Source of the DNA: Buttiauxella agrestis
GTDB taxonomy: Bacteria > Pseudomonadota > Gammaproteobacteria > Enterobacterales > Enterobacteriaceae
Direction of reading: 5' to 3'
NCBI RefSeq assembly: GCF_900446255.1
Contig: NZ_UIGI01000001.1
Span: 1,576,763 to 1,640,762 of the forward strand
DNA: 64,000 bases
In this document: piece by piece, positions 1-64,000 of the stretch
Layout: every line of letters begins with the position of its first letter
How positions within the stretch are numbered: position 1 is the first letter of the stretch
The notes under the pieces: model-generated
Told to the model about the DNA's origin: nothing
The model's input: only the letters and a program-made list of their open reading frames with translations
Databases searched by the model: none
Translations under genes and position numbers: made by a program

Positions 1-2718
1 GCCCCTCTCTACAGCCGCGCATACGCCGCACTGTTTGAAGAGAAGATCCTCAATTCCCCTGAGTGGGATGCCAAAAATAAACGCATTCGTTTCCGCATTG
101 ATGGCCAATCGAAAGTCATGGGGCACAAAGTTTTTGCCCGTGATATTCGCGCTGTTGATATGCCGCACTGGTCGCAAAAACAGGCGCACGCCTTTATTTT
201 GCGCACCACGAAAGCCGACCGTCTGTTTAGCGGCATCGACCTGACTTTATTGGGCGATGACCTGAAACCCGATCGCCTCGTTACCGCCGAAGATCTGGCA
301 CGCGACGGTCTGGCATTCCCGGCGTTTTACGGCGAAGACATGCTACTGCCGACGGGCAAAACGCCAGCGTATTTAGGCCAGGCCGTGGCGATTTTGATTT
401 ACCACGATTTTGCCCGTTTCCGCTTTGCCAAAGACAAACTGAAATTCAAAGATGAAGCCATTCAGTACGGTGCCGAAACTGGCCCGCTTGAGCGTGATCC
501 GTGGGGCACTTTCCGTTTTGTGCGCGTTGGTGGCGCAACATCCCAGGATGATGACAAATTCTCCAGCCTGAAAGATATGCCGATTTTCCCGTTGTCGATG
601 AGAAGACATTTGCCGGTCTGGCCGGAAGGGCGTGAAGGCGGCAAGCTGGATGAGGAAGGCATGTTCTACGCCGGAATGATTGCCGACGAGATGAAAAACC
701 CGCCGCAAGACTGGCTGGTGATGCAACGCCGCTACACCACGCAATCTATCGACACTGCCGCCCTTGAGCCGGATAACGCCAACGGCTGGTTCGACACCAC
801 CACGCAGACCTTGCACATGGTGGTGCCGACGCAATCCCCGCAGGAAGTCGCTGACGAGATGCCGCGCATGCTGGCAAAAGGCACCACGCCGGTAAAACAG
901 CTGATTCTGCATCCGTGTTACACCGTGGGTTATGGCTCCAAAGATCACTACAACTTCCCGTATTACGGGGCGGTGGCAGCGATGTATGGCGACGGGCACC
1001 CGGTGCGTCTGGCCAACGATCGCTACGAGCAGTTCCAGACCTCGATCAAACGCCACGCGTTCGACATGAATTACACCATCGCGGTGGACAAGAAAACCGG
1101 CATTCTGCAATCGTTCCTCGGCGATATGACCGCCAACGGTGGCGGGCGCAGCAACTTTACGCCATCGGTATCGATGGTGGGCGCGACTGCCGCGCAGTCT
1201 ATTTATTACTTCCCGAAGAGCGATTTGTCGGCGGTGGGCGTGGCCTCTCGCGCCATCGACGCCGGTTCCGCTCGCGGCTACGGCACACTGCAAAGTATGG
1301 CCGCCACCGAAATGATGGTGGATGAAATCGCTGCGCAATTAGATATCGACCCGATTGAATTTCGCATGCGCAACGCGCTGAAATCCGGCATGAAAAACAC
1401 CCAGGGTGCCATTCCTGCCGGGGCGATTCGCGTGGATGAAGTGCTGGCGAAAGCAGCGAAAAATGAAATCTGGCTCAAACGTGCGGAACGCAAAGCCGAA
1501 TTTGAAATGAAAAACCCAGGTAAGCGCTACGGCGTGGGCTTTGGGTGCGTGCAAAAAGACTTTGGCACAGGGGCAGAAACCTCGTTTGCCCGTGTTGAAG
1601 TGAGTGCTGACGGGCGCATTTCCTTGCACCATAGCGGCGCGGAAATGGGCACGGGTATGTCAACTTCGCAATCCGTGCTGTGCGCGCAATGGCTGGGCAA
1701 ACCTGCCGACGAAGCAAATTTCTCTGTGACAGACTGGTCAACATTGCCGATTGTCACCAGCGGCGACCCGTACATTATGTCCCAGGAAGAGCAGGACAAA
1801 CTGGCGACGAACCCGGCGTGGTCGCCATCTTACTGTTCGCCATCGAGCGCCAGTAACTCAGCCTATTACTTCTCGCACAGCACGCGGGAAGCGGCACGTT
1901 TAGTGTTTGAACACGGCTTATGGCCTGCGGCGATGGCCATCTGGACCACCGGAATTGGTGGCGGCCAGGCGGCTCCATTAGTGGTGCGCATTGAAGACGC
2001 CCGCTGGGTGGAAGGCGGTTTAACTGCCGCCGGAATGGAAATTTTAAGCCTCGATCTACTGGCGAAAAAAGCGCATGAAATGGGGCTGATGACCGGTGCC
2101 GCGGTGCATGTCTTTAACCGCTGGCAGTGGGCGGAAGCTGATTTCAAATTGGGTGAGCAGAGCAGACGCCTGCCTATCGACGGCCTGTCGGTGCGCAACG
2201 GTAATGGCGAATTTACCACGCTCGCTCGCGAACACGTTTATTACCCGCCAACGCAGCGTAACAACGCGGCGGTGACATACTACAGCGCCGTCGGCACGCT
2301 GGCTGAAGTTGCGGTCAGTCTCGCAACCGGCGAAGTTGAACTGCTCAATCACCATTCAATTATGGAGTGTGGCAACTTGATCGTGCCGGAACTGGTTTCC
2401 GGGCAGTTGCAGGGCGGCCTGGCGATGGGTATTGGCCACGCGCTCCACGAATATTTACCTCTCTACGAAGACGGTCCCGGGAACGGAACATGGAACTTCA
2501 ACCGTTACCACCTGCCGCGTGCCAGTGATGTTGCAGTCTGGAAACAGACTGGCGATATCCTCCCCGCGCTTTCGGAAACTGACCCGCCAAAAGGCATGGC
2601 TGAAGTCGTGATGATCCCGGTTGTTGCCGCGATTGTGAATGCGATTGCCGATGCCACCGGCCACCGTTTCCGTGATTTGCCCGTCCGTGCTGAACATATT
2701 CGTGAGGTATTACCATGA
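1..2718 (+). CDS. Molybdenum hydroxylase (xanthine oxidase/aldehyde dehydrogenase family) large subunit, 5'-truncated by window
   Basis: Molybdopterin-binding catalytic subunit of a membrane-linked aldehyde dehydrogenase / isoquinoline 1-oxidoreductase (IorB)-type enzyme. The frame is open from base 1, so the true start lies outside the window and the ATG at 118 is internal; 905 residues are visible. Family features: a glycine-rich segment YTVGYGSKDHYNFPYYG, the RGYGTLQSMAATEMMVDEIA stretch that matches the conserved R-G-x-G...E..MDEIA block, and near the C-terminus DPPKGMAE, whose Glu is where the family places the catalytic base before the conserved AIVNAIADATG helix. The stop overlaps the next start (ATGA), so it is co-translated with the [2Fe-2S] subunit and then a triheme cytochrome c. 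That trio is typical of enzymes that pass electrons to the respiratory chain rather than to NAD. The substrate (aldehyde or N-heterocycle) cannot be read from sequence. The molybdenum cofactor form is presumably the cytosine dinucleotide one (inference). Confidence 0.88.
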   Translation, partial: APLYSRAYAALFEEKILNSPEWDAKNKRIRFRIDGQSKVMGHKVFARDIRAVDMPHWSQKQAHAFILRTTKADRLFSGIDLTLLGDDLKPDRLVTAEDLARDGLAFPAFYGEDMLLPTGKTPAYLGQAVAILIYHDFARFRFAKDKLKFKDEAIQYGAETGPLERDPWGTFRFVRVGGATSQDDDKFSSLKDMPIFPLSMRRHLPVWPEGREGGKLDEEGMFYAGMIADEMKNPPQDWLVMQRRYTTQSIDTAALEPDNANGWFDTTTQTLHMVVPTQSPQEVADEMPRMLAKGTTPVKQLILHPCYTVGYGSKDHYNFPYYGAVAAMYGDGHPVRLANDRYEQFQTSIKRHAFDMNYTIAVDKKTGILQSFLGDMTANGGGRSNFTPSVSMVGATAAQSIYYFPKSDLSAVGVASRAIDAGSARGYGTLQSMAATEMMVDEIAAQLDIDPIEFRMRNALKSGMKNTQGAIPAGAIRVDEVLAKAAKNEIWLKRAERKAEFEMKNPGKRYGVGFGCVQKDFGTGAETSFARVEVSADGRISLHHSGAEMGTGMSTSQSVLCAQWLGKPADEANFSVTDWSTLPIVTSGDPYIMSQEEQDKLATNPAWSPSYCSPSSASNSAYYFSHSTREAARLVFEHGLWPAAMAIWTTGIGGGQAAPLVVRIEDARWVEGGLTAAGMEILSLDLLAKKAHEMGLMTGAAVHVFNRWQWAEADFKLGEQSRRLPIDGLSVRNGNGEFTTLAREHVYYPPTQRNNAAVTYYSAVGTLAEVAVSLATGEVELLNHHSIMECGNLIVPELVSGQLQGGLAMGIGHALHEYLPLYEDGPGNGTWNFNRYHLPRASDVAVWKQTGDILPALSETDPPKGMAEVVMIPVVAAIVNAIADATGHRFRDLPVRAEHIREVLP

Positions 2719-3269
2719 GCATCAAAACTAAACCAATGACCCTGACCATCAACAACAAACCGTACGGCCCGATTGACGTGCCGGAAGGGTTGATGATGAT
2801 CGATTTCCTCCACGAATACGTTTATCTGACCGGTTCGCGCCTCGGCTGCGGGCAGGGCATTTGCCACGCCTGTGTGGCGATTGTCGATAACCCAAGCGGC
2901 ACCAGCGAAGAAGTACGCACCTGTATCACTGGCGCGCATTTCTTTAACGGCAAAAAAGTCCGTACCGTAGAAGGCCACGCCAAAGTTGATGAGCAGGGCG
3001 AAGTCGTCGAACTCTCGCCGATTCAACAATCCTTCCTCGATCATTACAGTTTCCAGTGCGGCTACTGCACGCCAGGCTTTGTGAACGCCGCAACGATTTT
3101 TGTTGAGAAGCTGAAACGTGAACCGATTGCACGTGAAGACCTGGAAGGGGCGATTTCCCATGCGCTGGAAAACCATATCTGCCGCTGTACCGGTTATGTG
3201 CGTTACTACGAAGCGGTGCGCGATGTGGTGCTGAAAACGCCGGGGCTGTTGAAGGAGGCGGTGAAATGA
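2715..3269 (+). CDS. [2Fe-2S] subunit of molybdenum hydroxylase (IorA/CoxS type)
   Basis: Small iron-sulfur subunit, 184 residues, the usual size. It has both cluster-binding regions: the N-terminal plant-ferredoxin type LGCGQGICHACVAIVD with a fourth Cys in VRTCITG, and the C-terminal helical domain with QCGYCTPGF and CRCTGY. These two clusters relay electrons from the molybdenum site of the upstream large subunit to the downstream cytochrome c. It overlaps the upstream gene by 4 bp (ATGA) and the downstream cytochrome gene by 4 bp, so the three are translationally coupled. I see no signal peptide; in this family export of the complex is usually directed by the large subunit, whose N-terminus is outside the window. 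Confidence 0.93.
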   Translation: MSIKTKPMTLTINNKPYGPIDVPEGLMMIDFLHEYVYLTGSRLGCGQGICHACVAIVDNPSGTSEEVRTCITGAHFFNGKKVRTVEGHAKVDEQGEVVELSPIQQSFLDHYSFQCGYCTPGFVNAATIFVEKLKREPIAREDLEGAISHALENHICRCTGYVRYYEAVRDVVLKTPGLLKEAVK

Positions 3270-4507
3270 AAAAACGTCTCGCGCTCATTGTGCTGGCGAT
3301 AGTCGTCATTATTGTGGCGATATTGTACTGGCGGGAATACCGCACGTATGACGGGCCGGTGCAGAAAGTCACCGCCAGCAAAGAGCAAATCGAACGTGGG
3401 AGTTATCTGGCGAAAGCGGCTGACTGTGCGGCTTGCCACACGGCATCCGGCGGCGCACCGCTGGCGGGTGGCTATCCGCTGGAATCCCCTTATGGCACGA
3501 TTTATGGCAGCAACCTGACGCCATCTGCTGATGACGGGATTGGCCGCTGGACAAAAGATGATTTCTACAAAGCGCTGACCGAGGGCGTTGGCCCAACCGG
3601 GCGTCATCTGTTCCCGGCGATGCCTTATACCTCGTACAAAAACATTTCGCGCCAGGATTCTGACGACATTTATGCTTATCTGATGACGCGTCCGGCGGTG
3701 GACGTTAAGACGCCGGATAACGAAATGGCCTTTCCGTTCAACCAGCGTATCGCGCTGATTGGCTGGAATATTTTGTTCCATGACAAAGATCCGCTTCCTG
3801 CGATTTCCACCGGTGATTCAGCCGACTGGCATCGCGGCCGTTATCTGGCAGATGTGCTGGGGCACTGTGGCGAATGCCATACCGAGCGCGGTTTGCTTGG
3901 CCAGATGAAACTCGATAAAGCCATGCAGGGCGGGGAGTTAGGACGCTTTATGGCACCGGATATTACGCCAAAAGCATTAGCACAGCGTGGCTGGACGCCG
4001 CAGGATGTGAGGCAATTCCTCACCACCGGCATTGCGCCACAGGGCAGTGCGTTTAGCGAAATGCACATGGTGGTGGACCTGAGCACGCAGCATCTGACGC
4101 CTGAAGATCAAAAAGCGATGGCGACGTACCTGATGGGTGAAGCGCCTCCGGCGGCGATCCCGGCGAAACTCGGCCAGGGAAATGAAGCCGGGCGCATGAC
4201 CTATCTTGATCAGTGTGCCGGTTGCCACGCTCGTGAAGGCGAGGGTAAACCGCATGTTGCCGTTTCAATGCTCAATAACGCAACCCTACGCCAGCCCGAT
4301 GCAAAAAACCTGATTGTTTCGGTGATGGACGGCCTGCCTGCGCAGAACTTCCCGAACGGGGAAAGCATGCAAAGTATGCCAGGCTTTGGGGAGCGCCTGA
4401 ACGATGAGCAAATCGCTGAACTGGTGAATTACCTGCGTGTGACGTGGGGTGGTTTGCCAGGTGATGTGACGGCGGAGCAGGTGAAAGCGCTGCGGGTGGA
4501 GAAGTAA
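3266..4507 (+). CDS. Membrane-anchored triheme cytochrome c subunit of molybdenum hydroxylase
   Basis: 413-residue c-type cytochrome with three CXXCH heme sites: CAACH (about residue 54), CGECH (about 201) and CAGCH (about 316). The N-terminus MKKRLALIVLAIVVIIVAILYW is a single uncleaved-looking membrane anchor, so the heme domains face the periplasm. In acetic-acid-bacterial aldehyde dehydrogenases and nicotinate/isoquinoline dehydrogenases the equivalent subunit accepts electrons from the [2Fe-2S] subunit and delivers them to quinone. The start overlaps the preceding gene by 4 bp with a good ribosome site (GGAGG) just upstream. It is the last gene of the operon; a palindromic repeat element follows. 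Confidence 0.92.
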   Translation: MKKRLALIVLAIVVIIVAILYWREYRTYDGPVQKVTASKEQIERGSYLAKAADCAACHTASGGAPLAGGYPLESPYGTIYGSNLTPSADDGIGRWTKDDFYKALTEGVGPTGRHLFPAMPYTSYKNISRQDSDDIYAYLMTRPAVDVKTPDNEMAFPFNQRIALIGWNILFHDKDPLPAISTGDSADWHRGRYLADVLGHCGECHTERGLLGQMKLDKAMQGGELGRFMAPDITPKALAQRGWTPQDVRQFLTTGIAPQGSAFSEMHMVVDLSTQHLTPEDQKAMATYLMGEAPPAAIPAKLGQGNEAGRMTYLDQCAGCHAREGEGKPHVAVSMLNNATLRQPDAKNLIVSVMDGLPAQNFPNGESMQSMPGFGERLNDEQIAELVNYLRVTWGGLPGDVTAEQVKALRVEK

Positions 4508-4536
4508 ACTGGGGCGTTTGGCGTATATGCCTGAAG

Positions 4537-4599
4537 GGTGAATGTTCCGTTCACCCTTCCGTCATAGGAACCGCACACCAGGGTGAACGGAAAATCACC
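4537..4599. repeat. Short palindromic repeat element with GGTGAACGGAAAATCACC end
   Basis: The left end (4537-4555) and right end (4582-4599) are inverted copies of a GGTGAACGGAAAATCACC-like unit, each itself an imperfect hairpin. The right copy is identical, with flanking bases, to 30629-30646, and a shared CATCCCCC tail follows in both places. It sits in the 255-bp gap between the cytochrome c and the CstA-type genes and could fold as a terminator-like hairpin. A REP- or MITE-like intergenic element is my inference. Confidence 0.6.
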
Positions 4600-4762
4600 G
4601 CTCTACCTTAGACATCCCCCTCGGATGAACGAAAAACCACTCACGCCCCCTTTTTAACCGCTCACGCGCCAATATAACCGCTCACTAAAACTCCCGCTTA
4701 TTGCACTCCCACCCTATGCCAGCATAGCGCTGAACTTTTTATCTATGGCTCTGGAGTGGGTT

Positions 4763-6562
4763 ATGCAACACGCACTAACGTTTGTTATCGCGACCCTGTG
4801 TATTCTGGCTATCTGCTATCGCCTTTACGGGGTGTTTTTCGTCCGTAAAGTACTGAATGCTGATGACTCTGAAATCACACCGTCACATATTCTTGAGGAC
4901 GGCAAAGACTACGTCCCGACTAAAAAATGGGTTAACTTCGGCAGCCATTTTGCTGCGATTGCCGCCGCTGGCCCGTTAGTTGGCCCGGTTCTGGCTGCAC
5001 AGTATGGCTATCTGCCAAGTTTCTTATGGTTGCTGATTGGTTGTGTGGTAGGGGGGGCAGTGCACGACACCGTCGTGCTTTTTGCCTCGATGAAACACCG
5101 CGGTAAGTCGCTCTCAGAAGTGGCGAAAGCGGAACTTGGCCCGGTCGCAGGGTGGTGTACCGGTCTGGCAATGTTATTCATCATCACTATCACCATGGCA
5201 GGTTTGTCGATGGTGGTGGTTCACGCGCTGGAACGTAACCCGTGGGGTACGTTTGCGGTGTTCATGACGATTCCCGTGGCGATTTGCGTTGGCCTGTGGG
5301 AACGCTATACCGGCAGTATGCGCGGCGCGACCTGGGTTGGGATTATCGTTATCTTCGCCTGCGTCATTATCGGGCCGTACATTCAGGAATCGTCTTTCGG
5401 TGAATGGCTGAGTCTGCGCGCTTCAACGGTGAGCCTGGTGCTGCCATTCTATGCGTTCTTTGCTACCGCGCTGCCGGTGTGGATGCTGCTGACGCCGCGT
5501 GGGTATCTCTCAAGCTTTATGAAAATCGGCGTGTTTGGCGCGCTGGTCGTTGGCGTGGTGTTCATTAACCCGGAAATTCAATTCCCGGCGGTGACGCAGT
5601 TTATCCACGGTAATGGCCCGGTTCTGGCTGGCCCGGTCTGGCCGTTTATCTCTATTACCATCGCTTGCGGCGCGATTTCTGGTTTCCACGCGTTTATCGG
5701 CTCAGGCACTACACCAAAACAAATCGACAAATGGAACGACATTTTGCCGGTTGCTTTCGGTGCCATGTTGGCGGAATGCGTGGTTGGCGTGATGGCGCTG
5801 ATTGCGGCAACCGCACTCCATCCAGCGGATTACTTTGCGATTAACTCAGCACCTGAAGTGTTTGCAGGTTTGGGTATGAACGTGGTGAATTTGCCACAGT
5901 TGAGCGAATCTATCGGCCTGGATTTATATGGTCGTACCGGCGGGGCGGTGACGCTTGCCGTCGGCATGGCTGATATTTTCACCCGTATTCCGTGGTTCAG
6001 CCATCTGGCTTCTTACTTCTTCCAGTTCGTGGTGATGTTTGAGGCGGTATTTATTCTGACGGCGGTGGACTCTGGGACGCGTGTTGCGCGTTATCTGCTG
6101 CAAGATTTCCTCGGCGACATCTGGGCACCGCTCAAACGCACTAACTGGATGCCAGGTGCGATTGGTTGCAGCATCGTGGCCTGTGTGTTGTGGGGCTACT
6201 TGCTGAACTCGGGTGATATCAACTCTGTGTGGGCATTGTTTGGTGTATCCAACCAGTTAATGGCTTCTATCGGCCTGATGATTGGCGCGACCATTATCCT
6301 GCGCATGTCGGAAAAACGCTGGTACGTGCTGACGTGTCTGGTGCCGCTGTCCTATTTGTATGTGACGGTAAACTACGCGGCATACTGGATGGTGAAAAAC
6401 GTCTATTTCAACAGTGCGGCGAAAGGTTTCAACATCTTCAACGGTACGATTTCCATTGTCATGGTCGCACTGGGGCTGGTGATTATGGTGGCGTCGATTC
6501 AACGTTGGTTCGTGCTGTGGCGTGCTCGCGGGAATTCAGAGCCGATTGAATTGTTGTCTTGA
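4763..6562 (+). CDS. CstA-family carbon-starvation/peptide (pyruvate) transporter, short form
   Basis: Polytopic inner-membrane protein of the CstA/BtsT family, about 599 residues and so shorter than E. coli CstA or BtsT (around 700). The family signature is clear: an N-terminal membrane helix ending in YRLYG, then FGSHFAAIAAAGPLVGPVLAAQ and VVGGAVHDTVVLFASMKHRGKSL, then many further hydrophobic segments. Characterised members import peptides or pyruvate; the substrate here is unknown. I chose ATG 4763 rather than the in-frame ATG 4745 because GGAG at 4753-4756 is spaced 6 bp from 4763 and nothing resembling a ribosome site precedes 4745. The gene is monocistronic; a hairpin follows the stop. 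Confidence 0.9.
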   Translation: MQHALTFVIATLCILAICYRLYGVFFVRKVLNADDSEITPSHILEDGKDYVPTKKWVNFGSHFAAIAAAGPLVGPVLAAQYGYLPSFLWLLIGCVVGGAVHDTVVLFASMKHRGKSLSEVAKAELGPVAGWCTGLAMLFIITITMAGLSMVVVHALERNPWGTFAVFMTIPVAICVGLWERYTGSMRGATWVGIIVIFACVIIGPYIQESSFGEWLSLRASTVSLVLPFYAFFATALPVWMLLTPRGYLSSFMKIGVFGALVVGVVFINPEIQFPAVTQFIHGNGPVLAGPVWPFISITIACGAISGFHAFIGSGTTPKQIDKWNDILPVAFGAMLAECVVGVMALIAATALHPADYFAINSAPEVFAGLGMNVVNLPQLSESIGLDLYGRTGGAVTLAVGMADIFTRIPWFSHLASYFFQFVVMFEAVFILTAVDSGTRVARYLLQDFLGDIWAPLKRTNWMPGAIGCSIVACVLWGYLLNSGDINSVWALFGVSNQLMASIGLMIGATIILRMSEKRWYVLTCLVPLSYLYVTVNYAAYWMVKNVYFNSAAKGFNIFNGTISIVMVALGLVIMVASIQRWFVLWRARGNSEPIELLS

Positions 6563-6578
6563 TAAGAGATTAAGCTCA

Positions 6579-6604
6579 GGAAAGTGGCCAGCAGGTCACT
6601 TTCC
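6579..6604 (+). terminator. Candidate terminator hairpin after CstA-type gene
   Basis: GGAAAGTG (6579-6586) pairs with CACTTTCC (6597-6604), 17 bp past the stop codon. The following T-tract is weak (GCATTCTTT), so it may be a poor intrinsic terminator. Confidence 0.45.
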
Positions 6605-6619
6605 GCATTCTTTAATGAA

Positions 6620-7000
6620 TTAATGAGCGTCAGGCTCAGCGGCAAAAACCGCTTTTGCCGCACTATCACTAAGAATCCTTTCGTCTGTTGCTATCACTAA
6701 GCCTGAAGTTCTGAAAGCCAGGCATGAGCACAGTTCGGCTAGTGTGCTAATTTCTACAGCAGAAAGCCCTCCTTGATTGATCTCCAACGCGTGAACCAAT
6801 ATCCCCGGCCGATTAAAGGGAAGATTAAAACGGGGCATTAGCGGTTTGCCTATTTTTTGTAGAAGCTGCGCTGCCACGATAAAATCACCCACCAACAAGC
6901 GCTCTGTACTGAAATTTGCGTTGCCGGTGGCTTGCTGCTGAATATCAATATTGCGTACAGTAATTTGATTTTTTCGAATTTGAATATAAATAAGAGCCAT
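6620..7000 (-). CDS. YjaA-like stress-response family protein
   Basis: 126-residue protein beginning MALIYIQIRKNQITVRNIDI. From memory it resembles E. coli YjaA (about 127 residues, oxidative/acid stress induced) along its length: the IQIR-NQITVR start, the FS-ERLLV-DFIVA block and the ALE-N-GGLS-VE block in the middle, and LSDSA near the end. I chose ATG 7000 over the upstream ATG 7009 because AGGG lies 9 bp before it and the protein then starts where YjaA does. It is a single gene on minus, convergent with the upstream transporter. The biochemical role of the family is unknown. Confidence is moderate because the match is recalled, not computed. Confidence 0.65.
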   Translation of the reverse strand: MALIYIQIRKNQITVRNIDIQQQATGNANFSTERLLVGDFIVAAQLLQKIGKPLMPRFNLPFNRPGILVHALEINQGGLSAVEISTLAELCSCLAFRTSGLVIATDERILSDSAAKAVFAAEPDAH

Positions 7001-7140
7001 AATCTTCATCCCTGATAAATAGAAAATCGCTAATAACGCTTTGAGGCATTACAGTAGAGATGATAATTCGCTGAGTAAATGTCCGAAATCGTACAATGGA
7101 AGGAGATTAGTGAAATGAATGATTATTTAAAAATGGGAAC

Positions 7141-7170
7141 AAAAAGCCGGTCCTCCGTGACCGGTTTTTT
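7141..7170. terminator. Bidirectional intrinsic terminator
   Basis: A-run 7141-7145, stem CCGGTC (7147-7152) with GACCGG (7159-7164), then a T-run 7165-7171. On minus it would end the small secreted-protein gene, whose stop codon abuts the T-run. Confidence 0.8.
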
Positions 7171-7550
7171 TACTGGCAGGCTTTCGCTTCTGCTTTGGTC
7201 AAGTCGCTACGGCTGCAATCCAGCGGGCGACCTGATACGCCTTTAGCGTCAATGGCGGCTTGTTGCGCAGAAACAATCACACCGTGAGCGCGATGTTTGC
7301 CCGTCCAGCTAACATCAGCTGTACCATCAGGAGTGGTAGAAATAGACAGCACAACGCCCTGACCAGTCGCTTCGTAGTAATTGTCGTTCACTTTTTTCAG
7401 CTTCATTTCTTTGCCGTTCAGGTAAACCGGACCGCCCTGGTCGATATGCACTTCGCCCGGCTGGCCTTTGCCGTTAAACAGCGGCAGCGCAGCGCTCGCA
7501 GAGAAGGCGACAAAACCCAGAACCATCACTAACGTTTTCAGCTTGCTCAT
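7170..7550 (-). CDS. Small exported protein of unknown function
   Basis: 126 residues with a clear Sec signal peptide (MSKLKTLVMVLGFVAFSASA, cleavage before ALPLF) and a mature part of about 106 residues. I do not recognise the family. Visible features: a repeated-turn, Gly-rich N-terminal half (FNGKGQPGEVHIDQGGPVYL), a segment GVVLSISTTPDGTADVSWTG that looks like beta strands, and a C-terminal CSRSDLTKAEAKAC pair that could form a disulfide in the periplasm. There is no lipobox. ATG 7550 is preferred over the adjacent ATG 7553 because of the GAGAG spacing, though either is possible. It is a single gene with its own bidirectional terminator. Confidence 0.7.
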   Translation of the reverse strand: MSKLKTLVMVLGFVAFSASAALPLFNGKGQPGEVHIDQGGPVYLNGKEMKLKKVNDNYYEATGQGVVLSISTTPDGTADVSWTGKHRAHGVIVSAQQAAIDAKGVSGRPLDCSRSDLTKAEAKACQ

Positions 7551-7715
7551 CATTAACTCTCTTATCAGTATTTGTTCTCAACGTTCACGGTGGTGAATAT
7601 GAGAAGTGGAATATTACCGGAGCGAGATAATGCTGCCGGACGCCGGTGCCTTTATTGATTTGTATCAAATTGCTGAATGGGTTTGATGGCGATTATTCTT
7701 AATAATGATGATTCA

Positions 7716-7745
7716 CGCCACAACCCGTTTCAACGGGTTGTGGCG
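7716..7745. terminator. Perfect 12-bp stem-loop after the mscS-type gene
   Basis: CGCCACAACCCG (7716-7727) and CGGGTTGTGGCG (7734-7745) pair perfectly with a 6-base loop, beginning 7 bp past the stop of the channel gene on minus. There is no T-run on either side, so it may be an mRNA 3'-end stabiliser rather than a classical terminator. Confidence 0.5.
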
Positions 7746-7751
7746 TCAGGT

Positions 7752-10175
7752 TTACTCTTGCGTCACGACTTTGCTGGCGGGCTGCTCGAGCACCATGGTC
7801 TGCGTCTGGCTCAGACTAACGCCCGCCGCACGCAGCATTTTGAGGATCTCATACAGCAAATCGCTGCGCGTGGAACTCACCATGCGCGGGCTGTTTACAT
7901 AACCCGTCACACTCAGCACGATGCCCGTTGGCCCCAATTCTTTGAAGCTGACAGACGGTTTCGGGTTTTCCAGAATGGATTCATGCAGGTTATAGGCCTC
8001 AAGCAACAAATTGCGCACTTGCTCCGGGTCAATATCCAGCGGGAAGGTGAGGGCGATGGTTGCCACACCCTGGGCATTTCCCATGGTGGCATTACGCACG
8101 TTCTGCGAAATAAGCTGCGAGTTCGGTACAATTACCGTGGATTTGTCGCCTAACTGAATCTCGGTGGCGCGCACGTTGATGCGGCGAATATCACCCTCTA
8201 CGCCGCTGATACTGACTAAATCGCCCACTTTCACCGGGCGCTCGGTTAACAGAATCAGGCCGGAGATAAAGTTCTTCACGATTTCCTGCAAACCAAAACC
8301 TATACCTACCGATAAGGCGCTCACAATCCAGGCCAGTTTGTTCCACTCAATGCCGAGCATTGAGAGCGTGAGCATGATAATCAGCACGTAACCGACGTTG
8401 GTAAACAGCGTCACCAGCGATGCGCGCAGACCGCGATCCATATTGGTTTTTGGCAGGAAATCGTTATCCAGCCAGCGGCGTGTGGATCGCAGCACGTACC
8501 AGCCGATCACCAGACACAGCACCGCATTTAACGCATGCGCCGGGATAATATTCATCCCTTCGAGGCCTTTTCCGCCCCACATATCGGCGATTTTTGTGAG
8601 CAACTCCATCGGCGTCGTGGTGCCAAAGGTGCCATTCAGTAGCGCCACGGCGGCCATCACTAGCAGCGACGTTTTCCCTAATGCGGAAAACAGCGTCGCC
8701 GCGAGTGACAGGTGGCGGTCGTTGAGACTCAGCGTACTTTTGAGGATTTTCCCGCTCTGGGTAGAAGGCGAGAAGACCGCTTCACACAGGTCAACCACGA
8801 AATGAATCAGCAGATACAGGCTGGAAACCACCAGGCCAATCCACAGCAATTCAAAGGTGACGAAGCGTGCCAGCGGGATGTAACCAATCAGCAGAGCCAG
8901 CAGGATAACGAACGCGGTGAGGCTGATGACGAGGTGAATTAAGCCTGCCACCGTTGAGCGGGCTTCGGTTTGCTCGCCGTCGGCGCGCATTTTGCGGCGT
9001 ATGCGATTGACGCGAATCGGTGCGACCAGGCAATTGAGCGCCACCAGTAACGCGGAAAGGCCATTACCAAATAGTGTGGCGGCAATGCTCGCGCCGACCA
9101 GAGCATTCAGCTGTTCAATAATGCCGAAGATAAAGATAAAAGTGGCCAGCAAAATCGGGAACGAAGAGAGCGTTTTCGCCAGCGGATCGGCAATACCCGG
9201 CAGACGCCAGGAAGGGTGGCTGTTTGATAACAGCGCAATCCCCAGCCCGGCGATCACCGCAGAAAAATAGGTTAGCTCAACTAGCTGCTCGGCGAATTCG
9301 TTGATCCACGCAGAAGTATCAGGCAAACGTGTGAAGATATAACACAGCAGTTGCATGCTGATACCCAGCGTCAGCATGGTGCTTAACGTGGTGAAACAGG
9401 CCAGGAAGCTGCGACGAAAACGCCCTTGCGGCAGCCAGCGGGGTAAAACCCAGTTCATTGGGCTATCCAGGCCTCTGCGGCCAAACAGCCCGATTCCCAG
9501 CGCTAACAGCAAATAGATGCCGGTGCCCAGGCGCCATTCCTCGCTCCAGGCTTGATCCCAGGCCTCGCTAACTTGTGTGCCAAAATCGCCAAACCGAGCG
9601 GCGTCTTTATCGCTGGGGTCTATGACTGGCGACCAGAATTTCTCGCCGAGAATACTGCCGGTGTTGAGTGCAATTTGGGTTTTCAGCGCGTCGCGGCGCA
9701 GGCCGGAGATTTGTGACGAAAGGTTTTGCGCACCCACGGAAATCGCTTTGGTTTGCTCAATTTGGGTGGTGAGCAAGGTCTTGCTGCTGTTGAGCTGCTT
9801 GCGTTGGCTGACCACCTGCGGCGTTTCGGCAAGCGTACCCGGTGCGGGTGGTGGCCCCAGAACATCAAGCTGCGCCTGGATTTGAGTTAACTGCGGAGCC
9901 AGCGCTACGGCGAGTTTATCGGCCTCGCTTGCCAGTTTTTGCGAATCGTCGTTAAGGCTGGTGAATTGTTTGTCCGTTTTTGCGGTTGAGACTCGCTGTT
10001 TTAGCGCATCAAGGCGCTTTTGCAATGCAGGCAGCGCGGTGCTGGCATTGACTTTAGCAGGCTCTTCAGTGGCAGTTTGTCCTGTGGAATCATCCGCATG
10101 AGATAAGAAAGGAGTCAATATCAGGCAGGACAGGAATGCCAACAGTAACGGCATTTTGAACATTTTTTGCATCAT
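7752..10175 (-). CDS. DUF3772 / MscS-family mechanosensitive channel
   Basis: 807-residue inner-membrane protein. An N-terminal signal-like segment (LLLAFLSCLILTPFLSHA) leads to a periplasmic coiled-coil region (about residues 35-190, heptad-rich, including LQKRLDALKQRV and the DUF3772 region). A run of roughly ten membrane segments follows, then the MscS pore and beta domain from about residue 590 (VGIGFGLQEIVKNFISGLILLTERPVKVGDLV, then the VNGVEG-like SGVEGDIRRI and VPNSQLIS). This layout is that of large MscK/MscM-like channels that release solutes on hypo-osmotic shock. The gate and pore helix look intact. It is transcribed divergently from fimA across a 375-bp gap. A specific gene name cannot be assigned. 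Confidence 0.88.
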   Translation of the reverse strand: MMQKMFKMPLLLAFLSCLILTPFLSHADDSTGQTATEEPAKVNASTALPALQKRLDALKQRVSTAKTDKQFTSLNDDSQKLASEADKLAVALAPQLTQIQAQLDVLGPPPAPGTLAETPQVVSQRKQLNSSKTLLTTQIEQTKAISVGAQNLSSQISGLRRDALKTQIALNTGSILGEKFWSPVIDPSDKDAARFGDFGTQVSEAWDQAWSEEWRLGTGIYLLLALGIGLFGRRGLDSPMNWVLPRWLPQGRFRRSFLACFTTLSTMLTLGISMQLLCYIFTRLPDTSAWINEFAEQLVELTYFSAVIAGLGIALLSNSHPSWRLPGIADPLAKTLSSFPILLATFIFIFGIIEQLNALVGASIAATLFGNGLSALLVALNCLVAPIRVNRIRRKMRADGEQTEARSTVAGLIHLVISLTAFVILLALLIGYIPLARFVTFELLWIGLVVSSLYLLIHFVVDLCEAVFSPSTQSGKILKSTLSLNDRHLSLAATLFSALGKTSLLVMAAVALLNGTFGTTTPMELLTKIADMWGGKGLEGMNIIPAHALNAVLCLVIGWYVLRSTRRWLDNDFLPKTNMDRGLRASLVTLFTNVGYVLIIMLTLSMLGIEWNKLAWIVSALSVGIGFGLQEIVKNFISGLILLTERPVKVGDLVSISGVEGDIRRINVRATEIQLGDKSTVIVPNSQLISQNVRNATMGNAQGVATIALTFPLDIDPEQVRNLLLEAYNLHESILENPKPSVSFKELGPTGIVLSVTGYVNSPRMVSSTRSDLLYEILKMLRAAGVSLSQTQTMVLEQPASKVVTQE

Positions 10176-10550
10176 CAGGATCGATCCAGTGAATCAATAA
10201 ATTAACGGCTTAAAAACAATTTACTAAGAATATCTTGTATTGGTGTAAATGGGTAGTTCCGGGAGGCTATTTTAGCCGTTTTCCTCCGCTATTTCTTAGG
10301 GCTTTATAAGACTTACCTTAGAGATAATAAAGGTTTGGTACATGTTATTAAATGTGTATTTAACTTAAATTACCCAGCGTCGAAGAGATGGTGTTTTAAA
10401 TTTCGATTTAAATATCACTGATGACGATAAATAAACATCCCCACAAGGATTGCGGGGAGGGAATAGGCTATCTATAGCCCGAATTATTTAACCGGAATAA
10501 TGAAGGATGCATTATTCGAACAGGGTATTTTAATAATTAAAGGAATCTCC
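10176..10550. promoter_or_regulatory. AT-rich divergent control region between mscS-type gene and fimA
   Basis: No gene is visible in these 375 bp. It must hold the fimA promoter. Two palindromes lie in the proposed leader: GGCTAT/ATAGCC (10466-10479) and CGGAATAATG/CATTATTCG (10493-10518, one mismatch). I see no long inverted repeats of the E. coli fimS switch kind, and there is no recombinase gene nearby. An AGGAAT ribosome site stands at 10540-10545 for fimA. Confidence 0.5.
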
Positions 10551-11102
10551 ATGAAATTCAGCAAAATTGCATCCTCATTGGTTGCCGGGATTGCATTAGT
10601 CAGCGGTGCGGCTCAGGCCGATGCGGTGAGTGTTAATGGCGGCACCGTCCACTTTAAAGGTGAACTGGTGAATGCAGCATGTGCGGTAAGCACTCAGTCT
10701 TCCGATCAAACGGTGAAATTGGGCCAATACCGTACTGCGGCATTTACTAAAGTGGGCGATACCTCCGCTCAGATCCCATTCACTATCGTTCTTAACGACT
10801 GTGACACCACTGTGTCAACCCTGGCATCCGTGGCTTTCTCCGGCCAGACCGACGGAACTGACCCTACGCTGCTCGCCATCAACTCCGGTGATAACAGCAC
10901 TACGGCAGGCGGCGTTGGTATTCAAATTCTGGACAACAAATCAAAAGTGCTGACCCCGGATGGCTCCACATTCTCCACCGCGCAGACCCTGATTGATGGC
11001 ACCAACACCCTGCCATTCACCGCGCGTTATAAAGCAACTGCCGCCACTGCAACAGCAGGCCAGGCCAATGCTGACGCGACTTTCGTGATGAAATACGAAT
11101 AA
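10551..11102 (+). CDS. fimA: Type 1 fimbrial major subunit FimA
   Basis: 183-residue major pilin of a chaperone-usher fimbria. It has a signal peptide of about 23 residues (cleavage after GAAQA), then the pilin domain with the conserved Cys pair (AACAVST and LNDCDTT) and the C-terminal donor-strand groove signature ending ATFVMKYE with the penultimate Tyr. The ATG at 10551 is chosen over one at 10500 because AGGAATC sits right before it and the signal peptide begins there. First gene of fimAICDHF. Export to the periplasm, capture by FimC and assembly by FimD are family knowledge. Confidence 0.93.
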
Positions 11103-11172
11103 TAAGTCTGAACAAGGATGACGACAGCCTCAGGGATGGGGCTGATGCAATGCAACTCTTTGGAAGGCGACA

Positions 11173-11718
11173 ATGATAAGGATAATCCTGTTGTTCCTGC
11201 TATTCGTAACCAGCGTGTCGGTGCAGGCAAACCGCGTTGTGGTGGTCGACGGCGGGAAGGTAAAAATGCAGGGTTCACTGGTGAACGGAGGCTGCTCTGT
11301 GGCATCGGAAAGCCAGGATTTGACCGTGCAAATGGGACAATACAAAAGCTCCTTCTTTAAAGAGGTGGGTAACTACGCGCCTGTCAGTATTCCCTTTGCG
11401 ATACATCTGACCGATTGCGATACCGAAATCTCTGATTTAGTGGGGATCTCCTTTCAGGGCGTCACGCCTGAGCAAGACCCGCAGGTATTTCTGGCCTCGA
11501 CCCGTATTGGTGAGATTGATTCCAGCTCGGGAATTGGTCTGGCGTTATTTGATAGTGAGCAAAAGCTCATTATTCCTAATGCCGCACCAGGATATTTTGT
11601 GTCAATTAAAGAGCAAGAAACGACGCTGCATTTTACCGCTCGCTATCGTTCGGTGACACAACAAATGACGCCCGGAAATATCCATTCCGATGTCTGGTTT
11701 ACGCTCATTTATCCCTGA
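11173..11718 (+). CDS. fimI: Fimbrial protein FimI
   Basis: 181-residue pilin-like protein with a signal peptide (MIRIILLFLLFVTSVSVQA). It is similar to FimA along its length: the GKVKMQGSLVNGGCSV start, the GQYKSSFFKEVG block and the second Cys in LTDCDTE. A strong GGAAGG ribosome site lies at 11162-11167. The position between fimA and fimC is that of fimI in Salmonella and E. coli, where the protein is a minor subunit thought to stop or anchor rod growth. The gap to fimA is 70 bp with no strong terminator. Confidence 0.88.
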   Translation: MIRIILLFLLFVTSVSVQANRVVVVDGGKVKMQGSLVNGGCSVASESQDLTVQMGQYKSSFFKEVGNYAPVSIPFAIHLTDCDTEISDLVGISFQGVTPEQDPQVFLASTRIGEIDSSSGIGLALFDSEQKLIIPNAAPGYFVSIKEQETTLHFTARYRSVTQQMTPGNIHSDVWFTLIYP

Positions 11719-11759
11719 ATCATAGAATTTAATAATAGTCATAATGATGGTGCCGTGTG

Positions 11760-12455
11760 ATGAATAATTTATTTAAACAAGGCTCGGCCGCAATGCTGTG
11801 CCTGTTAATTTTTTGCTTTAACGTACAAGCCGCGGGTGGTATTGCGCTGGGCGCGACACGCGTTATTTATCCTGCTGATGCTAAACAAACTTCGCTCTCG
11901 ATTAATAATAGCGACAACAAAGAGCGCTACCTTGTGAATTCGTGGGTCGAAAATAACCTGGGCGTCAAAGATAAGACGTTTATCGTGACGCCTCCGCTTT
12001 TTGTCAGTGAACCCTCAAGCGAAAACACGCTGCGTATCATTTACGCAGGCCCGCCATTGCCCGCTGACCGCGAGTCCGTTTTCTGGATGAATGTGAAAGC
12101 CATTCCGTCAGTCGACAAAAGTAATCTCGAAGGCAGCAACGTGCTGCAACTGGCGATCCTGTCACGCATCAAACTGTTTGTGCGCCCTAAAAACCTGCAA
12201 ATGCAGCCAGAAGAGGCGGTAAAACAGCTGCGCTTTAGCCGCAGCGGCGAACACCTGCGTGTTCACAATCCCTCTCCTTATTACATCAGCACGGTCAATC
12301 TGAAAGTCGGCAACGAGAAACTGGCCAATACCATGGTCGCGCCAAAAAGCGTGTCGCAGGTGATTATTCCCGCAGGCATAAAAGGCGCTATCTCGTTCCA
12401 GACGGTGAATGACTACGGTGCGGTCACGCCTGTGCAAGCAGGCGTAATGCTGTAA
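11760..12455 (+). CDS. fimC: Periplasmic fimbrial chaperone FimC
   Basis: 231-residue PapD-family chaperone with a signal peptide ending NVQA. Domain 1 carries the conserved Arg in [10 protein letters not shown] and the Lys in the RIKLFVRP strand, which together bind the pilin carboxy terminus; the VNSWVENN and [10 protein letters not shown] motifs are typical of the FimC branch. The ATG at 11760 follows a GTG at 11757; ATG is the more likely start. It lies directly upstream of the usher gene (34-bp gap). Confidence 0.94.
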
Positions 12456-12489
12456 TGCAGGTAATCTGCACAATAAGGATACCTGGCAG

Positions 12490-15057
12490 ATGAACAATCA
12501 GTCACTCGCCCCGCTGACGGCGATGATAATGGCAGCACTCTGGCCCGGAACGAGCTCAGGTGAAAGCTACTTTAACCCTGGGTTTTTGTCGGCAGAAGAT
12601 GCCGCCGTTGCGGATTTGTCGCGTTTTGAAAAAGGCAGCGATCAGGCTCCGGGTGAATATCGCGTCGATATCTGGCGTAACGATGAATTTATCGCCACTC
12701 AGGATATTCGTTTCATTGCCAGTGACGCCAAAAGCGGAAAAGTAAAATCAGGCGGACTGGTGCCGTGTCTGGACACTGACTGGCTCAAACGCCTCGGTTT
12801 AAACATGCTCGCCTATCCAGCGCTTGCCAGGTTGAAAGCCGGTGAATGTGTGCCGATGGAAGAGCTGATCCCGGGTTCCGAAACGCACTTTGATTTTGCC
12901 AAATTACGCCTGGATATCAGCTTGCCGCAGGCATCGCTGCTCAATAGCGCCAGGGGTTATATTCCCGCCCAGGAGTGGGATGAAGGTATCCCCGCCGCTC
13001 TGCTGAACTACAGCTTTACCGGCAACCACGGCAGTTCCGACGATAACTACTATTTAAGCCTGCAAAGTGGCCTGAACTATGGCCCGTGGCGGCTACGTAA
13101 CAGCGGAGCCTGGAGCTACACCCGCGGCGATGACTACCGTTCCAGCCACTGGAATAACATCAGCACCTACGCGCAACGGACGATTATTCCGCTCAAAAGT
13201 GAACTGGTGATGGGCGACAGCAACACGGGCAGCGATGTGTTCGACAGCCTCGGCTTTCGCGGCGCACGGCTCTATTCGGCGGACAGTATGTACCCCGACA
13301 GTCTGCAAGGCTACGCGCCAACGGTGCGCGGCATCGCGCGAACTAACGCCAAAATTACCATCCGCCAGAACGGGTTTGTCATTTACCAAAGCTACGTCTC
13401 GCCGGGCGCGTTCGCTATCAGTGACCTGAACCCAACCTCTTCGAGTGGCGATCTCGACGTTACCCTGGAAGAAAAAGACGGAACCCAGCAAAAATACACT
13501 GTGCCTTACTCCACCGTTCCGCTGTTGCAGCGTGAAGGACGATTGAAATTCGATGTGGTTGCCGGGGATTTCCGCAGCGGCAGTGACCAACAAAACACAC
13601 CATTCTTTACCCAGGCCACGCTCGTTGCCGGGCTATCTGATGGCTATACCGTTTACGGCGGCACGCAGCTTGCCGAGGATTACACCGCAATGGCGCTGGG
13701 GGCAGGCAAAAACCTCGGCGAATGGGGCGCCATTTCAATGGATGTTACCCATGCGCGCAGCCGGCTTGCGGACGACAGCGAGCATCAGGGGCAGTCATTA
13801 CGCTTCCTGTACGCCAAATCACTCAGCGATTACGGCACCAACTTCCAGTTATTGGGCTACCGCTACTCGACGCGTGGGTTTTATACGCTCGACGAAGTGG
13901 CCTACAAAAATATTGAAGGCTATGAATACGCGACGGATGACGCCAGTGGGAATAAAACGGAGCCGGTTGTGCAGAGCTACCACAACTTGCGCTTCAGCAA
14001 GCGCGGGCGTTTTCAAATTAACGTTTCTCAGTCACTGGGCGATTACGGGTCGCTATATGTTTCAGGCAGCCAGCAAACTTACTGGGAAACCCATCAAAAC
14101 AACACCTGGTATCAGACCGGGTACGCCAGTGGCTGGCGCGGGATAAGCTATTCACTTTCGATGTCATGGAGCAAATCGGTGGGGATTTCCGGGAACGATC
14201 GCATCATGGCATTCAACCTTTCTGTGCCGTTCAGCACCTTGCTGGGGCATGGATATTCGCGAACCAGCACCCTCGACCGCGCTTATGCCACTTTTGCTGC
14301 CAGCAATAATTCTGATGGCGACGCCACGGTACAAACCGGCATCGGCGGCACGCTGCTGGAAGGGCGAAACCTGAACTACAGCGTGACTCAGGGTTATAGC
14401 GATACCAACGGATACAGCGGAAGCGCGAATGCTAACTGGCAGGCGACGTACGGCACGCTGGGACTGGGTTACAACTACGACCGGGATCAGCACGACTTTA
14501 ACTGGCAGGCATCTGGCGGCGTAGTCGGGCACGCCGATGGTGTCACCTTTAGCCAACCGCTAGGCGATACCAATGTGCTTATCAAAGCGCCGGGAGCCAG
14601 CGGGGTTGGCGTTGAAAATCAGACCGGGGTGAAAACCGACTGGCGAGGTTATGCGGTGATGCCGTATGCCACGGTTTATCGCTACAACCGCATTGCGCTG
14701 GATACCAACACTATGGATAACCACACCGATATTGAAAATAACGTCAGTAATGTGGTGCCGACTGAAGGCGCAGTGGTTCGTGCTGAATTTAATGCGCGCA
14801 TTGGCGTGCGGGCGATTATCACCGTGACGCGAGGCGGAAAAGCCGTGCCGTTCGGTTCCGTGGTGCGTGAAGAAACCAGCGGTGTCACCAGCATGGTCGG
14901 GGATGAAGGACAAATTTATCTCAGTGGGTTGCCGCTTCAGGGAAAACTCCTTGTTCAGTGGGGCGATGGCAAAGGTTCACAGTGTTTCGCACCGTATACA
15001 TTGCCGCCGGAAAGCCTGTCTCAGGCGGTTGTCGTGGCGAATGCTACCTGCTCATAG
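12490..15057 (+). CDS. fimD: Outer membrane fimbrial usher FimD
   Basis: 855-residue usher. The N-terminal periplasmic domain begins [10 protein letters not shown]...[19 protein letters not shown], the standard usher start. A long beta-barrel region with many Tyr/Ser strands follows, including the [19 protein letters not shown] middle region and the plug. The C-terminal domain ends [11 protein letters not shown]...ANATC with the conserved Cys pair. It forms the pore that assembles and exports FimA, F and H. The signal peptide is short (about 24 residues). No frameshift or truncation. Confidence 0.95.
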
Positions 15058-15085
15058 AATGGTTGAGCGATTCAGGGATCTGTTT

Positions 15086-16090
15086 ATGAAATTGATGACA
15101 TCACTAGCGGGAACCGTACTGTTGACTTGCGCACTCCCTGCGTTTGCGACGGTCTGCCACAATTCCAACGGTGTGCCGACGGATATTTTTTACGATCTGT
15201 CAGATGTGTTCACCAGCGAAAACAATAACGTCGGGCAAATTATCACGCTGGCGGCAAAATCAGGCTGGGTGGGGGTCAATGCGACTTGCCCGGCGGGAAC
15301 TCAGGGCGACACCACCATGCGCAGTTATGTGAGTAACTTGCCGGTGCAAGAAACCATCGGCGGGTATCAATACTTGAAACTCAATGACTACCTGGAAGGG
15401 GCCATGAGTATCACGGACAGTTATTCCGGGCAGTTTTTCCCGCCGAAAAATTATATTCAGATGGGACACCATCCCAATGTGCCTAAGCAACAGCCTTTTG
15501 GGGTTCAGGACTCGCAGCTCATTTTTAAGCTCAAAGTGACACGGAAATTTATCAACATGGTGCCCATCCCACGGCAGACCATGTTTACGGTGTATGTCAC
15601 CACGCGAAACACCGATCCGTTGACCACCCCGGTTTACACCATCAGTTACAGCGGGAAAATCGAAGTGCCGCAAAACTGTGAAATCAACGCCGGGCAAATC
15701 GTCGAATTTGATTTTGGGGATATCGGCGCGTCGTTGTTTAGCCAGGCGGGGGCGGGGAATCGCCCGCAGGGGGTGACACCGCAAAGCAAAACGGTGGCGA
15801 TAAAATGCACCAATGTGGCGGCGCAGGCCTATCTCTCCTTGCGCCTGGAAGCGGAAAAAGCCTCCGGCAAAATGATGGTATCGAATAATAACGATCTCGG
15901 ATTTATCGTCGCCGATAGCAGCGGGCAGCCGCTGACGCCAAACGATCTCAGTAGTAAAATCCATTTTCGCCTTGATGATGCCGCCGCGGCGCAAGTGGGC
16001 ATTCGCGCGTGGCCGGTGAGCGTCACAGGGAACAAACCTGCGGAAGGGCCGTTTAGCGCGCGGGGCTATTTGCGGGTGGATTATGACTAA
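15086..16090 (+). CDS. fimH: FimH tip adhesin, Salmonella type
   Basis: 334-residue two-domain adhesin. A 22-residue signal peptide (ending ALPAFA) precedes the lectin domain starting TVCHNSNGVPTDIFYDLSDVF, and a linker near GKIEVPQNC leads to the pilin domain ending GYLRVDYD. From memory this is very close to Salmonella FimH (about 335 residues), including GWVGVNATCPAG and the IGASLFSQAGAGNRPQGVTPQ run, so mannose binding is likely. ATG 15086 has AGGGA 7 bp upstream; the frame stays open upstream to 14867, but that part lies inside fimD and has no signal peptide. It overlaps fimF by 8 bp. Confidence 0.93.
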   Translation: MKLMTSLAGTVLLTCALPAFATVCHNSNGVPTDIFYDLSDVFTSENNNVGQIITLAAKSGWVGVNATCPAGTQGDTTMRSYVSNLPVQETIGGYQYLKLNDYLEGAMSITDSYSGQFFPPKNYIQMGHHPNVPKQQPFGVQDSQLIFKLKVTRKFINMVPIPRQTMFTVYVTTRNTDPLTTPVYTISYSGKIEVPQNCEINAGQIVEFDFGDIGASLFSQAGAGNRPQGVTPQSKTVAIKCTNVAAQAYLSLRLEAEKASGKMMVSNNNDLGFIVADSSGQPLTPNDLSSKIHFRLDDAAAAQVGIRAWPVSVTGNKPAEGPFSARGYLRVDYD

Positions 16091-16616
16091 AATCGCCAGC
16101 GGCACCTTTTTACGCGTTTTATTGTTGGTCGGCGGTGTGGTGAGTCATGCGCAAGCCGACACGCCACTTGGCGAAGTGAATATCGAACTGCGCGGAAACG
16201 TGGTGGATTTCAGCTGTTACGTCGAGATGGGGGATGAGGATAAAACCGTTCAGTTGGGACGCTGGCCGACAAAACAGCTGCGTACCGCAGGCAGCACGAC
16301 GCAAAGCATGCCTTTCACATTGAAACTGAATGGCTGCCCGCCAGGCGCTGCATCGATAACGTTTTCGGGCAAGCAAGCCACCGGTAATCCCGGATTACTG
16401 GGGCTGAACGAGAGCAGTGGAGCGACAAATGTGGCTGTCGAATTGCGCGATAAAGACAAAACCCAGTTGCCGCTGGACCAGGCAAGCCAGGACGTTGCCG
16501 TGGATATCAACGGTAATGCCGTGTTAACTTTTTTTGCCAATTACATCGCACTGGCTGATAACCCCCAACCGGGGCAGGCCAATGCGGATGCGACTTTCAT
16601 GATTAATTATTATTAA
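16083..16616 (+). CDS. fimF: Minor fimbrial subunit FimF
   Basis: 177-residue minor pilin with a signal peptide ending HAQA, mature start DTPLGEVNIELRGNVVDFSCYV, second Cys in LNGCPPG, and the pilin C-terminal strand ending ATFMINYY. It overlaps fimH by 8 bp and is the last structural gene. In Salmonella the same order (H then F) is found, and FimF is the tip adaptor between FimH and the FimA rod. A bidirectional terminator follows before the convergent fimZ. Confidence 0.9.
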   Translation: MTKIASGTFLRVLLLVGGVVSHAQADTPLGEVNIELRGNVVDFSCYVEMGDEDKTVQLGRWPTKQLRTAGSTTQSMPFTLKLNGCPPGAASITFSGKQATGNPGLLGLNESSGATNVAVELRDKDKTQLPLDQASQDVAVDINGNAVLTFFANYIALADNPQPGQANADATFMINYY

Positions 16617-16642
16617 TCGATCGGGATGTATCGTAGTGACAT

Positions 16643-16673
16643 AAAAAAACCGGGAGCTTGCCCCGGTTTTTTT
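16643..16673. terminator. Bidirectional intrinsic terminator between fimF and fimZ
   Basis: A-run 16643-16649, stem CCGGG (16650-16654) with CCCGG (16662-16666) and T-run 16667-16673, extended by A:T pairs. It serves both convergent operons. Confidence 0.85.
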
Positions 16674-16701
16674 ATGCTTTACTGTGATGTGTGTCGCGTG
16701 G

Positions 16702-17334
16702 CTATAATAATTCTTTCACACGGGCATAGTCGATAAGTTCGACAATTGAAGAGACATGCAGTTTTGAAAATATATTTGATTTGTGCGCGCTAATGGTTTT
16801 GTTGCTCAACAGAAGTTGCTCGGCGATTTCTTTATTTGACAAACCATTAGCCAGGTAACGTAATACAGTTATCTCCCGATTAGACAATGGCATATCATCG
16901 GTTCCGGCTTTGCGTGAGGCCGGGTTGCTGATTAATTCCAGCGTTTCAGAGGGGAAGAAAGAATACCCCGAAAGCAACATCTCGACTGCATGATAGATAT
17001 CTTCCTGATCCTTTCTTTTACTGACAAAGCCATTTGCCCCGGCCTGAATTGCCCGCCCGGCATAAAATCGCTCAGATTTCGATGAGAGGAAAAGTATGCG
17101 CGTGTCAGCCTGTATGCTTTTGATTCTCTTTAATAAAGTAAAGCCATCGATGGACGGGAGTTCGATATCCAGAATCACTAAATCGACAGTGTGGGTGCGC
17201 ATATAGTTAATCACCTCACGGCTATCGTCTGTTTTCATAACAACATCGATATTTTTATTTTTTTGTAACAGAACTTCTATCGACATTCTGACTATAGGAT
17301 GTTCGTCCATAATAATTACGGATGCAGGTTTCAT
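16702..17334 (-). CDS. fimZ: Fimbrial response regulator FimZ (LuxR/NarL family)
   Basis: 210-residue NarL-type regulator starting MKPASVIIMDEHPIVRMSIEVLL. The receiver domain has acidic residues in MDEHP, the phospho-acceptor Asp in LVILDIELPSIDG and the Lys in FVSKRKD. The C-terminal LuxR helix-turn-helix is LSNREITVLRYLANGLSNKEIAEQLLLSNKTISAHKSNI. It is close to FimZ of E. coli and Salmonella, which activates the fimA promoter. ATG 17334 is preferred over ATG 17382 because of GAGG 8 bp upstream and the match to FimZ. It faces fimF, as in Salmonella. Confidence 0.95.
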   Translation of the reverse strand: MKPASVIIMDEHPIVRMSIEVLLQKNKNIDVVMKTDDSREVINYMRTHTVDLVILDIELPSIDGFTLLKRIKSIQADTRILFLSSKSERFYAGRAIQAGANGFVSKRKDQEDIYHAVEMLLSGYSFFPSETLELISNPASRKAGTDDMPLSNREITVLRYLANGLSNKEIAEQLLLSNKTISAHKSNIFSKLHVSSIVELIDYARVKELL

Positions 17335-17925
17335 ATTCTTGCCTCGGTTTTTGAGAAACACATCGCATTGACGCAGAGTCACTGGCGGTGAAAGTGGTGA
17401 AACGTTTCACTGATGAGTATTTTATATTGTATGCAAGATGCTTCCTTGAACTTAAAACAGTCCTTCAAATTTACTATTCCATAGTGGTTTTGAACGTAAT
17501 AAAAGGGTTTATTTCATTAGTAAAAAGAATGTATTCATATTAGCTAAATGAATGGTTGGATTATACAGCCATATTATTTCAGAGAAAGGCTAGTGTTATC
17601 TTGATGCAATAATGCTGCGATCAAATTCTAATTAAATTGGTTAATTATTTGTTATTTGGATAATGCACCTGTGTTAAGTTAAATGAATGGCAAAAAAGCT
17701 TGTTTTGAATATAAAGAATAGTGTGAAATCTTAAATGTTTAATATTTGTTATCTGTAACATGGAATCATTACATGATTTATCGCGTTGACGTGGCATAGC
17801 AAGCGGAAAACCGATTTTCCAGGAATAGTTATAATTGTGAAGTGTTTGATCTGATTTAACATAAATACAACATTGAAAATAGGCAATTTCCTAGCCTTCA
17901 TCCATAAGGTTGTTATTTAGCGTAG
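17335..17925. promoter_or_regulatory. Long AT-rich spacer between fimY and fimZ
   Basis: 591 bp with no convincing open reading frame, very AT-rich. It should contain the fimZ promoter (minus strand). Such AT content suggests H-NS binding (inference). I see no tRNA or sRNA signature in it. Confidence 0.45.
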
Positions 17926-18660
17926 CTATTCTTTTCCTGACAACGGAGAGGATAATTTATTTAAAAGGTGTATGAGTGCCTTGTTGTTCTTGAGGCCAAG
18001 ACGGGAGGCGATGCGCCCAAGCGTATACACAACAAAGTGGTAAGGTTTGTTGAATGACAGGGCTATCGTTTTCAATGAGTCACCTTTTGCCACAGCCAGC
18101 AGAATGTTCCATTCGCGATGTGATAGCGGAGCCGCGGGCGAGAAAACAAGCTCTTGCTCGTCCCGGTTCAGGTTCAATATTTTGAGCAACTCCGAAATGG
18201 TCTGCCGCCTTTCGACGACCGGGAAGCTGGAAGCCGCATCAATCAGTCTGGCGATGTTTTGGCAACGGCAGGTAGTAAATTGCATGATATTGAGTTCGGG
18301 CCAGCTCTTTTGCCATCTCCGCGTTGTATCCAGCACATCAATAGTAGCCTCGTTCACGCCAGCCAGATCTATCAACATACGCGGTTGCGGGTTTTGGTTA
18401 AGTAATTTTTCAGCCTCGTCCAGGGTTGCGCAAACGTGAGTGCGCTGGTGCTTGAAAACACACTCATTGAGGGCGAGAGACAAGTAGTTGTCGCCCGTCA
18501 TAAGGATGATATCGAGCGGTTCCGCCAGAGACTGCGTATGTATCTGATGTTGCAGGTATTCCAGACGGTCGAAGACAATAGGTGTCATTCTGGCATGGAG
18601 ATTGGCAAGGCCACTGTTTCTGATGCGGCGATATCTGCGTTTACGTGCGGCTATGTACAA
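17926..18660 (-). CDS. fimY: Fimbrial regulator FimY
   Basis: 244-residue protein resembling Salmonella FimY: a basic N-terminus (ARKRRYRRIR), the PLDIILMTGDNYLSLALNEC block, and a C-terminal LuxR-like helix-turn-helix (LSHREWNILLAVAKGDSLKTIALSFNKPYHFVVYTLGRI). In Salmonella FimY activates fimbrial expression together with FimZ. The only in-frame start that retains the FimY N-terminus is TTG at 18660: an in-frame TAG lies just upstream and the first ATG is codon 25. Codons 9, 14 and 24 are the rare arginine codon AGA, recalling the FimU-tRNA dependence of Salmonella fimY translation. The ribosome site is weak. Confidence 0.82.
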   Translation of the reverse strand: MYIAARKRRYRRIRNSGLANLHARMTPIVFDRLEYLQHQIHTQSLAEPLDIILMTGDNYLSLALNECVFKHQRTHVCATLDEAEKLLNQNPQPRMLIDLAGVNEATIDVLDTTRRWQKSWPELNIMQFTTCRCQNIARLIDAASSFPVVERRQTISELLKILNLNRDEQELVFSPAAPLSHREWNILLAVAKGDSLKTIALSFNKPYHFVVYTLGRIASRLGLKNNKALIHLLNKLSSPLSGKE

Positions 18661-18913
18661 ATGCTCAGTCTTCTAGTGTGCGAACAAGGGGGAAATTCGC
18701 TTTGCTACGGCAGGGAATCAATGCTGAATGAGACGTTATTTCCATATTTTTGTTGATAGCACAATGACGACTGAAAGGGGGTCGCTAAGGTTGCTCAGAA
18801 GCTGAATGCTCACAGCTTCTGATTATATCGTTGGAAGGGATACTGACAGGGATTAAAAGTGTTAGATATTAGGTTTGACTTAAGTACATATAAGCTGTTT
18901 CTTAAATAAGAGG

Positions 18914-19519
18914 TCAGTTATGGATTAAAAAAAGGAGGTTAGTTTTAAGAAATTTATGCAATTCGTATTGATCGCGAATACCCAATTTCCTCATGATTGC
19001 CTTACGATGTAATTTTGCGATATTTTCATCGAGTTTCATCAAAGAGGCTGAATCTTTTAGCGAATGGCCCTTAGCGATATGTGAGAGCAACTGACGTTCG
19101 ACAACGGTGAAACTGCGTGTGGTGCAGTATTGGCAAATCCCGGCAGGAATCGCAACGGTGTTTTTCCCATGTCTGGACGGTTCAATCCACCAGGTTATTT
19201 TGCGGGTTATTTCATCAATTTCATCTTCTCTGAAGATAACCGGCAACATATACAAACATGGCCGAAACATTAGATTCTGATGTTCTTTTTGGCGGCAAAT
19301 GAGAATAATTCGTTGAGACTTTGTTGCTTTAGGCATTTGATAGCAATCAGCAGTCACCCAATTATCATCCAAAGACAAAAATAAAATATCGGCGCAATGA
19401 TGGTGTTCGGGAGATAAAAAACAAAAATCTTTTTTAAGGTGTTGGCACACATTTGCAACGATAATTTTTATACCGTGAGTGAAATGGCTATTTTTTTCGC
19501 GTATCGCAATTGTAAGCAT
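18914..19519 (-). CDS. fimW: Fimbrial regulator FimW (LuxR-type HTH)
   Basis: 201-residue protein with an N-terminal domain of unknown fold (MLTIAIREKNSHFTHGIKI), a CQYCTTRSF element, and a C-terminal LuxR-like helix-turn-helix (FTVVERQLLSHIAKGHSLKDSASLMKLDENIAKLHRKAIMRKLGI). Size, position beside fimZ/fimY and the HTH fit Salmonella FimW, a repressor of fim expression that acts on FimZ. ATG 19519 has GAGAG 6 bp upstream; the ATG at 19531 has none. The 253-bp gap to fimY holds no other gene. Confidence 0.8.
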   Translation of the reverse strand: MLTIAIREKNSHFTHGIKIIVANVCQHLKKDFCFLSPEHHHCADILFLSLDDNWVTADCYQMPKATKSQRIILICRQKEHQNLMFRPCLYMLPVIFREDEIDEITRKITWWIEPSRHGKNTVAIPAGICQYCTTRSFTVVERQLLSHIAKGHSLKDSASLMKLDENIAKLHRKAIMRKLGIRDQYELHKFLKTNLLFLIHN

Positions 19520-19621
19520 AAGATCTCTCATTGAGAAATAGAACGAAGGGCGATGGTAATGAAGTTAACAGGCAAACTGAATAACTTGAGACTTAATCGA
19601 CATGTCGCTGAGGATGACTCA

Positions 19622-19643
19622 ATACCAGGGGGATTCCTGGTAT
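19622..19643. other. Stem-loop downstream of the EAL gene
   Basis: ATACCAGG (19622-19629) pairs with CCTGGTAT (19636-19643), 17 bp past the stop on minus. No T-run follows, so termination is uncertain; it could protect the mRNA 3' end. Confidence 0.4.
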
Positions 19644-19659
19644 GAAAAATGCAGGAAAA

Positions 19660-21843
19660 TCAGTTGCGAAGGGATTCGATAGCAACAGGTTTGCCGGTAT
19701 GATAGCCCTGAAGCCAACCCACACCCATGGTGATGAGCATTTTTTTAATTTCTTCGCTTTCAACAAATTCCGCGACAACTTCCAGATTTTTGAATTTCGC
19801 GGCTTCGCAAAAAGACATCACGATAAAATGGTCGAACTTTTCAGCAACAATATTGCGGACAAATGAACCATCTATTTTAAGAATATCTGCTTCTAAGTTT
19901 TTCAGGCGAGAATAACTGGAGGCACCGGTCCCAAAATCATCAATTGCAATCTTACAACCCTGGTTACGCAACTCTCGTAATACATTTGCAGCATTCAAGT
20001 TATCGATAATATCTGATTCAATAATTTCGAAGATGATACGTTCCGGGCGAATTGACCAGGTGTTAAATAAAGTGAAAAGCCTGTCGAGGAAATCAGATTT
20101 TATCAGCGACTGCGGGGTAAGATTTATCGAGAAACGACTGTCCGGTTGGGATGACCCCAGAGAGTGCATAAAACGAAACGTCTGCTCTATGACCGTCATA
20201 TCCACTTCTGCGAGCAGGCCGGCTTCTTCTGCAAAGGGCAAAAAGGTATTCGGGAAAAGTAAATTATTATTCCCCGTGTTAATCCGTATCAGGATTTCTT
20301 GATATCTGTCGGAACTGCTCGTGGAGACGATAGGCTGCGCCAGTAATACAAATGATTTTTGGTCTATTGACTGCTGCAACAGGTGGCGTATCACCGCTGG
20401 ATTGACAGCGCTATCGCCAGCTTCATTCATATTCAGGTTTTCAGGTTTGCCATTTTGCAGCGAAACGAAAGTGCTGGCATTGAGTTGCCCGACAACATAC
20501 GAAAGATTGGGGATGTTGTTATCGTAACGCATCCAGGATAAGCCAAAGTTTAACCCTAACTCCATCTCCCCCCAGGAAAAACGAAACGAAGTCATGGCTT
20601 TATAATAAGAGTCGATAAGACTTTCATTCATATTGTCCAGACGCAGGAAAATACCATATCCAGGACTGTAATAAATATTGTCATACCCCTTAAGCAGCGG
20701 TGTTAAGTATGCAACCACGGCTTTAACAAATTCAAAGCGGAAAGCAATACCATGAGCTTGTGTTAAAGAGTTTAATTCCGGGCACTGCACGGTACATAAC
20801 CCTGCGTTCGGATACTGTATGAGATCTTTTTTAAGCGCTTGTAAATTGGGCAGGCCGGTATGAGGTTCAGATAACGAGATGCGCTTAAGATGTTTGATGT
20901 AGTTAAGAATGCGTGTTGCCAGTACACCAACAAGGACAATAGTCAGAGAAAATATGGCAATCATTGATGATGCAAGCGCCAGATGGCCGATATAGTGCTC
21001 TACCGTAAATTCATTTTTTATCGATATATAATTATCAGTGTAATAGCCTAACAAAATGAGCATGAAAACCCATAATGGGTTTATGAGTGCATGGCCCAAT
21101 CGGATTGAGCCCCAAAGCATTACGGGTAATAGTAATACTATGGAATAATCAGTAAATATTAAAATGTCATTTCTTGTTGTAATCATGCAGTACATAATAG
21201 CAATTAAAAGCATTGCCCATACTAGCTGACTTATTGCATGTGGCCCATTAACAATCAAATCTTTTAACTGGCGCAAATAGCTTAAAAACCATGAGGGTTT
21301 GTAGCAGGTGCGGAAAAGTAAATAGCAAAATGGGACACCTGTAATACAGGACGTCAACATCCATTGAATATTGATCAGCGTGATAACGCTAAATATGTTT
21401 TCATCAGAAGCTGAGATAAAACGAAATTTGAGCAGTAACCACTGGTAGAGCACGGTAAATGTAAAACTATTAAGGCAAATGAGCCAACATATGCGTTGCG
21501 CAGAGAGGCGACTGCGCCCAAAACTGACCATGCCTCGTTTGCCCGTTGCACAAAAATAGAGCGTGACACAGATTAAAGCACTGCTCAACTGTGCAGCGAT
21601 ACTCAGGTAATCAAACAATGGATAGTGGTAAAAACTGTAAAGGGCAAACAGGGCTAACGTCGGGAGTGCCCTGCGATGGTATAAAATCAGCAATGCTGTA
21701 ACGATGGGTAAGGTCAGGTCATAAAACCGTAGCGGTATCCCAACTATTTCAACACGATGACCCAGTTTCGCAGCAAGCGAATATAAAAAGAAAAATGTGA
21801 CACATATTTTAATGTGCTGTTGAATACTTGCTGATAAAACCAT
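19660..21843 (-). CDS. Membrane-bound cyclic-di-GMP phosphodiesterase (degenerate GGDEF + EAL), fim-linked
   Basis: 727 residues: about eight membrane helices (residues 10-320, MASE-like), a degenerate GGDEF domain (about 335-470, the GGDEF motif replaced by SPGYG) and a C-terminal EAL domain (about 485-725). EAL catalytic positions look intact: Glu in EILIRI (EIL instead of EAL), Asn in SINLTPQ, Glu in FEIIESD, the Asp pair in DDFGTGASSYSRL, Lys in LKIDGSFV and Glu in VVAEFVE. It is therefore probably an active phosphodiesterase. Salmonella has a shorter EAL gene (STM0551) in its fim locus that lowers c-di-GMP and affects fimbriation; this looks like a full-length membrane-anchored relative in the same role. 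The start has only a weak ribosome site. Confidence 0.85.
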   Translation of the reverse strand: MVLSASIQQHIKICVTFFFLYSLAAKLGHRVEIVGIPLRFYDLTLPIVTALLILYHRRALPTLALFALYSFYHYPLFDYLSIAAQLSSALICVTLYFCATGKRGMVSFGRSRLSAQRICWLICLNSFTFTVLYQWLLLKFRFISASDENIFSVITLINIQWMLTSCITGVPFCYLLFRTCYKPSWFLSYLRQLKDLIVNGPHAISQLVWAMLLIAIMYCMITTRNDILIFTDYSIVLLLPVMLWGSIRLGHALINPLWVFMLILLGYYTDNYISIKNEFTVEHYIGHLALASSMIAIFSLTIVLVGVLATRILNYIKHLKRISLSEPHTGLPNLQALKKDLIQYPNAGLCTVQCPELNSLTQAHGIAFRFEFVKAVVAYLTPLLKGYDNIYYSPGYGIFLRLDNMNESLIDSYYKAMTSFRFSWGEMELGLNFGLSWMRYDNNIPNLSYVVGQLNASTFVSLQNGKPENLNMNEAGDSAVNPAVIRHLLQQSIDQKSFVLLAQPIVSTSSSDRYQEILIRINTGNNNLLFPNTFLPFAEEAGLLAEVDMTVIEQTFRFMHSLGSSQPDSRFSINLTPQSLIKSDFLDRLFTLFNTWSIRPERIIFEIIESDIIDNLNAANVLRELRNQGCKIAIDDFGTGASSYSRLKNLEADILKIDGSFVRNIVAEKFDHFIVMSFCEAAKFKNLEVVAEFVESEEIKKMLITMGVGWLQGYHTGKPVAIESLRN

Positions 21844-22254
21844 ATTTTTTAGCGTAAAACCCTAAATTTGATTAATAAACGCGCGCTGCCCAATATAAGA
21901 TATTTTAGAATATCATGTTTTTAATAAACCAACGCTCAACAGTTTTGTGGGTATTAATTTCATATGGAATCTTGTGCGAGTCAATTGGAATATAGACCTG
22001 CGCGAAGATTACTTGTTGTTTCTTTGCTATGAATGTTGTTTTTATTGGTTAAATGTTTTTAATGCTTGTGAATATGTGATTGTCATTATAATAATATAAT
22101 TCGATGATGACATTCTCCTGTTATATTCACAAAGCTATAACTGTTGCGCATGAAAGTTACACCCTGCTAAAAATGTTAATTACTTGTTGATGCCCGCTAT
22201 TAATTTTATGTATAAATTACTCTAAACAATACAGCGTGAAGAAAGGGTAACAGT
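21844..22254. promoter_or_regulatory. AT-rich divergent spacer
   Basis: 411 bp without a gene, separating the EAL gene (minus) and the acetyltransferase (plus). Very AT-rich, as elsewhere in the fim locus. I see no palindrome or RNA element that stands out. Confidence 0.4.
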
Positions 22255-22806
22255 ATGGAAATAATCACACCGAGATTGATCCTCCGGCCACTTCGTTCGG
22301 AAGATGCCGAGCAAATTCAAAACGTATTTCCGCGCTGGGAGATTGTGCGTTACCTGGTTTCTACTGTTCCATGGCCTTATCCACCTGGCGCGGCAAAACA
22401 TTATGTCGATAATGTTGCGCTGCCTGCGGTAAAAGAAGGAAAGGGCTGGTTCTGGTCCATTCGGCGTAAAGAAAATCCGCAGGAATTAATTGGGCTAATT
22501 TGTCTGATGGATACTCCAGATAACAACCGTGGTTTCTGGTTAGTCCCGGAATGGCAAGGACAGGGCCTGATGAGTGAGGCCTGCGGTGGAGTGAATGATT
22601 TCTGGTTTGAAACACTCGAGAAAGACGTGTTACGCGCGCCAAAGGCCGTCGCCAATGACCGTTCCAAAAACCTTTCCATCCGTCACGGTATGCGGCTTAT
22701 CTGCACCGAAAAATCGCAATATGTGAGTGGTGAAATGGATTCGGAGCTTTGGGAAATAACCCGCGATGAATGGCGGCAATTCAAAAAGTTAACGTCGCTG
22801 GCTTAA
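22255..22806 (+). CDS. GNAT-family N-acetyltransferase (RimJ/RimL-like)
   Basis: 183 residues starting MEIITPRLILRPLRSEDAEQI, the standard opening of RimJ/RimL-type GNAT enzymes. The acetyl-CoA-binding loop is WQGQGLMSEA (Q-x-x-G-x-A/G type) after the beta-4 strand GFWLVPE, and N-D-RSKNLSIRHGMRL is the later conserved Asn-containing helix. Ser is predicted where some homologues have Ala/Gly next to the Asn; otherwise it is intact. AAAGG lies 8 bp before the ATG. The substrate is unknown. It is monocistronic, ending about 75 bp before the TPP riboswitch. Confidence 0.85.
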   Translation: MEIITPRLILRPLRSEDAEQIQNVFPRWEIVRYLVSTVPWPYPPGAAKHYVDNVALPAVKEGKGWFWSIRRKENPQELIGLICLMDTPDNNRGFWLVPEWQGQGLMSEACGGVNDFWFETLEKDVLRAPKAVANDRSKNLSIRHGMRLICTEKSQYVSGEMDSELWEITRDEWRQFKKLTSLA

Positions 22807-22882
22807 CCTCTGGCAGCACAGGCGGTTTACAGTCACTGTCGCGCGCATTATTCTTGTGAACGCAAAAGTATGATTTATCAAT

Positions 22883-22961
22883 GACTCGGGGTGCCCTTCT
22901 TTGTGAAGGCTGAGAAATACCCGTACCACCTGATCTGGATAATGCCAGCGTAGGGAAGTCA
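22883..22961 (+). promoter_or_regulatory. TPP (THI-element) riboswitch for thiMD
   Basis: All conserved THI-box parts are visible: ACTCGGGGTGCCC, GGCTGAGAAATACCCG, ACCTGATCTGGATAATGCCAGCGTAGGGAAGT. Downstream, CCTGCC (22966-22971) can pair with GGCAGG (22994-22999), which includes the thiM ribosome site AGGAG (22997-23001). Ligand binding would thus hide the ribosome site, as in the E. coli thiM switch. Confidence 0.96.
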
Positions 22962-23009
22962 GATGCCTGCCCGGTCATCTCTTCTTCACGCCAGGCAGGA
23001 GCTTACAAG

Positions 23010-23798
23010 ATGCAACCTGACCTGCTACCCGGCCACTGCGCCGCCTCGGTTTTACATAACTTACGCAGCACTCCCCCTTTAGTCCATTGCATGACCAATG
23101 ATGTGGTGCAGAGTTTTACCGCCAACGTGCTGCTCGCCATTGGCGCGGCTCCCGCTATGGTCATTGAGCCCGAAGAGGCCGCGCAATTTGCCCCCATTGC
23201 CAGTGCATTGCTGATTAATATCGGGACACTCACCGCCGACAGCAGCCGCGCAATGCTGGCCGCCATTCACGCCGCGAATCAATCATCCACGCCATGGGTA
23301 CTCGATCCGGTTGCCGTCGGCGCTCTGGCGTTTCGTACCCGATTTGCACGCGAAGTTCTCGCGCTAAAACCTGCCGCAATCCGCGGTAATGCTTCAGAAA
23401 TCTTAGCATTAGCGGGGGAGCATTCCGCAGGCCGTGGCGTAGATAGCGCTGACGATGCACTTTCTGCATTACCCGCCGCCCTTAAACTGGCACAGCTTAC
23501 TGGCGCGGTGGTGGCAGTCACCGGCGAGGAAGATTACGTCACCGATGGCGAAAACGCCTGGAGCGTTGCGGGCGGCGGCGTGTTGATGACGCGCGTGGTC
23601 GGCACCGGTTGCGCGCTTTCCGCCGTGGTTGCCGCTTGCTGTTCGCTGCCAGGGTCAAGGCTGGATAACGTCGCTGCCGCCTGCCAGTTTATGAAATTCG
23701 CCGGTGAACAGGCGATTGCCGTGAGTCGCGGTCCTGGCAGTTTTGTCCCGGCGTTTCTTGACGCACTTTACGGGCTCAATGCGGAGGCTCTGGCATGA
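23010..23798 (+). CDS. thiM: Hydroxyethylthiazole kinase ThiM
   Basis: Phosphorylates 4-methyl-5-(2-hydroxyethyl)thiazole in the thiamine salvage pathway. 262 residues, the normal length. Motifs: [10 protein letters not shown] near the N-terminus, [21 protein letters not shown], and the C-terminal [15 protein letters not shown], where the GTGC Cys and anion hole sit. Read directly behind the TPP riboswitch with its ribosome site inside the switch stem. The stop overlaps thiD by 4 bp (ATGA). Confidence 0.97.
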
Positions 23799-24604
23799 AA
23801 GGGCAAAAACGTATTAACGCATTGACTATTGCTGGCACTGACCCGAGCGGGGGCGCGGGCATTCAGGCTGACCTGAAAACATTCTCGGCACTGGGTGCGT
23901 ATGGCACCAGCGTGATCACCGCGCTGGTGGCGCAAAACACGCGCGGCGTGCAGTCTGTTTATCGCATTGAACCGGCGTTTGTCGCCGCCCAGCTTGATTC
24001 AGTGCTCAGTGATGTGCGTATCGATACCATTAAAATTGGCATGCTGGCTGAAACTGATATCGTCGAAGCGGTGGCTGAACGGTTGGCTTTTTACCATGCG
24101 CAAAACGTGATACTCGATACGGTCATGCTGGCGAAAAGTGGTGATCCCTTGCTTGCGCCCTCTGCGGTCGATAGCCTGTGTCGTCGGCTGTTGCCGCAAG
24201 TGGCGCTGATCACACCGAATCTGCCTGAAGCCGCCGCGCTGCTGGATGCGCCTCATGCCCAAAATGAGCGAGAAATGAAGGAGCAGGGTGATGCGCTGCT
24301 GGGGATGGGTTGCAAAGCGGTGTTGATGAAAGGCGGCCATCTTGATAACGCCGAAAGCCCGGACTGGTTATTTACCCGTGACGGTGGGCAGCGTTTTACC
24401 GCTCCGCGCGTCCAGACTCGCCACACTCACGGTACGGGATGTACGCTTTCTGCGGCCCTTGCCGCACTTTATCCGCGCTATCTGGACTGGCCGAAGACGA
24501 TTTCGGCGGCTAAAGCGTGGCTATCTCAGGCGTTAGAGCAGGCAGATTCGCTGGAAGTGGGCAACGGAACTGGACCGGTGCATCATTTTCACCAATGGTG
24601 GTAA
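23795..24604 (+). CDS. thiD: Hydroxymethylpyrimidine kinase / phosphomethylpyrimidine kinase ThiD
   Basis: Makes HMP-pyrophosphate from HMP in two steps for thiamine synthesis. 269 residues against 266 in E. coli. Ribokinase-family motifs: [27 protein letters not shown] at the start, [23 protein letters not shown] and the anion-hole segment [14 protein letters not shown]. Start by ATGA overlap with thiM, so the riboswitch controls both. The gap to yegW's start is 70 bp. Confidence 0.97.
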
Positions 24605-24674
24605 TCGAGGTAATACCTGTATAAGACCATTGAGTTATACTGGTTTCACCTTATCTTCCGGACATTTGCGCGAC

Positions 24675-25421
24675 ATGGAACAGGTTCACCTTCAGCTCAT
24701 TGAACAACTCGTCCAGCGGTTTTCGCAGGCCGACAACACGCCGCTGTATTTGAAATTCGCCGAAACGGTGAAATCGGCCGTACGCAGCGGTGTTTTGCCG
24801 CAAGGGAATATTCTGCCGGGGGAGCGAGATCTCAGTCAGTTGACCGGCGTTTCGCGCATAACGGTGCGCAAAGCGATGCAGACGCTGGAAGATGAAGGGG
24901 TGGTGACGCGTTCCCGAGGCTACGGCACGCAGATTAACAACACGTTTGAGTATTCGCTGAAAGAGGCGCGTGGCTTTTCGCAGCAAGTTGTGTTGCGCGG
25001 TAAAAAGCCTGACACGCTGTGGGTCAACAAACGCGTGGTGAAATGCCCGGCAGATGTGGCCGAACAACTGGCGATTCTCGCCGATAGCGATGTTTTCCTG
25101 CTGAAACGTATTCGTTATGTCGATGAAGATGCGGTTTCGGTGGAAGAGTCTTACGTGCCAACGGAATTAATTGCGAACGCTGATGACATCGGCGTTTCGC
25201 TGTATGACTATTTTCGCAGCCAGAATATTATCCCGCAGCGAACGCGCAGTCGCGTCAGCGCCAGAATGCCCGACAGCGAGTTCCAGTCGCATATTAAGCT
25301 GGAAACAGCGGTGCCGGTTCTGGTGATCAAACAGGTGGCGTTTGACCCGCAAAACCGGCCTATCGAATACAGCATTAGTTATTGTCGCAGCGACTTATAT
25401 GTGTTTGTCTGTGAAGAATAA
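24675..25421 (+). CDS. yegW: GntR/UTRA-family transcriptional regulator YegW
   Basis: 248 residues, matching E. coli YegW in length and, from memory, nearly in sequence. N-terminal winged helix (LPGERDLSQLTGVSRITVRKAMQTLEDEGVV) and C-terminal UTRA ligand domain (FSQQVVLRGKKPDTLW, VFLLKRIRYVDE, IEYSISYCRSDLYVFV). ATG 24675 is chosen over ATG 24630 because it gives the E. coli start (MEQVH). It faces the yegTUV operon and probably controls it (inference from position). The last two bases of the TAA stop lie at the start of an ERIC element. Confidence 0.94.
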   Translation: MEQVHLQLIEQLVQRFSQADNTPLYLKFAETVKSAVRSGVLPQGNILPGERDLSQLTGVSRITVRKAMQTLEDEGVVTRSRGYGTQINNTFEYSLKEARGFSQQVVLRGKKPDTLWVNKRVVKCPADVAEQLAILADSDVFLLKRIRYVDEDAVSVEESYVPTELIANADDIGVSLYDYFRSQNIIPQRTRSRVSARMPDSEFQSHIKLETAVPVLVIKQVAFDPQNRPIEYSISYCRSDLYVFVCEE

Positions 25422-25546
25422 TACCCGTCATACTTCAAACGGCATCTTTGTTGGCTGCGTTCGCTTGCCCGAATCGCTTAGTTGACTAAGCTCATCGGGA
25501 CTCGCTCTCTTGCCGCCGCGATGCCGCTCGAATTATTTTGGGTATT
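25420..25546. repeat. ERIC element between yegW and yegV
   Basis: 127 bp, the standard ERIC length, with inverted ends AATACCC (from 25420) and GGGTATT (to 25546), and inner inverted arms CGTCATACTTCAAACGGCATC / GATGCCGCTCGAATTATT. The centre carries the ERIC core arms around GACTAAGCTCATCGGGACTCGC. It touches the yegW stop codon and encodes the last codons of yegV. Confidence 0.88.
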
Positions 25547-26495
25547 GGCAGAGTTGCTCAATAAAGGGGGCGCAATCGCCACCGCGGTGGCTAACGACAT
25601 AAGAAGCCACGGCATTACCCAGACTTACCGCATCGCCGAGGTTCCAGCCCGCCGCCAGCCCAGCCATAGTACCACCCGCATGGCTGTCGCCTGCGCCAAT
25701 CGTATCTACAACCACAGCCGGGAACGGCGCTGCCAGACCAATACTTTCCGCTGAAGCAAACCTGGCACCTTCTTTATCGAGCCGCACAATTAACGGCGAA
25801 TTGTAGCACTCAAGCCATTTCTCGCAAATTCCTGCAATATCATCGCCCGCCACATTCAACCACTGCGCGGCAATTGCGGCTTCCTGGCGGTTAAGTGAAA
25901 CCATCGGTTTGCAGGCCATAATCCGTGCCAGCAGTGGCTCAGGAATATCCGCAATACGCGGGCCAAAATCGATAAATGCGCTCACGTCATGCAGCGATTC
26001 CAGCCAGTTCACCAGTAATTCGGCACACGGCCCGGCAAGTTGATATCCAGACAGCGAAAGCAGGGTACCGGGCGCAAGCTGCAATTTATCCAGCCACTGC
26101 TGATTCCACTGGTGTTCGACGCCACGAAACGACATAAACGTTCTTTCGCCATCCGGCTCCACCAGCGCCAGACACCAGCCGTTATCGCCGCTGGTGGTAT
26201 GGATTTCGCTGATGATCCCTTGCTTTTCCAGGCTTGAGCGAATGATATCCGCCCAGGTTCCCTGGCCAATCGGTAGCGCATTTTTAGACGCAATGCCCAG
26301 GCGTGACAGCGTGAGCGCGATGTTCAGCGCGCAACCGCCAATGTTCACGCTTTGCTGTTGCAGTTCGATATCACATCCGCGCCACGGCAGGGCGTAAGCG
26401 TCAGCTATGACGTCAATAACCGCCGAGCCGAGCACGCATACCGGGCGTTTCGCCGTAAGTGTTGACAGGCGGGAATGCAATTCACGGGCATTCAT
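25533..26495 (-). CDS. yegV: PfkB-family sugar kinase YegV
   Basis: 320-residue ribokinase/PfkB-type kinase. Motifs: VLGSAVIDVIADAYALPWRG and NIGGCALNIALTLSRLG at the N-terminus, and the PfkB signature VVDTIGAGDSHAGGTMAGLA with the catalytic Asp in GAGDS. ATG 26495 has the strong GGGAGG ribosome site 6 bp upstream and gives the E. coli YegV start; the ATG at 26597 would add an unrelated extension inside yegU. It overlaps yegU by 14 bp. The last four codons (QYPK) and the stop come from the ERIC element, replacing the E. coli-type C-terminal tail (recalled as longer by a few residues). Confidence 0.93.
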   Translation of the reverse strand: MNARELHSRLSTLTAKRPVCVLGSAVIDVIADAYALPWRGCDIELQQQSVNIGGCALNIALTLSRLGIASKNALPIGQGTWADIIRSSLEKQGIISEIHTTSGDNGWCLALVEPDGERTFMSFRGVEHQWNQQWLDKLQLAPGTLLSLSGYQLAGPCAELLVNWLESLHDVSAFIDFGPRIADIPEPLLARIMACKPMVSLNRQEAAIAAQWLNVAGDDIAGICEKWLECYNSPLIVRLDKEGARFASAESIGLAAPFPAVVVDTIGAGDSHAGGTMAGLAAGWNLGDAVSLGNAVASYVVSHRGGDCAPFIEQLCQYPK

Positions 26496-27498
26496 TTTGC
26501 GCCTCCCTTTGCTGGCGATAGCCCATAAACAGGCGGCTGTAGCGCATAAAATCAAGCTGGTTAACGTCATCAAGCTCGCGTTTAAGTTCGCTATCAATGC
26601 TTTCTACGCCGTGTAGCGCGCCACAAATCGCCGTCGCCATCGCCCCAATAGTGTCGGTATCCCCGCCCAGGTTGGCGCATAAAATCGCGCAACGATTAGG
26701 GTTGGTTTGTGCCAGTTCCACCATCGCAATCGCTGCGGCGACAGATTCAATGGTGCTGGTGCCCGTGCCGACCAGGTGGTAAACCTGCTCCATACCAGAC
26801 TCGGTGCCGCGCGCGGTTCTGGCAACATTTAACGCCAGCTCAATACGCGCCCCGAGGGACGCATTAAACGTAGTGACTCGCTTTTCCTGCGCGTGGCGAG
26901 CGATGGACGGCAGTTCATCGCAAATGGTTTCCCAGTTCCGGCCTTCAATCGCTTTTGAAATCGCCCAGGCAATCACCACCGCGCCGGAAATCGCCAGATC
27001 GGATTTGTGCGTTGGGCTTGAGGCCAGTGCGACTTCATCAATAAACGCGTCGAGATTATGTGTCGGCAACAGGCAACCCAACGGCGAGGCGCGCATGGCC
27101 GCCCCGTTAGTGACGCCATTGTTTTCCAGCTCGCTGACTGGCGTGCCTTGCTTAATCGCATTCAGCGCAATTTTGGAGGTTGGCCCAAGCACATTCTTGT
27201 TGAAAGCATCGAAGCCTTCCGCCCAGCGCAGAATATTGCGCCCGATGGTGTCAGGGTTGACTGCACCGTGATGCTCGATAATCGCGTCGGCCAGCGCCAA
27301 CGCCATCGAGGTGTCGTCGGTGAATTCGGCGCGGTTGAAATAACAGGCGGCGTTGTTTTCCGCCGGCCCCGGCAGAAAGCGGTCAATCCAGCCAAAATGC
27401 GCTTTTACCCGCGAACGCGGCCACAACTCCGATGGCATCCCCATCGCATCGCCTAATGCCTGGCCGTAAAAGGCCCCCAGAATACGATTTTCCATCAT
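26482..27498 (-). CDS. yegU: ADP-ribosylglycohydrolase family protein YegU
   Basis: 338 residues (E. coli YegU about 334). ADP-ribosyl-GH family: LGAFYGQALGDAMGMPSE at the N-terminus, the metal-site motif FTDDTSMALALA (TDDT), ANLGGDTDTIGAMATAICGA with the second Asp-Thr-Asp, and a central GAAMRASPLG. The fold hydrolyses ADP-ribosyl or related N-glycosidic bonds; beside a nucleoside-type transporter and a sugar kinase, a nucleoside or glycoside hydrolase role is plausible (inference). The ATG at 27498 overlaps the yegT stop by one base; AAGGA lies upstream. Confidence 0.94.
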   Translation of the reverse strand: MMENRILGAFYGQALGDAMGMPSELWPRSRVKAHFGWIDRFLPGPAENNAACYFNRAEFTDDTSMALALADAIIEHHGAVNPDTIGRNILRWAEGFDAFNKNVLGPTSKIALNAIKQGTPVSELENNGVTNGAAMRASPLGCLLPTHNLDAFIDEVALASSPTHKSDLAISGAVVIAWAISKAIEGRNWETICDELPSIARHAQEKRVTTFNASLGARIELALNVARTARGTESGMEQVYHLVGTGTSTIESVAAAIAMVELAQTNPNRCAILCANLGGDTDTIGAMATAICGALHGVESIDSELKRELDDVNQLDFMRYSRLFMGYRQQREAQNECP

Positions 27499-28775
27499 TA
27501 TGCTTCCTTTAAATCTTTGTCAGATTGGCTGCCAGCAACGGCAATAGTCGTGATTTCTTTGTCGGACTCGCGGAAAAACACCATGAACAACACGGTAATG
27601 ACCGCAATCATCACAGCACCAAAGCCCCACATTCCCGCCCAGTTGAAGGTCTGACCGTTGACAGGTGTTGGGTAGGCGAACATTTTTTCCATCAGTTGTG
27701 CGCCGATACGATAACCAAGCAGGCTACCAAAGCCCTGGCAGCACAGAGTGATAAGTCCTTGCGCCGCAGTACGCATATGCACCGGCGCTTTTTTATCGAC
27801 GTAGATATAGGCAGTGACGTAGTAGAAATCGTAACTCACGCCGTGCAGCAAAATACCGAGGAACAGCAGACCGTAAGTAAAGATATGGTCGGCGCCGCCG
27901 TACACGAAGAATCCGTAGCGAATGGTGGCGGTGATAAGACCAAGCAGTAATACCTTTTTAATGCCAAAGCGCTTAATGAAGAACGGCAGCGCCAGCATAA
28001 AGAAGATTTCGGAGAACTGGCCGAGCGTCATCCATCCAGTGGCGTTATGCATACCCACTTCGGTCAGGTAGCCGTTGGCGAAGATGTAATAAAAAGCCAG
28101 CGGCATGGCAAACAAGAAAGAGCAGAAGAAAAACACCAGGAAGTTTTTGTCTTTCAGCAGCACGATAGCATCCAGCCCGAGCATCACTTTCAGGCTCATT
28201 TTGCCGGTACTTTTCGGCGGGGTATTCGGCAGCGCCAGCGCGAATACCCCGAGCAACGCAGAGCTGCCTGCGGTGATAAGCAACGGGATGTTGGTCGGCG
28301 AAATATCGCTAAAGCCCAGCATCTGCGGCAGGAAACCGCAAACTAACCCTGATGCAATCCAGCCGATAGTGCCCATCACCCGAATGCGCGGGAAGTCCCG
28401 CTCCACATCATCGACATTGGAAAATGCAATGCTGTTTGTCAGCGCGATAGTTGGCATGTAGGTCAGGGAATAGGCCAGCAGCAGCGGGAAGAAATAGACA
28501 AACTCGGTTTGCTGCGCCGCCAGATACATCAGTACTGCACCAACAAACATCAGCAGGGCGAGCACCTTTTGCGCGGCAAAGAAACGGTCAGTCAGCGAGC
28601 CGACCAGAATCGGCGAAAGAATTGCCGCGATGGCGGTACAGGCGTAAGACCAACCAATTTCAGTCGGGCTAAAGCCACTTTTACTCAGGAACAGCCAAAG
28701 AGGGACGAACCAGGCTCCCCAGATAAACCATTCAATAAACATCATGAATGAAAGGCTAATTGTTGTACGTTTCAT
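27498..28775 (-). CDS. yegT: Nucleoside-type MFS transporter YegT
   Basis: 425-residue NupG/XapB-family permease with about twelve membrane helices. From memory it matches E. coli YegT closely: FMMFIEWFIWGAWFVPLW, GWSYACTAIAAILSPILVGSLTDRFFAAQKVL, RDFPRIRVMGTIGWI, GILLHGVSYDFYYVTAYIYVDKKAP. ATG 28775 has AAGG 9 bp upstream and the native start MKRTTIS; the ATG at 28790 has no ribosome site. First gene of yegTUV, divergent from fbaB across 273 bp that must hold both promoters. Confidence 0.94.
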   Translation of the reverse strand: MKRTTISLSFMMFIEWFIWGAWFVPLWLFLSKSGFSPTEIGWSYACTAIAAILSPILVGSLTDRFFAAQKVLALLMFVGAVLMYLAAQQTEFVYFFPLLLAYSLTYMPTIALTNSIAFSNVDDVERDFPRIRVMGTIGWIASGLVCGFLPQMLGFSDISPTNIPLLITAGSSALLGVFALALPNTPPKSTGKMSLKVMLGLDAIVLLKDKNFLVFFFCSFLFAMPLAFYYIFANGYLTEVGMHNATGWMTLGQFSEIFFMLALPFFIKRFGIKKVLLLGLITATIRYGFFVYGGADHIFTYGLLFLGILLHGVSYDFYYVTAYIYVDKKAPVHMRTAAQGLITLCCQGFGSLLGYRIGAQLMEKMFAYPTPVNGQTFNWAGMWGFGAVMIAVITVLFMVFFRESDKEITTIAVAGSQSDKDLKEA

Positions 28776-29048
28776 ATTTAGAACCTTCATGATTGTGTTG
28801 GGTACACCACAACAATACCAATCAATAATACCTTTTAAATACCTTTGTGTTGTTTCTTTGACCGCTGTTGCAAAAATACACCGCCTGGCGACAAACCGTT
28901 ACAAGCCAAAACCTACCTAAAGTGCTGCCCTGGGTGGCGAAGGTTGCCAGTCACGACCAGGATTATGGCTGCCTGTTTTATTCGAAGGCAGGCCAGGAAT
29001 AACCATCGTCAGCGGGCAGGGTGCTCGCTGAAATAACGGGAGTGCATT

Positions 29049-30101
29049 ATGACTGATATTGCGCAGTTGCTAGGCAAAGACGCCGACAGCTTGTTACAGC
29101 ATCGTTGTATGACTATTCCGGCAGATCAGTTGCATCTGCCAGGCTCGGATTATGTAGACCGCGTGATGGTGGATAACAACCGCCCGCCAGCGGTGCTACG
29201 GAATATGCAAACGCTGTATAACACCGGGCGGCTGGCAGGCACCGGCTATCTTTCCATTTTACCTGTCGATCAAGGGGTGGAACATTCTGCTGGCGCATCG
29301 TTTGCCGCAAACCCACTCTATTTTGACCCGAAGAATATTGTTGAGCTGGCGATTGAAGCGGGCTGTAACTGTGTCGCTTCAACCTATGGCGTGTTGGCCT
29401 CGGTATCGCGCCGTTACGCGCACCGCATTCCTTTCCTCGTCAAACTCAACTATAACGAAACGCTGAGCTATCCGAACACCTTTGACCAGACGCTATACGC
29501 AAGCGTTGAGCAGGCGTTCAATATGGGCGCGGTGGCGGTCGGCGCGACCATTTATTTCGGTTCGCCAGAATCTCGCCGCCAGATTGAAGAGATCTCGGTT
29601 GCGTTTGAGCGTGCGCATGAACTCGGCCTGGTGACGGTGCTCTGGGCGTATCTGCGTAATCCCGACTTCAAAAAAGATGGCGTGGATTACCACGTTAGTG
29701 CTGATCTTACCGGGCAGGCGAACTATCTGGCAGCGACCATTGGCGCGGATATCGTGAAGCAGAAAATGGCCGAAAATAACGGCGGCTACAAGGCGGTGAA
29801 CTTTGGTTACACCGATGACCGTGTGTACACCAAACTGACCAGCGATAACCCAATCGATCTGGTGCGTTACCAACTGGCGAACTGCTATATGGGCCGCGCC
29901 GGGCTGATAAACTCCGGCGGGGCTGCGGGTGGTGAGACTGACCTGACGGACGCGGTCCGCACTGCGGTCATTAACAAACGCGCGGGCGGCATGGGGCTGA
30001 TTCTGGGGCGCAAAGCCTTTAAGAAATCCATGTCTGAGGGCGTGAAGTTAATTAATGCGGTTCAGGATGTTTATCTGGATGGGAAGGTGGGGATAGCGTG
30101 A
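29049..30101 (+). CDS. fbaB: Class I fructose-bisphosphate aldolase FbaB (DhnA type)
   Basis: 350 residues, the E. coli length. Schiff-base aldolase of the archaeal/DhnA type that interconverts fructose-1,6-bisphosphate with glyceraldehyde-3-phosphate and dihydroxyacetone phosphate, mainly in gluconeogenic growth. Visible: [10 protein letters not shown] at the first strand, [12 protein letters not shown], and the active-site lysine strand [11 protein letters not shown], followed by the phosphate-binding SGGAAGG and [17 protein letters not shown] ribosome site upstream. In E. coli it lies in the same position next to yegT. Confidence 0.97.
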
Positions 30102-30840
30102 TTGCTCGCTTGCCCGGCTCGGTGATGCTCTGTTCACCGGAACGTATAAGGTTATGGAAGTGTGGTGAATTTCCGTTCACCTTTGCGAACTGTGTTCCTA
30201 CATATACCTGTTCACGGTGAACGTGCCATGGGGATTACGACATCCCCCTGGCGACCCCGTCGCCCGGCAAGTCAATCGCCGCTTACGCGGTAAACACCGT
30301 TTTTCACCCAACATTCGCGGTCGTTCGCGATTCGCTCCCGGCGATCGCTCTCTCACGTGGTTCCCGACCACGTGACCACGACTGAAGGGTAAAAACCGGC
30401 GCGATTGAAGCCGGGAATAAGGGCAACGTCAAAAGCTAAAGTCAAAAGACTGGCTGGTTTGGGTTTTGACCTTAGTCCCGGTAAAAATTGCCCCAGCGTT
30501 ACCCATAAGTCAGGGTTGAGCTGCCGTCCGCCGTGAAAGTGAGCGGGCGCCGGGGTTGCCAGGGGGCTGGCGTGAGCCACCTGGCACGTTCACAGTTCAC
30601 CGATAAATGAGGGATCGAATAACGTTCGGGTGAACGGAAAATCACCGCTCCGCCATAGGCATCCCCCCGTTATCTCCGTCACAATTCCATAACATTTTGT
30701 GAAAAACATCACTTTCCCCTGTGCAGATGTCCAAAAAATCACCTCTATTTAGGCACCTTTGAACGAGGCGAAGGTGCTTTTTTACGCATACAGTAGATGG
30801 TGAAACGCTGTTTTAAAATCACAAAAGGACACTAACAGCC
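30102..30840. other. 739-bp intergenic region with a repeat element
   Basis: No supported gene. The central part is bounded by inverted GGTGAACGGAAAATCACC-type ends (see the repeat entry) and rich in further hairpins such as GTTCACGGTGAAC and CACGTGGTT/ACCACGTG. A minus-strand reading frame of 75 codons (30353-30580) lacks a ribosome site and lies wholly within the repeat, so I do not call it. The last 170 bp should hold the promoter of the downstream operon. Confidence 0.6.
30164..30646. repeat. Long repeat element bounded by inverted 18-bp ends
   Basis: Left end 30164-30181 (GGTGAATTTCCGTTCACC) is the reverse complement of the right end 30629-30646 (GGTGAACGGAAAATCACC) with one mismatch in 18. 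The right end is identical to one at 4582-4599, and CATCCCCC follows both right ends; ACATCCCCCT also occurs at about 30240. It looks like a long version of the 63-bp element near 4.5 kb. The class (REP/MITE-like) is inference; mobility is not shown. Confidence 0.55.
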
Positions 30841-31995
30841 GTGAAAATTGAATCTGTAAACGTCACCGTTTTTACTTACCCAACCCGCCGTGTTTCTGAC
30901 AGCGCAGGTCACTCGCACCCAGGCCCTGAGAGCCTGGCAAAAATGGCGATGCTCACGATCACTACCGACGAAGGGGATTGCGGGTATTCTTTCGCGCCGC
31001 CAGAAGTGGTGCGCCCTTATGTGGTCAATGCGTTTTTCCGCAAAGTGTTGGTCGGGCAAGATCCGTTTAACCGCGAGCGCATCTGGCAAGATCTGGTGCA
31101 CTGGCAGCGTGGCAGCGCCCATCAACTCACCGAACGTGCGCTGTCGTTTGTCGAACAGGCGCTGTGGGATTTGATTGGCCGCAAACTGAAAGTCCCGGTC
31201 TACAAATTGCTCGGCGGATTCCGTGACAAAGTCCCGGCCTACGGCAGCACCATGTGCGGTGACGAACTGGAAGGCGGGTTATCCACGCCAGACGAATTTG
31301 GCCAGTTCGCTGAAAAACTGGTCGCCCGTGGCTACAAAGCCATAAAACTCCACACCTGGATGCCGCCTGTTGCATTCGCGCCAGACCCAAAAATGGACGT
31401 CAAAGCCTGCGCCGCCGTGCGCGAAGCCGTTGGCCCGGATATCGATTTAATGCTCGACGGCTACCACTGGTATAGCCGCAGCCAGGCGCTGTACATCGGC
31501 AAGGCACTGGAAAAACTCAACTTCGCGTGGTTTGAAGAGCCGATGGAAGAAGAGAGCATGGCGTCTTACGTCTGGCTTTCAGAGAACCTGTCGATTGATG
31601 TTGTCGGGCCAGAAAGTCTTGGTGGCAAGCACCACAGCCGCGCCGATTGGGTGAAGGCAGGTGCCTGCGACATTCTGCGCGCCGGGGCCAATGGCGTCGG
31701 CGGGATTGCGCCAACCATGAAAGTGGCGGCACTTGCGGAATCCTTCGGCATGGATTGCGAAGTTCACGGCAACGGTGCGGCAAGCCTCGCCGTGGTGGGT
31801 GCGATTCGTAACTGCCGCTGGTACGAGCGTGGTTTACTGCATCCGTTCCTCGAATACGATGAGCCAGCCGCCTACCTCAACAGCATCGTAGACCCGATGG
31901 ATGCTGACGGTTTTGTGCATTTGCCACAGCGTCCGGGCCTGGGTGAAGACATCAATTTTGAATATATCGAGATGAACGCCGTTAGCCGCGATTAA
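30841..31995 (+). CDS. Enolase-superfamily (mandelate racemase/muconate lactonizing enzyme type) protein
   Basis: 384 residues starting at GTG (30841), with AAAGGA about 12 bp upstream. Two-domain enolase-superfamily layout: an N-terminal capping domain (MKIESVNVTVFTYPTRRV, FVEQALWDLIGRKLKVPVYKLLGG) and a barrel with the three metal ligands Asp in LMLDGYHWYS, Glu in WFEEPMEEE and Glu in VVGPESLGG. The second-strand motif is KLH rather than KxK, and a His lies in CEVHGNG; this is the mandelate-racemase-like acid/base pattern, so an acid-sugar dehydratase or racemase is likely. The substrate is unknown. It heads an operon with a five-gene oligopeptide-type ABC importer, which presumably brings in its substrate. 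Confidence 0.87.
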   Translation: MKIESVNVTVFTYPTRRVSDSAGHSHPGPESLAKMAMLTITTDEGDCGYSFAPPEVVRPYVVNAFFRKVLVGQDPFNRERIWQDLVHWQRGSAHQLTERALSFVEQALWDLIGRKLKVPVYKLLGGFRDKVPAYGSTMCGDELEGGLSTPDEFGQFAEKLVARGYKAIKLHTWMPPVAFAPDPKMDVKACAAVREAVGPDIDLMLDGYHWYSRSQALYIGKALEKLNFAWFEEPMEEESMASYVWLSENLSIDVVGPESLGGKHHSRADWVKAGACDILRAGANGVGGIAPTMKVAALAESFGMDCEVHGNGAASLAVVGAIRNCRWYERGLLHPFLEYDEPAAYLNSIVDPMDADGFVHLPQRPGLGEDINFEYIEMNAVSRD

Positions 31996-32015
31996 CCCGC
32001 GCAAAAAATAATAAT

Positions 32016-32036
32016 CCCGGCGCGAAAGACGCCGGG
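32016..32036 (+). other. Intercistronic stem-loop before the binding-protein gene
   Basis: CCCGGCG (32016-32022) pairs with CGCCGGG (32030-32036) around a 7-base loop, in the 72-bp gap between the enolase-superfamily gene and the binding-protein gene. There is no T-run. Such hairpins often stabilise binding-protein mRNA (inference). Confidence 0.45.
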
Positions 32037-32067
32037 GAATACTGACCCTACAAAAACGGTATCTATC

Positions 32068-33702
32068 ATGAATCGAAGCTCCCGGCTGGGGGCGTGGCTT
32101 CTCACGCTCCTGTTCATGCTCGGCAGCGGTTCAGCGGTGGCAAAAACGCCGCCTGACCAGCTGATTATCGGCATGAATATGAATAACCTGCTCACGCTTG
32201 ACCCGGCCGCGATGACCGGCAATGAAGTGGTGGGGCTGGTGGTAAACCTTTATGACTCGCTGGTGGAATTAGATCCGGCAAAACTCACGAACGTGCGCCC
32301 GGCACTGGCGAAATCCTGGGAGATTTCACCAGACGGTAATCGCCTGACCTTCCACCTGCGCGACGGGGTGAAATTCCACTCTGGCAACGTACTCTCCGCA
32401 GACGACGTGGTGTGGTCGATGCGCCGCGTGCTGCACCTAAACCTGGCGCAGGCATCGGTGTGGAAATCCTACGGCTTTAGCAAAAAGAACGTCGATGAGC
32501 ATGTGAAAGCTCTTGATGCTTCAACGGTGGAAATCACGCTGCCGAAAGCCAACGACCCGCAACTGGTGATTTACTCGCTGGCCGCCCTCGGTAGCGTGGT
32601 GGTGCTGGACAGCAAAACGGTCGAGCAGCATGTGCAAAACGACGACTGGGGCAATCGCTGGCTGACGACCAACGAAGCCGGTTCCGGCCCGTTCAGCCTC
32701 GAAGTGTGGCAGGCGAAAGACGTGCTGCGCATGAAGCGCAACCCGGATTACTGGCGCGGTGAACCGAAACTGGCACGCGTGGTGTTCCGCCACTTCCAGG
32801 AATCGCAAACCCTGCGCCTGATGATTGCCAAAGGCGATTTAGATATTGCCAGCAATATGGCGGTTTCGGACGTTAACGCCCTGCGTAAAGATCCGGAATT
32901 GACGGTCGATGCGGTGAAAAAGGGCACCATTTATTACGTCGCCATGAGCATGAAAGAGCCGCATTTTGCCAACCCGAAAGTGCGCGAAGCGGTGCGCTAT
33001 CTGATCGATTATCAGGGCATTAACAAAGCGCTGATGCCGGGCTATGGCGTGCTGCACCAGCGCCCAATCCAGTCTGGAATGCCTGCCACCTTGCCCAATC
33101 CTGGTTACGCGCTGGATATTCCCCGTGCGAAAAAACTGCTGGCCGAAGCGGGTTATCCGGATGGATTCGATACCACCTTGCGCGTGCTGGCGGATCAGCC
33201 GTTCCTGAACATCGCCATTGCGGTGCAGTCCACGCTGATGCAGGCGGGGATCAACGCCAAAATTGTCACCGGAACCGGCAACCAGATTTACGGCGCGATG
33301 CGCGAGCGTAAGTTCGACATGCTGGTCGGGCGCGGCGGCAGCGGTGTGGAACCACATCCCCACTCCAGCCTGCGATCGCTGGTCTATAACCCGGACAACA
33401 GCGACGCGGCGCGTTTGACCAACTTCCAGGGCTGGCGCACCAGCTTCTACGACAAACAAATTAATCAGCAAATCGACCAGGCGCTGGTCGAGCGCGACCC
33501 GGCAAAGCAGCTCGAGGAATATCAGGCCATTCAGACGCGTTATGACGAGCTGATCCCGGCGTTGCTGCCGCTTTCGCAAATGGTGGACTCGGTAGTGGTG
33601 CGCAACGAAGTGCAGAACTACCAGCCGCACCCGTCGGCCACCACTTTCCTGCGCGATGTTTATAAAACGCAAACCGCTGAGAATGGGGAGAACAAAGGAT
33701 GA
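32068..33702 (+). CDS. ABC importer periplasmic binding protein (SBP_bac_5, DppA/OppA type)
   Basis: 544 residues with a signal peptide (about residues 1-25, ending SAVA before KTPPDQ). Cluster C/family 5 solute-binding protein: NNLLTLDPA near the start, ALAKSWEISPDGNRLTFHLRDGVKFHSG, RNPDYWRGEPKL and AKKLLAEAGYPDGF are standard for peptide/nickel/oligosaccharide binders. The stop overlaps the first permease gene by 4 bp. Ligand unknown; the operon context suggests the substrate of the upstream enolase-superfamily enzyme. The ribosome site is weak. Confidence 0.9.
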   Translation: MNRSSRLGAWLLTLLFMLGSGSAVAKTPPDQLIIGMNMNNLLTLDPAAMTGNEVVGLVVNLYDSLVELDPAKLTNVRPALAKSWEISPDGNRLTFHLRDGVKFHSGNVLSADDVVWSMRRVLHLNLAQASVWKSYGFSKKNVDEHVKALDASTVEITLPKANDPQLVIYSLAALGSVVVLDSKTVEQHVQNDDWGNRWLTTNEAGSGPFSLEVWQAKDVLRMKRNPDYWRGEPKLARVVFRHFQESQTLRLMIAKGDLDIASNMAVSDVNALRKDPELTVDAVKKGTIYYVAMSMKEPHFANPKVREAVRYLIDYQGINKALMPGYGVLHQRPIQSGMPATLPNPGYALDIPRAKKLLAEAGYPDGFDTTLRVLADQPFLNIAIAVQSTLMQAGINAKIVTGTGNQIYGAMRERKFDMLVGRGGSGVEPHPHSSLRSLVYNPDNSDAARLTNFQGWRTSFYDKQINQQIDQALVERDPAKQLEEYQAIQTRYDELIPALLPLSQMVDSVVVRNEVQNYQPHPSATTFLRDVYKTQTAENGENKG

Positions 33703-34736
33703 GCATGATTTTGCTGGCACCGGGCGGCCGCGCCCGGCGTTTTTCAAAGCGCTTAACTCAGGTGTTGATCACCTTGTTTGGGCTGCTGTTGCTGACCTTT
33801 TTCATTGGCCGCGTGATGCCTATCGACCCGGTGCTGGCGATAGTCGGCCCGGATGCCGACCAAAGCACCTATCAGCAGGTTTATCACCAACTCGGCTTTG
33901 ATCAATCTTTGGCAACGCAGTTCTGGATTTACCTCGGCGGCCTGCTGCATGGCGATTTAGGCAACGCGCTGCTGACCGGGAAACCGGTGGTGGATGACAT
34001 TCTGCGCGTCTTCCCGGCGACGCTGGAACTGGCGACAGTGGCGATTATCGTCGGTGCGGGCCTTGGTATTCCACTAGGCGTTTGGGCGGCGGCGCGTCGC
34101 AACAGCGTGGTGGATTACGCAGTGCGAATTATCAGCCTCGCCGGTTATTCGACGCCGATCTTCTGGGTCGGGATGATGGGATTGCTGCTGTTTTACGCCT
34201 GGCTGGGTTGGGTGGGTGGCGCAGGGCGCATTGATTTAGGGCTGGATGGCGTGGTGCCGCGCCGCAGCGGTTTGCTGCTGGTGGATGCTCTTCTTGCCGG
34301 AAACAGCGCGGTGTTTTTCAACGCGCTAAATCACCTGATTCTGCCAGCCTCGCTGCTCGGCTTCCATTCGATGGCCTACATCAGCCGTATGACGCGCAGC
34401 TTTATGCTGGCGCAGCTGTCGCAGGAATTCATTATTACCGCGCGGGTAAAAGGGCTGACAGAGCGCCAGGTTATCTGGAACCACGCGTTCCGAAACATTC
34501 TGGTGCAACTGCTGACGGTAGTCGCGCTGGCGTACGGTTCGCTGCTCGAAGGCGCTGTGTTAATTGAAACCGTATTCTCGTGGCCGGGCTTTGGTTCTTA
34601 TTTAACGGGCAGTTTGCTGCTCGGCGATATGAATGCGGTGATGGGCTGTGTGCTGGTGGTCGGGGTGATCTTCGTGTTGCTCAATCTGCTGTCCGACATG
34701 CTTTACCAACTCTTTGATCCGAGGACAAAATCATGA
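33699..34736 (+). CDS. ABC importer permease 1 (DppB/OppB type)
   Basis: 345-residue inner-membrane permease with six predicted membrane segments. Starts RFSKRLTQVLITLFGLLLLTFFIGRVMPIDP, as DppB proteins do (the DPxxA-like VLAIVGPDA follows). It carries the EAA-loop ITARVKGLTERQVIWNHAFRNILVQ for contact with the ATPases. AAAGG ribosome site. Overlaps the binding protein and the second permease by 4 bp each. Confidence 0.92.
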   Translation: MSMILLAPGGRARRFSKRLTQVLITLFGLLLLTFFIGRVMPIDPVLAIVGPDADQSTYQQVYHQLGFDQSLATQFWIYLGGLLHGDLGNALLTGKPVVDDILRVFPATLELATVAIIVGAGLGIPLGVWAAARRNSVVDYAVRIISLAGYSTPIFWVGMMGLLLFYAWLGWVGGAGRIDLGLDGVVPRRSGLLLVDALLAGNSAVFFNALNHLILPASLLGFHSMAYISRMTRSFMLAQLSQEFIITARVKGLTERQVIWNHAFRNILVQLLTVVALAYGSLLEGAVLIETVFSWPGFGSYLTGSLLLGDMNAVMGCVLVVGVIFVLLNLLSDMLYQLFDPRTKS

Positions 34737-35638
34737 CGGTTTCCTTTGGAACGCCTCAACTGACGGCTGCGGACGAGCGCTCGCTGCGCGTTAAACGTGC
34801 AGGTCTTCGCGCGGTTGGGTTTATCGGCAAAATGGCGCGTAACCCCCTGACCGCCATTGGCGGGGGGATTGTCTTCTTGCTGCTGATGGTGGCGATTTTC
34901 GCGCCATGGATAGCGCCGTATAACCCGCTGGTGCAGGATCTCAACCGCGCGCTGACGGCACCCAACGCGACGCACTGGTTTGGCACCGACGAATTTGGTC
35001 GCGATATCTTCAGCCGCCTGGTTTATGGCTCGCGCATTACGCTCTACATCGTGCTGCTGGTGTCAGTCACCGTTGGCCCGCTGGGTTTACTGCTCGGTGT
35101 GACCGCCGGATATTTTGGCGGCAAAGTCGATATGGTTCTGATGCGCATTACCGATATCTTCATCTCGTTCCCAAGCCTGGTGCTGGCGCTGGCGTTTGTG
35201 GCGGCACTCGGCCCCGGCCTTGAGCATGTGGTGATCGCGATTACGCTGACCGCGTGGCCGCCGATTGCCCGCCTGGCGCGTGCGGAAACGCTCTCGTTAC
35301 GGCAGGCTGATTTTATCTCTGCGGTCCGCCTGCAAGGGGCTTCGCCGGTGCGTGTGCTATGGCGCCACATTGTGCCGCTGTGCATGCCGTCGGTCATTAT
35401 CCGCATCACCATGAATATGGCGGGCATCATTCTGACTGCCGCAGGTTTGGGCTTCCTGGGCCTTGGCGCACAGCCGCCAGAGCCAGAGTGGGGCGCGATG
35501 ATTTCCAGCGGGCGCACTTACATGATGGAGTGCTGGTGGGTAGTAACGATTCCGGGGCTGGCGATTTTAATCAACAGTCTGGCATTCAACTTCTTGGGAG
35601 ATGGCTTACGTGACATCCTCGATCCTCGCAGCGAATAA
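34733..35638 (+). CDS. ABC importer permease 2 (DppC/OppC type)
   Basis: 301-residue permease. N-terminal cytoplasmic segment, then the OppC motif LTAIGGGIVFLLLMVAIFAPWIAPYNP, the family HWFGTDEFGRDIFSRLVYGSRITLYI block and the EAA-loop ISAVRLQGASPVRVLWRHIVP. Pairs with permease 1. The 3' end overlaps the first ATPase gene by about 29 bp, evidence for tight co-translation. Confidence 0.93.
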   Translation: MTVSFGTPQLTAADERSLRVKRAGLRAVGFIGKMARNPLTAIGGGIVFLLLMVAIFAPWIAPYNPLVQDLNRALTAPNATHWFGTDEFGRDIFSRLVYGSRITLYIVLLVSVTVGPLGLLLGVTAGYFGGKVDMVLMRITDIFISFPSLVLALAFVAALGPGLEHVVIAITLTAWPPIARLARAETLSLRQADFISAVRLQGASPVRVLWRHIVPLCMPSVIIRITMNMAGIILTAAGLGFLGLGAQPPEPEWGAMISSGRTYMMECWWVVTIPGLAILINSLAFNFLGDGLRDILDPRSE

Positions 35639-36476
35639 CTCGCCGCAACTGCTTGATGTACGCGACCTGAACGTGACGTTTGTGAACGGTCGCCAGCAAA
35701 CCCACGCGGTGCGTGGCGTTTCATTCCAGCTTGGGCGTGAAAAGCTGGCGATTGTCGGCGAGTCAGGCTCCGGGAAATCCACCGTGGGGCGTGCGCTGTT
35801 GCAGCTTCATCCTAAAAAAGCGCAGATCACCGCCGATCGTATGCAGTTTGGCGACGTTGACCTGCTCAATGCCACGGATGCGCAAATGCGAAATGTGCGC
35901 GGCAAACGTATTTCTATGATTATGCAGGACCCGAAATACTCGCTAAACCCTGTGATGTGCGTCGGGGATCAAATTGCGGAAGCGTGGCTGACGCACCATC
36001 GCGTCGGGCATAAAGAAGCGAAGCAAAAGGTGCTGGAAATGCTGGAAGTGGTGCGTATTCGCCAGCCGGAACGCGTCTATAACCTCTATCCGCACGAAGT
36101 TTCTGGCGGCCAGGGCCAGCGCATCATGATTGCTATGATGTTGATTACCGACCCGGAAATGGTGATTGCCGACGAACCGACTTCCGCGCTCGATGTTTCA
36201 GTGCGTTTGCAGGTGCTGGCGCTGCTGGATGATTTAGTGCAATCGCGTGGGCTGGGGCTGATTTTCATCAGCCACGACATCAACCTGGTGCGCAGTTTCT
36301 GCGACCGCGTGCTGGTGATGTATGCCGGGCGGGTAGTGGAATCTATCGCCGCAAAAGATTTGGACAACGCGCAGCATCCGTACACGCAGGGGCTTATCAG
36401 CGCTTTGCCGGATATGGACAAACGTCGTGCGCATCTGCCGGTTCTGCAACGTCAGGCCAGTTGGCTAACCCAATAA
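35610..36476 (+). CDS. ABC importer ATP-binding protein 1 (DppD/OppD type)
   Basis: About 288 residues. Walker A GESGSGKS, Q-loop MQDPKYSLNPVM, signature SGGQGQR (SGGQ), Walker B VIADEPTSALDV, H-loop ISHDI. It lacks the long C-terminal OppD extension with the Cys-rich Fe-S site. GTG 35610 is preferred because GGGAG (35596-35600) is spaced 9 bp from it; the in-frame ATG at 35601 abuts the ribosome site and cannot be excluded (three residues longer). Confidence 0.9.
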   Translation: MTSSILAANNSPQLLDVRDLNVTFVNGRQQTHAVRGVSFQLGREKLAIVGESGSGKSTVGRALLQLHPKKAQITADRMQFGDVDLLNATDAQMRNVRGKRISMIMQDPKYSLNPVMCVGDQIAEAWLTHHRVGHKEAKQKVLEMLEVVRIRQPERVYNLYPHEVSGGQGQRIMIAMMLITDPEMVIADEPTSALDVSVRLQVLALLDDLVQSRGLGLIFISHDINLVRSFCDRVLVMYAGRVVESIAAKDLDNAQHPYTQGLISALPDMDKRRAHLPVLQRQASWLTQ

Positions 36477-36486
36477 GGAGCAACGA

Positions 36487-37269
36487 ATGTCATCCATGAT
36501 TGAAGTCAGCCAGCTCAATTTAACCTTTGGCGAAGGGGCGAAAACCAACCAGGTGCTGTTTGATGTGAATTTTAACGTTGGGCGCGGTGAGATTTTTGGC
36601 CTGGTGGGGGAGTCGGGCTCCGGGAAAACGACGGTGCTGAAATGCCTGGCGGGATTGTTTACCCACTGGCAGGGAAAACTGGTAATTGATGGGACGGAAC
36701 TCGAGCACAAAATCAGCCGCGAACGGTGCCGCATGGTGCAAATGGTATTTCAGGATCCCTACGGTTCGCTCCATCCGCGCCATACCATCGGCGACATTCT
36801 GGAAGAACCGCTGCAAATTCATGGCTTCACCGACCGCGACCGCCGCATCAACATGATGCTCGATAAAGTCGGCCTGAACCGTGCGTTTCGCAGCCGTTAT
36901 CCGCATCAACTTTCCGGCGGGCAGCGCCAGCGTGTGGCGATTGCGCGTGCGCTGATACTTGAACCGGAAGTGCTGCTGCTTGATGAACCTACTTCAGCAT
37001 TGGATGTTTCGGTGCAGGCAGAAATTCTCAATTTACTTTCGGATTTACAGCAGGAATCGAAACTCACCTATTTAATGGTCACGCACGATTTAGGCGTGAT
37101 TGCACATTTATGCCATCGCGTCGGTGTAATGCAACACGGGAAGATTCTTGAGTCACTCAGTACCGATAATTTAATTAGCGGTGCGGCGCAAAATCCTTAT
37201 ACCCAAATGCTGGTGAATGCCAGTCGGCAATATAGCCGGGAGATGGCAAGTCAGGTAGCGAAGTTCTAA
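36487..37269 (+). CDS. ABC importer ATP-binding protein 2 (DppF/OppF type)
   Basis: 260 residues. Walker A GESGSGKTT, Q-loop VFQDPYGSLHPRH (with the DPYGSL typical of DppF), signature LSGGQRQR, Walker B LLLDEPTSALDV and H-loop VTHDL. AAGGAG ribosome site 6 bp before the ATG. Last gene of the operon; it converges on yegS, with a 31-bp gap and a possible hairpin at 37288-37319. Confidence 0.93.
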   Translation: MSSMIEVSQLNLTFGEGAKTNQVLFDVNFNVGRGEIFGLVGESGSGKTTVLKCLAGLFTHWQGKLVIDGTELEHKISRERCRMVQMVFQDPYGSLHPRHTIGDILEEPLQIHGFTDRDRRINMMLDKVGLNRAFRSRYPHQLSGGQRQRVAIARALILEPEVLLLDEPTSALDVSVQAEILNLLSDLQQESKLTYLMVTHDLGVIAHLCHRVGVMQHGKILESLSTDNLISGAAQNPYTQMLVNASRQYSREMASQVAKF

Positions 37270-37300
37270 GCCCCCTGACATAACAACCTGCCCGCGCGGG

Positions 37301-38200
37301 CTAACCTAACAGCGGGCAGTTTGGCGGCAGGCGGCAACTGAGCGCATTGGGATGGATATCAATGCGGAATTTCTGGCTGGTCAGCGGCTCGCCATCAAGG
37401 TTAAAAGTAATGTCGTGCGGGGCGGTTATCTCGAACCAGGATGAACGCCCATCAATAATATTGGGGTTGTCGTCTGGTTGCGTCAGCGTTTTAAAAATTG
37501 CCGGCAGCAACTCTTCGCCAGTAAAAATACGCAACTCTAATAAACCATCATTAATCAATGCCTGCGGGCAAAGCTCCTGCCCACCGCCCGCCTGGCGGCC
37601 ATTGCCGATACCAATCACCAGCGCGTCGCCTTGCCATTCAAAATTTTCACCCCGGATTTCGCAGCGATCCGGCTTGAGTGTGTCGAGGCGAATCAGTCCG
37701 TGAACAAAATAGGCAATTCCACCCAATGCAGCTTTCAGTTTTTCCGGTGTTTCGGTCGTAATACGCGTCCCGAAACCGCCCGTCGCCATATTGATAAAGA
37801 ACGCGGATTCGTTGACCTGCACCAAATCGATATCCACTCCTTTACCGACAATCGCTAATTGCAAAGCTTTGTCGAGATCCTGAGGAATGCCGACGCTGGT
37901 CGCAAAATCGTTGGCGGTGCCTAGCGGGAGAATCCCTAACACCGGGCGGCGTTCAGGAGCAAGTTGTGCCAGCGCGGTCGCCACTTCGTTTATCGTGCCG
38001 TCTCCGCCGCCCGCAATGACGGTATCGACACCCAAACTGGATGCTTCTTTAACGTAACGAATCGCGTCGCCTTGTTCCCAGGTAACGCGGATGTGTAACG
38101 TGTAACCCTCGTCACGCATGACTTTTACGGCGCTACGCAAGATGTCGTTGTTGGCACCTTTGCCGTTCAGAATGACGAGTGATACGGGAAACTGCTCCAT
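37301..38200 (-). CDS. yegS: Lipid kinase YegS
   Basis: 299 residues, the E. coli length. Diacylglycerol-kinase-like catalytic fold: [20 protein letters not shown] (GGDGT nucleotide motif), [18 protein letters not shown], and the C-terminal [17 protein letters not shown] with the DGE motif. E. coli YegS phosphorylates phosphatidylglycerol in vitro. GAGG ribosome site 6 bp before ATG 38200. Its promoter must fall in the 90 bp behind the cyaR terminator. Confidence 0.96.
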
Positions 38201-38289
38201 GGCGGACCTCAGGAAATGTAATTGAATTCTGAGTGTATCGTATGTGTGGGATTTGCGGGTAAGAACAGGCTGAGTCTGCGGCGTTTAGC

Positions 38290-38500
38290 AAAAAAGAAGG
38301 CCTGCGGAAGGGAGATTCCACAGGCCAATGAGGTGGTTCTTGGTACATATCCGTCATACTTCAAATTGTAGATGCGTTGGCTTTCCTCGTTCACCCCAGT
38401 CACTTACTTGAGTAAGCTCCTGGGGATTCACTGCGTCGCCGCCTTTCTACAATTCGAATTATTAGGATATAGCTAGCATTTATGGGTTATGTTTTTCAGC
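38290..38500 (-). ncRNA. cyaR: CyaR (RyeE) small RNA gene interrupted by an ERIC element
   Basis: The 5' module (38500 down to 38472) reads GCTGAAAAACATAACCCATA then AATGCTAGC, matching the start of E. coli CyaR as I remember it. The 3' module (38347 down to 38290) reads TGTACCAAGAACCACCTCAT and then an intrinsic terminator: GGCCTGTGGA...TCCGCAGGCC followed by TTCTTTTTT. In E. coli these two modules are contiguous in an 87-nt sRNA between yegQ and yegS. Here about 124 bp of ERIC sequence lies between them, so the transcript would be 211 nt; 211 minus 124 is 87. CyaR is a cAMP-CRP-activated, Hfq-dependent repressor of ompX, nadE, luxS and others. The pairing segment is ACCACCTCAT instead of the recalled ACCACCTCCT. 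Whether the RNA is functional is not known. Confidence 0.85.
38347..38470. repeat. ERIC element inside cyaR
   Basis: Inverted ends ATATCC (38347-38352) and GGATAT (38465-38470), with arms TTCAAATTGTAGA and TCTACAATTCGAA. The centre holds the canonical ERIC core around ACTTACTTGAGTAAGCTCCTGG, the site of the classical ERIC primers. About 124 bp long. On the minus strand it falls between the 5' and 3' parts of cyaR. Confidence 0.95.
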
Positions 38501-38506
38501 CCGGCG

Positions 38507-38549
38507 ATAATAACCGCAACAAGCGAAGCGGTATGTGATCGGTTTCTAA
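38507..38549 (-). promoter_or_regulatory. cyaR promoter with CRP site at -41.5
   Basis: Taking +1 at 38500, a -10 TATTAT lies at 38507-38512. On the plus strand TGTGA (38534-38538), N6, TCTAA (38544-38549) is a CRP site with one perfect half, centred at 38541.5. That is exactly -41.5, the class II activator position, and it fits the known CRP control of cyaR. Confidence 0.75.
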
Positions 38550-38584
38550 GAAATGTCCTGGCGTGAAAAAATACCCCAAATTAA

Positions 38585-39946
38585 CTAGTTAGCATGCGGA
38601 TCGCGTGAGGTCTGACCGGCTAAATTGCGCATCAGCAGCGCATAATCCAGCGAGACATCTTCCGGCACAGGCATCCATACGGTGTGACCGTCGCCCGGTG
38701 CAACGTCAATCGGCTGCGCCTTGGTGTTTTCCAGCACTTCAAGCGTGAAAGTCACGTTACCTTGCGGCGTCATCATCTCCAGGCTGTCACCCAACAAGAA
38801 TTTGTTTTTCACTTTTACCGCTGCCAGGTCGCCACGGCGTTCACCGGTAAATTCGCCAACAAACTGCTGAGTTTCCGAAACGGAGTGACCGTAATCGTAA
38901 TTCTGATAAGAATCATGATTATGGCGACGCAAGAAACCTTCGGTGTATCCGCGGTGCGCGAGGCCTTCGAGCGTGGTTAAAAGGGTAGGGTCGAACGGTT
39001 TGCCTGCGGCGGCATCGTCAATCGCGCGGCGATAGACCTGAGCGGTACGCGCACAGTAATAGTAAGACTTGGTGCGACCTTCGATTTTCAGCGAGTGGAC
39101 GCCCATTTTGGTCAGGCGCTCAACGTGTTCAATGGCACGCAAATCTTTGGAGTTCATGATGTAGGTGCCGTGTTCGTCTTCGAACGCCGTCATGTATTCG
39201 CCAGGACGCTTGGCTTCTTCCAGCATAAACACCTGGTCAGTGGGTGCGCCTGCGCCCAAAGTTGGTTCAATGTTTTGCACCGGAATGGGCTCATGAAGAT
39301 GCACGATATTACCGACATCATCTTCTTTGCCTTCTTCAACTTTGTATTCCCAACGGCAGGCGTTGGTGCAGGTGCCCTGGTTCGGGTCACGCTTGTTGAT
39401 GTAGCCAGAAAGCAGGCAGCGGCCAGAATAAGCCATGCACAATGCGCCGTGCACGAAGATTTCCAGTTCCATGTCCGGTACTTGCTCACGGACTTCAGCA
39501 ATCTCTTCCAGAGACAACTCGCGGGACAAAATCACGCGCGTCAGCCCCATTTGTTTCCAGAACTTCACCGTCGCCCAGTTCACGGCGTTGGCCTGTACAG
39601 ACAGGTGAACGTCCATTTCCGGGAACGCTTCGCGGACCATCATGATAAGGCCTGGATCGGACATGATCAGCGCATCCGGTCCCATATCAATAACCGGCTT
39701 CAGGTCGCGGATAAAGGTTTTTAGCTTGGCGTTATGCGGAGCAATGTTCACCACCACGTAGAATTTTTTACCCAGCTCATGGGCTTCATTGATGCCGAGC
39801 TGGAGATTCTCGTGGTTGAATTCGTTATTGCGCACGCGCAGGCTGTAACGCGGCTGGCCCGCGTAAACCGCATCGGCACCATAGGCAAAAGCGTAACGCA
39901 TATTTTTCAGCGTTCCGGCTGGCGAAAGGAGTTCTGGTTTAAACAT
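38585..39946 (-). CDS. trhP: tRNA hydroxylation protein TrhP (YegQ), U32 peptidase-like family
   Basis: 453 residues, identical in length to E. coli YegQ/TrhP. Starts MFKPELLSPAGTLKNMRYAFAYGADAVYAGQ. The U32 signature is EIFVHGALCMAYSGRCLLSGY, with further conserved cysteines in GTCTNACRW and YYYCARTAQ that suggest a metal or iron-sulfur site. Known role: prephenate-dependent synthesis of 5-hydroxyuridine at the wobble position of some tRNAs. GAGAA ribosome site. It sits upstream of cyaR on the same strand, as in E. coli; yegP, its E. coli neighbour, is not seen. Confidence 0.96.
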   Translation of the reverse strand: MFKPELLSPAGTLKNMRYAFAYGADAVYAGQPRYSLRVRNNEFNHENLQLGINEAHELGKKFYVVVNIAPHNAKLKTFIRDLKPVIDMGPDALIMSDPGLIMMVREAFPEMDVHLSVQANAVNWATVKFWKQMGLTRVILSRELSLEEIAEVREQVPDMELEIFVHGALCMAYSGRCLLSGYINKRDPNQGTCTNACRWEYKVEEGKEDDVGNIVHLHEPIPVQNIEPTLGAGAPTDQVFMLEEAKRPGEYMTAFEDEHGTYIMNSKDLRAIEHVERLTKMGVHSLKIEGRTKSYYYCARTAQVYRRAIDDAAAGKPFDPTLLTTLEGLAHRGYTEGFLRRHNHDSYQNYDYGHSVSETQQFVGEFTGERRGDLAAVKVKNKFLLGDSLEMMTPQGNVTFTLEVLENTKAQPIDVAPGDGHTVWMPVPEDVSLDYALLMRNLAGQTSRDPHAN

Positions 39947-40054
39947 GTTTTTCTCGTTCTGATTTCAGGTCAGAACCGCCACATGGGATGTAGCGGTTTT
40001 AAGGCACAATTTTAGGGCGGGAATTGTAGCGCTAATTGGTTCCAGAAACTACTC

Positions 40055-40777
40055 TCACGCAATTCGGCAGGCGTCAGCTTCCCAGCGATAACCCACACCA
40101 TAAACGGCGCGGATAAACGACTGTTCTTCATCGAGCGCTTCGAGCTTGCGGCGCAGGTTTTTGATATGGCTGTCGATGGTGCGGTCTGTGACGACGCGGT
40201 AATCATCATAAAGTTGGTTCAATAACTGCTCTCGCGAGAACACTTTGCCCGGTTCGTGGGACAGCGTTTTCAGCAGACGGAATTCCGCAGGCGTTAAATC
40301 CAGCAGCTTGTCGCGCCAGCTTGCCTGGAAACGGCCTTCGTCGATGATTAACGGGCTGATGTCGTCTGCCGCCACCGGGTCACGCTGGCGTTTGCAGCGG
40401 CGCAAAATCGTTTTCACGCGCGCCACCACTTCCCGCGGGCTGTACGGTTTGCAGATGTAATCATCGGCACCAATTTCCAGCCCTAACAGACGGTCGATTT
40501 CTTCTATTTTGGCCGTCACCATCACAATCGGAATTTCCGAGAAGCGGCGGATTTCGCGGCACAGCGTCAGGCCGTCGGTGCCTGGCAGCATTAAATCAAG
40601 CAGGATTAAATCCGGCGGCGTCTGGCGCACAAACGGCAGCACTTTGTCGCCGTGGGTAATCAATTCCGGGGCGTAACCCGCAGCACGTAAGTAATCAATC
40701 AACAGTTGCCCGAGCTTCGGCTCGTCTTCAACAATTAAGATGCGCGGTGTGTTTTCGTCAATGGGTAATTCGGTCAT
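40055..40777 (-). CDS. baeR: Envelope stress response regulator BaeR
   Basis: 240-residue OmpR-family response regulator. Receiver domain: acidic pair in IVEDEPKL, phospho-acceptor Asp in [13 protein letters not shown], Lys in [11 protein letters not shown]. Winged-helix domain at the C-terminus ([39 protein letters not shown]). Responds to envelope damage, indole and similar via BaeS and activates mdtABCD. Overlaps baeS by 4 bp (ATGA). No yegP follows. Confidence 0.97.
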
Positions 40778-42168
40778 ACAGGTCTCAACGATTCAGGCTC
40801 CAGCGGTAACTCTACTGTAATGCTAACCCCGCCGAAAGGCGAATGCGTGGCGTAAAGCTTGCCGTTATGGGCGGCAACAATGTTCTGGCAGATGGACAAA
40901 CCGAGACCAGAACCACCGCTGGCGCGGTTGCGCGAACCTTCAGCGCGATAAAAACGCTCAAACAGCATGGTTAATTGCTCGTCGCTCACGCCCGGCGTGC
41001 TATCGGCAAAGTGCATGATAAATCGCTGATTAACCACTTCGCCAGAAATCACCAACTGGCCGCCTGTATCGGTGTAACGCAGGCTGTTTTCCAGCAGGTT
41101 ATTGAATAACTGCATTAAACGGTCGCTGTCACCGAAAATAGTCACGCTATCGGGCAGCGCCAGGCTGATTTTCAAACCGCGCGAATTGAAACGCTCACGG
41201 AAAGCCCCGGCGACAATTTCCAGCAGGTTGATGATATCCAAAGACTGTTTCTGGTAGGCCAGCGCGCCTTCGTCGGACATCGACAGCTGATGCAGGTCAT
41301 CAACCAGTTTGGTGAGCGTCGCCACTTCCATCTGTAATGATGCAACGGATTCCGGCGTGAATTTGCGTACGCCATCCTGAATCGCCTCCAGTTCGCCGCG
41401 TAAAATCGCCAGCGGGGTGCGCAATTCATGGGAAATATCCGCCATATAGGCGCGGCGCATATTGTGGTTTTTCTCCAGCGTGCTGGCGAGTTGGTTAAAG
41501 TCCTGTGCCAGTTTGCCGAGTTCATCCTGGCTGGTGGAATCAACGCGGGTGGAGAAATCCCCGGCGGCCAGTTTGTGCGTGCCGTCGACCAGTCGTTTGA
41601 CCGGAGCCAGCAGCCCACGCGCCAGCAGGAAGGTGGCGGCCGCGGCAAGCAGTGTCGCCAGGCCGACGATTATCCAACTGGTGCGCCGTTGTTGGCGGTC
41701 GAAATTAATATCCGTGTTGCGCGTCAGGCGCTCAACCGGCGAGGCGACAACCCAGCCCGCATCACGCCCGTTGACGTTAATCGCCCGGCGCATACCATCG
41801 GTCGGCACCGGGCCACGTGGGCCAACCAGCACTTTGTAATCCTGATCGACGACCCAGAATTGGGTGCGCCAGCCGTGCGGCGGCAGGTTGTTGTTTTCCA
41901 CATCGCCATGCTCAAAAGAGCGCAACAGCTTGAACATAAAGCGATCGTTATTGCGCAGAAACTGCCAGTTGCCGTGCTGCTCGTACTGTTCACCCAGCGC
42001 GTCGCTCAACATTTCCAGACGCTGTTCATTGCCACGTTTGATGTAATCAATAAACCCATGTTCGAAACTGAGCCGCACGCCCCAATGCATGATGGCCAGC
42101 ACCAGAAGGCAGGTCGAGAAAATCGCGAGGAATAGTTTGCCGGTAATACCAGGCCGCCAGAGCTTCAT
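40774..42168 (-). CDS. baeS: Sensor histidine kinase BaeS
   Basis: 464 residues (467 in E. coli). Two membrane segments (about residues 10-32 and 163-185) flank a periplasmic sensor domain. Then HAMP ([20 protein letters not shown]), HisKA with the phospho-acceptor His in [14 protein letters not shown], and HATPase_c (N-box [15 protein letters not shown]-box [12 protein letters not shown]). ATG 42168 overlaps the mdtD stop by 4 bp and has GGAGG upstream; the frame stays open further 5' inside mdtD but that part is not BaeS. Autophosphorylates and passes phosphate to BaeR. Confidence 0.97.
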
Positions 42169-43580
42169 TCGCTCCTCCTTTTGCGTCGCGCAATCACGAC
42201 ATTTTTGGTGGTGTCTTTCGGGACGCGAGCAAAAATCAGCGCGGGAAGGGCGATAACTAGCGCCATACTCAAATATGTATACATAAATACGTGGTGAATA
42301 ACCGCCGGATCGGCCGCCAGGTGGTGATGGCCGTACATGCCCAAAAGTAGACCGGCAATGGTGACGCCGATACTCATGGAAAGCTGCATGACCATGGAGA
42401 GCATGCTGTTGCCGCCGCTTGCGAGGTCGTCTGGCAAGTCTTTGAGCGTCAGCGTGTTCATTGACGAGAAGCGCGTGGAGTTCACCATGCCGAGCATGAA
42501 CAGCACCACCGGCAGCGCGTAATACCAACCTAAAAGCGCGGTTGCCATGAATAGCAAGATAACCACCGCTAAACCGAGCGTGGTGGCCACCAGCACGTTG
42601 CGATAGCCAAAGCGGTTAACCACCTGCACCACAATGCGTTTCATTCCCATACTGCCGAGCACCATCGGCACCATCATCAGGCCCGCGTGGAAGGGCGAAA
42701 AACCGAGGCCAATTTGCAAAAATACCGGCGTCATAAACGGGATCATGCCGCTGCCGATACGGCCGCAAAAACTGCCTAACAGGCCGAGCGAGAATGTTTT
42801 GGTCTTAAAAAGATTGAGGTTAAACAGGGCATTATCATTGGCTTTAGCGTGCCATAAATAGAGCGCTATTGCTGCCGTACCGCCGCCTACCAACAGCCAC
42901 ACGGTGGAGGGGCTAACACCTAAACCTTTTGCGCCATCAAGGGCAATGGTCAATGCGGCCATGCCAAACGCCAGATAGACAAAGCCCATCATGTCGAATT
43001 TGCGTGTCTGCATGGTGTAGTTCGGCATCAGCCACAAGGTGGCGATGGCGCCGATAATGCCAACCGGCAGGTTAATCAGGAAGATCCAGTGCCACGAGGC
43101 GTATTCCACCAGCACGCCGCCGAGCGCGGGGCCGAGCAATGGGCCGATTTGCCCCGGCAACGTGACGAAGGTCATCGCCGCCATATATTGTTCGCGCGGG
43201 ACGATTTTCATCACCGTTAATCGCCCGACGGGCACCATCATCGCTCCGCCGATCCCTTGCACGACACGCGCCATCACCAGTTCGTTCAGCGTGGATGCGT
43301 GGGCGCACAACAGCGAGCCGAGGGTAAACAGCACAATGGCGGTGAAGAAGATATTGCGCACGCCAACGCGGTCAGCCAGCCAGCCGCTGGCGGGCAACAT
43401 CACCGCCACCGTCAACACATACGACACGATAACCGAGTGCATATGCAGCGGGCTTTCCCCCAGGCTCGCCGCCATAGAGGGCAGGGCGGTGTTGACGATG
43501 GTGGTGTCGAGCGATTGCATGAAGAAGCCAAAGGCGACAATCCACAGTTGCCAGCGCACGGCGGCAGGCAATTCGGTCAT
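42165..43580 (-). CDS. mdtD: MFS transporter MdtD (IceT)
   Basis: 471 residues, DHA2 branch of the MFS with 13-14 membrane segments. Motif [12 protein letters not shown], motif C-like [12 protein letters not shown], an N-terminal [14 protein letters not shown] typical of the branch. Part of mdtABCD-baeSR but not needed for MdtABC drug export; in Salmonella the protein has been called IceT, an iron-citrate exporter. Overlaps both neighbours by 4 bp, giving a tightly coupled operon. Confidence 0.96.
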
Positions 43581-46500
43581 GGGTTCAATACCTCATCTTT
43601 ACGAGCTTTACGCGCAAACCGCATCCGCAAACGGTCAAAGAACAAGTACACCACTGGTGTGGTGTACAGCGTCAATAACTGGCTGACGACCAGCCCGCCA
43701 ACGATGGTGATCCCCAGCGGTTGGCGTAACTCTGCGCCGTCACCGCTGGTCAGCACCAGCGGCAGTGCGCCAAACAACGCCGCCAGCGTGGTCATCATTA
43801 TCGGGCGGAAACGCAACAGGCAGGCCTGGAAAATGGCTTCTTCAGGTTGCAGGTTGCCGTTGCGCTGCGCGTCGATGGCGAAGTCCACCATCATGATGGC
43901 GTTTTTCTTCACGATGCCGATTAAAAGCATGATGCCAATGAGCGCAATTAAGCTAAACGGCGCACCAAATATTTCCAGGGCTAACAATGCGCCCACCCCC
44001 GCCGAAGGCAGCGTGGAGAGGATCGTCAGCGGGTGAACGTAGCTCTCGTAAAGAATCCCCAACACGATATAAACCGTGGCAATGGCGGCGATGATCAGCA
44101 GCACCTGGGATTTCATGGTGTCCTGGAACACCTGCGCGGTTCCGGCGTACATGCCGCGTACCGTTGAAGGCACGCCGAGCGCGGTCATCGTACGGTCAAT
44201 GGCGTCGCTGGCTTCGGAAAGCGACACGCCAGTCGGCAGGTTAAACGACACGGTAGACGCGGCAGAAAGCCCCTGATGGTTGACCGAAAGCGGCGCATTT
44301 GCGGGCTGCCATTTCGCAAACCAGGAAAGCGGGATCGCCTTGCCTTCTTTATTGATAACAAACATTTGATCCAACGCGCTGATGTCTTGCGTATAACGCG
44401 AGTCAACTTCCATCACCACTTTGTACTGGTTAAGCGGCTGGTAAATCGTGGAAATCTGCCGCTGTCCAAAGGCGTTATTGAGCAGGGCGTTGGCATCTTC
44501 CACGCTGATCCCCAACCGCGCCATGGATTCGCGGTCATAAATCAGATCCATTTCCGCGCCGTTGTTCTGGCTGTCGGAGTTCACGTCCGCAAGCTGCGGC
44601 AGTTTTGCCAGCGCCTGGCGGATTTTTGGCTCCCAGGTGCGTAAATCGGCCAGGTTATCGGAAAGCAAAGTGTACTGATAACTGGCGTTGGCCTGGCGAC
44701 CACCGACACGAATATCCTGTACCGCCATCAAAAACAGGCTGGCTCCCGGCTCTTTGGCCAGCGCTTTACGCAGACGGTCAATCACCTGTTGTGCAGTTTC
44801 TTTGCGTTCGGAAAGCGGTTTTAGCGAGATAAACATCATGCCGCTGTTCACCCGCGAGCCACCGGTAAACCCGGTCACGTTTTCCACCGCCGGATCTTCA
44901 CGAATGATCTTCATAAAGTCCTGAAGTTTGCCGCGCATCGCCTGGAATGAAATGCTTTGGTCGGCCTGGATATTGCCCATTAACCGCCCGGTGTCTTGTT
45001 CCGGGAAGAAGGTTTTTGGAATGGCAATATAGAGCCAGACATTCAGCGCAATGGTTGCCAGCAGCACCAGACCCACCAGTTTTGTATGGTTCAGCACCCA
45101 TTTCAGCGAACGCCCATAGCTTTGCTGCATCGCAATCAGTAAGCGGCCAAAACCACGCTGGCGCGTTGGCGTATGTTGCGGTTTGTTCTTGAGCAACCAG
45201 CCGCACATCATCGGCGTGAGCGTAATCGACACCACCAGCGAGATACCGATAGCGACGGAAAGCGTGACGGCAAACTCTTTGAATAGTCGCCCCGGTAAAC
45301 CGCCCATTAGCAGCAATGGCAGGAAGACCGCCACCAAAGACAGACTCATCGACAGCACCGTAAAACCGACTTCACGCACGCCCTGTAACGCGGCCTGTAA
45401 GGGTTTAACGCCCGCCTCGAGATGGCGGGAAATATTCTCCAGCACCACGATGGCGTCATCCACTACAAAACCGGTGGCGATGGTCAGCGCCATTAATGAC
45501 AAGTTATTCAGGCTAAAACCGCACAAATACATGGCGATAAACGTGCCAATCAGCGACACCGGAACTGCAACGGCGGGGATCAGCGTGGCGCGCCCGGAAC
45601 GCAGGAACAAGAACACCACCAGAATGACCAGCGCGACGGAGATAATCAGCGATTGTTCGACTTCTTCAAGCGAGGCGCGAATAGTCGGCGAGCGATCCTG
45701 GGCAATTTGCAAATCGATTGATGCCGGAATGGTTTCCCGTAGCTCAGGGATTTTCGCCCGGATGCGGTCAACCGTTTCGATGATATTCGCTTCCTGGGAT
45801 TTACGAATCATCAGCAAAATCGCGGGCTTGGCGTTGGTCATCCCGGCGTTGCGCACGTCCTGCACGGAATCGGTTACGGTGGCGACATCACTCAAATGCA
45901 CCGCGCCACCGTTGTTGTAGTGAATGATCAGCGGCTGGTATTCGGCGGCGGTTTTAAGTTCGTCATTGGTCTGCAACTGCCAGCGCTGGGTGCCATCTTC
46001 CAGCGCGCCTTGCGGGCGGCGCACGTTGGCATCACTAATCGACTTGCGCACCGCGTCCAGTGAAACCCCCTGGTTAAACAGCGCCTGCGGGTTTAGTGCC
46101 ACACGTACCGCCGGAAGCGAGCTTCCCCCGACATCCACATCACCGACGCCATCAATTTGCGCCACCGTCTGCGCCAGTTGCGTCGAGGCGAAATCATAAA
46201 GCTGCCCCTGAGAAAACGTGTCGGAGGTGAGCGTCAGAATAATAATGGGCGCATCGGACGGGTTGGCTTTGCGATACGTTGGGCGGCTTGGCATGCCGCT
46301 GGGCAACAGACTTTGCGCGGCGTTGATAGCGGCCTGTACGTCACGCGCGGCTCCGTTGATATCGCGGTCAAAGGTAAATTCCAGAATGATGCGCGTGCTG
46401 CCGAGTGAACTCGACGAGGTCATCTCGTTCACGCCAGCAATGCGCCCGAGCGCGCGTTCCAGCGGTGTAGCCACCGATGACGCCATGGTTTCAGGCGACG

Positions 46501-46660
46501 CACCGGGGAGTGACGCACTGACCATGATCACCGGGAAATCCACCTGCGGCAGCGGCGCCACAGGCAATAGGCGGAAGCCCAGCACGCCGCACAATGTGAT
46601 GGCGGCGGTCAGTAAAATGGTGGCGACGGGCCGGTAGATGAACAGTGCGAAGAATTTCAC
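43577..46660 (-). CDS. mdtC: RND multidrug efflux subunit MdtC
   Basis: 1027 residues (1025 in E. coli). Inner-membrane RND pump with 12 helices, two large periplasmic loops, the duplicated layout and the TM4 proton-relay pair in [21 protein letters not shown]. Works as a heteromultimer with MdtB, MdtA and TolC to export bile salts, novobiocin and related compounds. Overlaps mdtB and mdtD by 4 bp. Confidence 0.97.
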
Positions 46661-49600
46661 AGCACTTCCTCATCACTTTCGTGACGCCCAAAACGGCGGC
46701 GCACCGCATGCGACAGGTTATCAAACAGCAGATAGATAACCGGCGTGGTAAACAGCGTTAAGACCTGGCTCACCAGCAGACCACCGACCATGCCAATCCC
46801 CAGCGGGCGGCGCAGTTCAGCACCGACGCCGGTTGAAAGCATCAGCGGCAGCGCACCCAAAAGGGCGGCAAGCGTGGTCATCAGAATAGGGCGGAAACGC
46901 AGCAAACAGGCCTGGTAAATGGCCTCATACGGTTTCATGCCTTGCTCACGTTCAGCCGCCAGCGCGAAGTCGATCATCATGATGGCGTTTTTCTTCACGA
47001 TACCGATAAGCAAAATGATGCCGATGATGGCAATCACGTCCAGTTCCGCTCCCGCCAGCATTAATGCCATCAGTGCGCCGACGCCTGCGGTTGGCAGCGT
47101 GGAAAGAATGGTTATCGGGTGAATAAAACTTTCGTACAACACGCCGAGCACGATATACATCGCCACTACGGAGGCGACGATAAGCCAGATAGTGCTGCCC
47201 AGGGCATTCTGGAAGGCGAGGGTGCTGCCCTGGAATTGGGTGGTGATATCCGCAGGCATCGCCAGCTCTTTTTCCGCCGCTGTAATCGCTTTAACCGCGT
47301 CTTCGAGCGAGTGATCGCTTGTGACGTTAAACGAGAATGTCGTCGACGGGAACTGGTCAAGATGGTTGATAGTCAGCGGCGCAAAACGCTGCTCGATTTT
47401 GGCAATCGCACTTAACGGTACGCTGCCGCCCTCTGTGCTGGCGAGACGAATATTATCCAGCCCGCTCAGACCCGGCGTGGTGCTGGTGTCGTGTTCAAGC
47501 ACCACGCGGTACTGGTTGGCCTGGGTGTAAATAGTGGAAATCAGGCGCTGACCAAATGCGTTATACAGGGCGTTATCGACATCCGACATCGAGATGCCAA
47601 GGCGGCTGGCGCTGGCTCTGTCAACATTCACATAGGCTACCAGGCCTCTATCCTGCCAGTCGCTGCTGACATCTGCCAGTTGCGGCAAGGTACGCAATTT
47701 TTCTGTTAACTGCGGCACCCAGGTGCTGAGTTCATCGAGCGATGTGGCCTGCAATGTGAACTGGTACTGCGTCCGGCTCACCGTGGTATCGATGGTTAAG
47801 TCCTGAACCGGTTGCAGATACAACTCGACGCCAGGGACTTTCGCCACGCCATTTTGCAGACGTTCAATCACCACCGGAATACGGTCGTCACGATCGCTTA
47901 ACGGTTTGAGGTTGATTTGCAAACGTGCGCTATTAAGCGAAGGGTTAGTGCCGTCAACGCCGACAAACGAAGTCAGACTTTCTACAGCCGGATCTTTCAA
48001 TATGACGTCGGCAACCTGCTGCTGGCGCTGCGCCATATTGGCAAAGGAAACCGACTGCGGCGCTTGCAGCGTGCCCTGAATAATGCCGTTATCCTGAATC
48101 GGGAAGAAGCCTTTCGGGATGAACATCCACAGCACAACGGTGAGTGCCAGGGTGCCAAAAGCCACACCCAGCGTGAGCCATGGGTGGTTTAATACGCGGG
48201 TTAACATGCGCCCGTAACCGGCAATCACACGGTCAAAGAAGCGCTCGCTGGCGCGGGAAAAACGGTTCTGTTTGCGCAGCGATTCGTGGCTTAACATGCG
48301 CGCGCACATCATTGGTGTGAGCGTCAGTGACACTACCGCTGAAATCAAAATCGCGATGGCCAGCGTGACGGCAAATTCGCGGAACAGGCGGCCAACGATA
48401 TCGCCCATAAACAGCAGCGGAATTAGTACCGCTATGAGCGAGAAGGTCAGCGAGATAATCGTGAAGCCAATTTCTCCGGCCCCTTTGAGCGAGGCGGCGA
48501 GCGGTTTCTCACCCTTCTCGATATAACGCGAGATGTTCTCGATAACCACAATCGCATCGTCGACCACAAAACCGGTGGCGATGGTTAATGCCATTAGCGT
48601 CAGGTTGTTTATCGAAAAGTCGAGGAACACCATCACTGCAAACGTACCAATCAGTGACAGCGGCACCGCGACGGCAGGGATAATGGTCGCCGGAACGTTG
48701 CGCAGGAACAGGTAAATAATCATCACCACCAGGGCGATGGCGAGCATCAACTCATGCTGCGTGTCACTGACCGAGGCGCGGATATTGGTGGTGCGGTCGC
48801 TCAGTAATTTTACTTCGACCGACTTCGGCAAACTTTTGGTTAATCCAGGCAACATCGCACGAATGGCATCGGCGGTGTCGATGATATTGGCACCCGGCTG
48901 GCGTTGCACGTTCATCACTATCGCGGGCTGTTTGTTCGCCCACGCGCCGAGCCACGCGTTTTCAGCGCCTTGCTCTACGGTTGCGACATCGCCAAGACGA
49001 ATCGGTGCGCCATTTTGATAAGCGATGATCAGATTGCGATATTCATCCGCAGACTGCATTTGGTCGTTGGCGGACAGCGTGACGGCGCGTTCGGGGCCAT
49101 CCAGGCTGCCTTTTGCCGAGTTAACGTTGGCGCTGGTAATCGCGGTGCGCACGGTTTCGCTGGTCAGGCCTAGTGCCGCAATCGCCGGGGCGTTAAGTTT
49201 TACGCGTACCGCCGGGCGCTGGCCGCCGGAAAGCGTGACCAGTCCGACGCCGGAAACCTGGGAAATTTTCTGCGCCACACGCGTTTCTACCATGTCTTCA
49301 ACTTGCGTCATCGGCATGGCGGAAGAGGTCACGGCGAGCGTCATAATCGGCGGGTCGGCCGGGTTCACTTTGCTATAAACCGGCGGGTTGGGCAGATCGG
49401 TCGGCAGTAAATTGGTTGCGGCGTTAATCGCGGCCTGCACTTCCTGCTCGGCGACATCCAGCGGTAAAGAGAGCTGGAATTGCAGCGTCACCACCGATGC
49501 GCCGCCGGCACTTTGCGACGACATTTGTTTCAGGCCGGACATCTGCCCAAACTGGCGCTCAAGTGGTGCGGTAATCGCCGATGTCACCACATCAGGACTC

Positions 49601-49788
49601 GCACCTGGATAAAGCGTGACGACCTGAATCGTCGGGTAATCCACTTCCGGCAGTGCAGAAACGGGCAGGAAACGATAACCGATGATCCCGGCAAGTAAGA
49701 TAGCCACCATTAATAATGTGGTCGCCACGGGGCGCAGAATAAACAGGCGCGATGGGCCTCCCGTGGCGCTCGGTGGTAGCACCTGCAT
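46657..49788 (-). CDS. mdtB: RND multidrug efflux subunit MdtB
   Basis: 1043 residues (1040 in E. coli). RND pump paralogous to MdtC, with the N-terminal [24 protein letters not shown] helix, the TM4 pair in [21 protein letters not shown] and the second-half repeat near [17 protein letters not shown]. In E. coli two MdtB and one MdtC make the trimer. The start overlaps the mdtA stop by one base (TGATG). Confidence 0.97.
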
Positions 49789-51035
49789 CAGGAAGTCGCT
49801 CCGTGACGTTGGTGTTTTTGCGGGTGTTCAACTTCTTTCGATGGGGAAGCGGCGGTGGCTGATTGCGCTTCGACCACCTCAACTTTTGCACCTTCTGTCA
49901 GACGGTCGATGCCGTCAGTCACCACGCGATCCCCGGCGGAAAGCCCGGCGGAAATCACCACTTTTTGGCTGTCCTGAATACCGGTTGTCACCAGGTGTTT
50001 ACTGACTTTATCTTCGCTGTTAAGCACCCAGACAAAGTTGCCTTCGTTGCCCATTTGCAGCGCGGCTGTTGGGATGACAACTGCGTTTTGCTGGGTATCG
50101 ACCAGCATGCGCGCGTTGACGAACTGGTTCGGGAACAGGGCGTCATCTTCATTGTTAAAACGAGCTTTGAGTTTAATGGTGCCGGTGGTGACATCAATCT
50201 GGTTATCGAGGCTCAGTAATGAACCGCTGCTTAATTTCAGCTTGTTGGTGCGATCCCAGGCCTCAACAACCAGCGTTGCTCCCGCTTTCTGCGCTTTCAC
50301 CACGGTTGCAATATCGCCTTCCGGCAGGGTGAAAATCAAATCGATAGGGTGTGTTTGCGTCAATACGACAATTCCGGCGGTATCGCTGCTCGAAATCTGG
50401 TTGCCAACATCCACCTGTTTCAGGCCCACGCGGCCATCAATGGGCGCGGTAATCCGGCTCCAGTCGAGCTGCAACTGCGCGCTGGCGACGGCGGCTTCGT
50501 CGGCTTTTATGGTGCCCATTGATTCGTTGACCAGCGCCTGTTGCGCGTCCATTTCCTGGCGTGAAACCAGGTTGGTTTTCACCAACTGTTGAAAACGCGC
50601 GAGGTCACGGCGTGCATTCGCAAGTGTGGCCTGATCTTTTGCCAGTTGTCCCTGGGCTTGGGCTAATGCAATTTTGAACTGGCTTGGGTCGATTTCTGCG
50701 AGTAAATCGCCCGCTTTAACTTGCTGGCCTTCCTGGAAGTGAATCGCCAGCAGTTGCCCATCCACACGGCTACGCACCGTAACAGTATTGGCGGCGGTGA
50801 TGGTGCCAAGACCGGTGAGGTAGCGAGGAACAGATTCGCTGGTCGCGGTTGCGGCCTGGACAGGCGCTAATGCACCACGCATTCCCTGCCGTGAGCCAGC
50901 AGGGCGCTGTTGTGTTGACTGCGAACCCGCGGTTTCGTTACCCGTGCTTGAATGACGCCAGTAAAAAATGGCGGCGATAACGACAATGACGGCGGCTGCA
51001 ATCGCAAACCCACGTGTGGTGAAAGTGCCTTTCAT
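49788..51035 (-). CDS. mdtA: Membrane fusion protein MdtA of the MdtABC-TolC efflux pump
   Basis: 415 residues from ATG 51035, the same as E. coli. N-terminal membrane anchor ([18 protein letters not shown]), then the barrel-sandwich halves ([36 protein letters not shown] and [20 protein letters not shown]), an alpha hairpin with heptads between them, and a beta-barrel domain. ATG 51035 matches the E. coli start; an in-frame ATG at 51053 with CAGG next to it is possible and would add six residues. A BaeR-like box lies upstream. First gene of mdtABCD-baeSR. Confidence 0.96.
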
Positions 51036-51100
51036 AGTTGTATTTGTTCTCATCCTGAAACCATTCGGCCTAATGATACTAGTGTAGAGAGTGAGAGCGG

Positions 51101-51118
51101 CGGAAAAATGGAGGAAAT
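51101..51118 (-). promoter_or_regulatory. Candidate BaeR box upstream of mdtA
   Basis: The minus strand reads ATTTCCTCCATTTTTCCG, about 12 of 18 matches to the BaeR consensus TTTTTCTCCATDATTGGC that I recall. It is some 66 bp upstream of the mdtA start. No search was run. Confidence 0.5.
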
Positions 51119-51212
51119 ATGAAGTACTGTATGGATAAGTCTTAGATGGCGGTTTTTTGCGTACATCCTCGAAGGAATGCGGCTGAATGATATCCTGTTT
51201 GAATCTTCGCCA

Positions 51213-51253
51213 ATAAACTGTGGTTTATATTGTAAATATAAACTATAGTTTAT
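51213..51253. promoter_or_regulatory. Operator palindrome of the toxin-antitoxin module
   Basis: Arms 51213-51231 (ATAAACTGTGGTTTATATT) and 51235-51253 (AATATAAACTATAGTTTAT) are inverted copies, 17 of 19 pairs matching, with a 3-bp centre. The right arm also contains the inner palindrome AAACTATAGTTT. It ends 11 bp before the toxin start and overlaps the likely promoter. Most likely the antitoxin's autoregulatory site (inference). Confidence 0.75.
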
Positions 51254-51264
51254 GAGGTGAATGT

Positions 51265-51611
51265 ATGACATGGACGGTTTTTACAACCCGGTGTTTCGAT
51301 GAGTGGTTTGATGAACAAAGAGAAGAAATCCAGGATCGCATGTTACACGCATTGGGAAACTTGCAATTTTTGGGGCCAGGTTTGTCACGCCCTACGCAGA
51401 TACGATAAAAGGATCGCGTTTCAAAAATATGAAAGAGCTGAGAGTGCAGCATTGTGGCAGGCCCATTCGCGCATTGTATGCTTTTGACCTTTCCCGCCGA
51501 GCCATTGTGTTGTGCGCCGGGGATAAATCGAAAAATAAGCGCTTCTACGAATCCATGACGAGTCTTGCCGACAAAGAGTTTATGGCCTGGTTGAAGTCGC
51601 AGGAGAAGTAA
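51265..51611 (+). pseudogene. HigB/RelE-type toxin gene, inactivated by a one-base deletion
   Basis: From ATG 51265 (GAGGTG ribosome site) the frame gives MTWTVFTTRCFDEWFDEQRE...LGPGLSRP, the normal opening of phage Gp49-like/HigB toxins, then runs into TAA at 51406. The rest of the protein (YADTIKGSRFKNMKELRVQH, RPIRALYAFDLSRRAIVLCAGDKS, KRFYESMTSLADKEF) is in the next frame from 51393 to the TAA at 51609. Restoring one C in the CCC run at 51390-51392 gives RPYADTIKG, as in intact relatives. The full toxin would be about 115 residues and would cleave mRNA at ribosomes. It may be a true mutation or a sequencing error at the C-run. Confidence 0.8.
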
Positions 51612-51612
51612 T

Positions 51613-51930
51613 ATGAAAAGTAATAACAAAGGCTACAGAACGCTCGATGAGATCGTTGCGACTCTCTCGCCAGAAAGACAAAAAAGGGTGGCCGAAGGAA
51701 CTCAGGAGCTGATTCTCGAATGCTGTCTGCATATGATGCGGGAGCAAAAAGGCTGGTCGCAGCAGCAACTGGCCGAAGTCATGGGTATTAGCCAACCCGC
51801 CGTCACTGCGATTGAAAAGCGTGGTAATGAAGTCAAACTAGGGACGCTAAAGCGCTATATCGAGGCGTTGGGCGGTAAACTTTCGCTACACATAGAGTTC
51901 CCGGACGGGGTGAAACAACTCAGTATTTAA
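51613..51930 (+). CDS. HigA-type antitoxin (XRE/Cro HTH)
   Basis: 105 residues. N-terminal segment TLDEIVATLSPERQKRVAEGTQELI, then a Cro/CI helix-turn-helix WSQQQLAEVMGISQPAVTAIEKRG and a C-terminal KLGTLKRYIEALGGKLSLHIEF typical of HigA-like antitoxins of Gp49-type systems. Reading frame intact. Starts 2 bp after the toxin stop, in the toxin-first order characteristic of hig systems. Its likely operator is the palindrome at 51213-51253. Confidence 0.9.
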   Translation: MKSNNKGYRTLDEIVATLSPERQKRVAEGTQELILECCLHMMREQKGWSQQQLAEVMGISQPAVTAIEKRGNEVKLGTLKRYIEALGGKLSLHIEFPDGVKQLSI

Positions 51931-51932
51931 AA

Positions 51933-51954
51933 CGCCGTGAGTTTCCCCACGGCG
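51933..51954 (-). terminator. Candidate terminator downstream of yegD
   Basis: CGCCGTG (51933-51939) pairs with CACGGCG (51948-51954). On minus it starts 7 bp past the yegD stop and is followed by TTTTAAAT; on plus it follows the antitoxin stop without Ts. Confidence 0.55.
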
Positions 51955-51960
51955 CATTGA

Positions 51961-53319
51961 TTAATCGCGGAACACCACATCAGCCCAGCGGGCCAGGCCT
52001 GCGGTTACAGAGCCGAAATCATCGCCCCCGGCTAATGGAATGCCCGGTAATTGCTGTGCCAGAGCGTGCTTAAGCAGCGGCGAACGCGCACTTCCCCCGG
52101 TCAGATAAATGACATCAGGCTTCACGGCGCTGTTTTCCAACGCAAGCGTGACTTGTTCCATGATGCGTTGCAGCGGCTGGCTAATCGCCATTTCCAGTTC
52201 TGGTTGGGTAATTTCGCAACCCAGTTCCTTGCTGATAAATGGCAGCATAGTGGCGACTTGTTTGCTGTCGGACAGCGCAATTTTGCTCTCTTCAGCAGCA
52301 CGCACCAGGCGATAACTGAGTCGCTGACGCCACACTTTTTGCAGGAATGCTACTTTCTCGGGTTCACGCGAATCGCGTACCAACTCGTTTAGCATGCGAC
52401 CGTTGGCGCTGCTGTAGAAATCGTTTTGTGCAGGCACGTCGTTGATTGCCACCGCATTCCACCACGGCAATACCGGCAGCGCGATACCTTTTTCGGTTTG
52501 GCCACCCATCCCCAATAACGGAGAAAGCTGCTTAAACGCCAGCATAATGTCGAGATCGTTACCGCCAACGCGGCAACCGCTGTGGCCGAGCAAACTCTGT
52601 TCACGGTCGCGACGAGCGCGCCATTGCGGCCCCATCAATAACACTGAACAGTCGGTTGTCCCGCCGCCGATATCGACGACCAGCACCTGTTTTTCTTCGG
52701 TTAACGTCGCTTCAAAATCAAGTCCTGCGGCGACGGGCTCGAACTGGAACACCACGTCTTTAAAACCTGCGCGATGTGCAGCGCGTTCAAGGATACCTTG
52801 CGCCTGTTGGTTTGCTTCATCGCCGCCTAAGCCCTGGAAGTTTATCGGGCGGCCGATCACGGCCTGGGTAATCGGCTCGGCAACCTGGCTTTGTGCCTGT
52901 TTGCGAATGTGTAACATCATGGCGCAAACCAAATCTTCAAACACGGCGACCTGCTGCGGTTTTAAGCCCGTGGCACCGAGGAAAGATTTTGGTGATTTAA
53001 CGAAGTAAACTTCTTCAGGATCTTCCATGTACTGGCGCAGGGAACTCAACCCGAATTGCACACTGCCTGGCAAGACGTCGATGTCTTCATCGCGATTAAA
53101 GGAGACTGCGCGGCGCAACAATGCCTGAGTTTCAGTGCCGGTAGCCGGGACTTCATGATGGCGATACAGCCATTCACTGACTGACTCACGCGTCGGGGCG
53201 CATAACATTGAAGGAAGCAGCGTCGAGCCGTTTTCCATCTCCAGCGCCTGCGGGACACCATCGCGCATCACTGCCACAGAGCAGTTTGCAGTACCATAAT
53301 CGAAGCCTATAAATTGCAT
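51961..53319 (-). CDS. yegD: Hsp70/actin-fold chaperone-like protein YegD
   Basis: 452 residues (450 in E. coli). Hsp70-type ATPase: phosphate-1 GFDYGTANCSVAVM, phosphate-2 VVDIGGGTTDCSVLLMG, adenosine motif VIYLTGGSARSPLL, and QFEPVAAGLDFEA connecting helix. There is no substrate-binding domain or lid, so it is an ATPase domain only. Function unknown. ATG 53319 has GGGGA upstream and the native MQFIGFDYG start. In E. coli yegIJKL follow it; here the toxin-antitoxin pair lies instead. Confidence 0.95.
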   Translation of the reverse strand: MQFIGFDYGTANCSVAVMRDGVPQALEMENGSTLLPSMLCAPTRESVSEWLYRHHEVPATGTETQALLRRAVSFNRDEDIDVLPGSVQFGLSSLRQYMEDPEEVYFVKSPKSFLGATGLKPQQVAVFEDLVCAMMLHIRKQAQSQVAEPITQAVIGRPINFQGLGGDEANQQAQGILERAAHRAGFKDVVFQFEPVAAGLDFEATLTEEKQVLVVDIGGGTTDCSVLLMGPQWRARRDREQSLLGHSGCRVGGNDLDIMLAFKQLSPLLGMGGQTEKGIALPVLPWWNAVAINDVPAQNDFYSSANGRMLNELVRDSREPEKVAFLQKVWRQRLSYRLVRAAEESKIALSDSKQVATMLPFISKELGCEITQPELEMAISQPLQRIMEQVTLALENSAVKPDVIYLTGGSARSPLLKHALAQQLPGIPLAGGDDFGSVTAGLARWADVVFRD

Positions 53320-53452
53320 AAAATCCCCATGCCGGTGAAGAAGGGGGGCGACTTTAGCGGAATGTGACGCATCCGGCAACCGAATATCAAAGCAAGGCAT
53401 TATTCAAAAGGTAAGCCTATGCTATGCCAACGCGAAATGACAGGATTTGAGA

Positions 53453-54298
53453 ATGTATCAACTGAGCTACAACCCGCCGTACGACTGGAAGTGGATGTTT
53501 GGTTTTCTTGCCGGGCGTGCGGTTAACGGCATAGAGATTGTCACCGAAGAGCGTTATTGCCGCAGCTTTGCTTTGGGGGATCATCAGGGTCTGCTCACGC
53601 TGGAACCTGATGAAGCCACCTGCACACTCAATGTGACGTTAACTGAAGGGTTGCAGGCCGTTGCAGATGAGGTTTTGCAACGCGTAAAGCAACTGTTGGA
53701 TCTCGAATGTCAGCCGCATACCATTCTGGAGAGCCTGGGGGATTTGTCGGCGGCGCGTCCCGGTTTGCGCTTGCCGGGTTGTATGGACACTTTCGAGCAA
53801 TCTATTCGTGCGATTTTGGGGCAGCTCGTCAGTGTGGCGATGGCGGCGAAACTTACCAGTAAACTGGCGCAGGCTTTTGGCGAACCGCTGGTGGAAAATC
53901 CTGAGTGGTTTGTTTTTCCCACGCCCCAAAAGCTGGCCGCGTTACAACCTGAGCAGCTAAAACAGCTCGGAATGCCGTTAAAGCGAGGCGAAGCCATTAT
54001 TCATCTTGCTCAACTCATGGTGAATGGCGAGTTCCCGCTTCACAGCCCTGTCGATGTGGAGAGTGGCGTGAAAGCATTAACGACCTATCCGGGTATTGGG
54101 CGCTGGACGGCAAACTACATTGCGCTACGGGGCTGGCAAGCCTCAGATGTTTTCTTGCCTGATGATTACCTGATTAAGCAACGCTTCCCTGGTATGACGC
54201 CCGCGCAAATCCGCCGTTATGCGGAGCGCTGGAAGCCGTGGCGCTCCTATGCGCTGTTGCATATCTGGTATAGCGAGGGCTGGGTTCCCGTCAATTGA
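53453..54298 (+). CDS. alkA: DNA-3-methyladenine glycosylase II AlkA
   Basis: 281 residues (282 in E. coli). Excises 3-methyladenine and other alkylated bases. AlkA_N domain (MYQLSYNPPYDWKWMFGFLAGRAV), then the HhH-GPD domain with hairpin YPGIGRWTANYIALRGW and the catalytic Asp in FLPDDYLIKQRFPGMTP. ATG 53453 follows CAGGA by 7 bp. It converges on dgcE and the coding ends overlap by 8 bp. Ada control is typical in E. coli; I did not find a clear Ada box here. Confidence 0.96.
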   Translation: MYQLSYNPPYDWKWMFGFLAGRAVNGIEIVTEERYCRSFALGDHQGLLTLEPDEATCTLNVTLTEGLQAVADEVLQRVKQLLDLECQPHTILESLGDLSAARPGLRLPGCMDTFEQSIRAILGQLVSVAMAAKLTSKLAQAFGEPLVENPEWFVFPTPQKLAALQPEQLKQLGMPLKRGEAIIHLAQLMVNGEFPLHSPVDVESGVKALTTYPGIGRWTANYIALRGWQASDVFLPDDYLIKQRFPGMTPAQIRRYAERWKPWRSYALLHIWYSEGWVPVN

Positions 54299-57200
54299 TG
54301 GCGAAGTAACTCGAATTGAGCAGCATCTCAAGTGGCAACGGTTGAGTGACTGCTTCACCAAATATCAGATCGACGCCAATTCCTGACAGCGTATCCATCA
54401 CCATCGGGATATCCGCCGGGCCTGCGATAGTTTGCAGCGTCTGGCGCTGCGCGTGACCCTGAATAATCGTCACCATCATTTCGTCCATCAGGTTGCAATG
54501 CACGTTCTGAATCAGTTCTTCATCGACGATGATGTAACTGAAGTATTGGCGCGCAACACGTTTAAAGATATCCAGGTCACGTCCCACATGGCTCAGAATC
54601 AACTGACAGCCGCTGTCATGCAGCCTTTGCAGGTTTCTTTCGATTTTTTCATCGTCGTTCTGTAGCACTTCGCAATGCACCATCAGATGCAACAAGCGGG
54701 TTGGGAGCGTGCTTCGTGTGAACAGCACCAGCAATTCGTCAACGACCTTGTCACACGCCAGGCTATGAGAGGAGAGGGCAAGGGCGACGCCAAAGCCTTT
54801 GTTGGTTACGGACTGAGAAAACTTGCTGAAGAATTCGTTGAAGATCCGCAGATCGAGCGCGCAGTGCAACTCAGCGTCGGTGACGGCTGCGCGGAACGTT
54901 TTCTCGTCAATGACCACGCCGTCGTTACCCCAGAAGCGCAGCGAAAGCAGATAGAAGCTGGTTGTCTCAGGGATGCGCGGAGGTGCTACGCCAAGGGCAA
55001 TCATCAAGATCGGGTTATCATTGATGATAGATTTTTGCTCGGCAAGGGTGATGTTTTGGCCATCTTTACGGATGTCATGTTGGGAAGATTCAAAGACTGT
55101 TACCCGGCCACGGCCACCATTTTTTGAGGCATAACAGGCGATATCTGCCTGGGAAAGCACCTCTGATGCCAGGCGATTATCGGCATCAATTTGCGTGATC
55201 CCGGCGCTGGCACCAATGCGATGCAAACGCCCGTTCCACGTAAAGTGGTAATCATTGATGCTCTGGATAATCCGTTCCGAAATATGGCGCGCATTGTCAG
55301 CCGAACAATCCGGCAGCAGCAGCCCAAACTCATCGCCGCCCAGGCGCGCCAGGAAATCGCCGGTGCGTAACATACTGAGCATCAAAGACGAAAGCTCGCG
55401 CAACAGCGCGTCGCCCGCCGCGTGACCCGCGTTATCGTTCACCGCTTTAAAGCGATCGAGGTCAATAAACACTAACGCGTGGCGCTGACGATTTTCTCCG
55501 GCACTTTGCAGCAGGCGTTTAAGGTGGTTTTCAAAGCTGACCCGGTTTGCCAGGTGCGTCAGCCCATCGTGTGAGGCGCTGTAGCTCAGTTGCTTGAGCA
55601 TTTTACGGGATTCGGTGACGTCCTGAATAACCAGCACCGAGCCAATACTTTGCCCATCAAGTGTGGTCAGCGGTGTGATGCTGTAGTGAATGTCGTAGCT
55701 GCCACCGTTGCGGCAATGCAGAACCACATCGTGTTCAATCGTCGCGCGGGAATAATCACCGCTATGAATGTTTTCCATTACCGGGCCGTTGTCACCAAAG
55801 GTAATGTGCAGGATTGCCAGAATATGCTGACCAATCGCTTGCTGCTGCGGCCAGCCGCTCAACTTTTCGGCGATCGGATTCATAAAGGTGATATTCATAT
55901 CCACATCAGTACAAATCACCGCTTCGCCAATCGAGTCCAGCGTAATGTGCAGACGCTCTTTTTCCTGATACAGCGCTTCGTTCAGCTGTTTCACTTCGGT
56001 CATATCCATGTTGATGCCCAGCAAGCGCTCGACGTCCCCATTTTTATTCAGTACGCGGTTGGCAAGCGATCGAATATGGCGAATGCCTTCTTTGACATGA
56101 ATGCGATATTCCATCTTAAATGGCACGCGAGCCTGCAAGGCATCGCGCACCGTTTTCTCAGCCGCAGGCGCATCATCAGCGACAATACGCTCCAGCCACA
56201 ATGCGTAGGTGGGTTTCAGATGCGCCGGAACCTCATAGAGATCAAACATACGTTTGTCCCAACTGATCACGTCAGTCCCAAGATCCCATTCCCAGATACC
56301 GATACCGCCGGCCTCATTGGCCAGCGTGATGCGCTCCATCAGGCGTTTGTTCACCCATTCGGTGTGCTTGAGATCGTTAATGTCTTCGATTTGGGCGATT
56401 AAATAGAGTGGCGTGCCGTCAATATCTCGCACAATGGAAACCGCCAGCAGCGCCCACACCACATCACCTTTGCTGGTGTAGTAACGTTTTTCCATCGAAT
56501 AGCTATTGATACTGCCGCTGACCAACATATTGAGCTGGTGCAAGTCGGCGTGTAAATCTTCCGGGTGCGTAATTTGCTGGAAGGTGAGCGAACGGAGTTG
56601 ATCTGAGGTGTAACCGAGGAATTTACTCAGCGATTTATTCACCTGCAACCATTGCCCGTCGGTCGAAACCAGCGCCATACCGATAGCGGAATATTCCATG
56701 GCATTACGGAAACGTGCTTCGCTTTCGGTGATGTGTTTACGCTCTTCGCGAAATGAGTACATCACCATGGTCATCACATTGGCAGGCAATAGAATCATCA
56801 GGAACGGCAGCCACGGTGCGTTATTCATGACAGTTGTGTGGGGTTGTTGCATGTCGATGTGACTGTTGGTTGCCATCATTAATGAGACCACCATCAGCGT
56901 GCCAAGGAAAACAATAAACGCTTCGAGGCGGGGCAGGCGAATAGCGCTCCACATCAGGAAAACAATAATAAAGGTAAATGGCCACGGCATATAACGCAGG
57001 GCGAGATAACTTAACGTCAGGGTAATGACAAAAGTGAATAGGGTTTCTAATAATAATTTTGGATTTTTATGGCGTAAAAGGGTGCTGGGTTTAAACAATA
57101 ACGCGGTGGGCACCAGGGCTAGGCTGCCGATCGTTTCGGATAGCATCCAGACGAAAAAAGTTTTGGCAACGCTTCCGCCATCAGGTCCGGCTAACCATAC

Positions 57201-57626
57201 CGCCAATATACCGCCAACAATCGGCGGGATGACGGCACTGCATATCACCAGCCGAACCCAATTATGCAAATTTTGCAGAGGGTTATGCTGTGGCAGCAGG
57301 CGGCGCATTAATGTTGCACCAAGCACCGCTTCAATAATATTGATGGCGGTATAGCCCAAATTAATTTCGTTTAGGGGAAATAATACTGCTGAGGCGCACA
57401 AACTCCCCACGGCGCAAACCGCAATAACCATGGGCCATTGACGGAATGAATTGCGGAATAAAGCCACCATCATGAGAGATGTCGGGAACCAAAGCGGTGC
57501 TAAAACAGTTCCAACCAGGGATAATTCGAGTGAATACAGGGTAAATATAAAGCTGAGAAACCCTAATCCCACTGGCAGTACGAAGGAAGGCATTGCGATT
57601 AATTCTTTTGTGTTTTGTTTGATCAT
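54291..57626 (-). CDS. dgcE: Diguanylate cyclase DgcE (YegE), MASE1-PAS-GGDEF-degenerate EAL
   Basis: 1111 residues (1105 in E. coli). N-terminal MASE1 membrane region (about residues 10-300), three PAS/PAC domains (about 310-665), an intact GGDEF domain (LTHLANRVSF start, then FLARLGGDEFGLLL) and a C-terminal EAL-like domain lacking the EAL, DDFGTG and Lys motifs (ILSHVGRDL instead). So it makes c-di-GMP but should not break it. In E. coli DgcE drives csgD/curli control. The start codon has only a weak ribosome site. The 3' end overlaps alkA by 8 bp in convergent direction. Confidence 0.95.
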   Translation of the reverse strand: MIKQNTKELIAMPSFVLPVGLGFLSFIFTLYSLELSLVGTVLAPLWFPTSLMMVALFRNSFRQWPMVIAVCAVGSLCASAVLFPLNEINLGYTAINIIEAVLGATLMRRLLPQHNPLQNLHNWVRLVICSAVIPPIVGGILAVWLAGPDGGSVAKTFFVWMLSETIGSLALVPTALLFKPSTLLRHKNPKLLLETLFTFVITLTLSYLALRYMPWPFTFIIVFLMWSAIRLPRLEAFIVFLGTLMVVSLMMATNSHIDMQQPHTTVMNNAPWLPFLMILLPANVMTMVMYSFREERKHITESEARFRNAMEYSAIGMALVSTDGQWLQVNKSLSKFLGYTSDQLRSLTFQQITHPEDLHADLHQLNMLVSGSINSYSMEKRYYTSKGDVVWALLAVSIVRDIDGTPLYLIAQIEDINDLKHTEWVNKRLMERITLANEAGGIGIWEWDLGTDVISWDKRMFDLYEVPAHLKPTYALWLERIVADDAPAAEKTVRDALQARVPFKMEYRIHVKEGIRHIRSLANRVLNKNGDVERLLGINMDMTEVKQLNEALYQEKERLHITLDSIGEAVICTDVDMNITFMNPIAEKLSGWPQQQAIGQHILAILHITFGDNGPVMENIHSGDYSRATIEHDVVLHCRNGGSYDIHYSITPLTTLDGQSIGSVLVIQDVTESRKMLKQLSYSASHDGLTHLANRVSFENHLKRLLQSAGENRQRHALVFIDLDRFKAVNDNAGHAAGDALLRELSSLMLSMLRTGDFLARLGGDEFGLLLPDCSADNARHISERIIQSINDYHFTWNGRLHRIGASAGITQIDADNRLASEVLSQADIACYASKNGGRGRVTVFESSQHDIRKDGQNITLAEQKSIINDNPILMIALGVAPPRIPETTSFYLLSLRFWGNDGVVIDEKTFRAAVTDAELHCALDLRIFNEFFSKFSQSVTNKGFGVALALSSHSLACDKVVDELLVLFTRSTLPTRLLHLMVHCEVLQNDDEKIERNLQRLHDSGCQLILSHVGRDLDIFKRVARQYFSYIIVDEELIQNVHCNLMDEMMVTIIQGHAQRQTLQTIAGPADIPMVMDTLSGIGVDLIFGEAVTQPLPLEMLLNSSYFAIN

Positions 57627-57968
57627 TACCGCAAATCCGTTAAGGCGTGCCGCCAGGTGCCATGCCCGGATGCAAATAAAAAGATAAGTTTCGGTTTATG
57701 CTAGTACAAACAATTTACATTTCCTATGTCGGTTGGTCATAATTTAACATTAAGAGGTAATAAAAAGTGATATTAGACATACTTATTTTCACCGTTTGAT
57801 AATTGTCCCTGTAATTGGAAGGGCATTGCTGGATTAACCCTGAAAGCTAAAATCACCCGCCAACGTGCATTACTCTGGTATCAGCGGGCGGATCTCCCTA
57901 TAATTGCCGCGTTTGACGCATCTGCGTCCCCCTTCCTCAACATTTAAGTCAACAAGGCTCGTTACAAC
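57627..57968. promoter_or_regulatory. Divergent control region between dgcE and udk
   Basis: 342 bp without a gene; it must contain the dgcE promoter (minus) and the udk promoter (plus). AT-rich in the middle. No riboswitch or strong palindrome seen. Confidence 0.4.
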
Positions 57969-58610
57969 ATGACTGACAAGTCCCATCAATGCGTCATCAT
58001 CGGGATAGCCGGTGCGTCGGCTTCAGGAAAAAGTCTTATTGCCAGCACACTGTATCGCGAACTGCGCGATCAGGTTGGTGATGAACACATTGGTGTCATT
58101 CCAGAAGACAGTTACTACAAAGACCAAAGCCATCTTTCGATGGAAGAACGAGTTAAGACCAACTATGACCATCCTAACGCGATGGATCACAATTTGTTGT
58201 TCCAACACCTGCAAATGCTTAAAGCCGGAAACCCAATTGAACTCCCGGTTTACAGCTACGTGGAACACACCCGCACGGGTAACACGGTTCATTTAATGCC
58301 GAAGAAGGTCATCATTCTGGAAGGGATTTTGTTGCTGACGGATGCCCGTCTGCGCGAAGAGATGAACTTCTCCATTTTTGTTGATACGCCGCTGGATATT
58401 TGCCTGATGCGCCGCATGAAGCGTGACGTTAATGAACGTGGCCGCTCCATGGACTCCGTTATGGCTCAGTATCAGAAAACCGTTCGCCCGATGTTCTTGC
58501 AATTCATTGAGCCTTCTAAGCAGTATGCCGATATCATCGTGCCGCGCGGGGGTAAAAACCGTATTGCCATCGATATTCTTAAGGCGAAAATCAGTCAGTT
58601 CTTTGAGTAA
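57969..58610 (+). CDS. udk: Uridine kinase Udk
   Basis: 213 residues, the E. coli length. Phosphorylates uridine and cytidine in pyrimidine salvage. P-loop [11 protein letters not shown], the Asp/Tyr motif [32 protein letters not shown] (Walker B-like) and [12 protein letters not shown]. It lies next to dcd, as in E. coli. Confidence 0.97.
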
Positions 58611-58755
58611 TCTCCAGGCGTAAAAACCACCGCACCTGCAATGTGAAAGACGACGGGTATCATGAAATCCCGCTATTTACCCGTCGTTGCGTGGCTATCT
58701 GCGCCGCGCTGTGGCAGGGTAAACAAAACTGAGCTTGAGATAAGGAGCATCTGAA

Positions 58756-59337
58756 ATGCGTTTGTGTGACCGCGATATAGAGGCCTGGCTTGATGACGGG
58801 CGCTTAACGATTACCCCTCGTCCTCCAGTTGAACGCATTAGCGGTGCTACCGTAGATGTGCGCCTGGGGAATAAATTCCGTACTTTCAGCGGCCATACTG
58901 CTCCGTTTATCGACTTAAGCGGACCTAAAGATGAAGTGAGCGAAGCATTAGAGCGCGTGATGAGTGACGAAATTGTTCTCCGCGAAGGTGATGCTTTCTA
59001 TCTGCACCCAGGCGAACTGGCTTTAGCGGTAACGCTTGAGTCCGTGACCATTCCTGCTGATTTAGTCGGTTGGTTGGATGGCCGTTCATCTTTAGCGCGT
59101 TTAGGCTTGATGGTTCACGTTACGGCTCACCGCATCGACCCAGGCTGGCATGGTTGCATCGTACTGGAGTTCTTTAATTCCGGTAAACTGCCTTTGGCTT
59201 TACGTCCTGGTATGATGATTGGTGCGCTAAGCTTTGAACCACTTTCTGGCCCGGCTGCACGTCCTTACAACAGCCGTCAGGATGCAAAGTATCGCGATCA
59301 GCAAGGTGCGGTTGCAAGCCGTATTGATAAGGACTGA
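58756..59337 (+). CDS. dcd: dCTP deaminase Dcd
   Basis: 193 residues, as in E. coli. Converts dCTP to dUTP. Conserved: [12 protein letters not shown], the [11 protein letters not shown] active-site strand (GRSSLARLG), HRIDPGWHG and the catalytic Glu in [17 protein letters not shown] ribosome site. Likely transcribed with asmA, whose start is 23 bp downstream. Confidence 0.97.
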
Positions 59338-59360
59338 GTTCCCATCTGTATGAGGGCTGT

Positions 59361-61205
59361 ATGAAACGATTTATAACCACGCTGATGATATTGCTGGTCG
59401 TGCTGGTGGCCGGCCTTTCTGCGTTGGTATTGTTGGTTAATCCCAATGATTTTCGTGCATATATGGTGCGCCAGGTTGAAACCCGTAGTGGCTATCAGCT
59501 TCATCTGGATGGGCCGCTGCGTTGGCATGTCTGGCCGCAGCTCAGTATTTTATCAGGGCGTATGTCGCTGACCGCACCAGGGGCAAGCCAGCCGTTGGTC
59601 AGTGCCGATAACATGCGCCTCGACGTGGCTTTAGTTCCGCTGTTATCCCATCAGTTGAAAGTCCAGCAGGTGATGCTCAAAGGTGCGGTGATTCAACTGA
59701 CTCCGCAAACTGAAGAGCGTCGTCCCAAAGATGCACCCGTTGGGCCATCAACCGGCATTACCCCGCCAGGTGAAGACCGTGGCTGGTCGTTTGATATTGC
59801 GAAGTTAAAAGTTGCCGATAGTGTGCTGGTGTTCCAGCATGACGGCGATGAACAAATCACCGTGCGCAATATCAATCTGCAAATGGAACAAAATGACAGG
59901 AAGCAGGCGCACATTGAACTGAGCAGCCGCATTAATCGCGATCAGCGCGACCTGAATTTTTCTCTGGTGGCTGACCTCGACGCCAGTAATTACCCTCAAC
60001 AGCTCACGGCGAATATCTCGAAACTGGATTACCAGTTACGCGGTGCCGACCTTCCGGTCAGTGGCATCGCCGGGAGTGCGACCTTCGCTGCCAGTTGGTC
60101 TGATCCGCAACATCTTCTTGAATTCAGCCAGCTGCAACTGACGGCTAACGATAGTGACCTGCAGGGTAACGGGCGTGTAGTGCTCGAAGATAAGCCTCAA
60201 TGGCAGCTCGATCTGCGCTCCAGTAAACTGAATCTTGATGCTCTGGTTGCTGAGAATGCCGTAACCAGCACCAAAGTCGTGCAGCAGGCGCAACAGCAAA
60301 GCAGTTTGCCACGCCCGGTGATTGCCTCCGGCGTAGACGATAACAGTTATCAGAGCCTGCGCGGTTTCAGCGCACAGGTGAAAATTGCTGCGGGTAATGT
60401 GCGTTGGCGCGGGCTGGACTTCACCGATGTTCAGTCGGCAATGACTAACCAGTATGGCTTGCTTAACCTTTCAGAGCTGGCGGGCAAGTTTGGCAAAGGC
60501 AGCATGTCATTCCCGGGCGTTCTGGATGCGCGTAAAAACGAGCCGAGTTTAAACTTCAATCCGAAAGTAACTGACATCGAAATTGGGCCGATCCTCACTG
60601 CGTTCGATTATCCGATTGCTTTGACCGGTTTGCTGTCGATGGATGGCGAGTTTAGCGGTGACAAACTCAATGCTGATGCATTCCGCCGCAGCTGGCAGGG
60701 CGATGCGAACATCACCATGTCGAATACCACAATGCAGGGGATGAACTTCCAGCAAATGATTCAGCAGGCCGTTGCCCGCAGTAATGGCGATGTGCAGGCC
60801 CAGCAAAACTATGACAACGTCACCACGCTTGAAAGTTTTGCAGCGCAGGCGAGCCTCGATAACGGTCAATTGACGCTCGACAAGATGTCGGGTAAATCCT
60901 CGGTGCTAGAGCTTACTGGCAAAGGGACGCTCGACCTGGTTAAGCAGCAGTGCGATACGCGATTTAACGTCACTGTGTTGGGCGGTTGGGAAGGCGAAAG
61001 CAAGCTGATTGAGGTGCTGAAAACCACGCCTATTCCGCTTCGGGTTTATGGCCCGTGGCAGAAGCTGAATTACTCTTTGCAAGTGGATCAGGTACTGCGC
61101 AAACAGTTGCAGGGCGAAGCGAAACGTCGGTTGAATGACTGGCTGGATAAGCACAAAGACAGCAGTAAATCGAAAGATGTGAAAGAGTTGCTAAATAATC
61201 TGTAG
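59361..61205 (+). CDS. asmA: Outer-membrane assembly protein AsmA
   Basis: 614 residues (617 in E. coli). One N-terminal membrane anchor (MKRFITTLMILLVVLVAGLSALVLL) and a large periplasmic AsmA/DUF748-type domain: NPNDFRAYMVRQVETRSGYQL at the start, and C-terminal GKGTLDLVKQQCDTRFNVTVLGG. AsmA-like proteins bridge the periplasm and take part in phospholipid transport to the outer membrane; E. coli asmA affects OMP and LPS levels. Ends before a REP pair and a terminator. Confidence 0.96.
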   Translation: MKRFITTLMILLVVLVAGLSALVLLVNPNDFRAYMVRQVETRSGYQLHLDGPLRWHVWPQLSILSGRMSLTAPGASQPLVSADNMRLDVALVPLLSHQLKVQQVMLKGAVIQLTPQTEERRPKDAPVGPSTGITPPGEDRGWSFDIAKLKVADSVLVFQHDGDEQITVRNINLQMEQNDRKQAHIELSSRINRDQRDLNFSLVADLDASNYPQQLTANISKLDYQLRGADLPVSGIAGSATFAASWSDPQHLLEFSQLQLTANDSDLQGNGRVVLEDKPQWQLDLRSSKLNLDALVAENAVTSTKVVQQAQQQSSLPRPVIASGVDDNSYQSLRGFSAQVKIAAGNVRWRGLDFTDVQSAMTNQYGLLNLSELAGKFGKGSMSFPGVLDARKNEPSLNFNPKVTDIEIGPILTAFDYPIALTGLLSMDGEFSGDKLNADAFRRSWQGDANITMSNTTMQGMNFQQMIQQAVARSNGDVQAQQNYDNVTTLESFAAQASLDNGQLTLDKMSGKSSVLELTGKGTLDLVKQQCDTRFNVTVLGGWEGESKLIEVLKTTPIPLRVYGPWQKLNYSLQVDQVLRKQLQGEAKRRLNDWLDKHKDSSKSKDVKELLNNL

Positions 61206-61214
61206 CGTTGTTTT

Positions 61215-61293
61215 GTAGGGGGGATAAGCCGTAGGCGTCATCCACCTTGTATGTCGGATTTTGTCGGATGACGCTGGCGCTTATTCGACCTAC
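61215..61293. repeat. REP pair (BIME-like)
   Basis: Two inverted REP-type units: GTAGGGGGGATAAGCCG...GCGTCATCC (61215-61243) and CGGATGACGCTGGCGCTTATTCGACCTAC (given as 61265-61293). They resemble E. coli REP sequences with GGATAAGGCG cores and can fold on each other. Located after asmA, the usual extragenic place. Confidence 0.8.
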
Positions 61294-61314
61294 GACGGGT
61301 TTGTCATCACCCTC

Positions 61315-61346
61315 AGAGAGAACCGAAAGGTTCTCTCTTTTGTTTT
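61315..61346 (+). terminator. Intrinsic terminator of asmA
   Basis: AGAGAGAACC (61315-61324), loop GAAA, GGTTCTCTCT (61329-61338), then TTTTGTTTT. A 10-bp perfect stem with a tetraloop. The T-tail runs into the stop codon of the convergent yegH; the A-run for the minus direction is poor. Confidence 0.9.
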
Positions 61347-62925
61347 ACACTTCGTAATCCATCTCTTCATCATCCTCGAGCGGCACAATTTGCACCTTCT
61401 GCACCCGGTGGCTTTCCACTTGCAGCGTGCGCAACAGAAAATCCCCCACCTGGACTGCTTCACCGTTAACCGGAATATGTTGCAGCAACTCCATCAGCAA
61501 ACCGGCGATGGTGTGATAGTTACGTTTGTCATCAAGCGGCAGCGGCACATACTGAATTAAATCCTCAAGCGGCATATGCCCGTTGGCCGTCCAGGTGCCA
61601 TCCGGGTTTTTCTGGATATCATGGCGCGCGTCAATCTCTTCGATTTCATTAGGCAAGTTACCGGCGATGGTCTCCATCACGTCACTTAATGTCACCACAC
61701 CTTCGACGGAACCAAATTCATCGACCACAAAGGCAAAGTGCGTGCGTCCATTGCGAAACTGTTCCAGCGCGGCCAACAGCGGCAGCGTTTCCGGGAATAT
61801 CAGAGGCTGGCGAATCAATGCCTCAAGATCAAGCGGCTCGCCCTTCAACGACTGCTGGAGCAAATCAATGACGTGCACCACACCTAAAATTTCATCGCCT
61901 TCACCGCTAATGACCACGCGGGTATGCTGATTTTTATCCAGCAACGCGCGCGTTTGTTCCTCTGGATCGCCAGGTTTGATGTGCTCGACGTCATGGCGCG
62001 AGGTCATGATGCTGCTGACGGTACGCCGGTTCAGATTGAGCACTCGTTCAATCATCAACCGTTCCTGAGGCTCAAAAATTTCATCCTGTTGCGAGTGGTC
62101 AGCAATCAACGATGCCGTTTGCGCATCCAGTTCCGCTTCTTCCTTTTTCCCGTTAAGCAGACGTAAAACAGCCTCGGCGGTGCGCTGGCGCAATGACTGG
62201 TCGGCTGATAAGAAGCGGCGACGATTGAAAATGGCGAGCTGGTTCAGACTCTCAATCATCACCGAGAAACCAATGGCGGCGTACAAATAGCCTTTCGGAA
62301 TATGGTAGCCAAAACCGTCAGCCACCAGACTAAAGCCAATCATCAACAGGAAACTCAGGCACAAAATCACGATGGTTGGGTGATTGTTCACAAAGCGCGT
62401 CAGGGCTTTGCTGGCAAGCAGCATCAGGCAAATGGCGATGATGACCGCGGCCATCATGACGGGCAAATGGTCGACCATCCCCACGGCGGTAATCACCGAG
62501 TCGAGAGAAAATACCGCATCGAGAACGACGATTTGCGCCACCACCGGCCAGAAGCGTGCGCCCCTTCGCTGCGAGTGGGATTCGCTGTCTTTACCTTCAA
62601 GGCGTTCGTTTAGCTCAACGGTAGCTTTGAATAACAAGAACAGGCCGCCAAACAGCATGATTAAATCCCTGGCGCTGAATGCCAGTTCACCGAGATGAAA
62701 CAGCGGGCGGGTCAGCGTTACCAGCCAGGAGATAGAAGCCAGCAGCAGCAAACGCATTAACATCGCCAGTATCAGCCCCGTGACACGAGCACGGTCGCGC
62801 TGAGCCGGGGGAAGTTTTTCGGCAAGTATGGCGATAAACACCAGGTTATCGATACCCAGAACCAATTCAATAACGACCAGAGTCACCAGTCCTGCCCAGA
62901 TTGAGGGGTCGACAATCCATTCCAT
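61345..62925 (-). CDS. yegH: TerC / CBS / CorC-domain membrane protein YegH
   Basis: 526 residues (527 in E. coli). TerC-like membrane domain with about seven helices (residues 1-230; [14 protein letters not shown] and [14 protein letters not shown] are the acidic TerC motifs), a CBS pair (about 300-420; [36 protein letters not shown]), and a C-terminal CorC/HlyC transporter-associated domain. Probably metal-ion related; unproven. It is divergent from wza over 735 bp. Confidence 0.94.
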
Positions 62926-63376
62926 ACGCCGGTCAGTACCTCATTAAAGATGACAAATGTCACAATGAAATGATGGATACTCACTGGGGAAATTGCAATG
63001 CCAGATGCGGGAATAATCCATTCATGCCGAATTCTTGTGCCTGCCTCGTTTAATTCCACTTAATCACCAGGGTAAATAATTAATTATTTTGCTAAATAAA
63101 AGGCAATTGCTTTTTCTTATATTAAAAATCACATGAGATAGTTCTGTATATTCCACTGTGGCGTATCACTTATTAATTTTCTGTCAATATAAAGAAAATC
63201 CTAAACGCGTGTAAATGTGCTGTTAATACTAATCTTAAAAGTCAGGTTCTCCTTCTGCGGAACCTTGCCTGATATAGGGTTAGCTGTAACAATCGATATC
63301 GGTGTCTGATATTAGATGTATTTTTTATATTCGCTGAAGCCATGATATTTAACCTGGCACCGCAGGGTTTATTTTC

Positions 63377-63390
63377 TAAGATAATTCTTT
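63377..63390 (+). promoter_or_regulatory. Candidate RcsAB box for the colanic acid operon
   Basis: TAAGATAATTCTTT matches the RcsAB consensus TAAGAATATTCCTA at 10 of 14 positions, lying 284 bp upstream of wza and 46 bp before the JUMPstart. Fits Rcs control of the capsule operon. Confidence 0.6.
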
Positions 63391-63435
63391 GAATTTAATT
63401 TCTGTAACGATTACCCATTATAACTTGTCTTTTTT

Positions 63436-63473
63436 CAGTAGGTTGGTGACTGTAAGCCAGGGGCGGTAGCATG
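63436..63473 (+). promoter_or_regulatory. JUMPstart / ops element (RfaH recruitment)
   Basis: CAGTAGGTTGGTGACTGTAA, GCCAGG and the ops core GGCGGTAGCATG (63462-63473), the RfaH loading site that prevents premature termination in long polysaccharide operons. It is in the wza leader, as in E. coli. Confidence 0.9.
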
Positions 63474-63660
63474 CCCGAAGGCCAGAGAATAAGCCTCAAT
63501 TATTCTGTCAATAGGATGTCGGGAAATAAGAGTTTTTTTAGGATTGATGCCAGATATTTCTGCGGCAACCAGGTTTACATTCAGACCTCATTCAAATACC
63601 TAACGAGTCACTTATTTTATTCGCTCAGGATAATTACTCTGCCATAGTGATAAATACTCA

Positions 63661-64000
63661 ATGATAAAATACAAACTTAAATTGATGCCTTTATTGGTGT
63701 CAGTAACCCTTATGAGTGGTTGCACAGTGCTCCCCGGTAGCAATATGTCTACGATGGGGAAAGATGTTATCAAGCAACAGGATTCAGACTTCAATCTGGA
63801 TCGCATGGTTAACGTTTATCCGTTAACGCCGCGTCTGGTTGAACAATTACGCGTACGCCCTGCGGTCGCTCAGCCAAATATGTCTCTCGACCAGGAAATC
63901 GCTGCGTACCAATATCGCGTGGGGCCAGGCGACGTGCTGAACGTCACCGTCTGGGATCACCCGGAACTCACCACGCCTGCGGGCCAATATCGTAGCTCAA
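63661..64000 (+). CDS. wza: Outer-membrane polysaccharide export lipoprotein Wza, 3'-truncated by window
   Basis: The first 113 residues are visible. Lipoprotein signal peptide with lipobox LMSGC (Cys 21), then TVLPGSNMSTMGKDVIKQQD and the Poly_export motif YRVGPGDVLNVTVWDHPELT. From memory this matches E. coli Wza, the octameric translocon for colanic acid. The ribosome site is weak. First gene of the colanic acid (cps) operon. Confidence 0.95.
   Translation, partial: MIKYKLKLMPLLVSVTLMSGCTVLPGSNMSTMGKDVIKQQDSDFNLDRMVNVYPLTPRLVEQLRVRPAVAQPNMSLDQEIAAYQYRVGPGDVLNVTVWDHPELTTPAGQYRSS

Follow-up and report, generated by a model that had tools for sequence, protein, structure and literature searches.

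An ERIC element within the small RNA gene cyaR of Buttiauxella, and the probable persistence of the gene as an enlarged RNA

Hfq-dependent small RNAs (sRNAs) are compact molecules, which an insertion exceeding their own length would be expected to destroy. A stretch of 64,000 nucleotides from Buttiauxella agrestis (contig NZ_UIGI01000001.1, hereafter the window) carries the sRNA gene cyaR with an ERIC element inside it, and the question that this locus raises is whether the gene has been broken or continues to work as a larger RNA. An earlier note on this DNA had described the split gene and left open whether it represents an expansion, a processed RNA or a broken regulator; of these, the comparison with relatives reported here favours a maintained cyaR gene.

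Both strands of the locus were read. The gene lies on the minus strand between yegQ (trhP) and yegS (Table 1), and measures 211 nt when counted from GCTGAAAAAC through the last base of the T-run. Subtraction of the 124-nt insert leaves 87 nt, as had been calculated in the earlier note, and this is the length of the uninterrupted cyaR in another Buttiauxella genome, G302. Counted from position 38500, the predicted RNA start, which we take from homology to E. coli CyaR, the −10 hexamer and the CRP half-site are present and intact where they had been claimed to be. A generic promoter consensus scan reported no sigma-70 pair at the cyaR promoter and is therefore blind to it, so that the lack of a reported promoter inside the ERIC says little. 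The stretch past the cyaR terminator is strongly variable among Buttiauxella species, and yegS starts at most 300 nt past the terminator in only the window, G298, G299, G300, G301 and G303 (n = 13). Elsewhere in the window lie a TPP riboswitch (22877-22973, plus strand, 74.4 bits) and a JUMPstart element (63436-63473, plus strand, 45.3 bits).

Table 1. Features of the cyaR locus, in positions of the window.
Feature	Position	Strand	Basis or remark
CRP site TTAGA-N6-TCACA (predicted)	38534..38549	-	centre −41.5 relative to the predicted start; TTAGA and TCACA identical in 13/13 Buttiauxella
CRP half-site TCACA	38538-38534	-	read from the sequence
−10 hexamer TATTAT	38507..38512	-	read from the sequence; identical in 13/13
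CyaR 5′ module, 29 nt	38472..38500	-	RF00112, 23.1 bits; first 23 nt identical in 13/13
ERIC insert, 124 bp with one 2-bp target copy counted in	38348..38471	-	dispersed-repeat family, length, tree
Left copy of the 2-bp target, TA	38470..38471	-	TG in G298
Right copy of the 2-bp target, TG in the window	38346..38347	-	TA in the G001 remnant
CyaR 3′ module, 58 nt	38290..38347	-	RF00112, 58.8 bits, gathering score 47
Seed GAACCACCTC	38330..38339	-	identical in 13/13; complementary to the ompX ribosome-binding site of relatives
Terminator stem-loop, 11 pairs	38299..38326	-	one pair G-C, A-U or C-G among ERIC-bearing species
T-rich tail TTCTTTTTT	38290..38298	-	terminator scan and sequence
yegQ / trhP, upstream neighbour	38585..39946	-	NF011996, 856 bits, cut-off 534
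yegS lipid kinase, downstream neighbour	37301..38200	-	TIGR03702, 456 bits, cut-off 387

By its Rfam score the locus is a CyaR gene, in a variant and not the canonical uninterrupted form. The CyaR family (RF00112) matches the 3′ half at 38294-38369 of the minus strand (58.8 bits against a gathering score of 47, E = 2e-10), which is the sole CyaR match above the gathering score in a scan of the whole window, and it aligns model positions 1-37 below threshold over the 5′ module (38456-38502, minus strand, 23.1 bits, E = 0.14). The Rfam coordinates alone hide the interruption, because the best alignment takes ERIC bases as the 5′ part, and covariance searches can thus mis-bound sRNA genes with such inserts. 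With the CyaR (RyeE) of E. coli, Salmonella and Yersinia the locus has in common the synteny with yegQ, the CRP half-site and −10 of a predicted CRP-dependent promoter layout, the 5′ module, the seed and the intrinsic terminator. It departs from them in that 124 nt of ERIC part the 5′ hairpin from the seed, which gives a length of about 211 nt against 87; the canonical form is absent from the window, where 124 bp separate modules that are contiguous in 8 of the 13 Buttiauxella compared. Set side by side, the window modules depart by eye at a single position from the uninterrupted cyaR of G020 and likewise at one from that of G297; these two genes score 88.7 and 88.1 bits with RF00112, and such scores so close to the joined modules give no ground to doubt the assignment. 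Each of the 12 other Buttiauxella genomes holds exactly one CyaR match over the cut-off, and no second, intact copy was found in any of these 12 or in the 64,000 nt of the window. The identity of the gene, its coordinates and its ERIC-split modules, all put forward in the earlier note, are thereby confirmed by the sequence, the RF00112 matches and the dispersed-repeat matches, and its anatomy suggests that the locus should work like CyaR.

As an ERIC, the insert is ordinary. Dispersed repeats that match it occur in all 12 other Buttiauxella genomes, with at least 9 to at least 44 matches per genome, and its ends, TATATCC...GGATATG, are terminal inverted repeats that enclose a predicted long self-complementary hairpin. 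In sequence, length, terminal inverted repeats, long hairpin and dispersed copies it is the same as the enterobacterial MITE known as ERIC, IRU or RU-1, from whose other copies it differs by its position inside an sRNA gene. Insertion of an ERIC is expected to duplicate a 2-bp TA target. The right flank of the window insert, TG, departs from this expectation, and the left and right target copies read TA/TG in the window, G296 and G299, TA/TA in G001 and TG/TG in G298. The Vibrio antisense RNA V_AS5 (RF02818) aligns with the ERIC at 38350-38472 of the minus strand over all 129 model positions, at 29.6 bits against a gathering score of 96, and this family may be derived from ERIC-like repeats. 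In an ERIC of G296 (L194 / L055) the left arm of the apical hairpin has been rewritten so that it complements the right arm perfectly, CAGTCACTTA...TAAGTGACTG, in the manner of a template switch. A survey of 31 other Buttiauxella ERIC loci, which represent 30 distinct places (L233 repeats L214), found none inside an Rfam RNA over its gathering score, a blunt measure because an RNA split by ERIC can drop below that score. Two of the surveyed elements abut an Rfam RNA: in L204 (G299, 1408-1612) the ERIC starts directly past the T-run of the sRNA gene sroB, and in L217 (G251, 1427-1616) it starts two bases from a tRNA gene.

The same locus was compared in 13 Buttiauxella, that is the window and 12 other genomes, the nearest of which, G001, has 25% of sampled 31-letter words in common with the window. 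Inspection of close relatives, a check proposed in the earlier note, revealed the insertion in several species. A full ERIC is present at the same site and in the same orientation in 4 of the 13 (window, G296, G298 and G299), G001 carries a shortened remnant, and in the other eight cyaR is uninterrupted, with one extra base in G251. A further uninterrupted record, L155, titled uncultured Buttiauxella, groups with the outgroup Dryocola and was left out of the counts. Outside the genus, uninterrupted cyaR is the rule among the loci inspected for inserts (30 returned by the family scan, and further fetched ones). Among the matches listed, 117 stretches carry the exact 20-nt start; a script placed the seed at the normal distance in 112 of them, two more have a changed seed at that distance on inspection, and the remaining three, all Buttiauxella by title (L076, L096, L172), contain an insert. 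L172 (G296) and L076 (G001) are both titled Buttiauxella agrestis ATCC 33320 and show a yegQ identity of only 87.5-91.3%, and one of the two records (marked UNVERIFIED_ORG) is probably mislabelled. In L140, a contig filed as Chryseobacterium sp. 18061, the yegQ-cyaR region is enterobacterial, so that contamination or a wrong label is likely.

Where the ERIC sits within the RNA was addressed by fold prediction with and without the insert. In all four full-ERIC RNAs the predicted 5′ hairpin, closed by positions 1-4 with 26-29, ends exactly at base 29, and the insert starts at base 30; the ERIC forms its own hairpin and the terminator is unchanged. The element is thus predicted to occupy the linker between two domains and to leave both as before, which supports the proposal of the earlier note that an ERIC RNA folding on itself could do so. 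The expected number of pairs between insert and modules is 1.64, 1.21, 1.71 and 1.80 (window, G298, G299 and G296, respectively), compared to means of 14-16 for 300 shuffled inserts each, of which 1, 0, 2 and 1 were as low. Seed openness in the presence of the insert is predicted to be at most 0.02 off its value in the joined modules. As open a seed is also obtained with 12, 42, 33 and 41 of 300 shuffled inserts (same order), so openness of the seed does not set ERIC apart and makes a weaker argument than the lack of cross-pairing. The shuffles of the insert show that ERIC is a strong hairpin, and do not show selection. The full-length fold has a z of −6.05, and the G001 remnant keeps a closed hairpin of −8.5 kcal/mol, a value equalled or bettered by 5 of 2000 mononucleotide shuffles.

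Constraint on the modules and promoter can be read from the relatives. No base differs among the 13 Buttiauxella in the first 23 nt of the gene, in the seed, in the −10 or in the CRP half-site. Comparison of the 3′ modules of the window and of G298 over 57 positions shows four differences, one beside the seed and three in the terminator stem, and all three stem changes keep pairs; the terminator changes of G296 keep pairing as well, and a single stem pair occurs as G-C, A-U or C-G, depending on the ERIC-bearing species. When the 57 pairs of the window fold are followed through the four full-ERIC species, 224 of 228 cells hold standard pairs, the broken ones being three ERIC pairs in G298 and one 5′ hairpin pair in G296. 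Changes in the 5′ module fall within its last six bases in G299 and G296, and bases 24-26 are changed only in these ERIC bearers, whereas the uninterrupted species vary only at base 29, the last (in G166 and G297); this hints at relaxed constraint at the module's end in G299 and G296, and the constraint on the module could be one on DNA near the start site. Conservation of the ERIC itself was dropped as a sign of function, two other orthologous ERICs of distant species being about as conserved (91% and 94%, with flanks of 86-93%). Covariation within the ERIC is weak, with one pair changed on both sides besides the three broken in G298, and the 11 of 500 structure shuffles obtained on four rows are not a probability.

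The A-rich 5′ part of CyaR binds the distal face of Hfq. The RNA belongs to the class II Hfq sRNAs, according to an excerpt of PMC8294330. An excerpt of PMC11795201 describes control of CyaR by CRP, a seed that is conserved across enterobacteria next to a variable 5′ region, and, in Y. pseudotuberculosis, pairing with the Shine-Dalgarno sequence of ompX that impedes ribosome binding. In all 12 other Buttiauxella genomes the start of ompX keeps TGAGGTGG, of which 8 bases pair with CCACCTCA of most cyaR alleles and 7 with CCACCTCC of G302 and G251; in G298 and G001, 10 bases in a row are complementary between ompX and CyaR. This complementarity is also constrained by the ribosome-binding site and is equally present in the uninterrupted species. 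The second target considered, nadE, was set aside, its start codon being credibly placed only in G298, G299, G300 and G301 of 12 loci.

The origin of the insert was traced with a tree of 40 ERIC sequences, of which 37 are distinct: 4 come from cyaR, and the 36 others either were nearest among the matches listed or were contained in fetched regions. In it the copies from cyaR group as a single clade (support 96/84, present in 97% of 200 bootstrap trees, with bootstrapping not fully settled), which suggests that a single insertion at cyaR is likely. Identity of the window ERIC to the other three cyaR copies is 92-98%, and to the remaining ERICs compared among the matches listed it reaches at most 88%; the cyaR ERICs are 86-98% identical between species. 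The G296 copy is 85.8% identical to that of G298 and 86.6% to L195, an element outside cyaR, so that its placement rests on the tree. On a species tree from 6.6 kb of baeSR, yegQ and an xdh-like gene (the window and 11 genomes, without G303, in which the xdh-like gene has no match) the ERIC bearers fall in four places, which forces at least four changes, and the four full-ERIC lineages differ from one another at 33-43% of yegQ four-fold sites. An arrangement with the ERIC bearers as a single clade was rejected (p-AU of 1.3e-40 for baeSR, 2.9e-8 for yegQ, 6.5e-4 for yegS, 1.3e-7 for xdh and 1e-58 for the concatenation). In the 130 nt upstream of cyaR, G299, with ERIC, and G297, without it, are sisters (98/97) against the species tree, and recombination therefore happens at the locus. 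Within the cyaR clade of ERICs the G296 copy lies outside the other three, as vertical descent would have it, but the grouping of G299 with G298 (98/80) instead of with the window does not agree with such descent. With its bearers in four places, the insert may either have been present in the genus ancestor and cleanly lost several times, or be an allele spread by recombination. Because recombination happens at the locus, part of the conservation of the modules may reflect allele exchange and not long maintenance, and the lack of ERIC in 8 of 13 alleles could be a sign that the insert does mild harm and is replaced.

Taken with the anatomy, the common insert that looks to be of single origin, the kept modules and promoter and the complementarity to ompX kept in the relatives, we consider a tolerated expansion a reasonably likely explanation. 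One ERIC would have entered the linker between the 5′ hairpin and the half that holds seed and terminator, in a Buttiauxella ancestor or a donor, and a single RNA of about 211 nt would still be made from the CRP promoter of the gene. Its ERIC portion, for which a self-contained fold is predicted, would form an inert third domain, while the 5′ module, the seed and the terminator bound by Hfq would keep their structure and the RNA would still pair with the ompX ribosome-binding site. That some related species have the insert in common, with both halves kept, argues that cyaR probably still works as an enlarged RNA and is not broken; transcription, stability, Hfq binding, any nuclease cutting and target repression in Buttiauxella are inferred.

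Loss of function is, in our view, unlikely. Here cyaR would be inactivated, with modules that persist owing to a recent insertion or to the continued exchange of clean alleles, an account that agrees with the patchy spread, the 8 of 13 genomes that lack the insert and the recombination at the locus. That cyaR can be damaged is seen in G168, from another genus of the family, where a transposase-like stretch, recognized by eye, abuts the 3′ half and no 5′ half adjoins it (L035, around 2515), a contrasting and probably damaging change. The insert of Buttiauxella, however, is common to four lineages as divergent as their yegQ genes, the seed, −10 and CRP half-site have stayed unchanged, the terminator has changed in ways that keep pairing, and the predicted fold of both modules is unaffected.

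An enlarged transcript might also serve as a precursor. Cutting of the 211-nt RNA in the ERIC hairpin by RNase III, or at the right end of the ERIC by RNase E, would release an active form of about 58 nt, and both seed and terminator do lie in the 3′ half. Excerpts report that Hfq-bound E. coli CyaR is cut by RNase E in vitro (PMC8294330) and, second-hand, that an RNase E site is unmasked within the ERIC 3′ repeat in mRNAs of Yersinia (PMC10969869, PMC2229807). The Yersinia site, as the excerpt of PMC2229807 has it, is exposed by ribosomes, though, and an untranslated sRNA is without these; moreover, the ERIC bearers keep a 5′ module that a 3′ RNA alone would not need, even if this module overlaps the start site. 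We judge such processing to be improbable too.

Still more doubtful is a functional third domain, in which the ERIC hairpin would alter the processing of CyaR or its presentation on Hfq and the allele would move between species by recombination; if true, the ERIC-bearing Buttiauxella would have a differently regulated CyaR, for instance one with a nuclease cut in the hairpin that releases a seed RNA. Independent ERIC insertions at one hot spot in several species would accommodate the four or more changes on the species tree, the varying target dinucleotides and the closeness of the G296 copy to one ERIC outside cyaR, but the clustering of the four cyaR ERICs, the greater identity of the window copy to the other three than to any other ERIC compared among the matches listed, and the identical orientation in all four render them very improbable.

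Among the titles and starts of abstracts listed from the open-licence PMC literature, none described an ERIC within CyaR or any other Hfq sRNA, in agreement with the earlier note, whose author knew of no such CyaR. Repeats and MITEs inside RNA genes have precedents. In Rickettsia, palindromic elements reside in the genes for tmRNA and M1 RNA (Ogata 2002, cited through an excerpt of PMC2229807); there, likewise, a palindromic MITE within a conserved RNA gene is thought to be tolerated, although, unlike the cyaR ERIC, those cases concern housekeeping RNAs, another element and a distant host. The Coxiella sRNAs CbsR3, CbsR13 and CbsR16 derive from QMITE elements, according to an excerpt of PMC5896051. 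As here, a MITE is joined to an sRNA promoter, and the Coxiella RNAs are transcribed, as the ERIC-bearing cyaR probably is; they arose from the MITE, whereas in Buttiauxella an existing sRNA would have been expanded.

Within one genus, then, Buttiauxella offers a natural series of uninterrupted cyaR, cyaR with a full ERIC and cyaR with a shrunken one. This series lets one test which of the linkers in CyaR is free and how independent the 5′ module and the seed are of each other, and it also bears on how a mobile repeat enlarges a regulatory RNA without destroying it.
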